Below, in pieces: positions 1 to 64,000 of a stretch of DNA of 64,000 bases. Within the stretch, counting starts at the first letter, position 1; every line of letters begins with the position of its first letter. Location of the stretch: NCBI GenBank assembly GCA_026162565.1, contig JAOEIQ010000008.1, positions 62,001 to 126,000 on the forward strand, given 5' to 3'. Made by a program: the position numbers and the translations under genes. The notes beneath the pieces are model-generated. The model was not told the DNA's origin, did not search any database, and saw only the letters and a program-made list of their open reading frames with translations. Source of the DNA: Flavobacteriaceae bacterium NBU2973. GTDB lineage: Bacteria > Bacteroidota > Bacteroidia > Flavobacteriales > Flavobacteriaceae.

Positions 1-1
1 T

Positions 2-280
2 TGGGAAAAAGTAGAGGAGGAGCTTAAAGAGTTTCAGGAAGAGGTTGCCAAAGGTAATCAAGACAAAATAGAAGCCGAGTTTGGAGATGTGCTATTTTCT
101 ATGATTAATTATGCACGTTTTTTAAATATTAATCCAGAAAACGCATTAGAACGCACCAATAAAAAATTTATAAAGCGTTTTCAGTATTTAGAAGCCAAGG
201 CGCAAGAAAATAAGAAACTTCTTAAGGATATGTCGCTCAAGGAGATGGACGTATTTTGGGAGGAAGCGAAAAAATTATAG
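2..280 (+). CDS. mazG: MazG nucleoside triphosphate pyrophosphohydrolase, C-terminal part
   Basis: The reading frame is open from the left edge, so only the last 92 residues are seen. MazG hydrolyses (d)NTPs to NMP and pyrophosphate in the cytoplasm. The visible part has an acidic helix (EEELKEFQEEV), then EAEFGDVLF, which fits the metal-binding ExxD element, then the NPENALERTNKKFIKRF segment typical of MazG C-termini. The apparent ATG at 89 is internal to the gene and is not the start. A hairpin at 418-460 could end the transcript. The family call is confident; the N-terminal half lies outside the window. Confidence 0.9.
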   Translation, partial: WEKVEEELKEFQEEVAKGNQDKIEAEFGDVLFSMINYARFLNINPENALERTNKKFIKRFQYLEAKAQENKKLLKDMSLKEMDVFWEEAKKL

Positions 281-417
281 TTCTCGTAGTCCAAACACTA
301 CATTTTAATCGTACATACTTTATAAATACTAAAAAATTACACTGATGTAATTTTCAAAAGCCAAACACTATAAGCGGTAAATTGGTTTTATTATAGTTAT
401 TTAGTTTAGTTAGGGAT

Positions 418-460
418 AAAACCTTACTTACAAAGCCATGTGAGTAAGGTTTTTATTTTT
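418..460 (+). terminator. Rho-independent terminator after mazG
   Basis: AAAACCTTACTTAC and GTGAGTAAGGTTTT form a stem over a short loop and are followed by a T-rich run. It lies about 140 bp after the mazG stop. The intervening 281-417 is AT-rich and holds no gene; the 10-mer CCAAACACTA occurs twice there (292 and 361). Confidence 0.7.
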
Positions 461-632
461 TGGTCATTGCGAACGTTTACATTGAGCTGGACAGTGAGGT
501 GTCACACAGAGCTTGTCGATGTGTTCTCGAACTGGTCGAAATGAAGTGACGCAATCTTTTAATATGAATTACAGTTGCTTTGAAAGATTACCACGTCTTC
601 AGACTGTAAACGTCTGAATTCTCGTAATGACG
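461..632. repeat. Composite intergenic repeat with inverted ends
   Basis: The 281-652 gap has no convincing ORF. From 461 to 632 the ends are imperfect inverted repeats (TCATTGCGA near 463, TCGTAATGA near 622). Inside, GTGACGCAATCTTT faces AAAGATTACCACGTC, and a small hairpin CTTCAGACTGTAAACGTCTGAA lies near 597-618. Near 479-542 there are three tandem modules resembling TTGAGCTNGTCGAAATG; two of them recur at 59157-59200. This looks like a short non-coding interspersed element of the kind common in flavobacterial genomes. It carries no transposase. Confidence 0.55.
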
Positions 633-652
633 TTTAGTTGAAAAAGAATTCT

Positions 653-2584
653 TTACTCGTAATACGATTTTACTTTTTTAAGCTTCGATTCCCAGATATC
701 AAGATCCTCTTTATGTTTCTCAATGTTTTTATGTACATCTTTAACTAGAGGATTACTATCGTCTACATTAGAGAAAAATTGTAAATTATTTTCTAATTGG
801 TTGATTTCGCCTTTAGTATCATCAATCTTTTTACGAATAAAATTAAGTTCTTTGTCTAAAGCCCTTGAGTCTGAAGAATTAGTTAGGCTTAATAATTTAT
901 TGTCATATTTTAAAAGCTCACTATCCGTTTTATTCATATCTAGTTTTCCAAACAAATCATCAATAAGTTTATTAAACTTACCTTCAATAAAACCTTTGTT
1001 TCTTGGCACACGACCAATGGCTTTCCATTCTGCAATAGTATCTTTAATAGTTTTTAAGTCGGAAGCATTTTTACCACTTAATTTAATAGTTTTTGCTTTT
1101 TCTAGAAGTGTGTTTTTGGCTTCTAGTGCTGCTTGCTCCTCTTCACTTGCCGCATTTTTAGATTCATGAAAACGATCGAAGTAGGCATTACAAGCCGTTT
1201 TAAATTGTTTCCATATTTTATCGCTATCCTTTCTAGGGACGTGACCAATTTTTTTCCAGTCGCTTTGTATTTTTTTCATTAAAGCTGTAGTGGTTTCAAA
1301 ATCGTCACTGTCTTTATTGTCTTCAGCAATTTTTATAAGATCTAATTTCTTTTTAAGGTTTTCGTATTGATCTTTTTTGAGGCTTTTGTAAAAAGCATTT
1401 TTCTTTCTGTTAAAAGTTCTAACAGAAGCTTTAAATTTTGCCCAAGTTGCTTCGTTTACTTTAATAGGAACTTTACCAGCATTAAAAAACTCCTCGCGTA
1501 GCGCTTCAATTTTTTTAATCTTTTTCTGCCAAGCCGAATGATTATTGCCTTCGTCAGCAGTTACCTCTTCTATATTTGCAATAATTTGATGCTTATTCTC
1601 TAAATTTTTTGCATACACTTCATCGAGACTGGCAAAGTAAGCTTGACGTTTATCGTGTATTACTTTTGTAGCTGCACTAAACCGCTCCCAAATCTCTTCT
1701 CGATGTTCTTTTGCTACAGGACCTAGCTCTTCTTTCCACATTTTGTGTAAGACTTGAAGTTCTCTAAACGAGCGGTTAGAATCATCATCTTTTGCTAACT
1801 CTTCAGCACGCTCAATAATCTTTAACTTTTTATCTAAATTATGTTTAAAATCTAAATCTCTTAAATCTCTATTAAGATGCAAAAAGTCATAAAAACGCTC
1901 TACATGATGATGATAGGTATTCCAAGCATTATTGTATTTATCTCTCGGAATTGGCCCAGCATTGCTCCAGCTTTCCTGTAAATCTTTAAACTGTTTGTAA
2001 GTGTCATTAATATTTTCTTCGACGTTTAAGAGCCCTTTAATCTCTTCAATAATTTCTAAACGTTTAGTGAGATTAGCTTTTAAATTTTTCTCTAGATTTT
2101 TATAGTAGGCAGATAATTTAGATTTATACTCTCTGTATGAGTCATTAAAACGAGATTTTAATGGTGACGAAAATCTAAAATCTCTTTCATTACCACCTTC
2201 ATCTAAAAAGGCTTGTTTTTTTTCGTCGACAAAGGCGTTAAATTTTTGATTAAATTCATCACGAATGTCATTAACATGAGATTTAATCGCTTGGATATTA
2301 TGGTGCTTTAGAAGCTTTTCAAACTCACCGACCAGATTATCCATAGACATGGCATCATAATCTTTTTTCTCAATAGTATGCCGCTCTTCGTTTGCTGTGT
2401 CTTCCGCATCTTCCGCATTAGAGGCTTCTATTTCATTTAAAGCATCATCAGATTTTGTATCTTCAATACTTTCAGCTACTTCTTCAGCTACTTCAGGTAT
2501 TTTGTTTTCTGTAGTTAGTTCTTCTTTCTTTTCAATTCCATCTGCTTCTTGCAGGTTATCTTTCTCTTCAGACATGTCTTTCAA
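653..2584 (-). CDS. DUF349 domain-containing coiled-coil protein
   Basis: A 643-residue soluble, highly charged protein. Residues 1 to about 75 are a glutamate-rich, low-complexity tail. The rest is a series of about five helical DUF349 repeats, each marked by a W at the end of a helix followed by a G-x-[IV]-P-R/K turn (for example SWSNAGPIPRDKYNNAW, DWKKIGHVPRKDSDKIW, EWKAIGRVPRN). The C-terminus is a predicted coiled coil. DUF349 proteins are universal in Bacteroidota and are often labelled chromosome segregation ATPase-like, but there is no Walker motif here and the function is unknown. It is separated by 152 bp from the upstream aroE gene, so it may have its own promoter. Confidence 0.88.
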   Translation of the reverse strand: MKDMSEEKDNLQEADGIEKKEELTTENKIPEVAEEVAESIEDTKSDDALNEIEASNAEDAEDTANEERHTIEKKDYDAMSMDNLVGEFEKLLKHHNIQAIKSHVNDIRDEFNQKFNAFVDEKKQAFLDEGGNERDFRFSSPLKSRFNDSYREYKSKLSAYYKNLEKNLKANLTKRLEIIEEIKGLLNVEENINDTYKQFKDLQESWSNAGPIPRDKYNNAWNTYHHHVERFYDFLHLNRDLRDLDFKHNLDKKLKIIERAEELAKDDDSNRSFRELQVLHKMWKEELGPVAKEHREEIWERFSAATKVIHDKRQAYFASLDEVYAKNLENKHQIIANIEEVTADEGNNHSAWQKKIKKIEALREEFFNAGKVPIKVNEATWAKFKASVRTFNRKKNAFYKSLKKDQYENLKKKLDLIKIAEDNKDSDDFETTTALMKKIQSDWKKIGHVPRKDSDKIWKQFKTACNAYFDRFHESKNAASEEEQAALEAKNTLLEKAKTIKLSGKNASDLKTIKDTIAEWKAIGRVPRNKGFIEGKFNKLIDDLFGKLDMNKTDSELLKYDNKLLSLTNSSDSRALDKELNFIRKKIDDTKGEINQLENNLQFFSNVDDSNPLVKDVHKNIEKHKEDLDIWESKLKKVKSYYE

Positions 2585-2736
2585 TGTTAGGGTTCAAAAT
2601 TGCTTTACTGGTTAAATATATTAATAACAGTTAGAAATACAAAGAATAACGGTTGATTTACAGATTTAAGGATACTTAATCGTTATAGTGAACGATTGGT
2701 GTTTTATAAAAAAATTAGCTAAAAGGTAATGAAGCG

Positions 2737-3501
2737 TTATTTTTTATTCCAGATTTTCCAAGCTTTTTCTGCTTGGTATTCGAGCATTGGCATGCCGTTT
2801 AAAGTTGTAGCTCTTTGCTCTTTAGCAAGCTTTAAAAATTTAGTTTCAATTGGATTGTATACTAAATCGAATACTACATGTTTTTCGGTAATAGCGTAGT
2901 AAGGAATTTTTGGAGCTTCATCAATGTTTGGAAACGTGCCTAAAGGTGTTGTGTTTATTATGAGTGTATGTTTATTAACATCAGATTCAGATAGTGTATT
3001 GTAAGAATATTTGGCTTGCTTTGATAGTTGTCTAGATACATAGTTAAACTTAATACCTGATTTTTTTAATGTGTATGCTATCGCTTTAGATGCGCCTCCA
3101 GTACCTAAAATAAGTGCTTTTTTATGATGTTTTTTTAAGTAAGGCTGTAAGGCTTTTTTAAAACCATACCAATCTGTATTATAGCCAATATATTGCCCCT
3201 TTTTAGTAAATTTTATAGTGTTTACAGCACCAATTTTTAAGGCCTTTTTATCAATTTTATCTAGATATGGTATAACAGCTTCTTTATATGGAATAGTGAC
3301 ATTAAGACCACAAATGTTTGGATTTTTTGAGAGTATATTTTCGAAATCTTCAATCGTATTAATATCAAAGTTTATATAGGAATGTTGGTTTAGGTTTTCT
3401 TTTTCAAACTTTTTAGAAAAGTATGCTCTGGAAAACGAATAATCTATATTCTTACCAACAAGACCAAAAAGATATTTAGGCTTTTCTGTTATATGTTCCA
3501 T
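2737..3501 (-). CDS. aroE: Shikimate dehydrogenase
   Basis: Reduces 3-dehydroshikimate to shikimate with NADPH in the chorismate pathway. With the ATG at 3501 the protein is 254 residues, short but complete for AroE. Shikimate-binding YSFSRAYF lies at residues 21-28, NVTIPYKEA at 67-75 with catalytic Lys73, YNTDWYGF at 107-114 with catalytic Asp110, and the nucleotide-binding loop GTGGASKA at 133-140. A TTG at 3510 would add three residues, but the ATG aligns better with the family. The start lies inside the end of the upstream DUF368 gene (26 bp overlap), so the two are probably translated from one mRNA. A shikimate kinase is encoded at 29.6 kb. Confidence 0.95.
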   Translation of the reverse strand: MEHITEKPKYLFGLVGKNIDYSFSRAYFSKKFEKENLNQHSYINFDINTIEDFENILSKNPNICGLNVTIPYKEAVIPYLDKIDKKALKIGAVNTIKFTKKGQYIGYNTDWYGFKKALQPYLKKHHKKALILGTGGASKAIAYTLKKSGIKFNYVSRQLSKQAKYSYNTLSESDVNKHTLIINTTPLGTFPNIDEAPKIPYYAITEKHVVFDLVYNPIETKFLKLAKEQRATTLNGMPMLEYQAEKAWKIWNKK

Positions 3502-4489
3502 ACCAATCAAGAGCTAATACTATTAATATTCCGAGGAGTATATATATTATTGCGATATATGTTTGTGATGTAAGTTCTGGAATAAAACGTTGATAATTTT
3601 CTATCACCTTTTGTCCAGTAGAATCCAATAATACTGTTCCATTAGAATTGAGTCTGTAAATTGTTTTTTTCCAAGGCCAAACCACACCAAGCGACCCAAT
3701 AATAAATCCCATGATTACAGTAGTGGTGACACTCTTGTAATGCTTTAGTAAATAATTTATTAAGTGTGAAAAGGTTACAAGTCCTGTAGCAGAACCTAAT
3801 GTAAATACAGCTAAAACCTTGAGCATTCTTAATCGTTCTGTATTTTCAGTAAAACTAAAATCACCAGTAAAAATTTCGACAAAAGTATCGTACAAAGCGT
3901 TAACAGAATCAACTAATAACAGTACATAATTACCTAATAAAATAAGGATAAAAGAACCTGAAAATCCAGGTAATGTCATACCTGATACGCTTATGATACC
4001 ACAGAAAAATACAAATAATAAGTTGTCATTTTCTTTGGCAGGATCTAAAAAACTGATGCTCAAGCCTACAGCAATTCCTATAATTAATGCAAGATATGTT
4101 GTGCTTTTCCAATCTTTAAAATCTTTGCTAATGTAGTATACAGAACCAATAATCATTCCGAAGAAAACACTCCAAACATATAGCTCATAATGCACTATTA
4201 AATAATCAAGAATTTTTGAAACACTAAAGTAGCTTATGAGCATACCTAATATTAGTAAACTTAAAAAACGACCGTTTATATATCTAAAAAAACTTAAAAA
4301 ACGACCGTTAAAAAGTAACTTAAACGCTTTACCGTTTACTCTTTGAAGAGAGTAAATAAACTCTTCATAGAATCCAGCTACAAAAGCAACAACTCCACCT
4401 GAAACTCCTGGAACTTTATTTGCAGCTCCCATTGCAAGACCTTTAATGATCAAGAAAACTTTATCTAAAAACGTTCTAGTTTCCTGCAT
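3476..4489 (-). CDS. DUF368 (PopT-type) membrane protein, copy 2
   Basis: A 337-residue polytopic inner-membrane protein of the DUF368 family. Members (PopT) have been shown in other bacteria to translocate undecaprenyl phosphate, the lipid carrier for wall and surface polysaccharide assembly. The family signature appears twice, as expected for an internal repeat: GAANKVPGVSGG near residues 21-32 and TLPGFSGSFILILLG near 170. Its ATG follows the stop of copy 1 with no spacing (TAAATG), so the two are translationally coupled. The copies are clearly divergent paralogues (for example GAANK against GAADV), so this is an old duplication. Undecaprenyl phosphate transport is inferred from the family. 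Confidence 0.88.
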   Translation of the reverse strand: MQETRTFLDKVFLIIKGLAMGAANKVPGVSGGVVAFVAGFYEEFIYSLQRVNGKAFKLLFNGRFLSFFRYINGRFLSLLILGMLISYFSVSKILDYLIVHYELYVWSVFFGMIIGSVYYISKDFKDWKSTTYLALIIGIAVGLSISFLDPAKENDNLLFVFFCGIISVSGMTLPGFSGSFILILLGNYVLLLVDSVNALYDTFVEIFTGDFSFTENTERLRMLKVLAVFTLGSATGLVTFSHLINYLLKHYKSVTTTVIMGFIIGSLGVVWPWKKTIYRLNSNGTVLLDSTGQKVIENYQRFIPELTSQTYIAIIYILLGILIVLALDWYGTYNRKA

Positions 4490-5458
4490 TTAATGCTTTG
4501 GTTTTTTAGTGCCTAATTTTTCTAAAACTAGAATGGTTAAAAATCCAAAAATCATTAATCCTAAAGCAATTATTAGTTGATTATCACCTTGGTAATTAAA
4601 TGGTGAAATACTTTTATCTGTGAGCGTTACTAATTCACCATGCGAATCGACTCTGGTAGTTAGCACTTTTTTCCAAGGCCATATTTTGTTTAATGAGCCA
4701 ATCATAAAACCTGTAAGAATGGCTAGTGTTAAATTTTTATGATTTTTAAACATCCAGTTTAGAGCTTTTGAGAATACTTTAAGTCCTATAATAGCACCTA
4801 AACCAATAACAGTAAATTTTATAAAAGCATCTTTAAATTGGTCGAAATTTCCTGTAGTTATACCTTCTAGAAGATTATTTATTGTATCGATGGCTGTTTG
4901 ATAAGCTCCTAAAATTAGTAATATAAAAGCGCCTGAAACACCTGGAAGTATCATAGCTATAATAGCAACAAAACCACAAAATAATAAATACAAATTACTA
5001 TCTGGAGACGCAAAAGGTTCAGCTAGAGTAATGTAGTAAGAGATTATTGAAGTAATTATTATAGAGCTAATAACTTGAGTATTCCATTGAGCTATTTGTT
5101 TAGCTATGTAAATGATACTAGCTAATACTAGACCAAAAAAGAACGCCCAAAGTAAAACAGGTTTATTGGCTAATAACCACTTAATTACTTTAGCTAGCGA
5201 AAATATACTGATGGCTATGCCAGAAAAAAGAGATAGTAAAAACCATCCATTAATAGAATTCCAAGCAGCTTTAAAACCCTTGTTTTTCCATGTTTTGAAG
5301 ATAGATAGTTTAAGGTTATCTATACTGTCTATAAGTTCTTCGTAAATTCCAGAAATAAAAGCTATAGTACCTCCAGAAACTCCTGGTACTACATCAGCTG
5401 CTCCCATAGCTATACCTTTGAGTCCTATAGTTAAATAGTCAATAAAACGTCTTTGCAT
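4490..5458 (-). CDS. DUF368 (PopT-type) membrane protein, copy 1
   Basis: A 322-residue polytopic membrane protein, first of a tandem DUF368 pair. The first signature, MGAADVVPGVSGGTIAFISG, lies at residues 18-37; the second, ILPGVSGAFILLILGAY, near 168-184. The hydrophobic segments suggest about eight to ten membrane helices. By family knowledge it should recycle undecaprenyl phosphate across the inner membrane. It lies 51 bp after the TPR gene and directly abuts copy 2, so TPR, DUF368, DUF368 and aroE form a likely operon. Whether both copies are active, or form a heterodimer, cannot be told from sequence. Confidence 0.88.
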   Translation of the reverse strand: MQRRFIDYLTIGLKGIAMGAADVVPGVSGGTIAFISGIYEELIDSIDNLKLSIFKTWKNKGFKAAWNSINGWFLLSLFSGIAISIFSLAKVIKWLLANKPVLLWAFFFGLVLASIIYIAKQIAQWNTQVISSIIITSIISYYITLAEPFASPDSNLYLLFCGFVAIIAMILPGVSGAFILLILGAYQTAIDTINNLLEGITTGNFDQFKDAFIKFTVIGLGAIIGLKVFSKALNWMFKNHKNLTLAILTGFMIGSLNKIWPWKKVLTTRVDSHGELVTLTDKSISPFNYQGDNQLIIALGLMIFGFLTILVLEKLGTKKPKH

Positions 5459-5509
5459 TCTTAAAAGTTAGATTAAGAATTGTAAAGGTAGGAATTTTAG
5501 TTAAGGCTT

Positions 5510-6910
5510 TTAATCAGTCTTTATAATATTTTGAATAGATTTTCTATTTGCTATTTTAGGAAACAATTCGTCTAAAATGAATGTGTATTCTTGATCTAAA
5601 TCAAAAGCATTTTTTAAATGAAAATAGCCTTTTTCGGCATCATTTACTTTAAAATAGAGTCCAGCTAATCGATACGTGATTTCTGCATTTTCAGGATAAA
5701 ACTCCTGTGCTTGATTTAAATTAAAAATAGCATCTCTGTATTCTCCAATAGCAATTAATACATCAGCACAAGAAATCCAAGTGTCAAGCTCATAATTACC
5801 ATACTGTAATGTTTTTTTATAACCGCTAGCTGCTTCCTCTAGAAAGTTAAGACGCTTATTTATTTGCGCGTATAGTTTCCAATACACCACATTTTCTGAA
5901 TCTATATTAAGGGCTTTGTTTATATAATATAATGCCTTTTGGTAATTACCTTGCTTGCAATAAAAATTAGTGATAGCAATCCATCCTTTATCAAGTAAAG
6001 GATCTTCATGCACTGTTTTGTAGTAATGCTTTATAGCTAACTCTTTATTTTCAAGTTTTTCGTAACATTTACCTATTCGTAGCAATGCAAAAGATGTTGG
6101 ATCATCCAGTTGCATACTCAAAATATACTGTTCAATAGCTTCATTGTAAAGCTTTAATTTTTCTAAAACTTTTCCTTTTTCTACATAAGCTCCAACAAAC
6201 GTATCGTCAGATATTATTGCAAAGTCAAAAGCAGCTAATGCTTTGTTGTAATCTTTAATGCTAAAATATTGTTTGCCTAATTGGTGCCAAGCAACTTCAC
6301 AATAAGGGTTGCTGTCTAAATACATGTTTAAAAAATCGATTGCTTCTATATTTTGATTCAAAAAATCAAAACAATACACCACATTGTATAAGGCAGAATA
6401 ATCTTGAGCATCATGTTCTAAACATTTAATAAAACTGGTTTTAGCATCTACAAAATTATCCATGAAAAGATACTCCATTCCAATTAGTGAGTAGATGTCT
6501 GGGATTATTTCTACATCTGTTGAAAAATCTAAAGCACTTTGTAACACATGAATTGCTTTTTGATGCTCATCTCGTTTAGACAAAATGTTGGCTTTTTGAA
6601 TATAGACTTCTTCGTTGAGGGATTCTAATTCATATAAAGCATCGAGCAATTCTTCAGCTTGATCTAATTTATTTTCAAATGATAAGATTTCTATTTGAAA
6701 CAATTTTAAATTAACAGAAGTTGGATGCTGTTGCAAGCCAAGTTTAACAGCTTTTTTAGCTAAAGCAATTTTTCCGTTATCTAAATAGTGGTGGATTATG
6801 TTTTCAAATTCGTTAGAGTCGAAGAATAACACATTGTTAGTCTTTAGCATCGATTCAAACTTGTCAAGCGAATAATTGTTATTGTTTTCGTCGTTAGGAC
6901 TAAACTCCAT
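5510..6910 (-). CDS. Tetratricopeptide repeat protein
   Basis: A 466-residue protein made almost entirely of TPR helix pairs, with the usual spacing of about 34 residues and motifs such as ALAAFDFAI, KALYYINKALNIDSENVVYW and YGNYELDTWISCADVLI. No signal peptide or membrane segment is visible, so it is probably cytoplasmic. TPR arrays are protein-binding scaffolds; the partner is unknown. The gene heads the likely operon with the DUF368 pair and aroE (51-bp gap), an arrangement I recall in other flavobacteria. It has a conventional ATG start. Confidence 0.85.
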   Translation of the reverse strand: MEFSPNDENNNNYSLDKFESMLKTNNVLFFDSNEFENIIHHYLDNGKIALAKKAVKLGLQQHPTSVNLKLFQIEILSFENKLDQAEELLDALYELESLNEEVYIQKANILSKRDEHQKAIHVLQSALDFSTDVEIIPDIYSLIGMEYLFMDNFVDAKTSFIKCLEHDAQDYSALYNVVYCFDFLNQNIEAIDFLNMYLDSNPYCEVAWHQLGKQYFSIKDYNKALAAFDFAIISDDTFVGAYVEKGKVLEKLKLYNEAIEQYILSMQLDDPTSFALLRIGKCYEKLENKELAIKHYYKTVHEDPLLDKGWIAITNFYCKQGNYQKALYYINKALNIDSENVVYWKLYAQINKRLNFLEEAASGYKKTLQYGNYELDTWISCADVLIAIGEYRDAIFNLNQAQEFYPENAEITYRLAGLYFKVNDAEKGYFHLKNAFDLDQEYTFILDELFPKIANRKSIQNIIKTD

Positions 6911-7081
6911 AGGCAGATTAATTGATTCGTTGAAATAAATTTACCAATCTATAGACTAGTTTGAAGTTTTAACCACTCTTGTTTTCAACAAAATAATTAA
7001 CAGTTGTATTTTAGGGATTATATTTTAAATTAAATAACTGTAAATGAGTATTTTAAAACCATTTACTTAAAGTTATTTTTC

Positions 7082-8206
7082 CTATTGTATTTCGTTTAAT
7101 ACTTCGAGAAGTATATTACATCCTTCTAAAATCTCATCGTTGGAGATGGTTAAAGGAGGCGTAATTCTAATGGCGCAAGGCTCAAATAATAACCAAAAAA
7201 GGATTAATCCTTTGTCTTGACATCTTAAAATAACTTGATTTGTTAGCTCCGCAGATTGAGTAATAGCTGCAAGCATTAATCCTTTTCCTCGTATTTCTTT
7301 TATGAGAGGATGCACCAGATTTTTACGAATTAAAAGTTCTTTATCAATAGTTTTTGAAATAAGATCACTCTCTATAATTTCTTTTAAAGTGGCATAAGCT
7401 GCAGATGCAATAACTGGATTACCACCAAAGGTTGTTATGTGTCCGAGCTTTGGGTTATCCATTAAACTTGCCATTATTTCTTTAGAAGCAGTAAAAGCAC
7501 CAATTGGTAAGCCACCTCCAAGACCTTTTCCTGTTACTAAAATATCTGGAGTGCAATTGTAATTTTCAAAGCCAAATAATTTTCCTGTTCTTCCAACTCC
7601 TGGTTGAATTTCATCAATAATTAGTAAGGCGCCAACATCTTCACATTTAGCTTTTACTTTCTTGAGATAGTCATTTTTGGGTTCTATAAATCCTGCTCCT
7701 CCTTGAATAGTTTCTAAAATTACAGCGGCTGTTTTAGATGTAATATGTTTTAAATCGTTAACATTATTAAATTCAATATAACTAACATCAGGAATTAGTG
7801 GTCTAAAAGGTCTTTTACGTTCTTCAAACCCCATTAAGCTCAAAGAGCCCATTGTATTGCCATGGTAGGCATTTTTTGCTGCAATTATTTCACTCCTGCC
7901 TGTAAAACGCCTTGCAAGTTTTAAACTACCTTCTATAGCTTCTGTTCCAGAGTTAGTGAGATAGGTTGTTTTAAGGTTTTCAGGTAAATTATTGGCGAGG
8001 AGCTTAACTAAATCTACAGCTGGTTTTTGAATATATTCTCCATAAACCATAACATGCAAGTAACTATCTAATTGTTTTTTTACTGCTGCAGTTACTTTTG
8101 GGTGTTGATGCCCTAGGCTGCAAGCTGATACACCAGCTACAAAATCTAGATGTGGTTTACCGTTTTGGTCAAAAATATAGGAGCCTTTAGCATGAGAAAT
8201 CTCCAT
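7082..8206 (-). CDS. Class III PLP-dependent aminotransferase (ArgD-like)
   Basis: Fold-type I aminotransferase of the acetylornithine/ornithine/4-aminobutyrate group; the exact substrate is not assignable. From the first ATG (8206) it has 374 residues: NSGTEA phosphate-binding loop at 85-90, YHGNT at 114-118, cofactor-binding IIDEIQ at 196-201 (Asp198), and the Schiff-base Lys227 in TGKGLGGG. The frame stays open upstream for about 18 more codons, encoding a family-like N-terminus (NDFFKYQAQTTPHPLA), but this extension begins right after the OstA stop with no ATG, GTG or TTG. Either the protein starts at 8206 and lacks the N-terminal strand, or it uses a rare ATC start at 8260. OstA-like gene upstream, same strand. 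Confidence 0.85.
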   Translation of the reverse strand: MEISHAKGSYIFDQNGKPHLDFVAGVSACSLGHQHPKVTAAVKKQLDSYLHVMVYGEYIQKPAVDLVKLLANNLPENLKTTYLTNSGTEAIEGSLKLARRFTGRSEIIAAKNAYHGNTMGSLSLMGFEERKRPFRPLIPDVSYIEFNNVNDLKHITSKTAAVILETIQGGAGFIEPKNDYLKKVKAKCEDVGALLIIDEIQPGVGRTGKLFGFENYNCTPDILVTGKGLGGGLPIGAFTASKEIMASLMDNPKLGHITTFGGNPVIASAAYATLKEIIESDLISKTIDKELLIRKNLVHPLIKEIRGKGLMLAAITQSAELTNQVILRCQDKGLILFWLLFEPCAIRITPPLTISNDEILEGCNILLEVLNEIQ

Positions 8207-8263
8207 TGCTAATGGATGAGGAGTTGTTTGCGCTTGGTATTTAAAAAAATCGTTTTTGATGAG

Positions 8264-10144
8264 TTAATTGTCTTTTTTTAACTTTTTCTCTTTAGTTTTT
8301 TGTTCTAGAAACACTTTTGGGATTCTTCTTGCTGCTTTATTAGATTTATTTTTAGAATTTACTTTTTCAGGAGTTACTTCTGCTTTTTTAGAATCTGTTT
8401 TAGGTTTTGGTTTTTTTTCTGCCTTTTCAACACGTTTTATCATAGCCTCGTCAAAAAACTCTTCTTGAGGTATATAATCATCTAATCCTTTTATTATTGG
8501 GAGATTCAGAGGAGGATCATCTTTAAATAAATCTTCTACGCTTCTTGGTCTTTCGTCTTCTCGCCAATCAAAACCTCTTAAAATGCCTTCTTTTTCATTA
8601 AATTTTGAAGGAGGCGTAACATTACCTTCTGCTTGTTTAAACCGAATGATCTCTTCAATTGCTTGATTAACGATATGCAATCTAACACTAGCAGATTTAG
8701 CTTTTTCGATACCGATTAACTCTAATTCGCCATAATCTTCTCTTAAGTAAAAAATGGATTCAGCATTTTTAGTGATATCGACTTGCTTTAATTGGTTATC
8801 GTCATTAAATAAGCCTATTAATTCTTTTCCAGACATTTGATTGTAACCAGCTTCTAACGTGTCCTTACTTATTAAAAAGGCATTATTAAACACTTTTAAT
8901 GTGTCTAGTTTTTCGGTTTTAGGATTAGATAAAATATGAATAGTATCTCCAGTCATTTGCTTTTCAACATTCCATAGAATAGGTTTTCTAGAAACAGAAA
9001 ATGCATCTACAGTTCCAGTAGATATATTAATCAATTGGGTTAATCCTGTTTTATGATCTACATGAACAGAATCTGCTTTACCACTCATATTACTCTTATA
9101 CATTTTTACATTGTAATAACCTCTAGTTATACGATGTTCAGGTTTTCCTGTGACCATCAAGGTATCACTATGAATATAGATAGAGTCGTTATCTTGAACA
9201 GTTATCGCCAGAGCTCTTTTAGTAATAAAAACAGAATCCTTATCTCTAAACACTTCTGCATAATGACCTTTTACTATACTATTATTAATGGTGTCTGTAA
9301 CTGTAATATTATTAGTTGCTGATGCAAAGTTTCTATTGCGATCAAAATACATACTGTCTCCAATAACTCTTCGGTTATCGTAATCTATTCTGGAGTTTTT
9401 TATAAAATAGCCAGTATCATTTTCGGTATCATAAAAACCACGTTCGCAATATACTTTACTATCATCTCCAGTTATAGTAGTTGGTCCATACATATAGGCA
9501 TGACCAGTAGTAGAGTAGAAGTCTAAACGGTCTGTATCAATAACATAATCAGGATTTACTAATTTTACGCTATCAACAAACTGGTATTTTTCTTTTTGGG
9601 CGTAGTAACGCCCAATTTTACTAGTTATAGTTCCTGAAGAATCTCTAACAACTTTTCCACCAGTTTTATAAAACGCTTCTTGTTTAGCACGATCAAAATA
9701 CAAGGTGTCTGTTGTTAGTGTAGAACTAGGTTCACGTAAAATAACATCTCCACTTGCAAAAGCTAATTTAGATTTACCACTATATTCTGCGTATTTACTT
9801 GACATGTTTATGGTATCTCCTTGAATCATTTTAACATTACCATAAGCTTCAATAAAATCGTCATCACCATAGTGTATAGCTTTGTCACACCACATATCTA
9901 CACCTTCATGAATAATATGCACTTGTTGTGAATCGTCTCTAGTAAGAATATTTGCTCCTGGAAATTTTTCTTCATCAAAGGTGTAAAAACCAGAATATTT
10001 AATCTCTATGCGTTTACGTTGTTGTGCTTGAGATACGTTTACACAAAGTGCTAAAAGAATAAGAGAAAAAATGATGTATTTAGTATGCTTCAATACTTGA
10101 ATTTTTGGTAAAAATAATGATTTAATTAAGCTAGTTAAATGCAT
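8264..10144 (-). CDS. OstA/LptA-like envelope protein
   Basis: A 626-residue secreted protein. Residues 19-41 are a hydrophobic signal segment ending VSQAQ. The body is a long array of beta-rich OstA/LptA repeats (for example DKAIHYGDDDFIEAYGNVKMIQGDTI, then KLAFASGDVIL and YMYGPTTITGDDSKVYCERG), as in the LptA/LptD N-domain beta-jellyroll that carries lipopolysaccharide across the periplasm. The C-terminal 60 residues are Lys-rich and probably disordered. In Bacteroidota this long OstA-like protein is thought to take part in LPS transport. It is followed directly by the aminotransferase; the ATG lies about 90 bp downstream of the purA stop, beyond a terminator. Confidence 0.85.
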   Translation of the reverse strand: MHLTSLIKSLFLPKIQVLKHTKYIIFSLILLALCVNVSQAQQRKRIEIKYSGFYTFDEEKFPGANILTRDDSQQVHIIHEGVDMWCDKAIHYGDDDFIEAYGNVKMIQGDTINMSSKYAEYSGKSKLAFASGDVILREPSSTLTTDTLYFDRAKQEAFYKTGGKVVRDSSGTITSKIGRYYAQKEKYQFVDSVKLVNPDYVIDTDRLDFYSTTGHAYMYGPTTITGDDSKVYCERGFYDTENDTGYFIKNSRIDYDNRRVIGDSMYFDRNRNFASATNNITVTDTINNSIVKGHYAEVFRDKDSVFITKRALAITVQDNDSIYIHSDTLMVTGKPEHRITRGYYNVKMYKSNMSGKADSVHVDHKTGLTQLINISTGTVDAFSVSRKPILWNVEKQMTGDTIHILSNPKTEKLDTLKVFNNAFLISKDTLEAGYNQMSGKELIGLFNDDNQLKQVDITKNAESIFYLREDYGELELIGIEKAKSASVRLHIVNQAIEEIIRFKQAEGNVTPPSKFNEKEGILRGFDWREDERPRSVEDLFKDDPPLNLPIIKGLDDYIPQEEFFDEAMIKRVEKAEKKPKPKTDSKKAEVTPEKVNSKNKSNKAARRIPKVFLEQKTKEKKLKKDN

Positions 10145-10184
10145 TATGAAATATTTATGAGCAATTGTTAAATGTATTAAAACA

Positions 10185-10213
10185 AAAAACCTGCCAATAA
10201 TTTAGCAGGTTTT
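10185..10213 (-). terminator. Terminator after purA
   Basis: AAAACCTGC pairs with GCAGGTTTT across a 10-nt loop. On the minus strand a run of T follows, directly downstream of the purA stop. Confidence 0.75.
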
Positions 10214-10231
10214 ATTTGTAAGTTAGTTCTA

Positions 10232-11503
10232 TTATCTATGAATTGTTTGCGTTCTATCTGGTCCAACAGACACAATTTTAATAGGAATCTCTAATTCTTT
10301 CTCAAGAAAATCAATATAGTTGTTAAGTTCGCTTGGTAATTGAGAAGCTTCTGTCATTTTGGTTAAATCCTCTTTCCAACCTTTAAATTCTGTATAAATT
10401 GGTTTGATGTTTTCTGCTTCTATATTATATGGTAAATGTTGAATTGTTTCACCTTTGTAATTATAAGCTGTACAAACTTTTAGTGTTTTAAATCCTGAAA
10501 GGACATCACTTTTCATCATCATTAGTTGGGTAACACCATTTACTTGACAAGCATACTTTAGTGCTACAAGATCAAGCCAACCACAACGTCTTGGTCTACC
10601 TGTTACAGCACCAAATTCATGACCAATTCTTGCCATATCTTCTCCGATAGAATCAAAAAGTTCCGTAGGAAAAGGACCAGAGCCAACGCGAGTCGTGTAA
10701 GCCTTAAAAATTCCATACACTTCTCCAATTTTGTTAGGAGCCACACCTAAACCAGTACAAGCTCCTGCAGCTGTTGTATTAGATGAGGTTACAAATGGAT
10801 ACGTACCAAAGTCAATATCTAAAAGTGAGCCTTGTGCACCTTCAGCTAAAATTGATTTTCCATCTTTTTGAGCTTGATGTAAATATTCTTCTGAATCTAT
10901 AAATTGAAGTGTTTTTAAAATTTTAATTGAATCAAAAAACTCTTCTTCTAATTCTTCTAAATCATATTGAATATCAACATCATAGAAGTCTATCATTGCT
11001 TGATGCTTATTGGCAAGAGCACGATATTTATCTTTCCAATCAGTTAATTCTAAATCGCCGATACGTAGACCGTTTCTTCCAGTTTTGTCCATATAAGTTG
11101 GGCCAATACCTTTAAGTGTTGAGCCTATTTTGGCTTTTCCTTTAGCAGTTTCAGATGCAGCATCTAATAATCTGTGAGTAGGTAAAATAATGTGTGCTTT
11201 TCTAGAAATGATTAACTTGGATTTATAATCTATATCAAATTGGTCAAGACCCTCAAGTTCTTTTACAAAAACTACAGGATCAATAACAACTCCGTTACCG
11301 ATAATATTTATTGAATTTTTATGAAATATTCCTGAAGGAATTGTTCTTAAAACATGTTTAATGCCATCGAATTCTAATGTATGACCAGCATTTGGACCAC
11401 CTTGAAATCGAGCAATAATATTATAGTTAGAGGTCAAGACATCTACAATTTTTCCCTTGCCTTCGTCTCCCCATTGTAAACCTAGTAGTAAATCTACTGC
11501 CAT
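10232..11503 (-). CDS. purA: Adenylosuccinate synthetase
   Basis: First committed step of AMP synthesis: IMP + aspartate + GTP to adenylosuccinate. The 423-residue length is normal. The P-loop-like GDEGKGK lies at residues 12-18, with GGPNAGHT near 35-42, the NGVVIDP segment near 67-74, GIGPTY near 130, AEGAQGSLLDIDFGTYPFVTSSNT near 220-243, and TGRPRRCGWLD near 300. Cytoplasmic. It follows the Fur-family gene with an 11-bp gap on the same strand, so the two may be cotranscribed, and it is closed by a clear terminator. Confidence 0.97.
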   Translation of the reverse strand: MAVDLLLGLQWGDEGKGKIVDVLTSNYNIIARFQGGPNAGHTLEFDGIKHVLRTIPSGIFHKNSINIIGNGVVIDPVVFVKELEGLDQFDIDYKSKLIISRKAHIILPTHRLLDAASETAKGKAKIGSTLKGIGPTYMDKTGRNGLRIGDLELTDWKDKYRALANKHQAMIDFYDVDIQYDLEELEEEFFDSIKILKTLQFIDSEEYLHQAQKDGKSILAEGAQGSLLDIDFGTYPFVTSSNTTAAGACTGLGVAPNKIGEVYGIFKAYTTRVGSGPFPTELFDSIGEDMARIGHEFGAVTGRPRRCGWLDLVALKYACQVNGVTQLMMMKSDVLSGFKTLKVCTAYNYKGETIQHLPYNIEAENIKPIYTEFKGWKEDLTKMTEASQLPSELNNYIDFLEKELEIPIKIVSVGPDRTQTIHR

Positions 11504-11514
11504 TATGTATTAGA

Positions 11515-11973
11515 TTAGTTTTTTGTGTTTCGTTTGCCGTAAAAGTAGAGTGAATGATTATGAATACTAATATCGAAGACTTCCTCAATAGTTTTTTTTA
11601 TCGATTCAATTCTTGGGTCACAAAACTCAACAACTTCACCTGAATCGAGAATTACATGATCGTGTTGCTTATCGAAATACGATTTTTCATAATAAGCTTG
11701 ATTTTGACCAAACTGATGCTTTCTAACCAATTTACATTCAAGTAATAATTCTATTGTATTGTATAGAGTTGCTCTACTAACACGATAGTTTTTGTTTTTC
11801 ATCATTACATAGAGAGATTCTATATCAAAATGATCATTACTATCGTAGATTTCTTGAAGTATAGCGTAGCGTTCTGGAGTTTTTCTATGTCCTTTTTCTT
11901 CTAAAAAAGAAGTGAAAACGTTTTTAACTATTTCTTGATTTTTGTTATCTTTTTTTGCATTCATAATTGCCAT
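11515..11973 (-). CDS. Fur-family transcriptional repressor
   Basis: Ferric uptake regulator family. From the ATG at 11973 it has 152 residues; a second ATG at 11964 is equally possible, and an open GTG extension to 12027 is unlikely. The winged helix ([15 protein letters not shown], then [14 protein letters not shown]) is intact. A HDHVI segment and later HNHS provide metal-ligand histidines. Only one other cysteine (FCDP) lies near the usual structural zinc site, so the CxxC zinc pairs of classical Fur are absent. Iron, zinc or peroxide specificity cannot be decided. purA follows after 11 bp. Confidence 0.85.
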
Positions 11974-11974
11974 A

Positions 11975-11982
11975 CAAAAGTA
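11975..11982 (-). promoter_or_regulatory. Bacteroidota -7 element before the Fur-family gene
   Basis: On the minus strand the sequence reads TACTTTTG, matching TAnnTTTG. It sits only one base from the ATG at 11973, so a transcript from it would favour the start at 11964 with almost no leader. No -33 TTG at proper spacing was found. Confidence 0.4.
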
Positions 11983-12032
11983 CGTTTTTTTTACAACGCT
12001 TAACGAATAGTTATTAACAAAAGACACAAGTT

Positions 12033-14255
12033 TTAAACTCTTGTTACTTTATCGATACCATTGATCTTTTTAAGTTTGTCAATTAGTTTTTTTACCTCAT
12101 TTGTGTTTTTAACCACAACGGTTATTTTACCTGAAAAAATTCCGCCGTCAGTATCAAAACTAATACTCTTCATGTTTACATGCATGTTTGAAGAAATTAT
12201 TTGAGTAATATCGTTTACTAGACCTAAATTGTCTATTCCTGTCATTTTAATAACAGAAGTAAATTCTTGTTGGGATGAATCTATCCATTTAGCTTGCATG
12301 ATTCTGTAGGCATAGTTGGATTGAAGACTTAAAGCATTTGGGCAATTTTTTTTATGAACTTTTATGCCGTCGTTTATTGTTAAAAAACCAAAAACAGAAT
12401 CTCCTGGAATTGGATTACAGCAATTAGATAACGTATAATCTAGTTTTTCTTCTTCTTTTCCAAATACAAGCTGATCGTACTTGAGAGTAATCTCATCGTT
12501 ATTAATTTCCTCTTTTGGGACAGATGATTTTCTAGTTATTTTACTTTTAATAAAACTGACTAATGCATTACTCCTAGAGGCAGCATAATCTTTAAGCATT
12601 TTGTTATCGATAGTGCCAATTCCAACTCGGTAAAATAGATCTAAACTTGTTTTAAGCTTAAAATGGTTAACCATTTCATTAACCGATTTTTCATTTAAAT
12701 CGATTTTAAGTTGCTTGAGTTTTCGTCGTAATATTTCTTTACCATCCTCACCAATTAGTTTTTTCTCTTCTTTTAATGATGATTTTATTTTGCTTCTTGC
12801 TCTGGCTGTTGTTGCATAATCAAGCCAATTGGCATTGGGCTTTGCATTTTCTGATGTTAAAATATCTACTTGGTCACCACTTTTTAACTCGTGACTTAAA
12901 GGTACAAGTTTACCATTTACTTTAGCACCTCTTGTTTTATAACCAACCTCTGTATGAATACTAAAAGCGAAGTCTAAAGGTGTTGCTCCTTTTGGAAGTG
13001 ATTTTAATTCTCCTTTTGGTGTAAAAACAAATATTTCTTTAGAGTAGAGGTTAAGCTTAAATTCTTCTACAAAATCTACAGCATTTGAATCTGGATTTTC
13101 AAGTGCTTCTTGTAGTCTATTTATCCATGCATCAAGCGTGTCTTCTTTTTCTTGGTCATTTTTATATTTGTAATGAGCGGCATAGCCTTTTTCAGCAATT
13201 TCATTCATTCGCTCACTTCTAATTTGAACTTCAACCCAGCGACCTTTCGGCCCCATAACTGTTATGTGTAATGCTTCGTAACCTGTTGATTTTGGTGAGG
13301 AAATCCAATCTCGAAGTCTAATAGGATTTGGTCTAAAATGATCGGTTACAATAGAATAGATTTTCCATGCTAAAAACTTTTCATTTTTTTCGTTATCTAT
13401 TTCAGATTTGTAAATGATTCTAACAGCAAATTTATCGTAGACTTCATCAAAAGAAACACCTTGTTTATCCATTTTTCTTCGAATAGAAAATATTGATTTT
13501 GGTCTTCCTTTAATTTCATATGATAGCATTTCTTTATCTAAGGATTCTTTTATAATGCTATTAAATTCTTTAATATAGGCATCTTGCTCTTCTTTACTGT
13601 CTTTTATTTTGGTTAAAATATCATTATAAACTTCAGGTTGCGTATATTTTAAACCTAGATCTTCAAGTTCTGTCTTTATATTATATAACCCAATTCTATG
13701 AGCTAAAGGGGCATATATGTATAGTGTTTCAGAAGCTATTTTTACTTGCTTATCTGTACGCATGGAATCCATGGTTTGCATATTATGCAACCTATCGGCA
13801 ATCTTAATAATAATTACACGAACATCATCATTAAGAGTGAGTAGCATTTTTCTAAAATTTTCAGCCTGTAAGGATACATCCATATCCTTTTTAAGAGATG
13901 AAATTTTTGTTAAACCATCTACTATTCGTGCCACAGTTTCACCGAAGAGTTGATGCATATCATCTATTGTGTAGTTGGGATTGTCCTCAACCACATCATG
14001 TAATAAAGCAGCAGCAATACTTGTGGCGTCTAGGCCAATTTCGGATGCGACAATTTTAGCTACAGCAAGAGGATGAAATATATAGGCTTCTCCAGATTTT
14101 CTACGTTGATCTCTATGAGCATCTAAAGCGACATCAAAAGCACTTCTAATGAGTTTTTTATCGTCATCAGTTAGTAGCCTGTAGCTCACTTTTAAAAGCT
14201 CTTTGTAGGCTTTAGCTATTTTTGCATTTTCTTTTTCAATTTCTACCTCTGTCAT
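12033..14255 (-). CDS. RelA/SpoT bifunctional (p)ppGpp synthetase/hydrolase
   Basis: Makes and degrades the alarmone (p)ppGpp in the stringent response. About 740 residues with the full long-RSH layout: HD hydrolase domain with [10 protein letters not shown] and ALLHDVVED near 60-90 (both HD histidines present, so hydrolase probably active), synthetase domain with [12 protein letters not shown] and [13 protein letters not shown] domain beginning [14 protein letters not shown] near 395, a conserved NCCNPIPGD region, and a C-terminal ACT domain. The ATG is at 14255; a TTG at 14261 would add two residues. It sits just upstream of the Fur-family gene on the same strand. Confidence 0.95.
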
Positions 14256-14326
14256 ATACAATAAATGTACTATAAAGAAAACTAATTGGCAACAGTTTTT
14301 CTCTTACTTTTTTTATGATTATAAAA

Positions 14327-14782
14327 CTAATTCTCTGCAACAGATATTCCATTTTCAGCAAAATTTTTAAAATCTTGCATATAACTCAACGATTGTTTTT
14401 TAAAAGAACTCTTCATGAAAGTCGTCATTAACCTCATTAAAAAGTTAGTTGGTATAAATTCGCATTCGCTTACCCATTTAGTATGGTCTTGAGATGTTTT
14501 GTGAAAAAAGTTTTTTTGAATGTTACGCATGCCTTTAGTATCGTAAATAGCATGAAAACTATCAGGGAAATTTGTGTCAACAATAGTTTCAACAAGCTCC
14601 ATATTACGTTTACCAAACTGATAATTAAGCTTCATTTTGGCACCAACCATTCCAGGTGTTCCACTAATATGTTCGTAACTTATTAGACCTTTTTGCCAGT
14701 GTTTCATATTATCTGGATGATCCATTTTTTTTACAAAATCATCTAGCGAAACAGCAACTTCTAGTTCTAAAGTATATTTCAT
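14327..14782 (-). CDS. SRPBCC-fold protein
   Basis: A 151-residue protein with the strand-helix pattern of the START/SRPBCC lipid-binding fold (LELEVAVSLDDFVKKMDHPDNMKHWQ at the N-terminus, a long C-terminal helix ending SLSYMQDFKNFAE). No signal peptide. Members bind hydrophobic ligands or serve as polyketide cyclase-like enzymes; nothing here fixes the ligand. It is divergent from the parvulin gene at 14972. No partner in the neighbourhood suggests a pathway. Confidence 0.7.
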   Translation of the reverse strand: MKYTLELEVAVSLDDFVKKMDHPDNMKHWQKGLISYEHISGTPGMVGAKMKLNYQFGKRNMELVETIVDTNFPDSFHAIYDTKGMRNIQKNFFHKTSQDHTKWVSECEFIPTNFLMRLMTTFMKSSFKKQSLSYMQDFKNFAENGISVAEN

Positions 14783-14918
14783 AATATTAGTTTTAAGTAA
14801 GAGTAATAAAATTAGATAAAATTACTATTAAATAAAAGTGTTAGTTTAAAATGAATTACTAATTGCTTAACCGCATTTGCAATATAATTTCATTTAAACT
14901 GTTTGTTAGTATTGATAC

Positions 14919-14948
14919 TTGTTTAGTAGTCTAATTATACTATTTTTG
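14919..14948 (+). promoter_or_regulatory. Promoter of the folding-factor operon
   Basis: TTG at 14919-14921, a 19-nt spacer, and TATTTTTG at 14941-14948 match the Bacteroidota sigma consensus TTG-N19-TAnnTTTG. The ATG of the first gene is 24 bp downstream. Confidence 0.7.
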
Positions 14949-14971
14949 CTACACTAAAAATGTTGATATAA

Positions 14972-16903
14972 ATGAAGAAGTTAAAATTTTTATTCCACCT
15001 ACTTTTTTTTGTAAGTTTTACCGTTAGTCACTCTCAAGAGGAAGTGTTATTTACTGTAGATGATGATAAAGTAACATCACAAGAATTTTTAAGAGTTTAT
15101 AAAAAGAATTTAGATCTTGTTAAAGATGACTCCCAAAAAGATGTGGATAATTATTTAGAGTTATTTGTCAATTATAAATTGAAATTAAAAGAAGCTTACG
15201 ATTTAAAATTACATGAAAAGCCAGCTTATCAAAGAGAATTAAAAAATTACAGGGCACAATTAGTAAAGAGTTATTTAACAGATCATAAAGTAACTGACGC
15301 TTTAGTTAAAGAAGCCTACGAGCGTGTTACCAATGAGGTAAAAGCATCACATATTTTAATTCGCTTGCAAGAACATGAAACAGATACAGCTGATGCTTTT
15401 AAGCAAATTACAGAATTAAGAGAGCGATTAGTTAATGAAGATTTTTCATCATTACAAAAAGAGTTACACAATGGTAGTACTATTTTTGTTGAAGACCTAG
15501 GCTATTTTTCTGGTTTTAAAATGGTTTACGATTTTGAAACTGTTGCTTACAATACTCTAGTTGGACAAGTGTCACAACCTTTTAGAACAAAGTTTGGATA
15601 CCACGTTCTAAAAGTTTTTGAAAAACGACCATCTAGAGGAGAAGTTCGAGTAGCACACATCATGGTTGCTAAAAAAACCAAGGATGATGGTGAAAGTTTT
15701 GAAAAGCGAATTAATGATATTTATAAAAAGCTTCAGAGTGGAGAGTCCTTTGAATCTCTAGCTAAACAATTTTCAGATGATAGAAGTTCTGCTAGTAAAG
15801 GAGGCGAGCTTGCCAAATTTAAAAGTGGTCAGTTAAGTTCTGTTGTTTTTGAAGATATGGCATTTAGTACACCAGAAGGAGAGATATCTAAACCTTTTGA
15901 AACACAATATGGATGGCATATCATTAAGTCTATTGAGAAAATTGAAAATCCAAGTTTTGATGATATGAGATCTGATTTAGAATTAAAAGTAAAAAGGGAT
16001 TCTAGGTCTAAACTTATTAACACTTCACTAGTAACAAAACTAAAAAAGCAATATAATGTAGTTAATGATAAACCTGATTTAAGCTACTTTATCAGCGCTT
16101 TAGATTCTTCGTTTTACAAAAGAAACTGGAAGCTTCCAACTGACATTCCTCAAAAAAGTATACTAACCGTAGGGGACAAAGAGTTTACTTATCAAGATTT
16201 TTTAAACCACCTTTCAAGAGCTCAAAAACGTTATAAAGCAAACGAAACGTTCACGAATTTGGTTAATAGATTATATGATGATTTTTTAAATGAAAGTGTT
16301 AGATCTTATCATGAAGACAATTTAGAGAATGTAGATGATGAGTTTGCTCAAGTTGTGGGTGAGTACAGAGATGGATTGTTGTTGTTTGATTTAATGGAAA
16401 ATAAAATTTGGAATGCTGCTAAAAATGATACTATAGCATTGCAAGACTTTTATAATAGAAATAAATCTAAATATACTTGGGAAGAGCGAATTGATGCTGT
16501 TGTGGCCTCATCATCAGATAAAAAAGTGTTATCGCAAATTAAAAAGCAATTAGAAGATGGAGAACGTATCGATGTTATCGAAGAGTCTGTTAGTACAGAC
16601 GAATCTTTGAATGTTATTTTTACTAAAGATGCAATGACGAGAGATCATCAATTACTACCAAACAATTTTGAATTTAAAAAAGGAATTTCCAATATTTATG
16701 AAAATAATGAGTCTTATCATTTAGTAGTAGTAGACGCTGTTTTACCAAAAACCACAAAAACGTTAGATGAAGCTCGTGGTTTTGTAGTTACAGATTTTCA
16801 GGATGAGATAGAAACAAATTGGTTAAAAGAACTTCGAGAAAAGTATACTGTAAAAGTTAATGAAACTGCCCTAATGACCATAAAAGGTTCGTTAAAAAAA
16901 TAA
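14972..16903 (+). CDS. Periplasmic parvulin-type peptidylprolyl isomerase
   Basis: A 643-residue secreted folding factor. Residues 1-21 are a signal peptide ending VSHSQ. A SurA-like N-domain is followed by two parvulin (PpiC) domains opening with VKASHILIR near residue 125 and VRVAHIMVAKK near 225; each ends in a GYH(V)LK or GWHIIK strand. The long C-terminal third resembles no domain I can name. It should act on outer-membrane proteins in the periplasm by family analogy. It heads an operon: its stop overlaps the next ATG by one base (TAATG), and a third gene of the same kind follows. Confidence 0.88.
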   Translation: MKKLKFLFHLLFFVSFTVSHSQEEVLFTVDDDKVTSQEFLRVYKKNLDLVKDDSQKDVDNYLELFVNYKLKLKEAYDLKLHEKPAYQRELKNYRAQLVKSYLTDHKVTDALVKEAYERVTNEVKASHILIRLQEHETDTADAFKQITELRERLVNEDFSSLQKELHNGSTIFVEDLGYFSGFKMVYDFETVAYNTLVGQVSQPFRTKFGYHVLKVFEKRPSRGEVRVAHIMVAKKTKDDGESFEKRINDIYKKLQSGESFESLAKQFSDDRSSASKGGELAKFKSGQLSSVVFEDMAFSTPEGEISKPFETQYGWHIIKSIEKIENPSFDDMRSDLELKVKRDSRSKLINTSLVTKLKKQYNVVNDKPDLSYFISALDSSFYKRNWKLPTDIPQKSILTVGDKEFTYQDFLNHLSRAQKRYKANETFTNLVNRLYDDFLNESVRSYHEDNLENVDDEFAQVVGEYRDGLLLFDLMENKIWNAAKNDTIALQDFYNRNKSKYTWEERIDAVVASSSDKKVLSQIKKQLEDGERIDVIEESVSTDESLNVIFTKDAMTRDHQLLPNNFEFKKGISNIYENNESYHLVVVDAVLPKTTKTLDEARGFVVTDFQDEIETNWLKELREKYTVKVNETALMTIKGSLKK

Positions 16904-17760
16904 TGATGCGATTAAAGCCTATCAAATTTATAATAGGACTTCTTTTTTTATCTGGTTGTAGTTTTTTCAATAAACAATCGGACAAAACACCTATAGCTAG
17001 AGTAAATGATACGTTTCTTTTTAAAGAAGATATTGAGAATTTAATTCCTGAAAATGCTTCAAAATCTGATAGTTTATTAATAGTAAATAGAATAATAGAT
17101 AATTGGGCTACTGAACAACTCTTAATGGATGGCGCAAAAAGAAACATTCAAGACGATAAGCAGAACCAATTTGAAGAATTAGTTAATCAATATAGATTAA
17201 GTTTATATACTAAAGCTTATAAAGAAGCTTTAGTATCAAGAAGTATCGATACATTAGTAAGTTTTGAACAAGCTTCAGAGGAATATGAGATTAATAAAGA
17301 AGCATTTAAATTAAATGAAGAACTTATTAAGTTTAGATATATTTTAGTTAATGAAAGCAACCATAATTTAAATGAAATTGAAGAGCGCTTTAAACGCTTC
17401 GATTCTATTGATAAAAAAGTACTCGATTCAATATCTATTCAGTTTAGAAGTTATTCATTAAATGATTCTATTTGGATTAAATTAAGTGAAGCGGTAAATA
17501 AAATCCCAGTTATAAATTTAGACAATAGAAATCAACTGTTAAAAAAATCTAATTTTATACAACTGAAAGATTCATTAGGAGTATATTTGATGCGAATTCA
17601 AGATGTTTTAGAACGCAATGATATTGCTCCACTTGAGTATGTGAAACCAACCATAGATCAAATAGTAATTAATAAGCGAAAGCTAGAATTAATAAAGCAA
17701 ATAGAAAAAGATATAACTAAAGATGCAATTAATAACAAACAGTTTGAGGTTTATAAATAA
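16903..17760 (+). CDS. SurA-like lipoprotein lacking a clear PPIase domain
   Basis: A 285-residue lipoprotein: the signal sequence ends in the lipobox LSGC with the lipidated Cys near residue 19. ARVNDTFLFKEDIENLI is the SurA/PpiC N-domain opening, and a mostly helical region follows. The stretch near residue 130 (LIKFRYILV) sits where a parvulin domain would begin, but the remaining parvulin strands are degenerate. It is therefore likely a chaperone module without isomerase activity. It is sandwiched between two parvulins: one-base overlap upstream, 38-bp overlap with the next gene. Its function is inferred from this setting. Confidence 0.7.
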   Translation: MMRLKPIKFIIGLLFLSGCSFFNKQSDKTPIARVNDTFLFKEDIENLIPENASKSDSLLIVNRIIDNWATEQLLMDGAKRNIQDDKQNQFEELVNQYRLSLYTKAYKEALVSRSIDTLVSFEQASEEYEINKEAFKLNEELIKFRYILVNESNHNLNEIEERFKRFDSIDKKVLDSISIQFRSYSLNDSIWIKLSEAVNKIPVINLDNRNQLLKKSNFIQLKDSLGVYLMRIQDVLERNDIAPLEYVKPTIDQIVINKRKLELIKQIEKDITKDAINNKQFEVYK

Positions 17761-19174
17761 AACAAGATATATAGTAGTATTAAGCTTGATTTTTTCGGGT
17801 TTTAATTTAAGTGCCCAAGAAATTATAGCAGATGAAAATGATGAAGCTACTGTGGAAATTGACTCCATCAAGCCAACTCTAGATAATCCATATAAAATAG
17901 ATGGTGTTGCAGCAGTTGTTGGAGATTATGTCATTTTAGACTCAGATGTTGATAAAGAGTTTAGACAACTTCAAGCTAGTGGTGCATCAATGGAAGGTGT
18001 TACAAAATGTAAGTTATTTGGTAATCTACTAGAAAGAAAATTATATGCTCATCATGCTATTCAAGATAGTATTGAAGTATCGGATGCCGAAATACGTTCT
18101 AGAACAGATCAACAAATAAATGCCTTTGTTCAAGAAATAGGATCTATGGAAAAACTATTAGCTTTCTATAAAAAAGAAGATGAAAAAACCTTAAGAGACG
18201 AAATTTTTGAGATAAATAAAAATGGACAATTAGCATTTAAAATGCAGCAAAAAATTGTTGATGAAATAGAAGTTACTCCAGAAGAGGTTAGACAATTCTT
18301 CAATAAAATACCTAAAGATGAATTACCGCTTTTTGGCACAGAGCTTAAGGTAGCGCAGATTGTTATCATTCCAGAAGTATCTGAAGAAGAACAACAAAAA
18401 GTTATCGATCAATTAAATACTTACAGAAGAGATGTTTTAGATAATGGAGCAAGTTTTACTACCAAAGCTGTTTTATATTCTGACGATACAGGATCTAAAA
18501 AGGATGGAGGAAGATACACTTTAAACAAAAAACAACCTCAATTTGTTAAAGAGTTCCGCGATGTGGCATTCTCGTTACAAGAAGGTGAAATATCAGAACC
18601 ATTTAAAACAATTTTTGGGTACCATATTATTTTATTAGAAAAGATTAGAGGTCAAGAATATGATGTTAGACACATATTATTACGTCCTGATATAACTCAA
18701 GAATCTGTAGCTAAAGCAAAAGAGGAAATAGAGTCTGTAAAAATGAAAATCGAAAGTGGGGAAATAACATTTTCGGATGCTGCTAAAACATATAGTGATC
18801 AAGTTGAAACAAAGTTTGATGGGGGTTTATTAAGAAATCCAAGAACCCAAGATTACAGCTTTGAATTAACAAAAATGGATCCAGAACTGTATACCCAAAT
18901 TGAAAAACTAAAAAACGATGAAGTAAGTGCCGTTTTTCAAGATAGCGATAGAGAAAATAGAATCATGTTTAAAATTTTATCAGTTGCCGATAGGGTTGAT
19001 GAGCATATAGCTAACTTTTCTACAGATTACTTGAAAATCAAAGCTCTAGCATTAGAAGAAAAACAATTAGAGGCTATTGCTAAATGGCAGTCAGAAAAAA
19101 TATTAGACACTTATATTAAAATTAATGGTGACTTAAGAGACTGTGAGTTTAATAGTAACTGGTTAAAAAAATAA
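17723..19174 (+). CDS. SurA-like periplasmic chaperone/peptidylprolyl isomerase
   Basis: A 483-residue secreted protein. The signal segment ends near NLSAQ (residue 31), followed by the SurA N-domain VDGVAAVVGDYVILDSDVDKEF. Two parvulin domains open at LKVAQIVII (about 210) and YDVRHILLRPD (about 313). C-terminal helices complete the SurA chaperone fold. In Gram-negatives SurA escorts outer-membrane beta-barrels. The ATG lies 38 bp inside the previous gene, which indicates translational coupling. A MoxR ATPase follows 7 bp later, so all four genes probably share the promoter at 14919. Confidence 0.9.
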   Translation: MQLITNSLRFINKTRYIVVLSLIFSGFNLSAQEIIADENDEATVEIDSIKPTLDNPYKIDGVAAVVGDYVILDSDVDKEFRQLQASGASMEGVTKCKLFGNLLERKLYAHHAIQDSIEVSDAEIRSRTDQQINAFVQEIGSMEKLLAFYKKEDEKTLRDEIFEINKNGQLAFKMQQKIVDEIEVTPEEVRQFFNKIPKDELPLFGTELKVAQIVIIPEVSEEEQQKVIDQLNTYRRDVLDNGASFTTKAVLYSDDTGSKKDGGRYTLNKKQPQFVKEFRDVAFSLQEGEISEPFKTIFGYHIILLEKIRGQEYDVRHILLRPDITQESVAKAKEEIESVKMKIESGEITFSDAAKTYSDQVETKFDGGLLRNPRTQDYSFELTKMDPELYTQIEKLKNDEVSAVFQDSDRENRIMFKILSVADRVDEHIANFSTDYLKIKALALEEKQLEAIAKWQSEKILDTYIKINGDLRDCEFNSNWLKK

Positions 19175-19181
19175 GTCATTT

Positions 19182-20135
19182 ATGTCTGATGTAGCTGCTA
19201 TAAATCAATTAGTTAATAAATATCAAGAACTTAAAACTGAAATAGCTAAAGTTATTGTTGGTCAGGATGAGGTTATAGATCAAATATTAATTTCTATATT
19301 TTCTGGAGGTCATGCTTTACTAATTGGAGTGCCAGGTCTGGCGAAAACTTTAATGGTAAACACCATTGCACAAGCTTTAGGACTTGATTTTAAACGTATT
19401 CAGTTTACACCAGATTTAATGCCAAGCGATATTCTTGGGAGTGAGATATTAGATAATAACAGAGAGTTTAAGTTTATTAAAGGACCTGTATTTGCTAATA
19501 TTATTTTAGCAGACGAGATTAATAGAACGCCTCCTAAAACACAAGCTGCTTTGTTAGAAGCTATGCAGGAACGAGCAGTTACTGTTGCTGGAAATCATTA
19601 TAAATTAGACTTACCGTATTTTGTTTTGGCAACTCAAAACCCAATAGAACAGGAAGGAACATATCCTTTACCAGAAGCGCAACTGGATCGATTTATGTTT
19701 GCTATTAATTTGGACTATCCATCTTTTAGTGAAGAAGTTGAAGTTGTGAAAGCAACAACTACCGATATAACAACTCATGTAAATGCGTTATTTAGCGCAA
19801 GTGAAATACAAAATTTTCAAAAGCTTATTAGACGAATTCCTGTTGCAGATAATGTAGTAGAATATGCCGTTACCATGGTTGGTAAAACAAGACCAAATTC
19901 ACTATCAGCTGTAGATATTGTAAAAAACTATATTGATTGGGGAGCAGGGCCAAGGGCTTCACAAAATTTAATTCTTGCTGCTAAAACTCACGCAGCTATT
20001 AATGGTAAATTTTCTCCTGATATAGAAAATGTACAAGCCGTTTCTATAAGTATTTTAAGACATAGAATAATTAAAAATTACAAGGCAGAAGCAGAAGGCA
20101 TTTCTGAAGATGAGATTATTAAAAGTTTATTCTAG
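19182..20135 (+). CDS. MoxR-family AAA+ ATPase
   Basis: A 317-residue AAA+ ATPase of the MoxR group, cytoplasmic chaperone-like enzymes that help mature partner proteins. Walker A is GVPGLAKT (about residue 48), Walker B is IILADEINRTPPKTQAALLEAMQE, sensor 1 is LATQNPIEQEGTYPLPEAQLDRF, and the C-terminal lid contains GPRASQNLI. Usually MoxR sits next to a VWA or DUF58 protein; here it follows the SurA genes, while a second MoxR at 44.3 kb has the standard DUF58 partner. A role in envelope protein folding is inference from position. Confidence 0.9.
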   Translation: MSDVAAINQLVNKYQELKTEIAKVIVGQDEVIDQILISIFSGGHALLIGVPGLAKTLMVNTIAQALGLDFKRIQFTPDLMPSDILGSEILDNNREFKFIKGPVFANIILADEINRTPPKTQAALLEAMQERAVTVAGNHYKLDLPYFVLATQNPIEQEGTYPLPEAQLDRFMFAINLDYPSFSEEVEVVKATTTDITTHVNALFSASEIQNFQKLIRRIPVADNVVEYAVTMVGKTRPNSLSAVDIVKNYIDWGAGPRASQNLILAAKTHAAINGKFSPDIENVQAVSISILRHRIIKNYKAEAEGISEDEIIKSLF

Positions 20136-20287
20136 TAATTTCATTACTTTCTTTTGTTAATTTATTAAATTTTTCATTATTATTTTAAATATAATTCACT
20201 TTTTTATTTAAAAAAGGCAATTTTAATGAATTATATTCACTTATAAATCATTTTTATTGCATATTTTTTAAATTGAGTTAATTTTTG

Positions 20288-20295
20288 TAATTTTG
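20288..20295 (+). promoter_or_regulatory. -7 element before aconitase
   Basis: TAATTTTG matches TAnnTTTG and lies 34 bp before the ATG. No TTG is at the standard spacing upstream. The 20136-20329 gap is very AT-rich and otherwise featureless. Confidence 0.5.
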
Positions 20296-20329
20296 CGAAA
20301 CTTAAAAATCAACTTAAAAAAATAGATAT

Positions 20330-22597
20330 ATGGCATTTGATATTGACATGATTAAAAAGGTGTATGCTAATGTTGCTGAACGCGTAGATAAAGCTCGCAA
20401 AGTAACAGGCAAACCTCTTACTTTAGCAGAAAAAATATTATACTCTCACCTTTGGGATGGAAATGCAAATACTGCCTTTACAAGAGGTAAAGATTATGTA
20501 GATTTTGCTCCTGATAGAATTGCATGTCAAGATGCTACTGCTCAAATGGCTTTGTTGCAATTTATGCAAGCAGGAAAAAATAAGGTTGCAGTACCAACAA
20601 CAGTACATTGTGATCACTTAATACAAGCTAAAGTTGGTGCAACTACAGATTTACAACATGCGCTTAACACCTCTAATGAAGTATTTAACTTTTTAGAATC
20701 TGTTTCAAATAAATATGGTATAGGTTTTTGGAAACCAGGAGCTGGAATTATTCATCAGGTAGTACTAGAAAATTATGCTTTTCCTGGAGGAATGATGATT
20801 GGTACAGATTCTCATACAGTTAATGCTGGAGGATTAGGTATGGTGGCAATTGGAGTAGGAGGAGCAGATGCCGTAGATGTTATGGCTGGAATGCCTTGGG
20901 AGTTGAAGTTCCCTAAATTAATTGGTGTTCGTTTAACAGGAAAACTATCTGGTTGGACAGCACCAAAGGATGTAATTTTAAAAGTTGCAGAAATACTGAC
21001 TGTAAAAGGTGGAACAGGTGCCATAGTAGAATATTTTGGACCAGGAGCAATAGGAATGTCTTGTACTGGAAAAGGAACTATTTGTAACATGGGAGCAGAA
21101 ATTGGTGCTACTACCTCTACTTTTGGTTATGATGAGTCAATGGAGCGTTATTTGCGTGCTACAGATAGAGCAGATGTTGCTGATGCAGCTAATGAAGTTA
21201 AGGAACATTTAACTGGTGATGCAGAAGTATATGCTGACCCAGAACAATATTTTGATCAAGTTATTGATATTAATTTGTCTGAATTAGGACCATTGTTAAA
21301 CGGACCATTTACTCCGGATTTATCGACTACTGTAGGTAGTTCAATGACTGAAAAAGCTAAAGCTAATGATTGGCCATTAAAAGTAGAATGGGGTTTAATT
21401 GGTTCTTGTACTAATTCTTCATACGAAGATTTGTCAAGAGCTTCTTCTGTTGCTCAACAAGCATTAGATAAAGGATTAAAAACAAAAGCTGAATTTGGTA
21501 TTAATCCAGGTTCAGAACAAGTTCGATTTACTGCAGAACGCGATGGAATTCTTCAAGTATTTGAAGACTTAAATGCAAAAATTTTTACAAATGCTTGTGG
21601 ACCATGTATTGGGCAATGGGCGAGATATGAAGATCCAAAAAATGCGCCTAAAAATAGTATAGTTCATTCATTCAATAGAAACTTTGCAAAACGTGCAGAT
21701 GGTAATCCAAATACGCATGCATTTGTTGCCTCTCCTGAAATAACTGCTGCTATTGCTATCGCTGGTAGATTAGATTTTAATCCAATGACTGATACGCTTG
21801 TTAACGAACATGGAGAAGAAGTTATGTTAGATGAACCAACAGGGTGGGAATTACCTCCTAAAGGGTTTGATGTAGATGATAATGGTTATTTAGCTCCTGA
21901 AGCTGATGGCAGTCATGTGCAAGTTAATGTTAATCCTGATTCTGAACGATTAGAATTGTTAACCCCTTTTACTCCAATAGGTAACGACATAAAAGGTGCT
22001 AAACTTTTGATAAAGGCTTTTGGAAAATGTACAACTGACCATATTTCTATGGCAGGCCCTTGGTTGCGATATAGAGGTCATTTAGACAATATTGCTAACA
22101 ATACTTTAATAGGTGCTGTTAATGCTTTTAACAAGAAAACTAATTTTGTTAAAAATCAATTAACAGGTGAGTATGGAGGTGTTCCAGATACACAAAGAGA
22201 ATATAAAAAAGCAGGTATCAATACTGTGGTTGTTGGAGATCATAACTATGGTGAGGGTTCTTCAAGAGAGCATGCTGCCATGCAGCCTAGACATTTAGGT
22301 GTCGCTGCTGTAATTGTTAAATCTTTTGCAAGAATACATGAAACAAATCTTAAAAAACAAGGTATGTTAGGACTCACTTTTGCAAATGAATCTGATTACG
22401 ATTTAATTCAAGAAGACGATACATTTAACTTTTTAGATTTAAACGAATTTGCTCCTGATAAGCAATTAACTGTTGAAGTTACCCATGCTGATGGTAGTAA
22501 AGATGTCATTAAATTAAACCACACTTATAATCATGCGCAAATAGAGTGGTTTAATGAAGGTTCTGCATTGAATTTAATTAAGAAGCAAAACGCGTAA
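20330..22597 (+). CDS. acn: Aconitate hydratase
   Basis: TCA-cycle enzyme converting citrate to isocitrate through cis-aconitate with a [4Fe-4S] cluster. The 755-residue length and motifs fit the mitochondrial-type aconitase used by Bacteroidota. Cluster cysteines are seen in [11 protein letters not shown] (about 358) and in ACGPCIGQW (about 423 and 426). [35 protein letters not shown] (C-terminal swivel domain) and [15 protein letters not shown] complete the active site. It is a single-gene unit with a -7 promoter element upstream and a strong terminator downstream. Confidence 0.97.
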
Positions 22598-22618
22598 TAA
22601 ACTGTTTTTATAATAGTG

Positions 22619-22649
22619 AAAACTCCTAAAGAGATTTAGGAGTTTTTTT
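22619..22649 (+). terminator. Terminator after acn
   Basis: AAAACTCCTAAA pairs with TTTAGGAGTTTT over a four-base loop, followed by T residues. It argues against an ATG at 22650 as the start of the next gene. Confidence 0.8.
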
Positions 22650-22712
22650 ATGCTTAATTGTAAGGTTTTAGACCCAATAACGACGTTTATAAAAACTACA
22701 ATATCAGCAGAT

Positions 22713-23384
22713 ATGAACTCAATCTGGAAATTTGAAGATGTAAACCTATTTAGCATTCTATGTCCTCATAAATTTAAACAATACAAACAGGATCATTGTT
22801 TTGATAACTACAAGAAAAAAGATTACATATACTTTGAAGATGATAATGCTAATAAAGTATACTTAATCGAAAAAGGAAAAGTAAAAATTGGATACTATTC
22901 TGAAGATGGAAACGAAGTTGTAAAAGCTATCCTAACCAGAGGTGATTTGTTTGGAGAGAAAGCAATTTTAGGTGAGAATAGAAGAAATGAGTTTGCTCAA
23001 TCTATCGATAATAATACCTCTATTTGCCCAATTGGAGTTACAACTATGCATGAACTTATGCGAGACAATCAGACCTTTAGTTTTAAAGTATATAAGTTCA
23101 TAGGTTTCAAGTTTAAAAAATTAGAGCGTCGATTACAAATACTACTTTTTAAAGACGCTAAAACAAGATTGAATGAATTTCTTGATGAATTGTGTTCTGA
23201 ATATGGTTATGATTGTCCTAAAACTGGAGATCATATTGTGAGGCATCCCTATACACAAAAAGATATTGCTTCGTTAATAGGTACATCAAGACCAACATTA
23301 AACATTCTTTTAAATGAATTAAAAGAAGAACAAGTGCTTGATTTTAATAGAAACGAAATCCGTTTTTATAAAAAAATTGCCTAG
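22713..23384 (+). CDS. Crp/Fnr-family transcriptional regulator
   Basis: From the ATG at 22713 (MNSIWKFEDV) it has 223 residues. I reject the earlier ATG at 22650 because it sits in the acn terminator. An N-terminal cyclic-nucleotide-binding-like barrel (KKKDYIYFEDDNANKVYLIEKGKVKIGYYSEDGNEV, then LFGEKAILGE) is followed by a dimer helix and a winged helix with recognition helix GTSRPTLNILLNEL. The cysteine pattern of FNR oxygen sensors is absent. The effector is unknown. It could regulate aconitase or the downstream lipoprotein, but there is no direct evidence. Confidence 0.85.
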   Translation: MNSIWKFEDVNLFSILCPHKFKQYKQDHCFDNYKKKDYIYFEDDNANKVYLIEKGKVKIGYYSEDGNEVVKAILTRGDLFGEKAILGENRRNEFAQSIDNNTSICPIGVTTMHELMRDNQTFSFKVYKFIGFKFKKLERRLQILLFKDAKTRLNEFLDELCSEYGYDCPKTGDHIVRHPYTQKDIASLIGTSRPTLNILLNELKEEQVLDFNRNEIRFYKKIA

Positions 23385-23421
23385 TGTTAGCTATCTAACA
23401 TTTTAAGTTATTATCATACTA

Positions 23422-23429
23422 TAATTTTG
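23422..23429 (+). promoter_or_regulatory. -7 element before the duplicated lipoprotein
   Basis: TAATTTTG matches TAnnTTTG, 34 bp before the ATG. No TTG at the right distance was found. Confidence 0.45.
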
Positions 23430-23463
23430 AACTTATAAAATTATAAACTCAAAAAATATAGTT

Positions 23464-24207
23464 ATGATTAAAAAATCAATTTTTGCTTTATTGGCATTAA
23501 GTTTAATAATTACTTCCTGTAGTAGTGATGACGACAATGGTAGTAATCCTATAGTCCCAAATGCTGGAACTCTATCTGGTGGTCCATTCAATTTTATTGT
23601 AGATGGAATGGCAGATACAGTTAGCGGTATTTCTACAGACCCTAATGCTGTTGGAACAAACAGAACATTTGTAATTACAGATTTGGACCTTAATATTCTA
23701 GGTGCTCCTCCAACAATTGAAGCTTTAGAAGGTGTGAATTTTGACGGAGCAGGACGTGGTGTTTGTTTAATTTGGTATTTACGTTACGAAAATGATACTA
23801 ATATAGATACTGTAACTAACGCTGCAGATTTAACAGGTACATTTAGTTTATCTAACTCTATTAGAGTTGAGAGAGGACCTTATGCTGGTGTATTAACTGG
23901 TGGTCCTTTTACTTTTGCAGTAGATGGAATGCCAGATATGGTAAGTGGTATTGGTTTTGAAGACCCAGATGGAAGAGTAGGAACAAATGCACTTTGGATT
24001 ATTACAGATGATACAGGGATGATTCTAGGAACTCCTCCGAGTTTATCTGCAGTTGAAGGAGTTGATTTTGATGGTGCTGGACCAGGAGTATGTTTTATAT
24101 GGTATTTACGTTACGAAGACGATACTAATATTGGCACGGTTACAAATGCAAATGACCTAACTGGGACTTTTCATTTATCAAACTCTATAATGGTAACAAG
24201 AAACTAA
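23464..24207 (+). CDS. Lipoprotein with two tandem copies of an unassigned domain
   Basis: A 247-residue exported lipoprotein: MIKKSIFALLALSLIITSC with lipobox Cys19, then a Ser/Asp/Asn linker. The rest is two copies of a domain of about 100 residues. Each begins G-x-L-[ST]-GGPF-x-F-x-VDGM, contains VGTN, then GxPPxxxAxEGVxFDGAGxGVC, then IWYLRYExDTN, and ends DLTGTFxLSNSI. Each copy has one Cys, so an inter-domain disulfide is possible. I do not recognise the domain by name. Repeats of this type occur in secreted surface proteins of marine flavobacteria. It has its own promoter element and a bidirectional terminator, so it is monocistronic. Confidence 0.75.
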   Translation: MIKKSIFALLALSLIITSCSSDDDNGSNPIVPNAGTLSGGPFNFIVDGMADTVSGISTDPNAVGTNRTFVITDLDLNILGAPPTIEALEGVNFDGAGRGVCLIWYLRYENDTNIDTVTNAADLTGTFSLSNSIRVERGPYAGVLTGGPFTFAVDGMPDMVSGIGFEDPDGRVGTNALWIITDDTGMILGTPPSLSAVEGVDFDGAGPGVCFIWYLRYEDDTNIGTVTNANDLTGTFHLSNSIMVTRN

Positions 24208-24261
24208 ACTTTTCAAAAGTAGTTATATAAACATTCTTTTGAAGTATAATTTGTTAGGAAG

Positions 24262-24291
24262 AAAAAGCGTAACAGTAGGTTACGCTTTTTT
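24262..24291. terminator. Bidirectional terminator between lipoprotein and crtY
   Basis: AAAAAGCGTAAC pairs with GTTACGCTTTTT over a five-base loop, with T on both strands. The crtY stop codon lies inside the stem. Confidence 0.85.
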
Positions 24292-25437
24292 ATTTTTAAA
24301 TGTTCGGAAAAATGCTCTTATAAAAGATTTGGAGAATAATGAAAGCATGATAGAAATATCTTGATATATATTGGATCTCTCGTCTAAAAAGGCAAACATA
24401 TTTTCTATAGAATTCTTATTATAAAACTTATCAAAAATCCATTCTCCTTTTTGGTTTTCCTTGTTTAAAACATCAAGAAATATTTTATCATAAAATAAAT
24501 ACTTTTTGTTTACTAATCCTTTTGATGGGCTTTCACTTTGCTTAATATTTTTTATAATTTGAGTCACTTTTCCCTCAGTATGCTTAAAAGCATAACCTGT
24601 AGATCCTTTTACCCAGCCACCAGCAGTTCCAATTTTTGTAATATTTTTAGAATGATAATTATGAAATGGAAAATCTGTCATAGGAATATTACCAGATTCT
24701 ATTTCAGAAATGGAGTAGTGGCTAATTCCTAAAACATCCTCAATATATTTTTTTAGAAAAGTATCATATTCAGTATCTCCAATTACGTATGGAGTAAAAA
24801 AAGTGAATTCTATTAATGCTTTACGCTTACTAAACGGTAAAACATAAGTAAAGGATGTATCATTTTCGTATTTTAAACGATAATCCATCATAGTAAAACA
24901 TTCTGGATTAAAAGCATCAAATTCTGTTTCAATAATCCAGCCCTTAAAATGTTGATTTATTTTAGTGTAATTGTCTTTTTTATCAAAATATTCAGCAGGT
25001 ATTCTACTATCAAATACATGATTTGCTGTGTATGTTGTATTTGTAGTTTTTATTGAAGTTGATTTATTATCCGCGACATCAATTACTTCATCAATAATAA
25101 AATTAAAGTTCTGTTTGTTTGATAGAAATTCTTTTATGTAATTATAAAAGTCAAGAGATTTAATAGTTTTATAGTTGTAATCACCAAGATTAATGTCAGT
25201 CAGTTTTTTTATAGTGTTGAACGAAGCTTTGTCCCAACTCTTATGAATTAAACTCTCCCATTTACCTGAACCCTTTTCCCAAAATGACCAAGTTTTATCG
25301 TTAGTTTCCTTTTTATCTTTATCAATTAAAGCAATAGTTTTAGAATCAAAAAAGGAATCATTAGCAAATGCAAAAGCTAATTGTAAACCAGCCATTCCGT
25401 TTCCTATAATAACATAGTCAAAATGGTTGTTATTCAT
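24280..25437 (-). CDS. crtY: Lycopene beta-cyclase
   Basis: Flavoprotein that closes both ends of lycopene to give beta-carotene. 385 residues, normal for CrtY. The dinucleotide-binding loop is IIGNGMAGLQLAFAF (residues 10-24); NDKTWSFWEKGSGKW near 46-60 is the CrtY-typical segment; FDSRIPAEYF and KGWIIETEFDAF near 140-175 are conserved; GTAGGWVKGSTGYAF near 275 is the C-terminal flavin-site motif. It is the last gene of the merR-crtI-crtB-crtZ-crtY operon, 15 bp after crtZ. With crtZ the expected product is zeaxanthin. Confidence 0.93.
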   Translation of the reverse strand: MNNNHFDYVIIGNGMAGLQLAFAFANDSFFDSKTIALIDKDKKETNDKTWSFWEKGSGKWESLIHKSWDKASFNTIKKLTDINLGDYNYKTIKSLDFYNYIKEFLSNKQNFNFIIDEVIDVADNKSTSIKTTNTTYTANHVFDSRIPAEYFDKKDNYTKINQHFKGWIIETEFDAFNPECFTMMDYRLKYENDTSFTYVLPFSKRKALIEFTFFTPYVIGDTEYDTFLKKYIEDVLGISHYSISEIESGNIPMTDFPFHNYHSKNITKIGTAGGWVKGSTGYAFKHTEGKVTQIIKNIKQSESPSKGLVNKKYLFYDKIFLDVLNKENQKGEWIFDKFYNKNSIENMFAFLDERSNIYQDISIMLSLFSKSFIRAFFRTFKNKKA

Positions 25438-25452
25438 TAAAGTATTGTTGTA

Positions 25453-25902
25453 TTATTTCTTGAAGTATTTAAAGGGTACTACAAGCATCCCAAAGTTTTC
25501 ACCTTTATGTTTCCCCAAATGCTTATGATGTATTTTGTGAGCACGTCTAACGCCTTTTGCATACCAATTATTAGCATTTCTAAATAACTTGAAGCGTTGA
25601 TGTATAAATATATCATGTACCATGAAATAGGCAAGTCCGTAAGCGAAAATTCCTAGACCAATGGGTAAACAAAACCAAATTTCATTGTAGCTCCATTGAT
25701 AAAAACAAAAAATACTTACTGCTGCATAAAATAAAAAGAATGCATCATTTCTTTCAAACCAGCTATCATGGTCTTTATGATGATGATCGCGATGTAAACT
25801 CCATAAAAAGCCATGCATGACATATTTATGAGTAAACCAAGCCATAAATTCCATTATAAAAAATGTACCAAGAAAAACCAGTATCCAAAAAGCTACTTGC
25901 AT
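25453..25902 (-). CDS. crtZ: Beta-carotene hydroxylase
   Basis: A 149-residue di-iron membrane hydroxylase of the fatty acid hydroxylase/sterol desaturase superfamily that adds 3-OH to the beta-ionone rings, giving zeaxanthin. The four histidine motifs are all visible: HKYVMH (25-30), HRDHHH (38-43), HDIFIH near 115-120 and HKIHHKH near 137-143. Three to four hydrophobic segments anchor it. It lies 8 bp after crtB and 15 bp before crtY in the same operon. Confidence 0.93.
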   Translation of the reverse strand: MQVAFWILVFLGTFFIMEFMAWFTHKYVMHGFLWSLHRDHHHKDHDSWFERNDAFFLFYAAVSIFCFYQWSYNEIWFCLPIGLGIFAYGLAYFMVHDIFIHQRFKLFRNANNWYAKGVRRAHKIHHKHLGKHKGENFGMLVVPFKYFKK

Positions 25903-25910
25903 TTGTAAAT

Positions 25911-26750
25911 TTATAATAAGTTTAGTTGGTATTTAACATAACTTCTAGTTAAGAGTTCAATTTTTTTGTAATTAGGAACCCTTATTCTAGTATTTTTTAT
26001 TTCTAAAGCTGGTGTTTTCTTAAGTTTTTTTAACAGTTGCCTGTAGTATCTGTAGGCCATGAAAACACCAAACTTAGCTTCGATAGGCAACTTTTTTATG
26101 CCTGATAATCCAATTATAAAGTCATTTTCAATATCATCTATAATTTCTTGTTTTGAAGTCTCATTTAAGTTATTGAGATCTGTGTTTGGAAAATAAGTAC
26201 GTTCCAAATCATCAAAATCAGCTTTTAAATCTCTTAAAAAATTTACTTTTTGAAAAGCAGAACCTAAAGACATAGCTGTAGATTTTAAGGCATCAAATTT
26301 TTCTTGATCACCTTTAACAAAAACCTTTAAACACATCAGACCAACTACATCTGCTGAGCCATATATATATTGTTTATACTCTTGAGGAGTTAAATATTTC
26401 TTTTTGTGTAAATCTAATCGCATACTATCCATAAAAGAATTAACATGCGCCCTATCCAAATTATATTTATGGTATGTATCTTGAAATGCATTAAGTATGG
26501 GATTCATACTTATTTTATTTGCTATTGCATATTCTAAATCGTTTTCAAAGTTTTTAAATAACTCTTCTTTATTGTAGTCATGAAAAGAATCTACAATTTC
26601 GTCTGCAAATCTCACAAAGCCATATATATTATAGATATCTTGTCTAATAGATGATGATAACATTTTTGTAGCTAACGAAAATGAAGTACTATAGGAATTA
26701 GTAACTAATTTAGAGCATTGATTGGAGACAGTATCAAAAATAGATTTCAT
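25911..26750 (-). CDS. crtB: Phytoene synthase
   Basis: Condenses two geranylgeranyl diphosphate molecules to 15-cis phytoene. 279 residues. Both Asp-rich motifs are present: VRFADEIVDSFHD (about 46-58) binds the first diphosphate, and NFLRDLKADFDDLERTYFP (about 170-188) binds the second. YIYGSADVVGLMCLKVF is also typical. It lies 8 bp downstream of crtI. The GGPP synthase (crtE) that supplies the substrate is not in the window. Confidence 0.94.
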   Translation of the reverse strand: MKSIFDTVSNQCSKLVTNSYSTSFSLATKMLSSSIRQDIYNIYGFVRFADEIVDSFHDYNKEELFKNFENDLEYAIANKISMNPILNAFQDTYHKYNLDRAHVNSFMDSMRLDLHKKKYLTPQEYKQYIYGSADVVGLMCLKVFVKGDQEKFDALKSTAMSLGSAFQKVNFLRDLKADFDDLERTYFPNTDLNNLNETSKQEIIDDIENDFIIGLSGIKKLPIEAKFGVFMAYRYYRQLLKKLKKTPALEIKNTRIRVPNYKKIELLTRSYVKYQLNLL

Positions 26751-26758
26751 GAGTAATT

Positions 26759-28252
26759 CTATGCGTTAATAGCAACAGTTGATTTTAGTGTTGCTAGTTG
26801 TTTATTAATTAGTTCTGCAACCAGTTTGCCTGATATTAGCGATGGTGGAACGCCAGGACCAGGAACTGTTAATTGTCCAGTAAAAAAGAGATTTTTTACT
26901 TTTTTACTTTTTAATTTTGGTCTTAAAAATGCTGTTTGAAGTAACGTATTAGCCATTCCATAAGCATTTCCTTTGTATGAGTTGTAATCTTTGATAAAGT
27001 CGTTTACGCAAAAACTCTCTTTAAATATAATACTTTTTTTCACCTCTTGAGATGTTAATTTCTCAAACCTATCTATAATTATATTAAAATATTTATCGCG
27101 AATAGCTTGGTTATCTTGCACTCCAGGAGCTAAAGGAATTAAAAAAATACCTGCTTCTTTATTATTTGGAGCAGTAGAACTATCTGTTATACTTGGAAAA
27201 CTTGCATAAAAGAGAGGTTCGTCTGGCCATTTAGGATTATCGTAAATGTCTTTAGCATGCTCATCAAAATCAACATCAAAAAATAGTGTATGATGATTTA
27301 CATTCTTCAGTTTTTTGTCAAAACCAACATAGAAAAGTAGTGAAGAAGGAGCAAAGGTTTTTTTATTCCAATATGATTCAGAATATTGCCTGTATTTAGA
27401 GTCTAAAAGTGTTTCAGAATGATGGTAATCTGCGCCACTTAAAACAATGTCTGAATTGTAAATTTGTCCATTAGAAATTATGCCAGTACTTTGTCCACTT
27501 TCAACAATAATTTTTTCAACAGGTGCATTTGTTTTTATAGTTACTCCAAGCTCCCTTGCAAGAGCTTCCATAGCTAATATTACTTTGTACATGCCTCCTT
27601 TCGGATGAAACGTTCCTATACCAAAATCAGCATAATTCATAAAGCTATAGAAGGAAGGTGTTTTACTTGGTTTAGCACCAAGAAATAAAACAGGGAATTC
27701 TAAAATTTGAGCAAGACGTTTATTTTTAAATTCTTTTCTGACGTCTCTTTTGATATTACTAAAAAACTGATTGATTTTGGTGGCAGTTTTTAAAGTCACT
27801 AATTCTAAAGGTGATACTCCAGGATTATAGACTAAATCTTTAATAGCAATATCGTAGTTGCTTTTTGCATTATCTATAAACTTCTTGAGTTTTTTAGAAC
27901 TTCCAGGCTCTTCTTTTTCGAACGCTACACAAATTTTCTCAAGAGTATCTTCTATGGTAATGTAATCATCCTTTCCAAAATAGACGATGTACGCTGGGTT
28001 TAATTTATCAAGTTGATAATAGTCTGAAGGTGTTTTACTGAAGTCAGCAAAAAAACGTTCAAAAACATCAGGCATCCAATACCATGTAGGTCCAATATCG
28101 AATGTGAAACCGTCTTTTTTTAGTTGTCTAGCTCTACCTCCAATTGTATCATTTTTTTCAAAAATTGTTACTTTATAACCTTGTTGCGCTAGGTAACATG
28201 ATGCAGCCAGAGATGAGAATCCAGAGCCTATTATATTTACAGATGCTTTCAC
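26759..28252 (-). CDS. crtI: Phytoene desaturase
   Basis: FAD-dependent four-step desaturase turning phytoene into lycopene. About 497 residues. The N-terminal Rossmann motif is NIIGSGFSSLAASCYLA followed by the FEKN...GGRARQ segment; GPTYWYMPDVFERFF-like sequence near residue 60 and the C-terminal GQLTVPGPGVPPSLISGK motif are diagnostic for bacterial CrtI. I choose the GTG at 28252, which begins one base after the merR stop and aligns with CrtI N-termini; a TTG at 28261 overlapping merR is the alternative. Confidence 0.94.
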   Translation of the reverse strand: MKASVNIIGSGFSSLAASCYLAQQGYKVTIFEKNDTIGGRARQLKKDGFTFDIGPTWYWMPDVFERFFADFSKTPSDYYQLDKLNPAYIVYFGKDDYITIEDTLEKICVAFEKEEPGSSKKLKKFIDNAKSNYDIAIKDLVYNPGVSPLELVTLKTATKINQFFSNIKRDVRKEFKNKRLAQILEFPVLFLGAKPSKTPSFYSFMNYADFGIGTFHPKGGMYKVILAMEALARELGVTIKTNAPVEKIIVESGQSTGIISNGQIYNSDIVLSGADYHHSETLLDSKYRQYSESYWNKKTFAPSSLLFYVGFDKKLKNVNHHTLFFDVDFDEHAKDIYDNPKWPDEPLFYASFPSITDSSTAPNNKEAGIFLIPLAPGVQDNQAIRDKYFNIIIDRFEKLTSQEVKKSIIFKESFCVNDFIKDYNSYKGNAYGMANTLLQTAFLRPKLKSKKVKNLFFTGQLTVPGPGVPPSLISGKLVAELINKQLATLKSTVAINA

Positions 28253-28253
28253 T

Positions 28254-29180
28254 CTAACCAACTTGCTGAAGATAATTGTCTAGTCCGTCTAATACTTCTT
28301 TAGTAGAATTAAATACAGAAATTTTATTGTCTAATCTAGATAGATCTATATGATGAGTTTGTCTACCAGAAACTAGAAATAAATTGTCATTTTCTTTTAA
28401 AACTTTATTAGCTAAATCATCTAAATAATCATTTATAATTTCCTTATCAGGTTTTATAGTAAACGATGAGATAAATACTATTTCATCGTAATGCTCTGTT
28501 AAATATTCAAGACTATTAATTGGAACACTTTGACCTAAATAAATACTCTTGTAGCCTCTTAAGATTAGCTCGTAATTAACGAATAATAATCCTAATTCAT
28601 GAATTTCATTGTCAGGTAAAAAGAGTACAAATGTTTTACTTTTCTCATTTTGTACGGCCTCATCTACAGCTTTATCGGCATAAATTAATATTTTCTGCTT
28701 TATCAGCTCAAAAATGAAATGTTCGTGCGCAGGAGTGATAGTATCTGTTTGCCATAATAAACCTATTTGGTTTAATAATGGCACAAAAACATTATGAAAT
28801 ATGTAAGAAAGATCATTATCTTGGGATGCTTCTCTAAAGGTTTTGTAAAATAGACTTTGGTCAAAATTAAGCATTGCCAATTTAAATAAATCTACATAAT
28901 GATTATCTGGATCATCTACTTTAGCTATTTCTCTTACTAAATTTGGAATGTCATTAGACCTTAATTGAGCTATTTTGGATACTTTATATCCATTTTTATT
29001 TAGGTAAGCAATATTTAAAAGCTTTTGTAAACTTGCTAAACTGTAATATCTAATATTGGTCTCTGTTCTATTGGGCTGAAAAAGATTATAACGCTTTTCC
29101 CAAATTCTTATGGTGTGAGCCTTGATGCCAGATAGATTTTCAAGGTCTTTAATACTGAAGCGAGTTTTAATATTGTTCAT
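28254..29180 (-). CDS. MerR-family regulator with cobalamin-binding domain (CarH/LitR type)
   Basis: A 308-residue repressor candidate at the head of the carotenoid operon. Residues 7-75 are a MerR winged helix (FSIKDLENLSGIKAHTIRIW). The middle is a four-helix bundle with W143 and E153-H154, exactly the W-x9-EH motif that caps adenosylcobalamin in CarH. The C-terminal Rossmann-like domain carries E192-x-H194-x-x-G197, a variant of the DxHxxG motif whose His is the lower cobalt ligand. In known CarH proteins, light breaks the Co-C bond and releases the repressor from DNA. The residue after W143 is Gln rather than the His of Thermus CarH. An inverted repeat lies just before its ATG. Confidence 0.85.
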   Translation of the reverse strand: MNNIKTRFSIKDLENLSGIKAHTIRIWEKRYNLFQPNRTETNIRYYSLASLQKLLNIAYLNKNGYKVSKIAQLRSNDIPNLVREIAKVDDPDNHYVDLFKLAMLNFDQSLFYKTFREASQDNDLSYIFHNVFVPLLNQIGLLWQTDTITPAHEHFIFELIKQKILIYADKAVDEAVQNEKSKTFVLFLPDNEIHELGLLFVNYELILRGYKSIYLGQSVPINSLEYLTEHYDEIVFISSFTIKPDKEIINDYLDDLANKVLKENDNLFLVSGRQTHHIDLSRLDNKISVFNSTKEVLDGLDNYLQQVG

Positions 29181-29203
29181 TGTTTAGCTAAAATAGTTAA
29201 ACA
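29181..29203. promoter_or_regulatory. Putative MerR/CarH operator
   Basis: TGTTTAGCTA-AAA-TAGTTAAACA is a 10-bp inverted repeat with one mismatch. It abuts the merR ATG and overlaps the -7 element on its far side, as expected for a repressor site. Confidence 0.55.
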
Positions 29204-29209
29204 AATTTA
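29202..29209 (-). promoter_or_regulatory. -7 element of the merR-crt operon
   Basis: The minus strand reads TAAATTTG, matching TAnnTTTG. Its last two bases overlap the end of the inverted repeat. No -33 TTG at standard spacing. Confidence 0.5.
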
Positions 29210-29269
29210 ATTTAAAAAATATAATGTATTAAGACTTTAACGAATATTTATAATAAAGTTAAATTGAAG

Positions 29270-29353
29270 TGCGCACGAGAAGACTCGAACTTCCACGAAC
29301 TAATGTCCACTAACCCCTCAAGCTAGCGCGTCTACCAATTCCGCCACGTGCGC
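29270..29353 (-). tRNA. tRNA-Leu (GAG)
   Basis: Read on the minus strand, a 7-bp GCGCACG/CGTGCGC acceptor stem, D-arm, anticodon stem CTAGC/GTTAG around loop TTGAGGG (anticodon GAG), a long variable arm as in class II tRNAs, and T-arm with GTTCGAGTC. The discriminator is A; CCA is not encoded. It reads CUU/CUC codons. Confidence 0.95.
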
Positions 29354-29407
29354 ATTTTAGATTTGTGTAAAAATAAGAAAAGTTAAGCTCTTGCTTAACT
29401 TTTCTAG

Positions 29408-29480
29408 TGACTTGGCTGGGGCTCGAACCCAGGACCCTCTCCTTAAAAGGGAGATGCTCTACCAACTGAGCTACCAAGTC
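29408..29480 (-). tRNA. tRNA-Lys (TTT)
   Basis: Read on the minus strand, acceptor GACTTGG/CCAAGTC, D-arm AGCTCAGTTGGTAGAGC, anticodon stem TCTCC/GGAGA around loop CTTTTAA (anticodon TTT), T-arm with GGTTCGAGCCC. The discriminator is A and CCA is not encoded. It lies 54 bp upstream of tRNA-Leu; the two are probably one transcript. Confidence 0.97.
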
Positions 29481-29607
29481 GTCATTTTCCTCAAACGAGG
29501 GTGCAAATATAAAACGTTTAATTAATAATGCAATGCTTTTTTTATATATTTTTTGTTTTTTTGTGTGACTGTAAATACTGCGATTTAATAAATTCATTAA
29601 AGTTGAA

Positions 29608-30126
29608 ATGAAGATAGTTTTGTTAGGTTATATGGCTTCTGGTAAGTCCTTAATTGGTAAAAAGTTAAGTACTATTTTAGACTATAAATTTATTGATCTA
29701 GATAATTACATAGAAGATAAAGAGGGTAAAAGTATTTCTAAAATTTTTTTAGAAGAAGGAGAGATTTACTTTAGAAGAGTTGAACATTCTTGTTTAAAAG
29801 AAATTTTAAAAACAAAGGAAAACATTGTATTATCTCTAGGAGGAGGAACACCATGCTATTTTGATAATATGAAGATTATTTCTGAAGCAAATTCAGTAAA
29901 TTCAATTTTTTTAAACGTTACTATCCCAGAAATTGCATCAAGATTACAAAGCGAAACCAGCACAAGACCAATAGTTTCACATATAAAAAATAAGGAAGAT
30001 TTATTAGAGTTTATAGGCAAACACTTGTTTGAAAGATCAAAATTTTACAGACAGGCTGACCTAATTATTGATGGAAATCAAGAACCCGATTTAATAACAG
30101 AAACTATTATTTTAAATTTATTTTAA
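29608..30126 (+). CDS. aroK: Shikimate kinase
   Basis: Phosphorylates shikimate at the 3-OH with ATP, the step after AroE. 172 residues. P-loop GYMASGKS at 7-14, DLDNYIEDKEG near 31 (DxD motif, shikimate and Mg binding), FRRVEH near 56 with the substrate-binding Arg, GGGTPC near 78, and STRP near 116 in the lid region. Cytoplasmic. It stands alone on the plus strand and overlaps the 3' end of the convergent phosphoribosyltransferase gene by 9 bp. Confidence 0.95.
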   Translation: MKIVLLGYMASGKSLIGKKLSTILDYKFIDLDNYIEDKEGKSISKIFLEEGEIYFRRVEHSCLKEILKTKENIVLSLGGGTPCYFDNMKIISEANSVNSIFLNVTIPEIASRLQSETSTRPIVSHIKNKEDLLEFIGKHLFERSKFYRQADLIIDGNQEPDLITETIILNLF

Positions 30127-30621
30127 GATAGCTTTGTAAGGTTGTTTTTCTATATATACTTCTATGTGTTCGTGTAATGAAGTCGAAAGAGAAATTCCTT
30201 TAAAGTCAGCTTTAACAGGATATTTTTTATGATTTCTGTTAACCAGTACAGCAGTTTTAAATCGCTTTAGAGGGACATCAAGAAAATGTTTAACTCCATA
30301 AATTAAAGTAGTACCAGAGTTTAATACATCATCTATTAACACAAGAGATTTGTCAGTGTAGTCATCTTTTTTTATAGAGGTTGAAATAGGGTTTAAAGGA
30401 TTTTTTTTATCAATTATTACCTTACATAGAATAGGTTTTATTGGTGATATTTTGTTTAGAGCAACTTTTAATTTTTTAGCTAGAATATAACCATTACTAT
30501 CAATTCCTGCTAAAATAACTTCGGTTTCGTTTACATTACTTTCATAAATTTGATAAGCGATGCGTTTAATCTTATTAGTAATGTCCTCATTTGTTAGTAT
30601 TATATTATTTTTCGCAGTCAT
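30118..30621 (-). CDS. Type I phosphoribosyltransferase (PyrR/Hpt-like)
   Basis: A 167-residue PRTase. The diagnostic PRPP-binding loop is VLIDDVLNSGTT (about 113-124). GIDSNGYILAKKL near 45 is the PPi loop, and VNRNHKKYPVKADFKG resembles the segment of PyrR and of hypoxanthine PRTases. The base it uses is not clear. Many flavobacteria carry this small PRTase next to the S4-domain gene, as here (34 bp upstream). It could act as a uracil PRTase/PyrR regulator, but no attenuator-like leader was seen. Confidence 0.85.
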   Translation of the reverse strand: MTAKNNIILTNEDITNKIKRIAYQIYESNVNETEVILAGIDSNGYILAKKLKVALNKISPIKPILCKVIIDKKNPLNPISTSIKKDDYTDKSLVLIDDVLNSGTTLIYGVKHFLDVPLKRFKTAVLVNRNHKKYPVKADFKGISLSTSLHEHIEVYIEKQPYKAILK

Positions 30622-30655
30622 AATTATTTAATAATCAATAGTAAATATATTAAAA

Positions 30656-31030
30656 TTACTCTTCACTATCATCAATATAATCGTCTATAGATCGTCTATC
30701 TTTTTTTGTTGGTCTTCCAGTTCCTTTTTTACGGTAATAATCTTTTGAATAGTTCAATAATTCCTGTGCCTCAAAGGCTTGTTTTGGTGTTGTATCAGTT
30801 CTGTAAATATCCACTAATTTTGCACCGACTCTAGTTTTTGGTAAATCATTTACAGTTAGTGAAAAGTTAATTTGATTTTTTCTTACAGTAATTTTATCCA
30901 TTGGGTAAACCTCTCTACTAGGCTTAACAACAAGACTATTAACTTTTACTTGACCTTTTTTACAGGCGTTGGCAGCTATACTCCTAGTTTTAAAATATCT
31001 AACAAACCATAAAAACTTATCTACTCGCAT
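30656..31030 (-). CDS. S4-domain RNA-binding protein (Hsp15-like)
   Basis: A 124-residue basic protein. The S4 domain fills residues 1-60 (MRVDKFLWFVRYFKTRSIAANACKKGQVKVNSLVVKPSREV). In Hsp15 this domain binds the 50S subunit of stalled ribosomes that still carry peptidyl-tRNA. The tail is Lys/Arg-rich (KKGTGRPTKKDRRS) and ends in acidic residues, as in Hsp15. It lies upstream of the phosphoribosyltransferase with a 34-bp gap, so the two may be cotranscribed. Confidence 0.85.
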   Translation of the reverse strand: MRVDKFLWFVRYFKTRSIAANACKKGQVKVNSLVVKPSREVYPMDKITVRKNQINFSLTVNDLPKTRVGAKLVDIYRTDTTPKQAFEAQELLNYSKDYYRKKGTGRPTKKDRRSIDDYIDDSEE

Positions 31031-31113
31031 ACAAATTCTGTAAAATTGGCGTTAATATACTTGTACAAATTTATGTTTTAGTTGTATCTTGCGCAATCAA
31101 AAAAAAGCAATAA

Positions 31114-32115
31114 ATGAAAAATAAAATTTTAATATATACACTATTAAGTTTTGTAGTTGTATATAGTTGTAAGAAAGATGATGAAAGTGATGACTTTACC
31201 CCAACACCAATTAGAGATAGAGCAGAACAGCAGATCGATGATGATGCAGCTTTATTAGAATATTTTAATACGCATTATTATAATTCTCAAGAATTAGCAG
31301 ATATTTTTGCAGATACTGCAACTCCAGACCCTAAAGCTTCAGATATTGTAATAACAGAATTAGTATCAGGAGAAAATGTACCTGATGGGCATACTTTATT
31401 GAGTGATCCAGGAGTTTTAATAACTAGAGAAACTAATCATGCTGACACAGATTATAAGTATTACATTCTTAACATCAATCAAGGCGGAGGAGTTGAATCT
31501 CCAAATTTTTGCGATGAAGTTAGAGTTAATTATTTTGGTAGCTATTTAGATGGGGAAGTTTTTGACAGCACTGCTAATCCTGAAGAGTTTGATTTAATTA
31601 ATGTTATAAGAGGTTGGCAAATTGTTATGCCTGAATTTAATGTTAGTGAATCTGTAGTCAATAATAGTGATGGAACTGTAACTTATAGCAATTATGGTTT
31701 AGGAGTTATGTTTTTGCCTTCTGGTTTAGGTTATTACGTTGATGTACCTTTAAATTCAGGTATACCATTATACGCATCTTTAATCTTCAAGGTTGAAATG
31801 TTAGAAACTGAATTAGCAGATCATGACATGGATAATGTACCTTCTTATATTGAAGATTATAATAATAACCTGTTTTTTGAAGAAGATACAGATGAAGATA
31901 CATTTGTAGACTTTTTAGATTCGGATGATGATGGAGACGGAACACTAACAATAGATGAAGATTTGGAAGATACAGATTTAACTTTCGATTCCGATGGTGA
32001 CGGAGATCCAACTAATGATAAAAATGGAGACGGAGATCCAACTAATGATGATACTGACGGAGATGGAATTCCTAATTATTTAGATACAGATGATTCAGAA
32101 TCTAGAGATAACTAA
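31114..32115 (+). CDS. FKBP-type peptidylprolyl isomerase lipoprotein with Asp-rich C-terminus
   Basis: A 333-residue lipoprotein (lipobox SC at about residue 19). The centre is an FKBP domain: RVNYFGSYLDGEVFDST near 137-153, VIRGWQIVMPEF near 165-176, and GLGYYVDVPLNSGIPLYASLIFKVEMLE near 204-231. Residues 235-333 are extremely acidic, with DxDxDG repeats like thrombospondin type 3 or EF-hand-type calcium loops (DGDGDPTND, DTDGDGIPNYLD). At DNA level a 21-nt unit (31999-32019) is repeated perfectly at 32029-32049, a recent 30-bp duplication. Probably outer-membrane anchored and calcium-binding. The canonical FKBP active site is partly altered, so catalysis is uncertain. Confidence 0.8.
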   Translation: MKNKILIYTLLSFVVVYSCKKDDESDDFTPTPIRDRAEQQIDDDAALLEYFNTHYYNSQELADIFADTATPDPKASDIVITELVSGENVPDGHTLLSDPGVLITRETNHADTDYKYYILNINQGGGVESPNFCDEVRVNYFGSYLDGEVFDSTANPEEFDLINVIRGWQIVMPEFNVSESVVNNSDGTVTYSNYGLGVMFLPSGLGYYVDVPLNSGIPLYASLIFKVEMLETELADHDMDNVPSYIEDYNNNLFFEEDTDEDTFVDFLDSDDDGDGTLTIDEDLEDTDLTFDSDGDGDPTNDKNGDGDPTNDDTDGDGIPNYLDTDDSESRDN

Positions 32116-32147
32116 TAAAAAAGCCACTTTAAAGTGGCTTTTTTATT
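32114..32147 (+). terminator. Terminator after the FKBP-like gene
   Basis: A perfect 17-bp inverted repeat, AATAAAAAAGCCACTTT and its complement with no loop bases, is followed by more A/T. It begins at the stop codon. Confidence 0.85.
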
Positions 32148-32217
32148 AGTATCAATTTCACTTATTTATTGATAATAACTTTTAATAACTCTCGTGCAAG
32201 TTTTATAGCAAAAATTC

Positions 32218-32225
32218 TACTTTTG
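32218..32225 (+). promoter_or_regulatory. -7 element of trxB
   Basis: TACTTTTG matches TAnnTTTG, 24 bp before the ATG. No -33 TTG at proper spacing. Confidence 0.5.
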
Positions 32226-32249
32226 CTATGATAAATTATTATTTAAATT

Positions 32250-33227
32250 ATGTCAGATACAATAGAAAAAGTAAAATGCTTAATAATAGGTTCTGGGCCA
32301 GCAGGATATACGGCTGCAATATATACTTCTAGAGCTAATATGTTTCCTGTTTTATATCAAGGGACTCAACCTGGCGGTCAGCTAACTACCACAAACGATG
32401 TTGAAAATTTCCCAGGTTATCCAGATGGTATTACTGGACCAGAAATGATGATGGAGTTACAGAAACAAGCCGAGCGTTTTGGAACAGATGTTCGCAACGG
32501 TTGGATTACAAAAGTTGATTTTTCTGGAGATGTTCATAAAGTATGGGTAAATGATGAAAAGGAAATTCATTGCGATACAGTTATAATATCAACAGGAGCT
32601 TCTGCAAAATATTTAGGTTTAGATTCAGAGCAAAAATATTTAAAACTTGGAGGAGGTGTTTCTGCTTGTGCTGTTTGTGATGGATTCTTTTATAGAAATC
32701 AAGAAGTGGTAATAGTTGGAGCAGGAGATTCTGCTTGTGAAGAAGCTCATTATTTGTCTAAACTCTGTAAGAAAGTAACTATGTTAGTAAGACGTGATAC
32801 ATTTAGAGCCTCTAAAATTATGGAAGCTCGTGTTAGAAATACAGAGAACATAGAGATTTTAATGAATACAGAAACCGACGAAGTTTTAGGAGATGGACAA
32901 GTAGTAACTGGAGTTCGTGCTAAAAACAGCAAAACTGGAGAAACGATTAATATACCAGCAACAGGATTTTTTGTTGCTATTGGGCATAAACCGAATACAG
33001 ATATTTTTAAAGACTTTTTAAAGCTTGATGAAACAGGTTATATTATTAATGAACCAGGAACCTCTAGAACTAATATTCAAGGTGTTTTTGTTTCTGGAGA
33101 TGCTGCTGATCATGTCTATAGGCAAGCTGTCACTGCTGCTGGTACTGGATGTATGGCAGCATTAGATGCAGAACGTTACCTGGCTGCTAAAGATGCTACT
33201 TTTGACGTGTCAACACCAGTTTATTAA
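32250..33227 (+). CDS. trxB: Thioredoxin-disulfide reductase
   Basis: NADPH- and FAD-dependent reductase of thioredoxin, cytoplasmic. 325 residues. FAD loop GSGPAGYTAAIY (residues 14-25), redox-active CAVC (about 145-148), NADPH loop VGAGDSACEEA (about 162-172), and a C-terminal GVFVSGDAADHVYRQAVTAAGTGCMAALDAE motif. Monocistronic, with a -7 element upstream and a strong hairpin downstream. OxyR is encoded at 39.9 kb; no OxyR site was identified here. Confidence 0.97.
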   Translation: MSDTIEKVKCLIIGSGPAGYTAAIYTSRANMFPVLYQGTQPGGQLTTTNDVENFPGYPDGITGPEMMMELQKQAERFGTDVRNGWITKVDFSGDVHKVWVNDEKEIHCDTVIISTGASAKYLGLDSEQKYLKLGGGVSACAVCDGFFYRNQEVVIVGAGDSACEEAHYLSKLCKKVTMLVRRDTFRASKIMEARVRNTENIEILMNTETDEVLGDGQVVTGVRAKNSKTGETINIPATGFFVAIGHKPNTDIFKDFLKLDETGYIINEPGTSRTNIQGVFVSGDAADHVYRQAVTAAGTGCMAALDAERYLAAKDATFDVSTPVY

Positions 33228-33242
33228 AACGATATAAAATTG

Positions 33243-33277
33243 AAAAAAAATCCGAAGTATTGCTTCGGATTTTTTTA
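33243..33277. terminator. Bidirectional terminator between trxB and the GIN-domain gene
   Basis: ATCCGAAG and CTTCGGAT pair around a five-base loop, with runs of A and T on the two sides. It serves the convergent genes on both strands. Confidence 0.9.
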
Positions 33278-34126
33278 TTATAATTCTTTCTTATGAAGTT
33301 TAGCTTTATCAGTAAATTTATTGAGTGTAATTGCAGCATTACCGTATAAATACACTTCACTATTCCCAGAAGACTCAATAGTTATTGTTTCTACAGTATG
33401 AATTGAAAAATCTGAACTTTCAGCAGTTGTAACTTGACAGCGACTCGTCGTTAAATTTTTGCCTTCAAAATTATTAGAGTTTAGTAATGTAGCATCTAAA
33501 GTGTCTGTATTTCCTTCTATTTGCGCATTAGCTTTGTCATACATTTTAAGTGATATAGAATCACACTTCACTAAAGCATTTGTTAAGCTAGTTTCACTTA
33601 ATTCAAAATCAATAAAATCACTATCAACATTTAATCGTGATTTAGAACTTAACTTAAGTTTTGCTTCATTTTTGTTAGAAAACCTAAATGATTTAGATTT
33701 TACATTCATATTGACTTTACCATAATTTCTAATTTTTACAGAAAGTGTATCGATATTTAAAGAGGTCAGAGAGTTTAATTCTGCATCATCAATAACTTCT
33801 ATTTCATCTAGTATTTTTGTATAACGAATGGTAATATTCATTTTTTTACTAGATCTAATTTTTTGAGTTGTATGAAGCTTTAGAACATTATCTGATACAT
33901 TAAACTCAATTACATCGTGTAAATTTTCATCGGTTTCAATTTCTACAGAAGCTTTATTTCCTTCAATTAAATTAACCTCAAAATTTTCTCCAATAATGAG
34001 TTTTGTAAATGGGTTAATTTCGGTTTCTATGGTAGTTACATTTTTATTGCCTTTAATTTTTTCTTGAGCTTGAACAAAAGGAACACTTAAAGTTATAAAA
34101 AGTATAAAAAGGGTTATTTGTTTCAT
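33278..34126 (-). CDS. Secreted DUF2807 (GIN-domain) protein
   Basis: A 282-residue exported protein with signal peptide MKQITLFILFITLSVPFVQAQ. The rest is the right-handed beta-helix of a putative auto-transporter adhesin, head GIN domain: FTKLIIGENFEVNLIEGNKASVEIETDENLHDVIEFNVSDNVLKLHT is the classic opening, followed by repeating short strands with small residues. The family is abundant in Bacteroidota and lacks a demonstrated function. It is paralogous to the lipoprotein at 34.3 kb, but the two are separated by a terminator and are not one operon. Confidence 0.82.
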   Translation of the reverse strand: MKQITLFILFITLSVPFVQAQEKIKGNKNVTTIETEINPFTKLIIGENFEVNLIEGNKASVEIETDENLHDVIEFNVSDNVLKLHTTQKIRSSKKMNITIRYTKILDEIEVIDDAELNSLTSLNIDTLSVKIRNYGKVNMNVKSKSFRFSNKNEAKLKLSSKSRLNVDSDFIDFELSETSLTNALVKCDSISLKMYDKANAQIEGNTDTLDATLLNSNNFEGKNLTTSRCQVTTAESSDFSIHTVETITIESSGNSEVYLYGNAAITLNKFTDKAKLHKKEL

Positions 34127-34192
34127 GTTATCTATGCACTACTTTATACTAATTTAGACGCAATTTAGTGAAAATAGTCACTTATTTATAAT

Positions 34193-34220
34193 AAAAAAAC
34201 CGAAGCATGCTTCGGTTTTT
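34193..34220. terminator. Terminator hairpin between the two GIN-domain genes
   Basis: ACCGAAGCATGCTTCGGT is a perfect palindrome flanked by A and T runs. It lies after the stop of the upstream minus-strand lipoprotein gene. Confidence 0.85.
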
Positions 34221-34286
34221 GATTGGTTGGTTATTTGTGTTTTTTTTGAAATATATTGTGATTGATATAGTTTTAATGTTTGTATG

Positions 34287-35012
34287 CTATTGCTTTCTAA
34301 TACTTCCAGAAACACCATCACTTTTTCTCACATTTTCTGGGTTTCCATAGTATTTAATATCACCACCACTAGATGCTTTTGCGATAAGCTCTTTTTCAGT
34401 ATTCACAGTTATGTCTGCTCCGCTTGAGGCTCTCGCAGTTGTCTCCATAGCTTTTAAACTTCCTGCTTTTATATCACTTCCGCTACTTGCTTCGGCATAT
34501 AGTTTTCCTGTTTTTCCAGAAACTCGTAAGTCACTTCCGCTTGAGGACTTACATGAAATAGAGTTGGTTTCTACTTCAATAGTCATATCACTACCACTAG
34601 AAGTTGATAATTCTAATACATCTGCTTTAATAACATTTTTTGCAATCACATCACTGCCACTGGTTGCTATTATTTTTGATACTTCTTTAAAGTTTAAGTA
34701 AACTTTTTGAGATTTTGAATAGCTAATGTTTTCATCTACATAGATTTTTAGCACATTGTTTTCTACTTCCGTTACGATAATTTCATGTAAATTATCATCA
34801 GCTTCAACAGTAATGCTTTCATTATCACTTTGTGTTAAATAAACATCTAAACCTCTGCTTACTTTAATAGCATCGAATTCTCCGTTTATAGATCTATCTT
34901 CTGTAGTTACATCTCCGTTACCTCTAACCGAGTTAAAGTTGATGTCGAAATTGCAAGAGGTCATTAATAAGCCTAAAATTGAGGCGATTATTAATTTTGA
35001 TAAGGTTGTCAT
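34287..35012 (-). CDS. DUF2807 (GIN-domain) lipoprotein with SSGSD repeats
   Basis: A 241-residue lipoprotein (LLMTSC lipobox, Cys near 20). Opens with VRGNGDVTTEDRSINGEFDAIKVSRGLDVYL, the GIN-domain signature, then a beta-helix whose turns carry the repeated SSGSD/ATSGSD/ASSGAD/ASSGGD motif every 15-20 residues. It probably forms a surface-exposed stacked beta structure. A palindrome identical in its arms to the one before padR lies 43 bp upstream of the ATG (35055-35073), so PadR very likely controls it together with the PspC gene. Its role is unknown; a cell-envelope stress part is inferred from PspC. Confidence 0.82.
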   Translation of the reverse strand: MTTLSKLIIASILGLLMTSCNFDINFNSVRGNGDVTTEDRSINGEFDAIKVSRGLDVYLTQSDNESITVEADDNLHEIIVTEVENNVLKIYVDENISYSKSQKVYLNFKEVSKIIATSGSDVIAKNVIKADVLELSTSSGSDMTIEVETNSISCKSSSGSDLRVSGKTGKLYAEASSGSDIKAGSLKAMETTARASSGADITVNTEKELIAKASSGGDIKYYGNPENVRKSDGVSGSIRKQ

Positions 35013-35054
35013 AATTGTTCGTTTTTTGATTGATGGTTTTTGATTGATTTTTGA

Positions 35055-35073
35055 TACTGAAACCTGTTCAGCA
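35055..35073. promoter_or_regulatory. Putative PadR operator before the GIN-domain lipoprotein
   Basis: TACTGAA-N5-TTCAGCA. It matches the site upstream of padR (37444-37462) at 13 of 14 arm positions, with the same 5-nt spacer. It lies 42 bp upstream of the ATG and just downstream of the -7 element at 35087-35094. Confidence 0.6.
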
Positions 35074-35086
35074 CTTGTTGATGCTT

Positions 35087-35094
35087 CAAAAGTA
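35087..35094 (-). promoter_or_regulatory. -7 element of the GIN-domain lipoprotein
   Basis: The minus strand reads TACTTTTG, matching TAnnTTTG. The predicted start of transcription falls in or beside the palindrome at 35055-35073. Confidence 0.5.
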
Positions 35095-35160
35095 TGTTGA
35101 TTGTTTCTTTTTTTAAATGATTAATGATTGAATTGTATATTATTGATGATGAATTGTTGA

Positions 35161-37065
35161 TTAATTATCACTCTCTTTTTCAGAAGTTATTTCAACTCCG
35201 TTTTCATCAATATTTACTTTTACATTGTTACTTGTTCCTTTAACACCATTTTCGTCAATTTTTAGATCGGTATTTTCAGTTTTAATTTTTAAACCGTCTT
35301 CATTGATTGTAATTGAAGAGTCATCTGCAGGAATATCAGTCTCATTATCTTCGTCTACAGGAACTAAACGACCTCTTCGTACCTTTAAATACGTGTCCTC
35401 TTGACCATTGTTAAAAATGTCATTGTATTCACTTTCGTTTCTGTGAAATGAATAGGTGCTTTTGTCTCCATAAAACGTACTTCCCACAGGTAAATAAAGA
35501 GTTACCCTTACTTCTTGATTTCTTGTAAGTCCTTCTTTATCTACTTTAAAGTAGCTATCTAAATTGATGGTTTTACCTTTAACATTATAATCGTAAATAA
35601 TACGCTCTGCTTTATCTTTAGCAATTTCATAATCTCTACCACTTACAAATTTTTGAACTCTAATTCTTGCTACATCTTCGGTTGTAGATCTTACCACTAA
35701 TCTTACACCTCTTGAGATGTAAACTCTATCGCCATTTTCATCTGTGAACCTTGACGATGAGAATCGCCTTTTAAATTCATCATCATAATAATCATTCTCA
35801 TTCATAGATAAATAAATGGTATCGTTAGCTGTTAAATTAGTAAGGGTTTCTTTTTTAGTCATTGAAAACTCTTCAGAGAAATCTCGCAATTCTTCTTTAA
35901 GACCAAAAGATCCTAGTGTTATTATTGAGAAAATCCATAAGAAAAACAAAGTAAATTTTGATCCTCCAGATATAGATCTTGAGTTACTAGCTATTAGTTT
36001 CAAACCTAAATAGAATAAGAAAAAGAACGGAATACCTACAGCTCCTAAAACCAGTAATTTAATTAACCATTCAGGTTTTGAACTGTATATTGATATATCA
36101 TGCAAGTTCATGTCAGGAACCAAGTTAATACTAATAGGATCGAACGATAGTAAACCTACTACTAGCGATATTAATGTTACTGCTGCAACAAATAATATGA
36201 TACCTCCTAAAAACTTACCAAATACTTTAAATATTGTTGCAACAATATTGCCTATCGTATCAAAAAAGTTTCTAGAGCTTTTTCTAACGGTACCTTTTGT
36301 AGAGCTTTTACTTGCGCTATCAAATGATTTAGAAATATCATCAGCAACTTTATCAACTCCTTTTAATAAGTCGTCAGTATGTTTTTGAATATCAACATTT
36401 TTAACTGTTTCAGTTACAGATGAAATGCCATCTTTTATTTTCTTTTCTATATTACTGATATTAACAGGTTCTCCCTTCATTTGAAGTTTTTCTGAAGTCG
36501 TTACTGCTTCTGGTACTAATACCCAAAATAGAATATAGATAAAAACAAAAGTTCCTGCAGAACCTAAACCTAGAAGCACGATTAATAATCTAATCCAGAT
36601 TGCGTCTATGCCTAAATAGTGACCTAACCCAGAACATACACCTGCTATATAAGAGTTTTCTCTATCTCTAAATAGTTTTTTAGCACTTGTTGAGGTTTTA
36701 TTTCCTGTTTCTGATTTGCTTTCAGTTTTAGATTTTGAACTTTTTGATTTAGATTTTTTTGAAAATGCTGGTTTAGCATCGTCATCATCAAATAGTTCTT
36801 CATCAACTATATAGTCTTCAGGTTGCCCCATTATACTTATAATCTCGTCCACAAGATTATTAGAAATAACCTGACGTTCATTACTAACGCGCTCATAAAA
36901 CAACTCTGCAATACGTGCTTCAATATCAGTAACAATCTCGTCGCTACCTTCAGTGTCTGCAAACGAACGTCTTACAGCATCTAAATAGCGTTGTAGTTTT
37001 TGGTATGCATCTTCATCTATATGAAAAAATGTACCTGCTAAATTTATACTTATTGTTTTGTTCAT
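35161..37065 (-). CDS. PspC-domain membrane protein
   Basis: A 634-residue membrane protein. Residues 1-90 form a soluble N-domain often seen before PspC in Bacteroidota (NKTISINLAGTFFHIDEDAYQKLQRYL). A Lys/Ser linker leads to the PspC domain at about 130-192 (RENSYIAGVCSGLGHYLGIDAIWIRLLIV, then one membrane helix). Three or four further membrane helices follow between 270 and 410, then a C-terminal beta-rich domain. PspC senses envelope stress in proteobacteria; here the domain is fused to a large unknown protein. It starts 3 bp after padR on the same strand. Confidence 0.85.
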   Translation of the reverse strand: MNKTISINLAGTFFHIDEDAYQKLQRYLDAVRRSFADTEGSDEIVTDIEARIAELFYERVSNERQVISNNLVDEIISIMGQPEDYIVDEELFDDDDAKPAFSKKSKSKSSKSKTESKSETGNKTSTSAKKLFRDRENSYIAGVCSGLGHYLGIDAIWIRLLIVLLGLGSAGTFVFIYILFWVLVPEAVTTSEKLQMKGEPVNISNIEKKIKDGISSVTETVKNVDIQKHTDDLLKGVDKVADDISKSFDSASKSSTKGTVRKSSRNFFDTIGNIVATIFKVFGKFLGGIILFVAAVTLISLVVGLLSFDPISINLVPDMNLHDISIYSSKPEWLIKLLVLGAVGIPFFFLFYLGLKLIASNSRSISGGSKFTLFFLWIFSIITLGSFGLKEELRDFSEEFSMTKKETLTNLTANDTIYLSMNENDYYDDEFKRRFSSSRFTDENGDRVYISRGVRLVVRSTTEDVARIRVQKFVSGRDYEIAKDKAERIIYDYNVKGKTINLDSYFKVDKEGLTRNQEVRVTLYLPVGSTFYGDKSTYSFHRNESEYNDIFNNGQEDTYLKVRRGRLVPVDEDNETDIPADDSSITINEDGLKIKTENTDLKIDENGVKGTSNNVKVNIDENGVEITSEKESDN

Positions 37066-37067
37066 TG

Positions 37068-37403
37068 TTAAGTTGTTTTTTGACGTGTTACAACTTTTAC
37101 AGCGTTACGTAACTCGTCCCAAGTTGTTGTTAATTCGTTTAAAAATAATTTTCCAGTATCTGTTAATTCGTAATACTTTCGTGGTGGTCCGGAGGTTGAC
37201 TCTTCCCAGCGATAGGTTAGGAGTCCAGCATTTTTTAATCGCGTTAAAAGCGGATAAATTGTCCCTTCTACCACAAGCATTTTTGCGTCTTTAAGTGTTT
37301 CTAGAATCTCTGCCACATAAGCAGGTTCATCCTTTAAAACAGATAGAATGCAATATTCTAAAACACCTTTTCGCATTTGTGCTTTTGTGTTTTCTATCTT
37401 CAT
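37068..37403 (-). CDS. PadR-family transcriptional regulator
   Basis: A 111-residue winged-helix repressor. KGVLEYCILSVLKDEPAYVAEILETLKDAKMLVVEGTIYPLLTRLKNAGLLTYRWEE is the standard PadR fold, with recognition helix GTIYPLLTRL and wing GPPRKYYELTDTG. It belongs to the short PadR subfamily without a long C-terminal dimer domain. PadR-PspC pairs are common in Bacteroidota. The palindrome at 37444-37462 lies 40 bp upstream of the ATG and probably mediates autoregulation. The inducer is unknown. Confidence 0.9.
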   Translation of the reverse strand: MKIENTKAQMRKGVLEYCILSVLKDEPAYVAEILETLKDAKMLVVEGTIYPLLTRLKNAGLLTYRWEESTSGPPRKYYELTDTGKLFLNELTTTWDELRNAVKVVTRQKTT

Positions 37404-37443
37404 AGTATCATTTGATTTAATATTAAACTGTTCATTTTTCTTG

Positions 37444-37462
37444 TACTGAATTTACTTCAGTA
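37444..37462. promoter_or_regulatory. Putative PadR operator before padR-pspC
   Basis: TACTGAA-TTTAC-TTCAGTA, a perfect 7-bp inverted repeat. The same arms and spacing recur before the GIN-domain lipoprotein at 35055-35073. Confidence 0.6.
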
Positions 37463-37475
37463 TGATTGATTTGAT

Positions 37476-37503
37476 TGATGTTTCGACTGCGCTCAACACA
37501 GGT
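37476..37503. repeat. Single copy of a dispersed TGAGC-TCGAA module
   Basis: GTTTCGACTGCGCTCAACAC, the reverse of the TTGAGCGCAGTCGAAAC form. Related modules occur near 479-542, in the array at 49.9 kb and at 59157-59200. Confidence 0.45.
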
Positions 37504-37505
37504 GA

Positions 37506-37952
37506 TTATTTAATAAAACTATAGGTTATTGGATATCTGTATGTCTCTCCGTCTTTTGCTTTTTTACTGGCTCTTACTACAAACACTAATTCAAATAGAA
37601 AATCTAGAAATCCAATTAAACTTAATATACCTCCAAATACAACTAAAGGTGAAATTCCAAAACCGTTTAGAGGAAAATTATAAAATGCGTTAAATTCATA
37701 TAGACTAATTTTATTTAAAAACTCTAAAAAGAATAATGGAATCCAAAGTGAAGCAATAATCGCTGTGTAAATACCATTAGTAATTTGAAAGTTTATGGCT
37801 TCCTTACCATGTTGATCTATAAATTGACATTTGTGTTTATTCATCTTCCATAATACTGTTGGTCCTATTATATTTCCAAACGGAATTATAAATCGAGTAA
37901 ACGTTGACAAATGAATATAAGTCGCTACTTGTTTTTGATGGTTGTCTAACAT
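37506..37952 (-). CDS. DUF4870-family membrane protein
   Basis: From the ATG at 37952 it has 148 residues; an upstream extension to 38036 is rejected because a -7 element sits at 37982-37989. MLDNHQKQVATYIHLSTFTRFIIPFGNIIGPTVLWKMNKHKCQFIDQHGKEAINFQIT is the DUF4870 (formerly Tic20-like) signature. Three membrane helices: about 15-35, 55-80 and 105-130. Function unknown. Its last bases approach the dispersed repeat at 37476-37503. Confidence 0.8.
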   Translation of the reverse strand: MLDNHQKQVATYIHLSTFTRFIIPFGNIIGPTVLWKMNKHKCQFIDQHGKEAINFQITNGIYTAIIASLWIPLFFLEFLNKISLYEFNAFYNFPLNGFGISPLVVFGGILSLIGFLDFLFELVFVVRASKKAKDGETYRYPITYSFIK

Positions 37953-37981
37953 AAAAATAAAACATATAATAGTTTCTTTTA

Positions 37982-37989
37982 CAAATATA
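37982..37989 (-). promoter_or_regulatory. -7 element of the DUF4870 gene
   Basis: The minus strand reads TATATTTG, 30 bp before the ATG at 37952. It supports that start. Confidence 0.5.
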
Positions 37990-38095
37990 TGTCTAAAAAC
38001 AGGTATTGTGTTACGCATAGTACTTAAAATTAACAAAATTTTAACAAATTGAGATATGGATTATTTTCAATATTTTAGCTAAAACAAAAAAATAA

Positions 38096-38557
38096 ATGAA
38101 GTTAACTCCCAGTAAAATCAACACTTTCAACTTGTTTAAACTACCATCTGCATATTTCAGTGGTGTGAGAGTTAAAACAATAGACGATTCTCAATGTACA
38201 GTAACAGTCAAGCACAGATGGATCAATCAAAATCCATTTAAATCTATGTTTTGGGCAGTTCAAGGTATGGCGGCAGAACTTACTACTGGAGCTTTGGTTA
38301 TGTCAAAAATTAAATCTAGTGGTAAAAATATTTCTATGTTAGTATCTAATAATAATGCAACATTTACAAAAAAGGCTACTGGTAGAATTAGTTTTAAATG
38401 TGAAGACGGATTAAAAGTAGATAAGGCAATTAGTGATGCTATTAAAACTGGAGAAGGACAAACTATCTGGATGAATGCCGTTGGTGTAAACAAAGAAGGT
38501 ATACAAGTATCTTCTTTTAACTTTGAATGGTCAGTAAAGGTTAAAAGGAAACAATAA
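38096..38557 (+). CDS. DUF4442 hotdog-fold protein
   Basis: A 153-residue protein of the DUF4442 group, related to hotdog-fold thioesterases. KLTPSKINTFNLFKLPSAYFSGVRVKTID, then VKHRWINQNPFKSMFWAVQGMAAELTTGALVM is the conserved core; N-P and G-M-A residues sit where acyl-CoA thioesterases bind the substrate. No signal peptide. The substrate is unknown. It is a single gene with AT-rich flanks. Thioesterase activity is possible but not shown. Confidence 0.8.
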   Translation: MKLTPSKINTFNLFKLPSAYFSGVRVKTIDDSQCTVTVKHRWINQNPFKSMFWAVQGMAAELTTGALVMSKIKSSGKNISMLVSNNNATFTKKATGRISFKCEDGLKVDKAISDAIKTGEGQTIWMNAVGVNKEGIQVSSFNFEWSVKVKRKQ

Positions 38558-38691
38558 ATAACTCAAAAAACAATATTTGGATAAGTATCAAAAATTTAAA
38601 ATTATTAAATCGCGATTATCGAGAAAAATAATGTAACAAAAGTTTATTTATAGCAACTTACAGGTAAACAATTTAAATTTTTAAATCAATT

Positions 38692-39519
38692 ATGGAACAG
38701 TTACCAGATTATAATAATAGAAATGCTCACGAAATAGATTATCGAATCTATGGTGAAGAAATGCAATATGTCGAAATTGAATTAGATCCAGAGGAAGGAG
38801 TTATTGCAGAATCAGGAAGTTTTATGATGATGGATGATGGTATTAAAATGGAAACTATTTTTGGAGATGGTTCTCAAAAAGATACAGGTTTCCTTGGAAA
38901 GATATTAGGAGCGGGAAAGCGAATACTAACAGGTGAGAGTCTATTTATGACTGCTTTTTATAACAATCTTACAGGAAAACGGAATGTCTCTTTCGCTTCT
39001 CCTTATCCAGGTAAAATAATACCTATAGATTTACTGGAATATCAAGGCAAGTTTATTTGCCAAAAAGATGCTTTTTTATGTGCTGCTAAAGGAGTAAGCG
39101 TTGGAATAGAGTTTAGCAAAAAACTTGGAAGAGGATTTTTTGGAGGAGAAGGGTTTATTATGCAAAAACTTGAAGGCGATGGAATGGCTTTTGTTCATAC
39201 AGGAGGTACTATGGCCAAACGAGTTTTACAATCTGGAGAGATTCTTCGTGTAGATACAGGATGTATTATTGGTTTTACTCAAGATGTCAATTATGATATA
39301 GAATTTGTTGGAGGTATTAGAAATACTGTTTTTGGAGGAGAAGGATTATTCTTTGCTAAATTAGAAGGGCCTGGAACTGTTTATGTACAATCCTTACCAT
39401 TTAGTAGATTAGCTGGACGCATTATATCTAAAGCACCACAAACAGGAGGTAAAAGTAGAGGAGAAGGCAGTATTCTGGGTGGATTAGGCGATATTTTAGA
39501 TGGAGATAATAGATTTTAA
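38692..39519 (+). CDS. AIM24/TIGR00266-family protein
   Basis: A 275-residue protein filled by one AIM24 (TIGR00266) domain, a trimeric beta-barrel-like fold. The order of conserved blocks is YVEIELDPEEGVIAESGSFMMMDDGIKMET, FLGKILGAGKRILTGESLFMTAF, GKIIPIDL, and FFGGEGFIMQKLEGDGMAFVHTGGT. The Gly-rich C-terminus (GGKSRGEGSILGGLGDILDGDNRF) is usual. In yeast AIM24 affects mitochondrial membranes; the bacterial role is unknown. No signal peptide, single gene. Confidence 0.88.
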   Translation: MEQLPDYNNRNAHEIDYRIYGEEMQYVEIELDPEEGVIAESGSFMMMDDGIKMETIFGDGSQKDTGFLGKILGAGKRILTGESLFMTAFYNNLTGKRNVSFASPYPGKIIPIDLLEYQGKFICQKDAFLCAAKGVSVGIEFSKKLGRGFFGGEGFIMQKLEGDGMAFVHTGGTMAKRVLQSGEILRVDTGCIIGFTQDVNYDIEFVGGIRNTVFGGEGLFFAKLEGPGTVYVQSLPFSRLAGRIISKAPQTGGKSRGEGSILGGLGDILDGDNRF

Positions 39520-39654
39520 GATTGTTAAATTTTTCCTATTGTAAATAAAGGAAACAATTTTTTTACTACATTTAATGTTATGTAACTATAATATTATTTG
39601 CCTATAGATAGAAATCTACTTTTAATTATTTTTTAACTAAACCTAAAAACAATT

Positions 39655-39852
39655 ATGGCAAGAGCAATGTTTGAGTACACCAAAACAGTTCTTAGTAAAG
39701 TAAGTTTTGATGCCAATCTGTTCTGTAAGGAGGTACAAAAAGCGATTCAACGATTATTACCTTATGAAATTGAAGAGCTTAAGATTTTTATACAATCTTT
39801 AGTACTCCAGAACCCTGAATTAAATCAATGTCTAATTTATTTAAAATCATAA
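39655..39852 (+). CDS. Small conserved flavobacterial protein
   Basis: A 65-residue protein with no named domain. It is mostly helical: MFEYTKTVLSKVSFDANLFCKEVQKAIQRLLPYEIEELKIFIQSL, then CLIYLKS. Proteins with almost this sequence occur across Flavobacteriaceae, so I take it as real; the ATG at 39667 (MFEY) is an alternative start four codons in. The two Cys and the amphipathic helices suggest a protein partner. It has a good terminator and an AT-rich upstream region of about 135 bp. Confidence 0.7.
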   Translation: MARAMFEYTKTVLSKVSFDANLFCKEVQKAIQRLLPYEIEELKIFIQSLVLQNPELNQCLIYLKS

Positions 39853-39879
39853 AAAAAGCGACCCAACGGTCGCTTTTTT
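39852..39879. terminator. Bidirectional terminator between the small gene and oxyR
   Basis: AAAAAAGCGACC pairs with GGTCGCTTTTTT across CAAC. It closes the plus-strand gene and, on the other strand, oxyR. Confidence 0.88.
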
Positions 39880-40816
39880 ATTTTTGAATAGGGCTTATTA
39901 TTTCAACATTTTCAAAGGCAATAGCGCCTCGAATAACTCCCGAAATTACAGCTTGTAAGGCTTCAATGATCTGCATTTTTAATTCACTCTTGTGATAAAT
40001 AATACTCACCTCTCTTGCAGGTTTAGGCTGCGAGAAGTGGTGTAAATTAAGTTTATGTCTATCACTCATTTCTAATGTATGTAAATAAGGTAAAAGCGTC
40101 ATACCTAGTCCTTCATTAGATAACTTAATTAGCGTTTCAATACTTCCACTTTCTAATTGAAAGTTGTCTTCAGCATGATCTTTAAATACTTTACAGAGAT
40201 TAATAACTCCATCTCTAAAACAATGGCCATCTTCTAAAAGTAAAATATCATTGATATCTAAATCAGATACTTCTATGGTTTTCTTTTCTGATAACCTATG
40301 ATTGTTAGGTATATAACTAACAAACGGTTCGTAAAAAATAACACGTTCCTTTATATTACTATTTTCTAAAGGTGTAGCAGCAATAGCAGCATCTAAATGA
40401 CCATCATTTATTCTAGTTATTATATCTTCTGTTGCGAGCTCTTCAATTTTTAATTTTACTTTTGGATATTTCTTTATAAAGGTTTTTAAAAACATTGGTA
40501 ATAGAGTAGGCATGATTGTTGGAATGATTCCTAATCTAAATTCTCCACCAATAAACCCTTTTTGTTGATCTACTATATCTTGAATGCGATCCGCTTCATC
40601 TACAATATTTCTGGCTTGAGATACTATTTTTTTTCCAACATCTGTGAGCTCAATAGGTTTTTTGTTTCTATCAAAAATTTGAACATCTAATTGATCCTCC
40701 AATTTTTGAATTTGCATACTTAAAGTTGGCTGCGTTACAAAACAGGCTTTTGCTGCTTTAGTAAAATTTTGATGCTCTGCCACTGCAAGAACATAGTATA
40801 ATTGAGTAATAGTCAT
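39878..40816 (-). CDS. oxyR: LysR-family peroxide sensor OxyR
   Basis: A 312-residue LysR regulator. The N-terminal winged helix (TITQLYYVLAVAEHQNFTKAAKACFVTQPTLSMQIQKLE) is followed by the effector domain. The redox pair of OxyR is present: Cys199 in EDGHCFRDG and Cys208 in VINLCKVF, with the same 8-residue spacing and even the same numbering as E. coli OxyR, where H2O2 forms a 199-208 disulfide that switches the protein to an activator. Catalase or Ahp genes, the expected targets, are not in the window. No partner gene adjoins it. Confidence 0.92.
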   Translation of the reverse strand: MTITQLYYVLAVAEHQNFTKAAKACFVTQPTLSMQIQKLEDQLDVQIFDRNKKPIELTDVGKKIVSQARNIVDEADRIQDIVDQQKGFIGGEFRLGIIPTIMPTLLPMFLKTFIKKYPKVKLKIEELATEDIITRINDGHLDAAIAATPLENSNIKERVIFYEPFVSYIPNNHRLSEKKTIEVSDLDINDILLLEDGHCFRDGVINLCKVFKDHAEDNFQLESGSIETLIKLSNEGLGMTLLPYLHTLEMSDRHKLNLHHFSQPKPAREVSIIYHKSELKMQIIEALQAVISGVIRGAIAFENVEIISPIQK

Positions 40817-40901
40817 AACCTAAAATTAATTATGACAAATATACAAATTATAAATTTAATCTATGATAAAAATATTTTCAATAGATTAATGCTTTTAAAA
40901 T

Positions 40902-40940
40902 AAAAAAACCACCTTAACTAATGAGCTAAAGTGGCTTGTA
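40902..40940 (-). terminator. Possible terminator after the DUF2141 gene
   Basis: AACCACCTTAACT and AGCTAAAGTGGCTT can pair imperfectly over AATG, with an A run on the plus strand (T run after the hairpin on the minus strand). Mismatches make it weaker than its neighbours. Confidence 0.45.
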
Positions 40941-40957
40941 TTTTATTGTAGCTTATT

Positions 40958-41362
40958 TTAAAACTTAATGTTGAGGTCTACATCTTTATCAGTAACTTCA
41001 AATTTAGCGTCTTTAAATTGAGGAGGTCCCATTGCCATAACATTGTTTGATGTTCCATAATTTTCTAATGGCATACCGTTTTGTTGAAAATCCATACGTT
41101 TATTTTCGTTTGCATCATGCAATACCATAATTGCATATTCTCCTGGTTTTACATCTTCAAAGGTAATAGTCATAACTCCTTTCGTAGCCTTTACTTCTGC
41201 ATTTTTAATCCCTTCACCTTTCATAAAGGTATCAGCTGAATGTAATGCTGCTATAATGTTTCCTTTGTCGTTTAAAACATTATCTAGAGTAACAGTTACT
41301 GTTTGTGCTTGAGCTATAAAAGCTGAAACTAAAAGTGCGATGGTAAGTGTGAATTTTTTCAT
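40958..41362 (-). CDS. Secreted DUF2141 protein
   Basis: A 134-residue secreted protein. Signal peptide MKKFTLTIALLVSAFIAQAQ (residues 1-20). The mature part is a small beta-sandwich: VTLDNVLNDKGNIIAALHSADTFM, then ITFEDVKPGEYAIMVLHDANENKRMDFQQNGMPLENYG, the DUF2141 signature. Function unknown; the domain recalls a carboxypeptidase-regulatory beta-sandwich. It is a single gene next to oxyR and has no apparent partner. Confidence 0.85.
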   Translation of the reverse strand: MKKFTLTIALLVSAFIAQAQTVTVTLDNVLNDKGNIIAALHSADTFMKGEGIKNAEVKATKGVMTITFEDVKPGEYAIMVLHDANENKRMDFQQNGMPLENYGTSNNVMAMGPPQFKDAKFEVTDKDVDLNIKF

Positions 41363-41467
41363 GATGTGTTATATTTTTTTTGATTAACACTGTAAAAGTC
41401 ATAAAAAGAGATACACTTACATAAAGTGGTTTACTGAACTGTAATTATTTGTAGATGAATTGTAATT

Positions 41468-42214
41468 TTAATTGCGGCCAGCAATTACTCCTCCATCAGT
41501 ATCCCAAATAGCTCCAGTTACCCAAGAAGCTCTATCAGATAATAAAAAGGTTATACTATTTGCAATGTCTTCTGGTGTTCCATTTCTGCCAATAGGATGA
41601 AAATTATGAAACCCTTCTAATGCTGTTTCAGCTTTTTCTTTAGTTCCAAAGACTTGATGATATACAGGTGTATTAACAACAGCTGGAGAAACAGCATTAA
41701 CTCTAATATTACTTTCAGCAAGTTCCATTGCTAAATGTTGAGTTAAGGAGTGTAATCCAGCTTTTTGCATTGAGTAAGCTGATGAAGGTGTTGCTTTTAC
41801 TGCTTGTTTTGCCCACATTGAACCAACATTTACTATAGAGCCTCCTTTTGTTTCTTTCATTTTTTTTGCTGCTGCTTGAGTAATAAAAAAGAACCCTCTA
41901 TTTAAATCTAAATAAGAATCATAATCGTCGTATGTATGCTCTAAAAAAGATTTTGGACCAAAAATACCTGATGCATTAACCAAATAATCTAAATTATCGA
42001 GACTTTCAATTTTTGAGTTTAGCCAATTTACTTGATCCTTTTGTGTAATATCTACACTATGCATTATTAGGTTTTCTTGTTCTACTACTTTATTGGTATT
42101 TCTTCCAACTATATGCACTGTTGCTCCTTTATTTAATAAGTCTTGAGCAGTTGCATATCCTATACCACTTGTACCTCCTAAAATTAATGCTGTTTTGTTT
42201 TCAAATTCTTTCAT
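41468..42214 (-). CDS. SDR-family oxidoreductase
   Basis: A 248-residue classical short-chain dehydrogenase. NAD(P)-binding loop [11 protein letters not shown] (residues 13-23), the NASG motif near 82, catalytic Ser in [10 protein letters not shown], and the catalytic Y-x3-K in YSMQKAG near 143-149. The C-terminus ends with the typical [10 protein letters not shown]. The substrate is unknown. A CAGACNNGTCTG palindrome lies 28 bp upstream of the ATG, and a second is beside the TetR gene just upstream, so TetR very likely represses it. Confidence 0.9.
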
Positions 42215-42241
42215 TGTTTTTTGTTTTAAAATTAATAATGT

Positions 42242-42255
42242 ACAGACAAGTCTGT
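42242..42255. promoter_or_regulatory. Putative TetR operator before the SDR gene
   Basis: ACAGAC-AA-GTCTGT, a perfect palindrome. Its core CAGACNNGTCTG is shared with the site at 42863-42890. It sits in the 63-bp space between tetR and the SDR ATG. Confidence 0.6.
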
Positions 42256-42277
42256 CTTTTGTGAAATAAATTTTTTT

Positions 42278-42838
42278 TTAAATTAGTTTATTGCAAATAG
42301 ATTTTGCAGATCGAATTGGCCATATTTTTTGTTGTAAATAACTTTCAGATACAGCACCCTCATATAATATATAAATTTGTTTAGCTAATTGACTTGATTC
42401 TAATTCTGACAAGCCTTTTAGATTATTAGAAATGAGTTCTTCAATATAATGTATTAACGTTTCTTTTTGTTCTTGAATCTCAAATCTAATTTTAATATTA
42501 CTTTTTGGTATTTCAGAAATTGTATTTATACACCAACATCCATTAAAATGATTAGATTGATAAAATTTCTCTAAATAATCAAAAAGGGCAATGAGTTTTG
42601 TTTTGCCATCATCTTTGGTTTCAATAAATGATTTTAAATCCAAAAGAAAATTATCATTTTTATATTTTAGATAAGCAATACAAATATCTTCTTTAGATTT
42701 AAAATGATTGTATAAGGTAGCTTTAGCAATTCCAGCTTCCTTAATTATTTCATTTATTCCTGTTAGATTATAACCATTATTATAAAATAAATCTGCTGCT
42801 ATTTTTATTATATGATAACGAATTTGCGAATGCTTCAT
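42278..42838 (-). CDS. TetR-family repressor
   Basis: A 186-residue TetR regulator. The HTH is residues 20-50 (YNLTGINEIIKEAGIAKATLYNHFKSKEDICIAYL). The C-terminal part is all helical and divergent, as usual for the ligand pocket. The -7-like TATATTTG lies 4-11 bp upstream of the ATG (42843-42850), and the long palindrome 42863-42890 lies upstream of that. The SDR gene follows after 63 bp. The ligand is unknown; the SDR suggests a carbonyl or xenobiotic substrate. Confidence 0.87.
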   Translation of the reverse strand: MKHSQIRYHIIKIAADLFYNNGYNLTGINEIIKEAGIAKATLYNHFKSKEDICIAYLKYKNDNFLLDLKSFIETKDDGKTKLIALFDYLEKFYQSNHFNGCWCINTISEIPKSNIKIRFEIQEQKETLIHYIEELISNNLKGLSELESSQLAKQIYILYEGAVSESYLQQKIWPIRSAKSICNKLI

Positions 42839-42842
42839 ATTG

Positions 42843-42850
42843 CAAATATA
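42843..42850 (-). promoter_or_regulatory. -7 element of tetR
   Basis: The minus strand reads TATATTTG (CAAATATA on plus), just before the ATG. The repressor palindrome 42863-42890 lies upstream in the spacer between -7 and -33. Confidence 0.4.
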
Positions 42851-42862
42851 TAAATAAATTTC

Positions 42863-42890
42863 AAAAAACAGACAGACCTGTCTGTTTTTT
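42863..42890. promoter_or_regulatory. 28-bp palindrome: TetR operator and DUF58 terminator
   Basis: AAAAAACAGACAG-AC-CTGTCTGTTTTTT is a perfect palindrome with 13-bp arms. It contains CAGACCTGTCTG, the core also found before the SDR gene. It starts at the stop codon of the DUF58 gene and ends in T on both strands, so in RNA it would be a hairpin with a U-tract. Confidence 0.6.
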
Positions 42891-44221
42891 TATAGAATCC
42901 CTCTTGCTTTAATTTCTAAATACTTATTTATTGTATTGATGGTTAGCTTTTCCGGTGCAGTAAGTATGGATTGAATCCCATGTTTTTGAAGCTCTTTAAC
43001 CATTAAACGTTTTTCAAAAGCAAATTTCTCTGCAATGGTTTTATGGTAGATGGCTTGTAAATCTTCTGCCTCTTCTGCAATCAATTCCTCTAATTCAGTA
43101 TTTTCAAAGAAGATAACGACTAGCACATGCTTTTTGGAAATAGCTTGTAAATAAGGTAATTGACGTTTTAAACTACTAATGTGCTCAAAGTTTGTATATA
43201 ATAGGAGTAAGCTTCTATGAGTTACTTTACGTTTTATTTGCGTATATAATAAACCAAAATCAGTATCATTAAACTGCGTATTTATGTTGTATAAGCTCTC
43301 AAGTATTGAATTAAGATAGGTAAGTTTATGAATTGCTGGTAAAAAGCTTTCAATCTTTTTAGAAAACGTCAACATACCAACTTTATCATGTTTTTTCAAT
43401 GCGACATTACTAAAAGCTAGAGTAGAGTTTATAGCATAATCTAAAAGCTTCAACCCATTAAATGGCATTTTCATGACACGACCAGTATCTATAACAGAAT
43501 AGATAGGTTGCGACTTTTCATCTTGATACTGATTCACCATTAACTGTCCACGTTTGGCAGTTGCTTTCCAGTTTACAGTTCTAAAATCATCGCCTTTTAC
43601 ATAATCTTTTATTTGTTCGAATTCTGAAGTATGACCGATACGACGAATCTTTTTTAAACCAAATTCTGTAAGTTGATTACTAATGGCTAGGAAATCGTAT
43701 TTCTGCATCTGAATAAATGATGGATATACCATAACCATTTGCTCATTCTGAAATTGAAAACGTCTTTTAATAATTTTTAATTTTGTAGAGGCAAAAACAT
43801 TAAGATTTCCAAAATAATATTCACCACGATCTACAGGACGAACTTGGTATTCAAAATCATGAGTTTCGTTAGATTTAATAGTAGTTATATACGAAAAATC
43901 TCTTTTTTGAAATTGAATAGGTAATTCATCAATAACGTCTGTTATCACTTCAAAAGGATACTGATTATTAATTGTTATTGGCACTGGATTTTCATCACTA
44001 TTTGAAAACTTTTCTGGTAATATGCGTCTAGCAGAAATAGCCTTTTTAAACCTGAATAATAAAACAAAATCAATACAAAACACAACTGCTATTATACTTG
44101 TTAGTATCCATGCTACAGTATAGAGTATAGGAAACCAAAACGACAATAAAAAGCATACCGAAGCTATTGCCAGATAGACAAAAAACTGATTGTGTATATA
44201 TAATGATTTAATGAGTTTCAA
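42890..44221 (-). CDS. DUF58 domain protein
   Basis: A 443-residue membrane-anchored protein. Two N-terminal membrane helices (about 12-50) are followed by a beta-rich region and the DUF58 signature GDDFRTVNWKATAKRGQLMVNQYQDEK near 210-240. A VWA-like fold follows. DUF58 proteins pair with MoxR ATPases; the MoxR gene is 45 bp upstream. The start codon is TTG (44221) because no ATG lies nearby and MKLIKSLYIHNQFF matches family N-termini. Its 3' end touches the 28-bp palindrome. Confidence 0.87.
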   Translation of the reverse strand: MKLIKSLYIHNQFFVYLAIASVCFLLSFWFPILYTVAWILTSIIAVVFCIDFVLLFRFKKAISARRILPEKFSNSDENPVPITINNQYPFEVITDVIDELPIQFQKRDFSYITTIKSNETHDFEYQVRPVDRGEYYFGNLNVFASTKLKIIKRRFQFQNEQMVMVYPSFIQMQKYDFLAISNQLTEFGLKKIRRIGHTSEFEQIKDYVKGDDFRTVNWKATAKRGQLMVNQYQDEKSQPIYSVIDTGRVMKMPFNGLKLLDYAINSTLAFSNVALKKHDKVGMLTFSKKIESFLPAIHKLTYLNSILESLYNINTQFNDTDFGLLYTQIKRKVTHRSLLLLYTNFEHISSLKRQLPYLQAISKKHVLVVIFFENTELEELIAEEAEDLQAIYHKTIAEKFAFEKRLMVKELQKHGIQSILTAPEKLTINTINKYLEIKARGIL

Positions 44222-44266
44222 TTTTTTTGGTTAAAAGTTAAAAGTGTAAGCTTTCTCTATTCTCTA

Positions 44267-45253
44267 TTAACGAGGCACTTCAACAGATTGTACAATCATT
44301 TCTATAACATTTTCGGTTGTCATGCCTTCCATTTCACGTTCTGGAGTTAAAATAATTCTATGATTTAAAACAGGGTTCAATGCTTTCTTTACATCTTCAG
44401 GAATTACAAAATCTCGTCCATTAATTGCTGCGTAAGCTTTGGCAGTATTTAATATAGCAATAGAAGCTCTTGGTGAACCTCCCAAATATAAATGTGGATG
44501 GTTACGCGTTTTAGAGACAATCTCTGCTATGTATTTTATAATTTTTTCCTCAACTACAATGGCTTGTGTTTTTTGCTTATAGTCTGCTAGTTTTTCTGTA
44601 TCAAGAATGGCGTTGATTTTAACTTCAGGTTTTTCACCTTTACGCTCATGATGCGAAGCAATAATTTTTATTTCATCCTCCAGTGATGGATAATCTACTT
44701 TTATTTTAAAAATAAAACGATCTAATTGCGCTTCTGGTAATGCGTACGTTCCTTCTTGCTCAATTGGGTTTTGCGTTGCTAATACCATAAAAGGATCTTT
44801 AAATTTATAAGTAGTTCCATCTATAGTAGCTTGTCGTTCTTCCATGGTTTCAAACAGAGCAGCTTGTGTTTTTGCAGGTGCACGATTAATCTCATCTATA
44901 AGAACAATGTTAGAGAAAATAGGGCCTTGTTGAAATTCAAATTCCGATGTTTTCATGTTTAAAACAGAGGTTCCTAATACATCGCTAGGCATTAAATCCG
45001 GAGTAAACTGAATACGGCTAAAATCGGTTTTTAAAATTTTGGCAAACAACTTTGCTGTAACAGTTTTTGCAATTCCTGGGACACCTTCTATTAGTACATG
45101 ACCATCAGCTAATAAAGCAACAATTAATAATTCGATAAAGTTTTGTTGTCCTACAATTACTTTACCTATTTCTTGTTTTATACCATCTGCAGCATTTTTT
45201 AGATCTTCTAATGGTATGCGATTATCAAAATTTACGTCTTGGTTTTCTTCCAT
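44267..45253 (-). CDS. MoxR-family AAA+ ATPase
   Basis: A 328-residue cytoplasmic AAA+ ATPase of the MoxR branch. Walker A GVPGIAKT (about 59-66), Walker B VLIDEINRAPAKTQAALFETMEE, sensor LATQNPIEQEGTYALPEAQLDRFIF, lid GGSPRASIAIL. It should act with the DUF58 protein downstream. It starts 22 bp inside the end of the DUF4350 gene. It is more distant in sequence from the 19.2-kb MoxR than a recent duplicate would be. Confidence 0.93.
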   Translation of the reverse strand: MEENQDVNFDNRIPLEDLKNAADGIKQEIGKVIVGQQNFIELLIVALLADGHVLIEGVPGIAKTVTAKLFAKILKTDFSRIQFTPDLMPSDVLGTSVLNMKTSEFEFQQGPIFSNIVLIDEINRAPAKTQAALFETMEERQATIDGTTYKFKDPFMVLATQNPIEQEGTYALPEAQLDRFIFKIKVDYPSLEDEIKIIASHHERKGEKPEVKINAILDTEKLADYKQKTQAIVVEEKIIKYIAEIVSKTRNHPHLYLGGSPRASIAILNTAKAYAAINGRDFVIPEDVKKALNPVLNHRIILTPEREMEGMTTENVIEMIVQSVEVPR

Positions 45254-46464
45254 GAGTTATTGGATTTAAATTTTTCAATTGAAGCATTAAGCCTCTCTAA
45301 TTCTTTTTCTGTGAGTTCTGTTCTATATTTTATGCTTTCTATAGTTTTAAAAAGCGCTTTAGTATCGTCTATAGTATTATTACTTCTTGCTGCTATATTT
45401 TTCAAAAAGGCATCATCAACAGTATTGGTATTTAGATGTAACTGTGTTCGAATAAAATCTAAAAAATGTTGAATTTTATGTTTTGCTATTTCAGTATGCT
45501 TGCCTTTTTCATAATACATGTTTGCGATAGTTCTTGTAAAATCTACTGTTTGATTGCGCAAAGGCTTTACAACTGGAATTGGACGTTGCTTACGTCTGCC
45601 TTCGAAAATTAAATACAATACAACACCAATAATCATTATATAGTAAGCCCATTTTAACGATTGGTTACTCAAGAAAATATATAAGGGAGATGTATAAAAT
45701 GATTTGCCTGATTTGTAATGATTATCAAAATAAATGGTTTTAGAATCGTCTAAATACGATAGCATTCCGGCAGTATAATCTTGATTTGGGTTTTGTAAAA
45801 TAAAATAATTAGTAAATGCTTGAGGAAATGTACTTAAAATAATAGAGCCTTCTCCAAAAGGTTGCTTTATAACATTTACATGGGCATTATTCTCAATAAG
45901 GCTATCTTTTTTTACATCTATTACGCTAATAACTTTAGTATTTAAAGTGTCTATTTTATTGAAATAGAACAGGTAATACGATTTGTCAAATTTATAAATA
46001 CTATCACTCTCTAGTACTTTTGGTTTTAACTGTAAAAAGTAATCGCTATTATCAGTATTAAAATTGCTTAAAGTTGCTGTTTCTAGATTGAGTGTGTCTA
46101 ACAAGCGTTCCTCAAAATTATTAGATACTATAAAAAGAGTATTTCCACCTGATGTCCAATCTAACAATCTTTCAAGTTCTATCTCTCCAAACGATACATT
46201 GTTATTCATGAAAAAGTAAGTTCCTTTTTGAAGCGAATCACTCTCTAGAAATTCAAAAGGAGGTTGGTAAACATCTACAATATTATCATTGTTTAAAACG
46301 CGTCTCATTTGCTCATAAAAAACATAAGTTCCAAAAGGTATTTTATGTTGCTTTGCATACGATGGATACCAATTTATTTTTTGAGGTTTCACGTAGTCGA
46401 AAGCAATGATAGCCAAGATGGTTAGCACTACAACAATAACATATATTTTTTGGTTTCTAGTCAA
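45232..46464 (-). CDS. DUF4350 membrane protein
   Basis: A 410-residue protein with one N-terminal membrane helix (residues 5-26), a soluble periplasmic domain with the DUF4350 pattern (IPFGTYVFYEQMRRVLNN near 43-60; LLDWTSGGNTLFIVSNNFE near 100-118), a second helix near 270-288, and a cytoplasmic tail. It starts with TTG at 46464, immediately after the TAA of the previous gene. No ATG in frame is near. Function unknown; it belongs to a conserved MoxR-DUF58 gene set. Confidence 0.85.
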   Translation of the reverse strand: MTRNQKIYVIVVVLTILAIIAFDYVKPQKINWYPSYAKQHKIPFGTYVFYEQMRRVLNNDNIVDVYQPPFEFLESDSLQKGTYFFMNNNVSFGEIELERLLDWTSGGNTLFIVSNNFEERLLDTLNLETATLSNFNTDNSDYFLQLKPKVLESDSIYKFDKSYYLFYFNKIDTLNTKVISVIDVKKDSLIENNAHVNVIKQPFGEGSIILSTFPQAFTNYFILQNPNQDYTAGMLSYLDDSKTIYFDNHYKSGKSFYTSPLYIFLSNQSLKWAYYIMIIGVVLYLIFEGRRKQRPIPVVKPLRNQTVDFTRTIANMYYEKGKHTEIAKHKIQHFLDFIRTQLHLNTNTVDDAFLKNIAARSNNTIDDTKALFKTIESIKYRTELTEKELERLNASIEKFKSNNSWKKTKT

Positions 46465-47196
46465 TTAGTTTTTTATGGAGTTATTAACGGTTTCGAAAGT
46501 GGTTTTTAGTTTTTCAAATTTTAATTCGTCTATACTAAACTCACCATACCAAACATAATCATATATTTTTGTAACACTTTTAAAATCAGTATTTAATGAA
46601 TCAATATCTATTTCTTTAATATAATCTTCATTAGTTTTCTCTGGTTCCCAAGAAATGATGTTTTTCTCTGTTAGAAACTTGAGGGTTTGCAAGTAGTAGT
46701 ACCTAATAGCTAAACGGTAATTTTGATTTTTTATAGCATCAGAAATTAAGGCGTTTATATCTTCATTTTTTATGATGTGTTCTTCTTCTGTAAACTGAAA
46801 AGATGCATTTTTTTGCTCTCCATAGACTATATTTCTAGAGTTAACTTTTAAAAAGAATTTAACTAGTAAAAAGACCAAAAATGCTAATAAAATATAGGGT
46901 AGAATATTGAATACAAAATAGAGAAAACCTGTTGCTGTACCTACCCCAAAAATCGCTTCCCAAATTTTGGTTAAAATGTTTTGTAACCATCGTTGAAATT
47001 TCTGAATAAAACTCTCTTCCTCTATCTCCTCAATATAGTTAAAGTCACTATCTTCTTTATACGATTTTAAATCATCATCTGTTATTTTCTGGACTTCTAT
47101 TTTAGAATCATCAGTTTTTATAGATAGCGAGTCTTGTTGTGCATAAGTTTGTTGCCCAAAAAAAATAAAGGTTAAAAGTAGGAAGACTATTCGCAT
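46465..47196 (-). CDS. DUF4129-type membrane protein
   Basis: A 243-residue protein. Signal sequence MRIVFLLLTFIFFGQQTYAQ, a soluble linker, a membrane segment at about 100-125 (VFNILPYILLAFLVFLLVKFFL), then the cytoplasmic DUF4129 domain. In that domain LISDAIKNQNYRLAIRYYYLQTLKFLTEKNIISWEPEKTNEDYI is diagnostic. The domain is common beside transglutaminase or MoxR-DUF58 genes. It is three bases from the next gene upstream (47200) and abuts DUF4350, so all are one operon. Its role is unknown. Confidence 0.85.
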   Translation of the reverse strand: MRIVFLLLTFIFFGQQTYAQQDSLSIKTDDSKIEVQKITDDDLKSYKEDSDFNYIEEIEEESFIQKFQRWLQNILTKIWEAIFGVGTATGFLYFVFNILPYILLAFLVFLLVKFFLKVNSRNIVYGEQKNASFQFTEEEHIIKNEDINALISDAIKNQNYRLAIRYYYLQTLKFLTEKNIISWEPEKTNEDYIKEIDIDSLNTDFKSVTKIYDYVWYGEFSIDELKFEKLKTTFETVNNSIKN

Positions 47197-47199
47197 GAA

Positions 47200-48078
47200 T
47201 TATTCTTCTGTATTTCCTATACGTTGAATTTGCTCAAAAGTGCCTGTAAAGTTTTTACGCTCATTTAAATTAAAGTAAATAAATACATAAGCAACAACTG
47301 TTATTAAGTTGAGTAAAAAACGCGCTGCATAGCTAACAATATTTAGAATAATATAAATAGGATCAGAAAAACTTAACATATTTCCTGGGTCTACTTCTCC
47401 AGAAAAAATCCCCATTTTTATAATACTATATATCCCAGCTGGTAATCCAAAAGCATAACTGGCTACCATTACTATAATCCCGATAATTATAATTGTAGCA
47501 AGAGTCACCCAAAATTCATCTTTTATTAACGAAAAACTATAGTTAAAGGAGTCCATAGCATCACGCTTTTCAAATACTAGAATGCTAAATACCATTGCCA
47601 TAGGTACTATGAAATAGAAAACAGGAAAAAAGCACAGCATGATGGCAAATATCAATACTATCCACTTTAAAATTCCCAAACCTATAAAACTCCAAAAAGT
47701 ATCTTTTACCTCTTGTTTAATCTCAAATTCATCAATTCGACCACCATAGTTTATATATGATTTAATGTAATGCATAGCAGTTGAATTAGCAAATACATAT
47801 GCAAGAAGTCCACTAATAGCAAATAACAGTAATGCTATAAGCATTAACAAGGGACTAAAGTTATCTAAACTGTTTGATTGTATGTTAGCAAAATTAAAAA
47901 CATCACCAACTGTATACATATAAAAAACTAGAGATATCAAGAAAAACAGAATATAAGGTCCAGAGACTTTTAAAATTATGGTAATAAATGGTTTAAACTC
48001 ATGACGTAAAAAAGCAAAGGTGTCGCTTAATATCTCTCCTAATTCTCGTTGTTTTTTAAATTCTATATACTGTTTCAT
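47200..48078 (-). CDS. Polytopic membrane protein of the MoxR-DUF58 operon
   Basis: A 292-residue protein with about six membrane helices and a short cytoplasmic N-terminus (MKQYIEFKKQRELGEILSDTFAFLRHEFKPF). I recognise no domain by name. The position, 3 bp from DUF4129 and 6 bp after the SpoIIM-like gene, ties it to this conserved operon. The same N-terminal motif (LGEILSDTFAF) is seen in Bacteroidota homologues annotated only as hypothetical. A transport or scaffold role is possible. Confidence 0.7.
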   Translation of the reverse strand: MKQYIEFKKQRELGEILSDTFAFLRHEFKPFITIILKVSGPYILFFLISLVFYMYTVGDVFNFANIQSNSLDNFSPLLMLIALLLFAISGLLAYVFANSTAMHYIKSYINYGGRIDEFEIKQEVKDTFWSFIGLGILKWIVLIFAIMLCFFPVFYFIVPMAMVFSILVFEKRDAMDSFNYSFSLIKDEFWVTLATIIIIGIIVMVASYAFGLPAGIYSIIKMGIFSGEVDPGNMLSFSDPIYIILNIVSYAARFLLNLITVVAYVFIYFNLNERKNFTGTFEQIQRIGNTEE

Positions 48079-48084
48079 ATATGG

Positions 48085-49062
48085 TTAGTTATTAAGTTCT
48101 AAAGATGTTTGCTGCTTTTTATGTAATTGCCTTGGGTAAATTACATAGTAAAAGATTATTACAAATAATGACAACCCAATTATAAAAATAGCTAGCCAAT
48201 CAGGCATTTCTGTATGTCTGGTTACAAAACCTTCTAAAAAACCAGCAATTATAAAAAAGGGGATAGTGCTCATTAAAATTTTAAGTCCACTTTTAATTCC
48301 TCGTTTAAAGGATTCTAATCGTGTGTACGTGCCAGGAAATAACATGCCATTTCCTAAAACTAGACCAGCACAACTAGCTATTATTATTACTGAAATTTCT
48401 ATCGTACCATGTATCCAAATAGTTCTTGCAGATTCCCAAAGTAAGCCTTTGTCGTAAAAGAGGTACTGGAAACTACCTAACCTAACAGCATTTTGCATCA
48501 TGATGTACAGAGATCCTATTCCAAATAAAATGCCGTAAGCAAAAGCCATCAAGGCTACACGTATGTTGTTTATGGTAATTCCTAAAAACATATTAAATTC
48601 TCCTTGTTCTTTATAAACTGCCATTGGATCTCCACGTTCAATATTATTTAAAGTCATGTTTACATAACCATCACCCAGAAAAGCTCGCATAAAATCACCT
48701 TCACTGGCAGCTGAAAAAGCACCAACAAGCGTGAATAAGAAAAACACTAAAAATGAAATTAATAATTCACGTTGATGTTTGTAAAACATCAAAGGAAACT
48801 CTGTTTTAAAAAACGAGATTAATCGATTTTTAGATTCTTTTTTAGTCTTGTAAATCTTCTGATGCGCTTGAGACGCTAACTGATTTAAATAAGCTTCTGT
48901 TTTACCATTAGTATAAAAAGTTTGAGCGTAACTTAAGTGATCTGTGATTTCAATATATAAATCTGATAATTCATCAGGATCGATACTGACTTTATTTGAA
49001 AGAACACTTTCAAATTTTAGCCATTTATCTTTATTTTGCTTCACGAAAGCAGCTTCACGCAT
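48085..49062 (-). CDS. SpoIIM-family membrane protein
   Basis: A 325-residue protein. Residues 1-95 form a soluble helical N-domain (REAAFVKQNKDKWLKFESVLSN), then about five to six membrane helices. The SpoIIM signature is the long segment around NNIRVALMAFAYGILFGIGSLYIMMQNAVRLGSFQYLFYDKGLL. In sporulating bacteria SpoIIM acts with the DMP peptidoglycan hydrolase; non-sporulating Bacteroidota keep it next to MoxR, DUF58 and RDD genes. It is the first gene of the minus operon and is divergent from the RDD gene. Confidence 0.88.
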   Translation of the reverse strand: MREAAFVKQNKDKWLKFESVLSNKVSIDPDELSDLYIEITDHLSYAQTFYTNGKTEAYLNQLASQAHQKIYKTKKESKNRLISFFKTEFPLMFYKHQRELLISFLVFFLFTLVGAFSAASEGDFMRAFLGDGYVNMTLNNIERGDPMAVYKEQGEFNMFLGITINNIRVALMAFAYGILFGIGSLYIMMQNAVRLGSFQYLFYDKGLLWESARTIWIHGTIEISVIIIASCAGLVLGNGMLFPGTYTRLESFKRGIKSGLKILMSTIPFFIIAGFLEGFVTRHTEMPDWLAIFIIGLSLFVIIFYYVIYPRQLHKKQQTSLELNN

Positions 49063-49144
49063 ATAAGGGCAAGTTTTTACTCGAAAAAAGTGATTAAATA
49101 CCTTTATGAATTTTAAGGCAATTTACTTTCAAAGAAAAGAAAAT

Positions 49145-49861
49145 ATGGAAGAATTTCAAATAGAAACCGCTCAAAATATAGGGATACAGCAAAATGTTGC
49201 AAACCTTGGCGACAGGATGTTGGCTTACCTTCTAGATAGTATCATTATTTTCACCTATTCCGTTTTAATGATCATGCTTTTGGTGTCTTTAGATTTAGAG
49301 CCAAGAGATAGTTGGGCTATTTATTTATTGGTCATGCTTCCAGCATTTATGTATTATGTGTTGTTAGAAACATTTTGGGACGGACAAACCATCGGTAAGT
49401 TTGTTTTAAAAACTAGAGTTGTTAAACTTGACGGTTCTAAACCTACTTTTGCAAATTTTTTAGTGAGATGGTTATTGCGAATTGTAGATGTAGTATTTAC
49501 TACTGGAGGAGTTGCTGTATTAACTATTTTAATAAGAGGTAATGGGCAACGTGTTGGCGATATGGCTGCTGGAACAACTGTTATAAGTGAAAAAACAAGA
49601 GTAAAGTTAAGCGATACTTTACTTAAAGAATTACCTGTAGATTACAAACCTACTTACGCTCAAGTTACATTATTTAAGGATAGTGAAATGCAAACGATTA
49701 AGAGTTTATATGATACTGCTAAACGAAAGGGGCAGCATAATGTTATTTTAAAATTACGAAATCGTATAGTTGAAGTGATGCAAGTTGATACTGTTGAACA
49801 ACCAATTGACTTTGTAGATCGTGTAATAAAGGATTATAACTATTATACTCAAAATATGTAA
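49145..49861 (+). CDS. RDD-family membrane protein
   Basis: From the ATG at 49145 it has 238 residues; I reject the in-frame ATG at 49106 because homologues begin at MEEFQIETAQN. The RDD region spans roughly 20-150: NLGDRMLAYLLDSIIIFTYSVLMIMLL, and later DGQTIGKFVLKTRVVKLDGSKPTF. Three membrane helices. RDD proteins are poorly characterised, possibly ion or small-molecule transporters. It is divergent from the SpoIIM operon, and the two commonly occur together. The 88-bp repeat array begins a few bases after its stop. Confidence 0.88.
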   Translation: MEEFQIETAQNIGIQQNVANLGDRMLAYLLDSIIIFTYSVLMIMLLVSLDLEPRDSWAIYLLVMLPAFMYYVLLETFWDGQTIGKFVLKTRVVKLDGSKPTFANFLVRWLLRIVDVVFTTGGVAVLTILIRGNGQRVGDMAAGTTVISEKTRVKLSDTLLKELPVDYKPTYAQVTLFKDSEMQTIKSLYDTAKRKGQHNVILKLRNRIVEVMQVDTVEQPIDFVDRVIKDYNYYTQNM

Positions 49862-49865
49862 GCAG

Positions 49866-50270
49866 AGAACCAATTTTCAGAAATGAAAATTGAGTGAATC
49901 GCTTATACTGAGCGTAGCCGAAGTATTTTTAGAATGAAGCTGGAAGAATAATAAGAACCAATTTTCAGAAATGAAAATTGAGTGAATCGCTTATACTGAG
50001 CGTAGCCGAAGTATTTTTAGAATGAAGCTGGAAGAATAATAAGAACCAATTTTCAGAAATGAAAATTGAGTGAATCGCTTATACTGAGCGTAGCCGAAGT
50101 ATTTTTAGAATGAAGCTGGAAGAATAATAAGAACCAATTTTCAGAAATGAAAATTGAGTGAATCGCTTATACTGAGCGTAGCCGAAGTATATTTAGAATG
50201 AAGTTGGAAGAATAATAAGAACCCATTTTCAGAAATGAAAATTGAGTGAATCGCTTATCCCGAATTAACC
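49866..50270 (+). repeat. 88-bp tandem repeat array, about 4.6 copies
   Basis: Units start at 49866, 49954, 50042, 50130 and 50218, exactly 88 bp apart. Copies 1-3 are nearly identical; copy 4 has at least two substitutions (TATATTTAG, GAAGTTGG). Each unit contains the palindrome ATTTTCAGAAATGAAAAT and a TACTGAGCGTAGCCGAAGTA module. The fifth copy breaks after GCTTAT and is replaced by ATCCCGA-N7-TCGGGAT, a terminator-like hairpin. The gap from 49862 to 50295 is otherwise empty. Confidence 0.9.
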
Positions 50271-50295
50271 TCGGGATATTAATTAATAAAAAAGT

Positions 50296-50898
50296 ATGTT
50301 TTATACGATAGATATTTTAGGAACCATTTCTTTTGCCATTTCAGGAGTTTTGGTGGCAATGAATAAAAAGATGGATCCTTTTGGGATTTTAATAATAGCA
50401 TTTGTTACAGCAGTAGGTGGCGGTACATTACGCGATATTCTTATTGGTCAGACTCCAGTTGGTTGGATGACGAATATGACCTTTACATATGTGATTCTTG
50501 CGTCAGCTATTTTTGCAGTCGTTTTTAGAAATACGATTAATTATTTAAGAACCTCTCTATTTTTATTTGACACTATTGGCATTGGTTTGTACACTGTAGT
50601 TGGAATTGAAAAAGGTTTGTCTGCAGATTTACATCCAATAATTTGTATCGCATTAGGAACCATGTCTGCTTGCTTTGGTGGTGTAATTCGCGATATATTA
50701 TGTAATGAAATTCCAGTGATTTTTAGAAAAGAAATATATGCTACAGCTTGTATACTAGGTGGTGTTGCTTATTTTTTATTACAAAAACTACCTATTGAAA
50801 ATGACTTTATATTTATAATAGCTGGGATGATAGTAATTGTAACAAGATTATTAGCAGTAAAGTTTAAATTACGATTACCTAGTTTGTATAGTGAATAG
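50296..50898 (+). CDS. TRIC-family cation channel protein
   Basis: A 200-residue membrane protein of the trimeric intracellular cation (TRIC/UPF0126) family. It has two repeated halves of three helices plus a seventh helix. The first glycine motif is FVTAVGGGTLRDILIGQTPVGWM near 35-57, the second is ACFGGVIRDILCNEIPVIFRKEIYA near 119-143. Bacterial TRIC proteins conduct potassium. The 3' end overlaps the convergent HxlR gene by 24 bp. The 88-bp array lies just upstream and may contain its promoter. Confidence 0.93.
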   Translation: MFYTIDILGTISFAISGVLVAMNKKMDPFGILIIAFVTAVGGGTLRDILIGQTPVGWMTNMTFTYVILASAIFAVVFRNTINYLRTSLFLFDTIGIGLYTVVGIEKGLSADLHPIICIALGTMSACFGGVIRDILCNEIPVIFRKEIYATACILGGVAYFLLQKLPIENDFIFIIAGMIVIVTRLLAVKFKLRLPSLYSE

Positions 50899-51237
50899 TT
50901 TCTTTTCTGAATAATTTTCAATTGCATAATCTCCCCATTTTGCTATAGATTGAATTACAGGAATTAAGGTTTTACCTAAATCCGTTAATCTGTATTCTAC
51001 TTTTAATGGTGGTTTTTTTGTATAAACCTTCCTACTAACTATACCATCTTCCTCTAACTTTTTTAGTTGTAAGCTCAAGGTACGTTCTGTAACTGTTGGC
51101 ATTTCTTTTCGTAATTCATTGTAACGTTTTTCTCCTCCAATTAGATGATAGAGAATTACTGTTTTCCATTTACCTCCGATTATTCCCATGGTCAGACTTA
51201 TACAACATGGATACTCTTTTCCTTTAAAAGTTAACAT
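50875..51237 (-). CDS. HxlR-family transcriptional regulator
   Basis: A 120-residue winged-helix regulator. CCISLTMGIIGGKWKTVILYHLIGGEKRYNELRKEMPTVTERTLSLQLKKLEEDGIVSRKVYTKKPPLKVEYRLTDLG is the full HxlR domain. The N-terminal Cys pair (CC, residues 11-12) could sense electrophiles, as the conserved Cys does in HypR/YodB-type members. It is divergent from a nitroreductase and a monooxygenase, an arrangement typical of quinone-stress repressors. A TAGTTTTG -7 element at 51292-51299 on the minus strand probably drives it. Confidence 0.9.
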   Translation of the reverse strand: MLTFKGKEYPCCISLTMGIIGGKWKTVILYHLIGGEKRYNELRKEMPTVTERTLSLQLKKLEEDGIVSRKVYTKKPPLKVEYRLTDLGKTLIPVIQSIAKWGDYAIENYSEKKLFTIQTR

Positions 51238-51280
51238 AACATGATTTATTTAAAAAAGGTACTATCCTTTTTGACCGTTA

Positions 51281-51311
51281 TTGTATGAATACAAAACTAT
51301 ACTTATTTTTG
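51281..51311 (+). promoter_or_regulatory. Promoter of the nitroreductase gene
   Basis: TTG at 51281-51283, a 20-nt spacer, and TATTTTTG at 51304-51311 match the Bacteroidota consensus. Confidence 0.65.
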
Positions 51312-51312
51312 C

Positions 51313-51331
51313 TACTATAAAAATTATAGTA
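51313..51331. promoter_or_regulatory. Putative HxlR operator
   Basis: TACTATAA-AAA-TTATAGTA, a perfect 8-bp inverted repeat. It begins 1 base after the -7 element and so covers the predicted transcription start of the nitroreductase. Confidence 0.55.
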
Positions 51332-51353
51332 TAAATAATTAATAAATATTTTG

Positions 51354-52028
51354 ATGAAAACACCAAACATCTCTAAAGAAGAAATTATCAATGCATTTCA
51401 GTACAGACATGCATGTAAAGAGTTTGATAGTAGCAAAAAATTATCTGATGAGGATATCAACTTCATATTAAAAACAGCAAATTTATCTCCAAGCTCTTTT
51501 GGTTTTGAACCTTGGCATTTTATTGTGGTACAAGACAAAGAATTACGTGAGTTGTTAAAGCCTGTAGCTTGGGGAGCACCATTAAAATTAGATACAGCAA
51601 GTCATTTTATTCTTGGTTTAAGTATGAAAGCTCCTATGACTAAATGGGATTCAGATTATATCATGAATATGATGAAAGATGTAAAACAATTTCCAGAGGA
51701 TGTTATAGAAATGTATTCTAAATTTTACAGAGAATTTCAAGAACGTGATTTTAATTTAGATACTGATAAAAAATTGTTTGACTGGGCTTCTAAACAAACA
51801 TACATTGCTCTAGCTAATATGATGACATCAGCTGCTTTAGCTGGAATCGATAGTTGTCCTATTGAAGGTTTTCATGAAGAAAAAGTCAACGCACTTTTAA
51901 GAGAAAAATTTGATGTCGATATTGATAAATATGGCTTGTCTTATATGGTAGCTTTTGGATATAGAAAAGCAGAGCCAGCACATGCTAAAAGTAGAAGAAC
52001 TATTGAAGATATTGTAACGTGGAAATAA
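51354..52028 (+). CDS. NAD(P)H-dependent nitroreductase/quinone reductase
   Basis: A 224-residue FMN enzyme of the nitroreductase (NfsB/dihydropteridine reductase) type. FQYRHACKEFD near the N-terminus and LSPSSFGFEPWHFIVVQD near 46-63 bind FMN; ALANMMTSAALAGIDSCPIEGF is the dimer helix and active-site segment. It reduces nitroaromatics and quinones with NAD(P)H. The ATG at 51354 is preferred over an in-frame TTG at 51351. It is divergent from HxlR and followed 23 bp later by an antibiotic-biosynthesis-type monooxygenase, so the three form a quinone-stress unit. Confidence 0.88.
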   Translation: MKTPNISKEEIINAFQYRHACKEFDSSKKLSDEDINFILKTANLSPSSFGFEPWHFIVVQDKELRELLKPVAWGAPLKLDTASHFILGLSMKAPMTKWDSDYIMNMMKDVKQFPEDVIEMYSKFYREFQERDFNLDTDKKLFDWASKQTYIALANMMTSAALAGIDSCPIEGFHEEKVNALLREKFDVDIDKYGLSYMVAFGYRKAEPAHAKSRRTIEDIVTWK

Positions 52029-52051
52029 CTAATAATTAAAAATTTTAAATA

Positions 52052-52342
52052 ATGAATAAACTAACAATAGTTGCTAAAATTTTGGCAAAAGAAGAAAAAA
52101 GAGAATTAGTAAAATCTGAATTATTAAAACTTATTCCAATAACATTAAAAGAAGAAGGATGCATAAATTATGATCTACATCAAGATAACGAAAATCCAAA
52201 CCTGTTTCTCTTTTATGAAAATTGGACTAATCGAGACCTTTGGCAAAAGCATATGGCAAATAGTCATCTCAAGACTTATATGAAAGCAACCGAAGGTGCA
52301 GTAGTAGAATTTACTTTAAATGAAATGACTTCCTTAAGCTAG
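52052..52342 (+). CDS. Putative quinol monooxygenase (ABM domain)
   Basis: A 96-residue ferredoxin-like ABM protein. LTIVAKILAKEEKRELVKSELLKLIPITLKEEGCINYDLHQDNENPNLFLFYENWTNRDLWQKHMANSHLKTY covers the domain, with the conserved EGCINYDLHQD. Cofactor-free members oxidise quinols (YgiN) or detoxify reactive compounds. It follows the nitroreductase closely, and both probably respond to the HxlR repressor. A terminator follows directly. Confidence 0.85.
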   Translation: MNKLTIVAKILAKEEKRELVKSELLKLIPITLKEEGCINYDLHQDNENPNLFLFYENWTNRDLWQKHMANSHLKTYMKATEGAVVEFTLNEMTSLS

Positions 52343-52348
52343 AACCAT

Positions 52349-52381
52349 AAAAAAAAGCGAGCAATAAATGCTCGCTTTTTT
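52349..52381. terminator. Bidirectional terminator after the monooxygenase
   Basis: AAAAAGCGAGC pairs with GCTCGCTTTTT over a seven-base loop. It also lies just before the stop of the minus-strand M3 peptidase gene. Confidence 0.88.
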
Positions 52382-52394
52382 ATTGATAATACTA

Positions 52395-54557
52395 TTATTT
52401 ATTTGGAACTGGAAATCCTCTATCTTTCATTAGAGCTTCCATTTTAGCGTCACGTCCTCTAAACTTTCTATAAGCTTCTGCTGGATCCATAGAGTTTCTA
52501 GGTGCAAATAAATATTTTACTAATTTATCAGCCATATCCTTATCATAAAAACCTCCTGGAGCTTCAGCAAATGCTTCTGCAGCATCACTTGTTAATACAT
52601 CTGCCCACATATAGCCATAATAGGCAGTGGCATAACCCTCACCAGAGAAAACGTGTCCAAAATGAGGTGTTCTATGTCGCATTGGTAACTCTTTAGGCAT
52701 TTTTAATTCTGCTAAAGTTTCGCGTTCAAATTTATCTACATCAATATCAGTTGGATCTGCTAAATGAAATTTCATATCCATAAGTGCTGATGCTAAATAT
52801 TCTGTAGTACCAAAACCTTGATTAAAAGTTGCAGCCTTTTTTACTTTATCTATTAACTCTTTTGGCATTGGTTTTCCTGTTTTATTGTGTACTAAAAATT
52901 GATTAATAACTTCATCAGTAGATAACCAACGTTCTAATAATTGTGATTGAAATTCAGTATAGTCTCTAACACCTCCATTTAATGTTGGGTATTTTACATT
53001 AGAAGAAAAGAAGTGTAATGCATGACCAAACTCATGGAAAAAAGTCGTGGCATCATCCCAAGAAACTAACAATGCTTCTCCAGGAGCTGGCTTTACAAAG
53101 TTGGAGTTATTAGACGCTAAAACCGTCTTTTTACCATCAAAAGTTGTGTGGCTTCTATAAGTAGTTGCCCAAGCTCCAGAACGTTTGCCTTGGCGTGCAT
53201 AAGGATCTAAATACCACAATCCAATATGTTCTCCAGAATCTTTATCAGTTACATCCCACACATTTACATCTTCATGAAACACAGGAACGCTTCCACCAGG
53301 AACAGGTTTAAAATCATAATTAAACAAACGTCCAGCTACGTAAAACATAGCATCTGTTAATTTGTCTAATTGTAAATACTGCTTTACTTCATCACTGTCT
53401 AAATTGTATTTAGCCATACGCACTTTTTCGGCATAGTAGCGATAATCCCAAGGTTCAATCGTAATATTATCTCCATTTTTATCTGCTATTGCTTGCATAT
53501 CTGCAACTTCTTCAGCAACTCTAGCAATGGCAGCAGGCCAAACGGTTTCCATTAAATTCATCGCATTCTCTGGAGTTTTTGCCATACGATCTTGTAAACG
53601 CCATTCAGCATAGTTTTTATGTCCTAATAATTCTACTCGCTCACGACGTAATTTCAAGATGTCAGCAATTATCTGATTGTTATCATATTCGTCGCCATTA
53701 TCACCACGAGAATAATAATTTTCCCAAACTTGTTTACGCAATTCTCTTTCTGTAGAATACTTTAAAAAAGGATCCATAGACGAGCGTGTATTGGTAATTG
53801 CATATTTACCATCTTGTCCTTTGTCTGTTGCAATTTTTGCTGCTGACTTGATAAAACCATCAGATAAGCCTCCTAATTGATCTTTTGTTAAAAAGGTTAC
53901 ATAGTTTTCTTCATCATGTAAAACATTATTTGAGAATTTATTATAAAGAGAAGATAACTCCTTGTTGATTTCTGCATAACGCCTTTTCTTTTCTGAATCT
54001 AAATTAGCACCATTCATAGCAAAACCATTGTAAGTTAGGTCAACAACACGTTGTTGGTCTGCTGGTAACGGATTTTTTTTAGAATTATCATACACTGTTT
54101 TAATACGTTGAAACAGCTTTTCATTTTGTGAGATTTTAGATTGGAATTCAGAAAATTTTGGTGCTAGTTCTGCTTGGATGTCTCTAAATTCGGGAGTAGA
54201 CATATTACTGCTTAAAATTCCGTAGTAAGTAAAACCTCTATTTAGAGCTGCTCCAGCACGCTCCATTTCTTCTATTGTGTTTTCAAAAGTTGGTGCATCA
54301 GGATTGTTGGCAATGGCATCAATTTCATCGAGATTCATTTTCATACCTTCTTCTGCTGCTGCTTTAATATCTTCAATTTTCATTTTATCAAAAGCTGGAA
54401 CACCTCCATAAGGGCCAGTCCATTCTTGTAAAAGCATATTATCGCTCATCAATTCTTGTTTTTTTTCTTTGTTGTCTTCGTTGCAACTTAATGCTAAAAA
54501 TGAGATGCTTAAGGTAACTAATCCTAGTTTTTTAAGTGTGGGAAATAATCGATTCAT
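52395..54557 (-). CDS. M3-family metallopeptidase lipoprotein (Dcp-like)
   Basis: A 720-residue zinc peptidase of the oligopeptidase A/dipeptidyl carboxypeptidase family. Signal segment ends in lipobox LALSC near residue 25. The catalytic motif is FFHEFGHALHFF (HExxH with the two His and Glu) near 508-519, and the third ligand Glu lies about 25 residues on in DYTEFQSQLLERW. It is exported, so it probably acts in the periplasm or at the outer membrane on short peptides. A single gene with a bidirectional terminator and, upstream, a MITE-like inverted repeat. Confidence 0.93.
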   Translation of the reverse strand: MNRLFPTLKKLGLVTLSISFLALSCNEDNKEKKQELMSDNMLLQEWTGPYGGVPAFDKMKIEDIKAAAEEGMKMNLDEIDAIANNPDAPTFENTIEEMERAGAALNRGFTYYGILSSNMSTPEFRDIQAELAPKFSEFQSKISQNEKLFQRIKTVYDNSKKNPLPADQQRVVDLTYNGFAMNGANLDSEKKRRYAEINKELSSLYNKFSNNVLHDEENYVTFLTKDQLGGLSDGFIKSAAKIATDKGQDGKYAITNTRSSMDPFLKYSTERELRKQVWENYYSRGDNGDEYDNNQIIADILKLRRERVELLGHKNYAEWRLQDRMAKTPENAMNLMETVWPAAIARVAEEVADMQAIADKNGDNITIEPWDYRYYAEKVRMAKYNLDSDEVKQYLQLDKLTDAMFYVAGRLFNYDFKPVPGGSVPVFHEDVNVWDVTDKDSGEHIGLWYLDPYARQGKRSGAWATTYRSHTTFDGKKTVLASNNSNFVKPAPGEALLVSWDDATTFFHEFGHALHFFSSNVKYPTLNGGVRDYTEFQSQLLERWLSTDEVINQFLVHNKTGKPMPKELIDKVKKAATFNQGFGTTEYLASALMDMKFHLADPTDIDVDKFERETLAELKMPKELPMRHRTPHFGHVFSGEGYATAYYGYMWADVLTSDAAEAFAEAPGGFYDKDMADKLVKYLFAPRNSMDPAEAYRKFRGRDAKMEALMKDRGFPVPNK

Positions 54558-54687
54558 CAGATACTATTTGTGTTAGTTTTTAGAATTTGAAAGTTAAGAA
54601 ATTAAGAGTAATAGAACTGTTAAAGAATCTTAATTTAATAGATTTTGATGTTTTGTAAAAGCGAAATATGCTTAATGAATTCTCAAT

Positions 54688-54761
54688 GGTGCTGTCTGAA
54701 AAGTAATTATTATTGTCAGCTCGACCTGACAAATTGTTTTTTTGACTTTTTAGACAGCTCC
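54688..54761. repeat. Short inverted-repeat element (MITE-like)
   Basis: GCTGTCTGAAAAGT (54691-54704) and ACTTTTTAGACAGC (54745-54758) are inverted with one mismatch. Inside, TGTCAG-N6-CTGACA forms a second hairpin. The GCTGTCTNAAAAGT ends resemble transposon termini of IS1182-like elements. No transposase is present. It lies between the cyclophilin and M3 peptidase genes. Confidence 0.6.
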
Positions 54762-54772
54762 TCGAATTGACG

Positions 54773-55471
54773 TTAATTTAATATAATAGCTTCTTTAATG
54801 TATATATTGTGCACAGGCCAATCTCCATTATCTGTTTCTTGAGCATTAATTGTATCAACCACATCCATACCTCTTATCACTTTGCCAAAAACAGTGTATT
54901 TACCATCTAAATGGTATTGGTTACTTTGCGTAATAAAAAACTCATAAGGAGATGCTAGTTTATAGGCATTTTCTATGTCACTACTTGGTACAGAAATTAC
55001 ACCTCTGTGATGTTTAAAACCACGTTTAGTGTCAGGTGATAAGAGGTATTTGCCAATATTACGTCTCTTTTTTAGTACATCTCTATCATCAGAATTACCT
55101 CCTTGTATAATAAAATTTTTAACGACTCTATGAAACTGTGTGCCATCAAAAACTTTATTCTTTATTAAAAAAATAAAATTAGCTCTATGAAATTTTGTTT
55201 TTTCAAAGAGTTGTATGTCTATATTACCAAAAGTTGTTACTAAACGTACGGTATTCTCTTTATGATGTTTTTCATATTCTAAAAAGAAATCCATCGCATT
55301 GTCGCTCGTTAATAATGGGAATTCTCTTTTTGGTTCAATTATAGAATCTGCTTCAGATGTTTCTTTTTTTACAACTTTAGGTTCAGAAACTTTAGTGGTT
55401 TGTGATTTTGATTGTTTATCTTCACAATTAACAAGTAATAAAAAGCAGAATAAAAACAGCAGATTTTTCAT
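54773..55471 (-). CDS. Cyclophilin-type peptidylprolyl isomerase lipoprotein
   Basis: From the ATG at 55471 (MKNLLFLFCFLLLVNC) it has 232 residues: a signal peptide with lipobox Cys16, a Lys/Ser/Glu linker, and a cyclophilin domain. TTFGNIDIQLFEKTKFHRANFIFLIKNKVFDGTQFHRVVKNFIIQGG near 80-126 is the cyclophilin core, and YTVFGKVIRGMDVVDTIN the C-terminal part. An in-frame extension to 55543 is rejected because it would lie inside the divergent NUDIX gene. The two ATGs face each other across only 2 bp. Confidence 0.85.
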   Translation of the reverse strand: MKNLLFLFCFLLLVNCEDKQSKSQTTKVSEPKVVKKETSEADSIIEPKREFPLLTSDNAMDFFLEYEKHHKENTVRLVTTFGNIDIQLFEKTKFHRANFIFLIKNKVFDGTQFHRVVKNFIIQGGNSDDRDVLKKRRNIGKYLLSPDTKRGFKHHRGVISVPSSDIENAYKLASPYEFFITQSNQYHLDGKYTVFGKVIRGMDVVDTINAQETDNGDWPVHNIYIKEAIILN

Positions 55472-55473
55472 AG

Positions 55474-56112
55474 ATGACATTTGATACATTTCACATAGCG
55501 ATTTCAAAAATAAAAAATTTGAAACTTCCGGGATCGAAGTCACAATTTAAAATGTCTCCACCTTTTAGAGAGGAGTTAATTAAGCGTCAGAACGAAAACA
55601 TAAAACATGCCAGAGAAGCTGCAGTTATGGCACTGTTTTATCCTAATAAACTAGGAAAAACAATGCTGGTTTTGATTTTGCGTAAAACATATAAAGGTGT
55701 ACATTCAGCTCAAGTTGGCTTTCCTGGTGGAAAATTAGAAGCTAACGAAACACTAAAAGAAGCTGCTATTCGTGAAACGTATGAAGAGGTCGGAGTGGAA
55801 GCGAACGAGATGGAAGTTTTAAAAGCTATGACACCAGTTTATATTCCACCAAGTAATTTTTATGTACATCCTTTTATTGGAATAGCAAGTCAAACACCAA
55901 GTTTTACAAAACAAGATGAGGAGGTTGAAGATATAATAGAAGTGAAACTGTCCCATTTTTTAGATGATTCCATTATTACAACTAAAACTGTGACAACATC
56001 TTATAAAGTTAATGTATCAGTTCCTGCTTACAAGTTGAATGGACATATAGTTTGGGGAGCAACAGCTATGATGTTGAGTGAAGTAAAAGACTTGTTAAAA
56101 CAAGTGCTTTAA
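55474..56112 (+). CDS. NUDIX hydrolase (CoA pyrophosphohydrolase-like)
   Basis: A 212-residue NUDIX enzyme. The box GKLEANETLKEAAIRETYEEVGV near 89-111 fits G-x5-E-x7-REUxEExGU. Upstream of it LVLILRKTYKGVHSAQVGFPGG is the CoA-diphosphatase (CoAse) signature, so it probably cleaves CoA or its derivatives to phosphopantetheine and ADP. The start at 55474 aligns with family N-termini. An acyltransferase gene follows 53 bp later on the same strand. Confidence 0.88.
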   Translation: MTFDTFHIAISKIKNLKLPGSKSQFKMSPPFREELIKRQNENIKHAREAAVMALFYPNKLGKTMLVLILRKTYKGVHSAQVGFPGGKLEANETLKEAAIRETYEEVGVEANEMEVLKAMTPVYIPPSNFYVHPFIGIASQTPSFTKQDEEVEDIIEVKLSHFLDDSIITTKTVTTSYKVNVSVPAYKLNGHIVWGATAMMLSEVKDLLKQVL

Positions 56113-56165
56113 TGTAAGCTTTTGTTACATTTGTATAACTAACTAATCATCACTAATAATTTTCT

Positions 56166-56981
56166 ATGGGTTTATTTAAACGAAATCCTTTTGGACATAT
56201 ATTGTTTATAAAAAAGTGGTTAATCCGTATTCTAGGAGTAGCTACTCACAGACGTTTTAGAGGATTTAATGAATTACAGATTGAAGGTACCGAAGTGATT
56301 AAGAATCTTCCTGATACAAATGTGTTATTTATATCCAATCACCAAACCTATTTTGCAGATGTAATTGCTATGTTTCATGTATTTAATGCTGCTTTAAGTA
56401 ATCGTGAAGACTCTATAAAAAATGTAGGTTATTTATGGAATCCAAAATTGAATATGTATTATGTCGCTGCCAAAGAAACCATGAAATCTGGATTATTACC
56501 AAAGATATTTGCGTATACAGGATCTATTAGTATTGAACGCACATGGCGATCTAAAGGTCAAGATGTAAACCGTCAAGTAAAAATGAGCGATATTACTGCT
56601 ATAAAGAAAGCTTTAGATGACGGTTGGGTTGTTACGTTTCCTCAAGGAACTACGACACCTTTTAAGCCTATAAGAAAAGGAACTGCGCATATTATAAAAC
56701 AATATAAACCAATAGTAGTACCAATTGTAATTGATGGTTTTAGGCGGTCGTTTGATAAGAAGGGTCTTCGAATAAAGAAAAAAAACGTGTATCAATCCTT
56801 CGAAATTAAAGAGCCTCTAGAAATTGATTATGAAAATGAAACAATTGATGAAATTGTAGAGAAAATTGAATATGCGATAGAACAGCATCCATCATTTTTA
56901 AAGGTTATTCCTCAAGAAGAGATTGCAGCTCACGAAGCGCTTAATAAACAAAGAGAGTGGATGAATGAGGACTTGAGTTAA
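56166..56981 (+). CDS. 1-acylglycerol-3-phosphate acyltransferase (PlsC-like)
   Basis: A 271-residue membrane-associated acyltransferase that adds the second acyl chain to lysophosphatidate or a related lipid. The catalytic block is SNHQTYFADV near 58-67: His and Asp are separated by five residues, not the usual four. FAYTGSISIERTW near 116-128 and VTFPQGTTTPF near 155-165 (acceptor binding) are conserved. The C-terminal 60 residues are helical. The enzyme probably works in phospholipid or ornithine-lipid synthesis. The last four bases overlap the small minus-strand gene at 56978. Confidence 0.85.
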   Translation: MGLFKRNPFGHILFIKKWLIRILGVATHRRFRGFNELQIEGTEVIKNLPDTNVLFISNHQTYFADVIAMFHVFNAALSNREDSIKNVGYLWNPKLNMYYVAAKETMKSGLLPKIFAYTGSISIERTWRSKGQDVNRQVKMSDITAIKKALDDGWVVTFPQGTTTPFKPIRKGTAHIIKQYKPIVVPIVIDGFRRSFDKKGLRIKKKNVYQSFEIKEPLEIDYENETIDEIVEKIEYAIEQHPSFLKVIPQEEIAAHEALNKQREWMNEDLS

Positions 56982-57136
56982 TTATCAGTCTCGTTTTCTT
57001 TTGCCTTGTTACTGAACAATGCATCAAAAATAAATACAATACCTACAAGCAAAAATATATTTGAAAAATCAAATAGCTTGGTTACAATAATTAACGCAAC
57101 TCCAATAATTAGGTGGTTAGCATTTTCTTTGTGCAT
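56978..57136 (-). CDS. Small membrane protein of the ECF sigma operon
   Basis: A 52-residue ORF too short for the usual ORF cutoff. Its ATG follows the TAA of the upstream gene directly (TAAATG), which indicates translational coupling. The protein has an N-terminal charged segment (MHKENANH), a hydrophobic stretch LIIGVALIIVTKLFDFSNIFLLVGIVFIFDALF (residues 9-41) that gives one long or two short membrane helices, and a charged tail ending in ETDN. I recognise no domain. It ends the sigma/anti-sigma-like operon and overlaps the convergent acyltransferase by 4 bp. Confidence 0.65.
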   Translation of the reverse strand: MHKENANHLIIGVALIIVTKLFDFSNIFLLVGIVFIFDALFSNKAKENETDN

Positions 57137-57772
57137 TTATTGATCTGACTTTTTTAGTTCGTTATAGTTTTTGGTTAAACGACTAATCAATATTCCATAA
57201 ATAAGCTTATAAATAAGCCAGAATATTCCAATTACAATTGCAACTAACCCAGCTATTTTTAGGAAAAACACAAACATCTCGGAGGAGTCAGAAGTGTTAA
57301 TTTTTGTAGCTAATTCTGGAATATCATGTAAGGCAAAATAGATAGCAACAATAAAATTAACAAACATTAATGAGAGGTTAGAAAGTACATAGTATTTTAT
57401 AATCTTTCTAGTTCTAATAATACTCGCCATAAAATTTTTAATGCTATCTTTTACTGAAATAGCTTTGTATGATTTATAAAGCAGATAGCTAAAGACTATT
57501 ACTAAAACTATATTCAAAACGGTTAGAACAGTAAATATATCATGACTAGCAAATAATGCATCAACTGTATTACTTTTATCTTTCGAGAAAGATAAAGGAA
57601 CAAAATTAAGAAGTGCCCAAAATACCAATTCACCAATACTAATGTAAAAGAGTGTTTTTACAATAGAAGAAGATTTTTTCCAGAGCATTGGAGAAATCTC
57701 TGAACTAGTGAGATGCTGATAATTATCAGACTCTTTCTCCCAGTTCTTTTTTAATAATTCTAATTGATCCAT
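57137..57772 (-). CDS. Membrane protein cotranscribed with the ECF sigma factor
   Basis: A 211-residue protein with four membrane helices (about 39-60, 76-97, 127-148 and 170-195) and a cytoplasmic N-terminus of about 38 residues (MDQLELLKKNWEKESDNYQHLTSSEISPML). The N-terminal motif LKKNWEKE is found in Bacteroidota proteins encoded after sigma-70 family genes and often mislabelled as carotenoid monooxygenases. By position it could be the anti-sigma factor, but there is no zinc-finger (ZAS) motif. Its start is 4 bp after the sigma stop. Confidence 0.65.
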   Translation of the reverse strand: MDQLELLKKNWEKESDNYQHLTSSEISPMLWKKSSSIVKTLFYISIGELVFWALLNFVPLSFSKDKSNTVDALFASHDIFTVLTVLNIVLVIVFSYLLYKSYKAISVKDSIKNFMASIIRTRKIIKYYVLSNLSLMFVNFIVAIYFALHDIPELATKINTSDSSEMFVFFLKIAGLVAIVIGIFWLIYKLIYGILISRLTKNYNELKKSDQ

Positions 57773-57776
57773 ATCA

Positions 57777-58271
57777 TTACGGATTTATTAATGTTCTTAA
57801 TTTTTTCTTGGTTCGATTCATCTTTACTCTGGCATTTACTTCACTAATTCCTAGTGTCTCGCTTATTTCGGTATAATCTTTATCCTCTAAATACAAGAAA
57901 ATTAATGCCTTTTCAATATCGTTTAGCTTATGTATGGCCTTGTACATGATTTTTAGTTGCTGTTCTTCGGTGTCGTCATAAGCTTCAGCTTTAATTTTAA
58001 ATTCTAAAGCATCAAAGCCTTCAGTTTGTATTTTTCGTTTGTTTTTTCTGTAGAGTGTAATAGCAGTATTTAATCCTACACGATACATCCATGTACTAAA
58101 TTTAGAATCACCACGAAATTTAGGATAGGCTCTCCATAATTGGATAGTTATCTCTTGAAACAGATCATTGTGCGCATCTTGGTTATTAGTATATAGTCTG
58201 CAAACCTTATGCACAATATTCTGATGCTTTTCTAGCAATTCAACAAAACTATGTTCAAGTTCTTTGTTCAA
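57777..58271 (-). CDS. ECF-type RNA polymerase sigma factor
   Basis: A 164-residue sigma-70 family factor with region 2 (LFQEITIQLWRAYPKFRGDSKFSTWMYRVGLNTAITLYRKNKRK, about 38-81) and region 4 (LNDIEKALIFLYLEDKDYTEISETLGISEVNARVKMNRTKKKL, about 115-157). There is no region 3, as usual for ECF factors. The start is a TTG at 58271; NKELEHSFVELLEKHQNIVHKVCRLYTNNQDAHNDLFQE matches homologues that begin there. It opens an operon with two membrane proteins. Confidence 0.93.
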   Translation of the reverse strand: MNKELEHSFVELLEKHQNIVHKVCRLYTNNQDAHNDLFQEITIQLWRAYPKFRGDSKFSTWMYRVGLNTAITLYRKNKRKIQTEGFDALEFKIKAEAYDDTEEQQLKIMYKAIHKLNDIEKALIFLYLEDKDYTEISETLGISEVNARVKMNRTKKKLRTLINP

Positions 58272-58341
58272 TTTGGTTGGTTAGTTATACAGCTATTAGT
58301 TGTTTAAAATTAAAAAATGTTACAGCGATTTTAAAATTAAT

Positions 58342-59010
58342 TTATTGCTTCTGTTTTAAAATCCCAAAAACAATTAAATACTGTGCTAATGCATAGGTAA
58401 GCATAATAGTTGTACTAGCAGCAGAGAATGAAGTGTAAAATTTATTTATAGCAATGGTACTATCTGATAGCATAAAAATTATAGCTCCCAATAGCACCCA
58501 ATTATAACTACTTTTTATGATGTTCTTTCTTAAAAATGCCATTGTTGCCATTATTAAAATAATTATGATATATAGTAAGACAGGAATTAACATCTCTCCC
58601 AAATTATCTTTAAAAAGAGACAATAACACAACAGCATAGATTAAAATTATACTAATAAAAGTAAAAGGTTTTTTGTGTGTATCTCTCATGGTATTAAACA
58701 AAAAACTATAAAAAATATGTGCAGTTAAAAAAGCTGCGAGTCCACATATAAAAAAGTTAGGTGAATTATTTTGAAACATTAAAAGCACATCTCCAAGTAA
58801 AGAGAATACTAAAGCCAATACTGTAAAGCTTTTAGTGTTTTTGTTTAAGTGACTACTATTCTTTATAAAATAGACAATAAGACTTAATACTATTAATGGT
58901 TTAGCAAGATAGTATAAGCCATTAAGAGAGTGAATCAAATCTGTGATTCGCTCTAAAACAACCAGCAAAATAAAAATAACGGTAAATGACTTTTCGTTTT
59001 TAGTTAGCAT
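58342..59010 (-). CDS. YhhN/TMEM86-family membrane protein (lysoplasmalogenase-like)
   Basis: A 222-residue polytopic membrane protein with about eight hydrophobic segments. YLAKPLIVLSLIVYFIKN near residues 33-50, FSLLGDVLLMF near 70-80 with the conserved GD, and LGAIIFMLSDSTIAINKF near 177-194 with the second conserved Asp are the YhhN/TMEM86 motifs. Some members hydrolyse the vinyl-ether of lysoplasmalogens. The activity in this organism is not known. It lies 70 bp upstream of the sigma gene and may be a separate unit. Confidence 0.82.
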   Translation of the reverse strand: MLTKNEKSFTVIFILLVVLERITDLIHSLNGLYYLAKPLIVLSLIVYFIKNSSHLNKNTKSFTVLALVFSLLGDVLLMFQNNSPNFFICGLAAFLTAHIFYSFLFNTMRDTHKKPFTFISIILIYAVVLLSLFKDNLGEMLIPVLLYIIIILIMATMAFLRKNIIKSSYNWVLLGAIIFMLSDSTIAINKFYTSFSAASTTIMLTYALAQYLIVFGILKQKQ

Positions 59011-59156
59011 TGATTAAATAAATATAAAACACTCAACTAAAATACTGAATTAAGCAGTACAACAGTTCAGAATATATATTTTACAATTCAGTCAGTCTTT
59101 ATTTTGTAAAAAGAAGATTCTCATGATTTTTGACCTATCAATTTGTGCTGAACTTT

Positions 59157-59200
59157 TACATTGAGCTGGACAGTGAGGTTCTCGAACTGGTCGAAATGAG
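59157..59200 (+). repeat. Second copy of the 461-632 repeat module
   Basis: ACATTGAGCTGGACAGTGAGGT and TCTCGAACTGGTCGAAATGA are the first and third modules of 478-542, joined directly. The middle 24 bp of that copy (GTCACACAGAGCTTGTCGATGTGT) is missing here. It lies in the 220-bp space between the YhhN-type gene and the TonB receptor. Confidence 0.75.
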
Positions 59201-59230
59201 TTTCAGTATCGAAATAAAAAATCATCAATC

Positions 59231-61384
59231 ATGAAATCAATCATCACAATTTTCCTATTAGCTTTAAGTATTCAGTTACAAGCCCAATCTACAATCAGTG
59301 GCGTTGTAACTGATGCTAAAGGCAATCCTATTCCTGAAGCTAATGTATATCTAGAAGGTACTTACGATGGAAGCACAACAGACAAATCAGGTGTGTTTTC
59401 ATTTACTTCTTCAGAAACAGGATCACAAACATTAGTCGTATCGTTTTTATCATTCGAAACGTTTACAATGACTGGAGACATTTCTTCTATGAAAGATTTA
59501 AAAGTAAAACTTCGAGATGATGTAAATTCATTAGATGCTGTTGTGTTATCTGCAGGTACTTTTGAAGCTGGAGATAATAGTAAGGTTAATGTACTTAAAC
59601 CATTAGATGTAGTGACAACTGCAAGTGCATTGGGTGATTTTGTTGGTGCTTTACAAACTTTACCAGGAACAACAACTGCTGCAGAAGATGGACGTTTGTT
59701 TGTTCGTGGAGGAGAAGCAGAAGAAACGCAAATTTTTATCGACGGAATTCGTGTATTCACGCCGTATTCACCAACTACAAATAATGTGCCGACGAGAGGT
59801 CGCTATTCGCCTTTTTTGTTTGATGGTATTACCTTTTCAACAGGAGGTTATTCTGCCGAATATGGTCAAGCCTTATCAAGTGTATTGCTGCTAAATACCA
59901 TTAATGAACCAGACCAAGAAAAAACAGATATTGGTATTATGAGTGTTGGTGCAACTTTAGGTAATACTCAAAAATGGGAAAAGAGTTCGTTAAGTGTTAA
60001 TGCATCGTATATAAATTTAGCGCCTTATTTAGAAGTTTTTCAAGATAGAAACGATTGGAAAAAACCTTTTGAAACAGCAGCAGGAGAAGCTGTTTTTAGA
60101 AGACAATTTGATAATGGCTTATTAAAACTATATTCTGCTTTTGATACCTCTAATTTTGAATTAACTCAAGAAGATATCAACCTTTCTGAAGGATTAGATT
60201 TTAAACTGAATAACAAAAACCTCTACTTTAACGGATCGTACACAGGCATGCTAAACGATACATGGACCATTTTTGGAGGAATGAGTTTTACGCATGGCAA
60301 CACAAAAGTTAGAATTATAGACAATAATATTAAAGATGTAGAAAATTCGGTTCATGCGAAGTTTAAATTGAAGAAACGCTTCAGCAACCGCTTTAAATTA
60401 TATTTTGGAGCCGAGTATTTTGCTACAGATTTTACAGAAACATTTAGTTCGCCTTTTGTAGACGAAATAGATTACGGTTTTAATAATAATATTAGTGCTG
60501 CCTATACTGAAGCAGACATCTTTTTCTCAAAAGAGTTAGCTTTAAAAGCTGGATTACGAGGTGAATACAGTGAGTTGTTTAATGAGTTTCAATTGTCACC
60601 TCGATTGTCGTTGGCTTATAAAGTATCTGATAAAAGTCAACTATCATTAGCGTATGGCGATTTTTACCAAAACCCAATAAACGATGTTTTAAAGTTTAAT
60701 CAAGATTTACGATCACAAAATACGAAGCATTATATCTTAAATTATCAGCATAATCAAGATGGACGCATATTTAGAGCAGAAGCTTATTATAAAGATTATG
60801 ATAATCTAGTAAAATACGACAATGAGTTTATAGATTTTGATACCAATATTACTAATTCTGGATATGGAGAAGCCAAAGGGATAGATTTGTTTTGGAGAGA
60901 TAATAAGAGTATTAAAAATATGGATTATTGGGTAAGCTACTCGTTATTAGATACAGAGCGCGATTACAAAAATTTTGAAAGATCAGCGCAACCTAATTTT
61001 GCTAATACACATAATGTATCAGTAGTTGGTAAGTATTGGGTAGATAAATGGAAAAGTCAAATAGGTTTGGCCTATGCTTTTGCTTCTGGTAGAACATATA
61101 CAGACCCAAATAAAGGTGGCTTTTTAAACCAGAAAACAAAAAGCTTTAATAGCTTAAGTCTAAATTGGGCCTATTTAATTAGTCCACAAAAAATCTTGTA
61201 TTTATCTGTAAACAATGCATTAGGTTTTAATAACGTAAATGGTTACCAATATGCCAATACACCAGATGTAAATGGGCAGTTTAACAGACGTGCTTTGCGT
61301 CCAGCAGCAGATCAATTCTTTTTTGTTGGATTCTTCTGGACAATCAGTGAAGATAAAACCAGTAACCAGTTAGATAATTTGTAG
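59231..61384 (+). CDS. TonB-dependent receptor with carboxypeptidase-regulatory domain
   Basis: A 717-residue outer-membrane transporter. Signal peptide MKSIITIFLLALSIQLQAQ. Residues 20-105 form a CarboxypepD_reg-like beta-sandwich (STISGVVTDAKGNPIPEANVYLEGTYDGSTTDKSGVFSF), then the plug domain (DGRLFVRGGEAEETQIFIDG near 152-171) and the 22-strand barrel; the end is F-x-F-W-x-I. It is shorter than SusC-type receptors, and no SusD follows, so it probably takes up a small molecule or metal chelate. The ligand is unknown. A methyltransferase gene follows 26 bp later. Confidence 0.9.
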   Translation: MKSIITIFLLALSIQLQAQSTISGVVTDAKGNPIPEANVYLEGTYDGSTTDKSGVFSFTSSETGSQTLVVSFLSFETFTMTGDISSMKDLKVKLRDDVNSLDAVVLSAGTFEAGDNSKVNVLKPLDVVTTASALGDFVGALQTLPGTTTAAEDGRLFVRGGEAEETQIFIDGIRVFTPYSPTTNNVPTRGRYSPFLFDGITFSTGGYSAEYGQALSSVLLLNTINEPDQEKTDIGIMSVGATLGNTQKWEKSSLSVNASYINLAPYLEVFQDRNDWKKPFETAAGEAVFRRQFDNGLLKLYSAFDTSNFELTQEDINLSEGLDFKLNNKNLYFNGSYTGMLNDTWTIFGGMSFTHGNTKVRIIDNNIKDVENSVHAKFKLKKRFSNRFKLYFGAEYFATDFTETFSSPFVDEIDYGFNNNISAAYTEADIFFSKELALKAGLRGEYSELFNEFQLSPRLSLAYKVSDKSQLSLAYGDFYQNPINDVLKFNQDLRSQNTKHYILNYQHNQDGRIFRAEAYYKDYDNLVKYDNEFIDFDTNITNSGYGEAKGIDLFWRDNKSIKNMDYWVSYSLLDTERDYKNFERSAQPNFANTHNVSVVGKYWVDKWKSQIGLAYAFASGRTYTDPNKGGFLNQKTKSFNSLSLNWAYLISPQKILYLSVNNALGFNNVNGYQYANTPDVNGQFNRRALRPAADQFFFVGFFWTISEDKTSNQLDNL

Positions 61385-61410
61385 GTTTTTGTAATACCTT
61401 TAGGTCTTCT

Positions 61411-62076
61411 ATGAAGCAGTATAAAAAACCTTGGCCAACAAAAGCTGCTATGCAGCAAGTATATGCTAATAAGCTTTGGGGACATAATTATACTAACTTT
61501 TACTCTGGAGAAGGGTCTCACAATCCTGAATTAGTAGCACCTTATATACACGCTGTATCTGGATTTTTAGCATCTTTTAGTGAACCTTTAGTAGTATGTG
61601 ATTTAGGTTGTGGCGATTTTAATATTGGTAAACAATTAGTAAGCTATACCAAAAAGTACATTGCTATAGATATCGTTCCAGAACTTATAGAGTATAATAC
61701 AAAAACCTTTAAACAAGATCATTTAGAATTCCAGTGTATGGACATTGCTTTAGATGATTTACCATCTGCAGACTGTATTATTTTGAGACAAGTATTACAG
61801 CATTTATCTAACCAAGAGATAAAACAAATTGTCAATAAACTATCTGCTTATAAATACATCATTCTTACTGAACATTTACCAGAAGGAGACTTTGTGCCTA
61901 ATCGAGATATTATTTCTGGTCAAGGCATTCGACTTAAAAAGCAAAGTGGAGTAGATCTATTAGCTGAACCATTTAATTTAAAAATAAAAGAGGTAAAACA
62001 ATTCGTGTCTGTCTCTTTAGGTAATGGAAAAGGTGAGATTGTGACGAGTCTTTTTAAAGTTTTTTTGAAGAAGTAG
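61411..62076 (+). CDS. Class I SAM-dependent methyltransferase
   Basis: A 221-residue protein of the Rossmann methyltransferase fold. Motif I is VCDLGCGDFNIGKQL near 60-74, motif II IAIDIVPELIEYNT near 85-98, and LPSADCIILRQVLQHLSNQEI (about 124-144) is motif IV. The substrate is unclear; small-molecule or sugar methylation are both possible. It lies 26 bp after the TonB receptor and may be cotranscribed with it. The N-terminus (KAAMQQVYANKLWGHNYTNFYSGEGSHNPELVAPYI) is typical of this subfamily. Confidence 0.82.
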   Translation: MKQYKKPWPTKAAMQQVYANKLWGHNYTNFYSGEGSHNPELVAPYIHAVSGFLASFSEPLVVCDLGCGDFNIGKQLVSYTKKYIAIDIVPELIEYNTKTFKQDHLEFQCMDIALDDLPSADCIILRQVLQHLSNQEIKQIVNKLSAYKYIILTEHLPEGDFVPNRDIISGQGIRLKKQSGVDLLAEPFNLKIKEVKQFVSVSLGNGKGEIVTSLFKVFLKK

Positions 62077-62114
62077 TTGTAGTAAGAAAATTTATAAGTT
62101 TCGTTAATGGTTTT

Positions 62115-62225
62115 GTGTAAGCGTCAGTAACGGTAAAGTGCGCGAATACTTTCAGCTGACGCACCTAATTTAGCAAAACGAGTTGAATTTCCGATTAGGA
62201 AATTCAGCCGTTATTGCGCTTACAC
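62115..62225. repeat. 111-bp multi-hairpin foldback element
   Basis: Outer arms GTGTAAGCGTCAGTAACGG (62115-62133) and CCGTTATTGCGCTTACAC (62208-62225) pair with one bulge and one mismatch. Inside, GCGTCAG (62121-62127) can pair instead with CTGACGC (62156-62162), with AAAGT/ACTTT closing a further loop, and GAATTTCC-GATTA-GGAAATTC (62185-62205) makes a perfect hairpin. It lies next to the YD-repeat-like gene. No ORF of its own. Confidence 0.7.
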
Positions 62226-62246
62226 GTTGTTGTAATGCGTTTTTTA

Positions 62247-63437
62247 TTATTCAAAATATCTAATTTTTCTTGTCCAAATAAATAGCTTTTTTCCATTCAC
62301 GCTTTTTGTTTGTTTAATCCAATTATTTTTTTCGTCAAATTCGTGTTCAAATTCAACTTCAGTTCGCCTTCCTTTTTCTGTGTACACCAGCTTTATTGGT
62401 AAATCGTGGAAATCGTATGAGTACTCCAAAGTTCGATTGTTATCAGGATATTTTGGGTTGCTCACAGATTCCTTTACTTTTCTTCCATTTTCATCATATT
62501 CATATTTTCTGTAGTAGTTGAGCGAGTCGTTTTTATCATAGGAAAGAATTTCAATTAGTAAGATATTGTCATATTTTCTAATTTCTTTTCCATCGAAGTA
62601 GGATTTATTACTTACGTCATTATACTGTGCATAAAAATGAGTTTTTATGATTCTATCTTTTTCATCATAAAAAAACTCTTTGCTTACGTAGTCTGTTCCA
62701 TCTTTGGTTCTTTTTTGTTTTCTTCCTCTTCTTGTTTTTACCCAAATAAAAGGTGAGTGATTTATTACTTTAGTTTTTCTACCTTTTTCATCATACTCAT
62801 AAAGTATTCCGTAATCAGCTCCGTATTCATCGAAGGTTCTAACTTCAATTAGATTTCCAATCGAGTCATAATATTTTTCCGTCTTTCTAATTTCTTTAGG
62901 GTAATCAGAGTTAAAGTATTCAAAATCTGAAACTAAACCCTTTTCATTGTATTTATATTTTTCTGTAGAGTAACTACTATCAGCACTAATGGTTTTAACA
63001 TAAATCAAATTATTATTTATGTCATAAGTATAACTTGAATTGGACTCTTGATACGAAATGTATTTAAGATTTTTGATTTTGCCAAAGCTATTATATTCGT
63101 ATTCGTTATAATTTACAGTATCTTGATTTTTATAAAACCAAACTTCTTTGAGAAGTCTATCATTTTTGTCAAATTCTTTGTAATAATTTACATAATGAAC
63201 CCAATAGGTGTCATACCACCAGTTTTTAAAACGACTTTTGGTAAACTCAGCACTCGAAAATCCATAATGACCATAGTCGCCTTCAGTACTAAATAGTTTT
63301 CTGTTTCGAATACTGTCATTAACAAACTCAAGTTTTTCTCTTATGGATTTTACTTTTCCATAAATAGTGTCTTTTTCTTGAGCAATTGAAAATGAAAAGA
63401 AGAATAGCAGAATTAAAATTAGGTTGGTGTTATACAT
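62247..63437 (-). CDS. Secreted YD-repeat-like (RHS-type) protein
   Basis: A 396-residue protein with signal peptide MYNTNLILILLFFFSFSIAQ. From residue 80 onward it has about ten YD-like repeats: YEYNSFGKIKNLKYI, YTYDINNNLIYVKTI, YKYNEKGLVSDFEYF, YYDSIGNLIEVRTF, YEYDEKGRKTKVINH, YEYDENGRKVKESV. Such repeats form RHS-type shells or hairpin-rich beta-structures. No toxin domain is visible at the C-terminus (KKLFIWTRKIRYFE), so this is not a classical RHS toxin. Function unknown. Inverted GCATTACAA 9-mers flank the gene (62230, 63539), and a foldback element lies beyond its 3' end. Confidence 0.75.
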   Translation of the reverse strand: MYNTNLILILLFFFSFSIAQEKDTIYGKVKSIREKLEFVNDSIRNRKLFSTEGDYGHYGFSSAEFTKSRFKNWWYDTYWVHYVNYYKEFDKNDRLLKEVWFYKNQDTVNYNEYEYNSFGKIKNLKYISYQESNSSYTYDINNNLIYVKTISADSSYSTEKYKYNEKGLVSDFEYFNSDYPKEIRKTEKYYDSIGNLIEVRTFDEYGADYGILYEYDEKGRKTKVINHSPFIWVKTRRGRKQKRTKDGTDYVSKEFFYDEKDRIIKTHFYAQYNDVSNKSYFDGKEIRKYDNILLIEILSYDKNDSLNYYRKYEYDENGRKVKESVSNPKYPDNNRTLEYSYDFHDLPIKLVYTEKGRRTEVEFEHEFDEKNNWIKQTKSVNGKKLFIWTRKIRYFE

Positions 63438-63592
63438 AGTTTTTTTCGCTAATCTATTTGGTTTGATTTCAGTTCAAAAGTCAAAATGAGTTAATGATTT
63501 CTTTTAGTTAGTAATTCGGTTAGTTGGTTTAGGGAAATGCATTACAAGAGACGTTAACGAAGTTCGTTGATTTTTAATAGAATAACAAGTAA

Positions 63593-63898
63593 TTACTTCA
63601 TCCAATAAAACATGCTAATCACAGAAGCAATACCAAAAAACAACCCAATTATCACACTAAAGGATAGTTTGCCGTCTTTCATGTTTAATTTGGTTAACAA
63701 TACATACACTAAAAACTGTGCTACAACAGTTGGTATGAGGTAAATTAAAAATACCAGCCAGTGTCCAGGATTTGTGAATCCTTTTAAGCTGTAGTTACCT
63801 TCATCTATAAAAAATAAAAAGAGGACAACTGCAGTTGCAGCTAAAACAAAAACTAGTAAAGGCTGTTTGTAAGACGGTTTGGTTAATGTGGTTTGCAT
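63593..63898 (-). CDS. Small membrane protein of unknown function
   Basis: A 101-residue protein with three hydrophobic segments: about 13-31, 45-68 and 78-98. No domain recognised. It has an ATG at 63898. A 16-bp perfect palindrome (63902-63917) lies just upstream. The next gene upstream on the same strand ends at 63914 and has the same kind of membrane-protein tail, so the two may be an operon. The 63438-63592 gap is AT-rich and holds the 9-mer at 63539-63547 and no gene. Confidence 0.6.
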   Translation of the reverse strand: MQTTLTKPSYKQPLLVFVLAATAVVLFLFFIDEGNYSLKGFTNPGHWLVFLIYLIPTVVAQFLVYVLLTKLNMKDGKLSFSVIIGLFFGIASVISMFYWMK

Positions 63899-63913
63899 AA
63901 TATAATAACGTTA

Positions 63914-64000
63914 TTATTCAGGTTTTTGTTGTTTTTGTCTCCAAAAGAGTAGACCAATTATAAAGCCAAATACCATATAGGTTCCATATTTATAGAGGTC
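63914..64000 (-). CDS. C-terminus of a membrane protein (partial)
   Basis: The minus-strand frame is open from the right edge to a TAA at 63914-63916. The 28 visible residues include the hydrophobic stretch TYMVFGFIIGLLFW and a basic tail (RQKQQKPE). The 5' part is outside the window, so no family can be named. It ends 15 bp upstream of the ATG at 63898. Confidence 0.5.
   Translation of the reverse strand, partial: DLYKYGTYMVFGFIIGLLFWRQKQQKPE

Follow-up and report, generated by a model that had tools for sequence, protein, structure and literature searches.

The window, by which we mean the whole 64,000-nucleotide stretch of DNA analysed here, contains a carotenoid operon on its reverse strand. 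The gene for a CarH-like regulator is followed, in order, by crtI, crtB, a crtZ-like gene, and a lycopene cyclase gene, and the regulator ORF (28254-29180) shares 8 bp with the crtI ORF (26759-28261). Genes for tRNA-Leu(gag) and tRNA-Lys(ttt) lie immediately upstream of the regulator gene on the same strand (29269-29480). The features discussed below are as follows.

28254..29180, minus strand: CarH-like MerR/B12 regulator of 308 amino acids (from the ORF, Pfam, motifs, and structural model), with a helix-turn-helix (HTH) at about residues 8-75, a helical cap at about 99-164, and a Rossmann B12 domain at about 180-300
26759..28261, minus strand: crtI, phytoene desaturase (NCBIfam CrtID, 731 bits against a cut-off of 640)
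25911..26750, minus strand: crtB, phytoene synthase (SQS_PSY, 3.4e-47)
25453..25902, minus strand: ORF that we take to be a crtZ-like carotene hydroxylase from its position, without a Pfam or NCBIfam match
24280..25437, minus strand: lycopene cyclase, crtY-like (Lycopene_cycl, 2e-44)
29202..29209, minus strand: TAAATTTG, a flavobacterial -7-type box by its sequence
29173..29204, minus strand: predicted operator, the inverted repeat TTGTTTAA-N16-ATGAACAA (exact match; conserved in the family)
29197..29204, minus strand: upstream operator arm TTGTTTAA, overlapping the -7 box
29173..29180, minus strand: downstream operator arm ATGAACAA, made up of the start codon, codon 2, and part of codon 3
29181..29203: 23-bp palindrome TGTTTA-N11-TAAACA of an earlier, sequence-only reading of this DNA, with an inner right half limited to near relatives

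NCBIfam CrtID describes a bifunctional phytoene desaturase/3,4-desaturase. Because crtI passes its cut-off, the carotenoid end product may be something other than plain zeaxanthin.

A CarH-like regulator and its cobalamin motifs

The regulator has the CarH architecture, in which a MerR-type HTH is joined to a helical cap and a Rossmann B12 domain. Pfam matches it to MerR_1 (4.7e-15) and to B12-binding_2, the helical cap (1.1e-8). An AlphaFold (AF2) model built from 55 sequences reached a pLDDT of 90.5, and its top Foldseek match was TtCarH (5c8e, E 1.6e-14), with a TM-score of 0.53 and an rmsd of 11.5 over the whole chain and about 20% identity in the alignment. For the B12 part, VIA-align gave a Z of 20.6 with CarH and photocobilin chains at an rmsd of 2.4-2.7 over 201-206 residues (Chloracidobacterium chain, Z 20.4; Saccharothrix chain, 20.6; Acidimicrobiaceae chain, 18.4). 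Against the NCBIfam CarH equivalog NF052513, the regulator scored 74 bits, short of the cut-off of 400.

Relatives were compared in two sets: 120 loci that include the window copy, and a set from named genomes comprising the best 80 of 588 matches (Winogradskyella, Flavobacterium, Algibacter, Maribacter, Zobellia, and others). The sets overlap, with 193 of 200 loci distinct, and are not summed. Alignment A1 joined the window protein to 26 members of the 120-locus set, and A2 joined it to 54 of the 80 named loci; the start at one locus (L139) was shifted by 9 bases by hand. A scan of genome contigs with the single protein as query returned no relatives; an alignment query found them. Two apparent 801-aa regulators (L016 and L072) are not taken as fusions, since each has a stop codon inside the matched stretch. 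MliR of Bizionia, which the excerpted source says lacks an effector domain (PMC9478572), was rejected as an orthologue. A bias of Ser9 toward AGY codons (146/146) was not counted as DNA signal, because no single step converts AGY into TCN or the reverse. Flavobacterial-type regulator copies also occur in two metagenome-assembled records titled Bifidobacterium breve and Rhizobium (L142 and L175), which are probably mislabelled or mis-binned.

The sequence-only reading had assigned the MerR protein before crtI two motifs for binding adenosylcobalamin (AdoCbl), W143-x9-E153-H154 and E192-x-H194-x-x-G197, and both lie at exactly these residues. The ligands are nearly invariant. In the 120-locus set (window copy included), W143, E153, E192, and H194 are each kept in 120 and H154 in 117, and all five are kept in 80/80 of the best 80 of 588 matches; W143, E153, and H154 together, the Wx9EH motif, are found in 117/120 and 80/80 loci, respectively. 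The ExHx2G-x41-SxV/T part of the B12 motif is likewise present, as E192, H194, and G197 followed after 41 residues by S239-F-T241. The end of that motif, GG after 22-27 residues, is replaced by S271-G272 after 29 residues, and three of the four SignatureFinder elements (GxxW, EH, GxxH, and GxxxP) are present, with N191-x-x-H194 in place of GxxH. It had also been noted that Gln follows W143 where TtCarH has His. This is true of the window protein, but it is the family norm (97/120 loci and 79/80 of the best 80 of 588) and no peculiarity; His occupies position 144 in 3/120 loci and in 1/80 of those best 80. Gln144 thus stands in place of His132, the upper-axial residue of the bis-His lit state of TtCarH. 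Light-active AdoCbl domains without this His have been described, with Arg, Gln, and Tyr in CtMerR, SasPcob, and AbDPcob (PMC11796333, excerpt), and as for the TtCarH H132A variant, one study found that it stays for the most part a tetramer when lit, and an earlier one saw it dissociate (PMC10442372, excerpt).

A source of AdoCbl is apparent in most of these genomes. The window's own genome, 3.05 Mb in size and 99.97% complete, encodes a single PduO adenosyltransferase (3e-60) and also carries mutase genes; no second B12-cap protein was found in it, and thus no MetH-type enzyme was seen. We called a protein an orthologue at E of at most 1e-50, the division into orthologue, distant, and weak classes being our own cuts. 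PduO is present in 215/220 orthologue genomes versus 40/58 genomes without an orthologue or with a weak match, a comparison confounded by genome completeness and size. In the five orthologue genomes without PduO (G008, G048, G062, G064, and G279), we looked for CobA and found none. Three of these (G008, G048, and G062) have mutases, and no adenosyltransferase was found. The other two, G064 (99% complete) and G279 (96%), belong to one genus and keep the regulator, and neither PduO, CobA, nor a mutase was found in them; AdoCbl would therefore be imported there, or the protein works otherwise. The regulator copy from this genus (L088) retains the B12 ligands.

The repeat at the regulator's own promoter

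The 23-bp palindrome at 29181-29203 had been read as the operator. The sequence TGTTTAGCTAAAATAGTTAAACA is exact at this position, once in the window and in 0 of 100 shuffles, and a slightly degenerate form of it is found at this one place in the genome. Its value as a palindrome is low: among 1,000 shuffles of the 120-bp upstream stretch, 116 contained a repeat with 10-bp arms at least as good. Its left half, which overlaps the promoter, is kept in most of the family, but its right half (TAAACA abutting the ATG) is exact in only 8/120 loci (window copy included) and 0/80 of the best 80 of 588 matches, and it is a longer repeat that is conserved.

That longer repeat was visible in 84 anchored upstream regions, which share the block GTAnnTTTGTTTAAC; the TTTGTTTAA within it stops exactly 16 bp short of the start codon. 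These 84 sequences were picked for the motif (at most 3 mismatches), and the conservation of TTTGTTTAA among them is partly selection. In the same set, the TA ahead of TTTG is present as T in 81/84 and as A in 78/84. TTTGTTTAA is kept in place with at most one mismatch in 71/80 of the best 80 of 588 matches and in 78/120 loci, and the left arm lies 16 bp ahead of the start in 157/200 loci (those best 80 included). In 133 of the 157 fixed-spacing loci, the right arm is ATGAACAA, with the start codon taken in. Among the other 43 loci, offsets 16 and 17 each have a TTAAACAA-like arm (at most 2 mismatches) in 17 loci, whereas any other offset between 5 and 79 has 0-6 such arms.

Because the right arm includes the start codon as ATGAACAA, codon 2 is nearly always AAC. 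This codon is present in 154/155 fixed-spacing loci, the remaining one having no Asn codon there, and distinct fixed-spacing loci carry 147 AAC and 1 GAC of 148 (kinship uncorrected). At codon 2 of other ORFs, AAC makes up 19/58 Asn codons (kinship uncorrected); over the regulator genes it makes up 37% of Asn codons, and codon 3 behaves normally. In three loci of the named set (L174, L184, and L205), the start codon has shifted 3 bp upstream, but the arm is still in its old position and reads ATAAACAA or GTAAACAA. From these alignments, the conserved operator is predicted to be TTGTTTAA-N16-TTAAACAA, with a right arm that mostly absorbs the start codon.

Scanning upstream regions with a half-site weight matrix revealed nothing clear beyond the anchor. 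Matches to TAnnTTTGTTTAAC in the window's own genome were rejected as targets, with four hits (two within ORFs, one some 15 bp ahead of a rhodanese-type gene, and the crt site) versus three in the reversed control. The sequence before the rhodanese-type gene, TAATTTTGTTTAAC at L128:1487-1514, is a single half-site only.

Sites across genomes, their predicted target genes, and the probable reader

Operator searches that tolerated mismatches did not rise above control (window's own genome, 2 mismatches, 55/52 versus 70/65; window, 3 mismatches, 23 versus a control mean of 34), and only the strict pattern was used afterward. This pattern, WTGTTTAA-N16-TTAAACAW, has 757 sites in 228/299 family genomes; the reversed pattern has 20. 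Its W end letters were chosen after one-mismatch sites in the window's own genome had been seen, so that the four strict-form sites in that genome besides the crt site (control 0) are not an independent test and the other 298 genomes are. Site and regulator tend to occur together: sites are present in 214/220 genomes with an orthologue versus 7/58 without one or with a weak match (Fisher 4e-41, kinship uncorrected), and four of those seven are assemblies at most 81% complete. Among distant-group genomes, 7/21 have sites.

Control of the crt operon only, as first envisaged, seems too narrow, since the repeat also stands before photolyase/cryptochrome/folE, fasciclin, and GLPGLI genes genome-wide. 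In the window's own genome, one site precedes a GLPGLI gene, one precedes a fasciclin gene (and also touches the start of an ORF on the opposite side), and two fall in a 14-kb cluster:

L262:1411-15709 (contig C3): gene cluster that includes four photolyase/cryptochrome-type genes, folE, TspO, glutathione peroxidase, SDR, and SnoaL-like genes

The first cluster site precedes a run of TetR, ABC1 kinase, flavin reductase, DUF2867, DASH cryptochrome, photolyase-related, and cryptochrome/photolyase genes, and the second a run of orf103, DUF2805, folE, SDR, glutathione peroxidase, TspO, and photolyase genes. The uncharacterised orf103 adjoins the DUF2805 gene. GLPGLI and fasciclin genes with the operator were seen in several genomes (L263 and L215; L264).

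We then read the targets at 88 distinct sites in 78 loci (the window's own genome, 22 listed genomes, and 8 further loci) out of the 757, with the cluster as the source of the queries, except that those for fasciclin and GLPGLI came from genes next to some sites. Recurring genes follow 78/88 sites within 900 bp (38% for random places in the same loci) and 67/88 within 160 bp (9% for random places), and only 2/88 site centres fall inside an ORF of at least 150 aa (80% for random places). The predicted targets are fasciclin genes (18), the TetR run (17), orf103/DUF2805/folE (16), crtI (11), GLPGLI genes (7), and other cluster genes (9); the 10 sites without a recurring target include some beside desaturase, GHMP-kinase-type, and HSP90 genes. 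Of the 88 sites, 84 could be oriented, and 27 of these have an ORF on both sides. At the oriented sites, a TAnnTTTG box begins at -5 from the site start in 12, at +16 in 25, and at +36 in 14, thus overlapping the left arm, abutting the right arm, or starting 4 bp past the site. A promoter box at these three registers on or near the site fits a repressor. Pigment, photolyases, the pterin gene folE, and peroxidase make up a set that a light response would need.

A pattern of co-variation points to the protein that reads the site. In most of a distant regulator group (L106-L125), RKWE[TS]RY replaces RIWEKRY as the recognition helix, and the regulator's own promoter has TTAGACA as its half-site. 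K29 is paired with TTAAACA or ATGAACA, and T/S29 with TTAGACA, in 108 of the 110 loci that have one of these residues. The full tally covers 113/120 loci (six are weak, and L105 has too little upstream DNA) and consists of 94 with K29 and AAACA/GAACA, 14 with T/S29 and GACA, 3 with R29 and the first form, and 2 exceptions (L081 and L113); this co-variation is largely one clade split. Within the distant group (G261 left out), canonical sites were found in 4/4 genomes with RIWE[KQR]RY versus 3/16 with RKWE[TS]RY (Fisher 0.007), the four informative genomes representing two genera and one of them (L125) having only a 2-mismatch operator. Because the half-site follows the MerR recognition helix, the MerR protein, and not the TetR-type protein of the cluster, is the likely reader. 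Distant-group regulators have Gly, Thr, or Ser at position 144, and 12/20 of their loci have no crtI.

Known systems, the proposed mechanism, and its alternatives

The initial identification of a CarH/LitR-type B12 regulator with an operator over the crt promoter is borne out by the fold, the near-invariant ligands, and the adenosyltransferase, but three strict CarH features fail. Like TtCarH, a class I LitR, the protein has a MerR HTH, cap, and Rossmann B12 domain with Wx9EH and ExHxxG, crt neighbours, and an operator over a promoter, and its half-site fits the T-nn-ACA core of the CarH repeat nAnnTnnACAn (PMC8156234, excerpt). Unlike TtCarH, it has Gln for His132, NxxH for GxxH, and no literal GG, and its predicted operator is one long inverted repeat with N16 spacing instead of 11-bp direct repeats. 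Given the deviant GG end, GxxH, and upper-axial position, the missed CarH cut-off, and the inverted operator, we class the protein, on these comparisons, as a CarH-like variant. In lacking an upper-axial His in the B12 domain, it resembles Chloracidobacterium CtMerR and the photocobilins SasPcob and AbDPcob (PMC11796333, excerpt); the photocobilins add biliverdin, and the comparison covered the B12 domain.

Regulons of similar content are known. Class II LitR of Pseudomonas (PplR/PmlR) also targets photolyase, cryptochrome, folE, and SDR genes from an operator over the promoter, but, as far as the excerpted source goes, it is without the Rossmann half, works with LOV proteins, and has the site TGTACA-N12-TGTACA (PMC9758184). 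Myxococcus CarA is likewise a MerR repressor of carotenogenesis with a B12 domain, but it is described in the excerpted source as lacking Wx9EH, B12 independent, and relieved by CarS (PMC8156234). The regulator studied here has both the Rossmann half, missing from class II LitR, and Wx9EH, missing from CarA, and so belongs to neither type. Photolyase, SDR, folE2, and fasciclin targets also occur in the regulon with which Rhodobacter RpoE answers singlet oxygen, but that one is run by a sigma factor and ChrR (PMC7074977, excerpt). Our search for flavobacterial or Bacteroidota CarH/LitR, with subscription papers mostly outside it, found no study of this regulator or operator.

We consider it likely that the protein acts as an AdoCbl photoreceptor of CarH-like (class I LitR) type and represses a photoprotection regulon through TTGTTTAA-N16-TTAAACAA. 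The fold, the motifs, the conserved operator, its recurrence before photoprotection genes, and the co-variation of helix and operator are computational observations; AdoCbl binding, repression, light release, and the photoproduct we infer by analogy with CarH. In the dark, AdoCbl, with H194 below and W143, E153, and H154 above, would keep the protein in its DNA-binding form. This form would grip the repeat on the -7 box and block its own carH-crt operon, and would impose the same block at the photolyase/cryptochrome/folE/SDR/glutathione-peroxidase/TspO cluster, the fasciclin gene, and the GLPGLI gene. Light would break the Co-C bond, release the DNA, and induce the photoprotection set. With Gln instead of His in the upper-axial position, that residue could not give the lit protein the bis-His state of Thermus.

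Several other explanations would account for part of these data. Repression of the same regulon without cobalamin, in the manner of CarA, or as the effector of another photoreceptor, in the manner of class II LitR with short LOV proteins, would explain why His132 is replaced and why G064 and G279 keep the regulator with no PduO, CobA, or mutase found, and such relatives exist (PMC8156234 and PMC9758184, excerpts). We regard this as unlikely, because those relatives are without Wx9EH or the Rossmann half in the same excerpts, and the ligands here are nearly invariant and accompanied by PduO in nearly all orthologue genomes. That the main cue is something other than light, such as the AdoCbl level or the redox/oxygen state, seems quite improbable. 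A singlet-oxygen response would hold the same regulon (PMC7074977, excerpt), and the photoswitch residue differs, but all loci seen keep W143 and E153, which contact adenosyl in CarH. Furthermore, photolyases need light to act, which makes light the natural cue.

The alternatives that concern the DNA site can be judged in the same way. Counting against the photoreceptor reading, the regulon includes a TetR gene whose product (TetR_C_23) could bind the same site, the CarH-like gene being then merely a target; 17/88 sites precede this gene, many about 60 bp from its matched part. However, the half-site and the distant-group site count both follow the MerR helix, the sites track the regulator across genomes, and Pfam finds no N-terminal TetR DNA-binding domain in the protein at E 0.001, which together make ownership by TetR highly improbable. 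It is also very doubtful that this species uses the 23-bp palindrome as its working operator. The window and several near relatives have it in exact form, and its length is near that of the class II LitR sites (PMC9758184, excerpt), but set against this are the poor conservation of its right half given above and the closest relative (L006), which keeps the 16-bp-spaced pair, ending CTAAACAA.

Returning to the AdoCbl photoreceptor-repressor, we give an even chance to a more specific form of it: a B12-photoreceptor regulon shared by the Flavobacteriaceae, whose photoreceptor would rely on a conserved Gln in place of the Thermus His and on another light-triggered movement, would read a long inverted repeat rather than direct repeats, and would have its first residues (Met-Asn-Asn) dictated by the operator in its own start codon; fasciclin and GLPGLI genes would join the photolyase and carotenoid genes already known. 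Among the yellow heterotrophs of sunlit water, the Flavobacteriaceae are a major group, and there is little description of how they sense light to control pigment and DNA repair; for a Chryseobacterium, the excerpted source reports light-induced carotenoids and no car or lit operon (PMC7064467). One regulator and one operator are here predicted together in 214/220 orthologue genomes, with targets read at 88 sites, and the code that links helix to operator is testable by simple DNA binding. The family also offers, in large number, natural B12-photoreceptor-like proteins that have no upper-axial His, and these are relevant to the question of how photolysis leads to DNA release.
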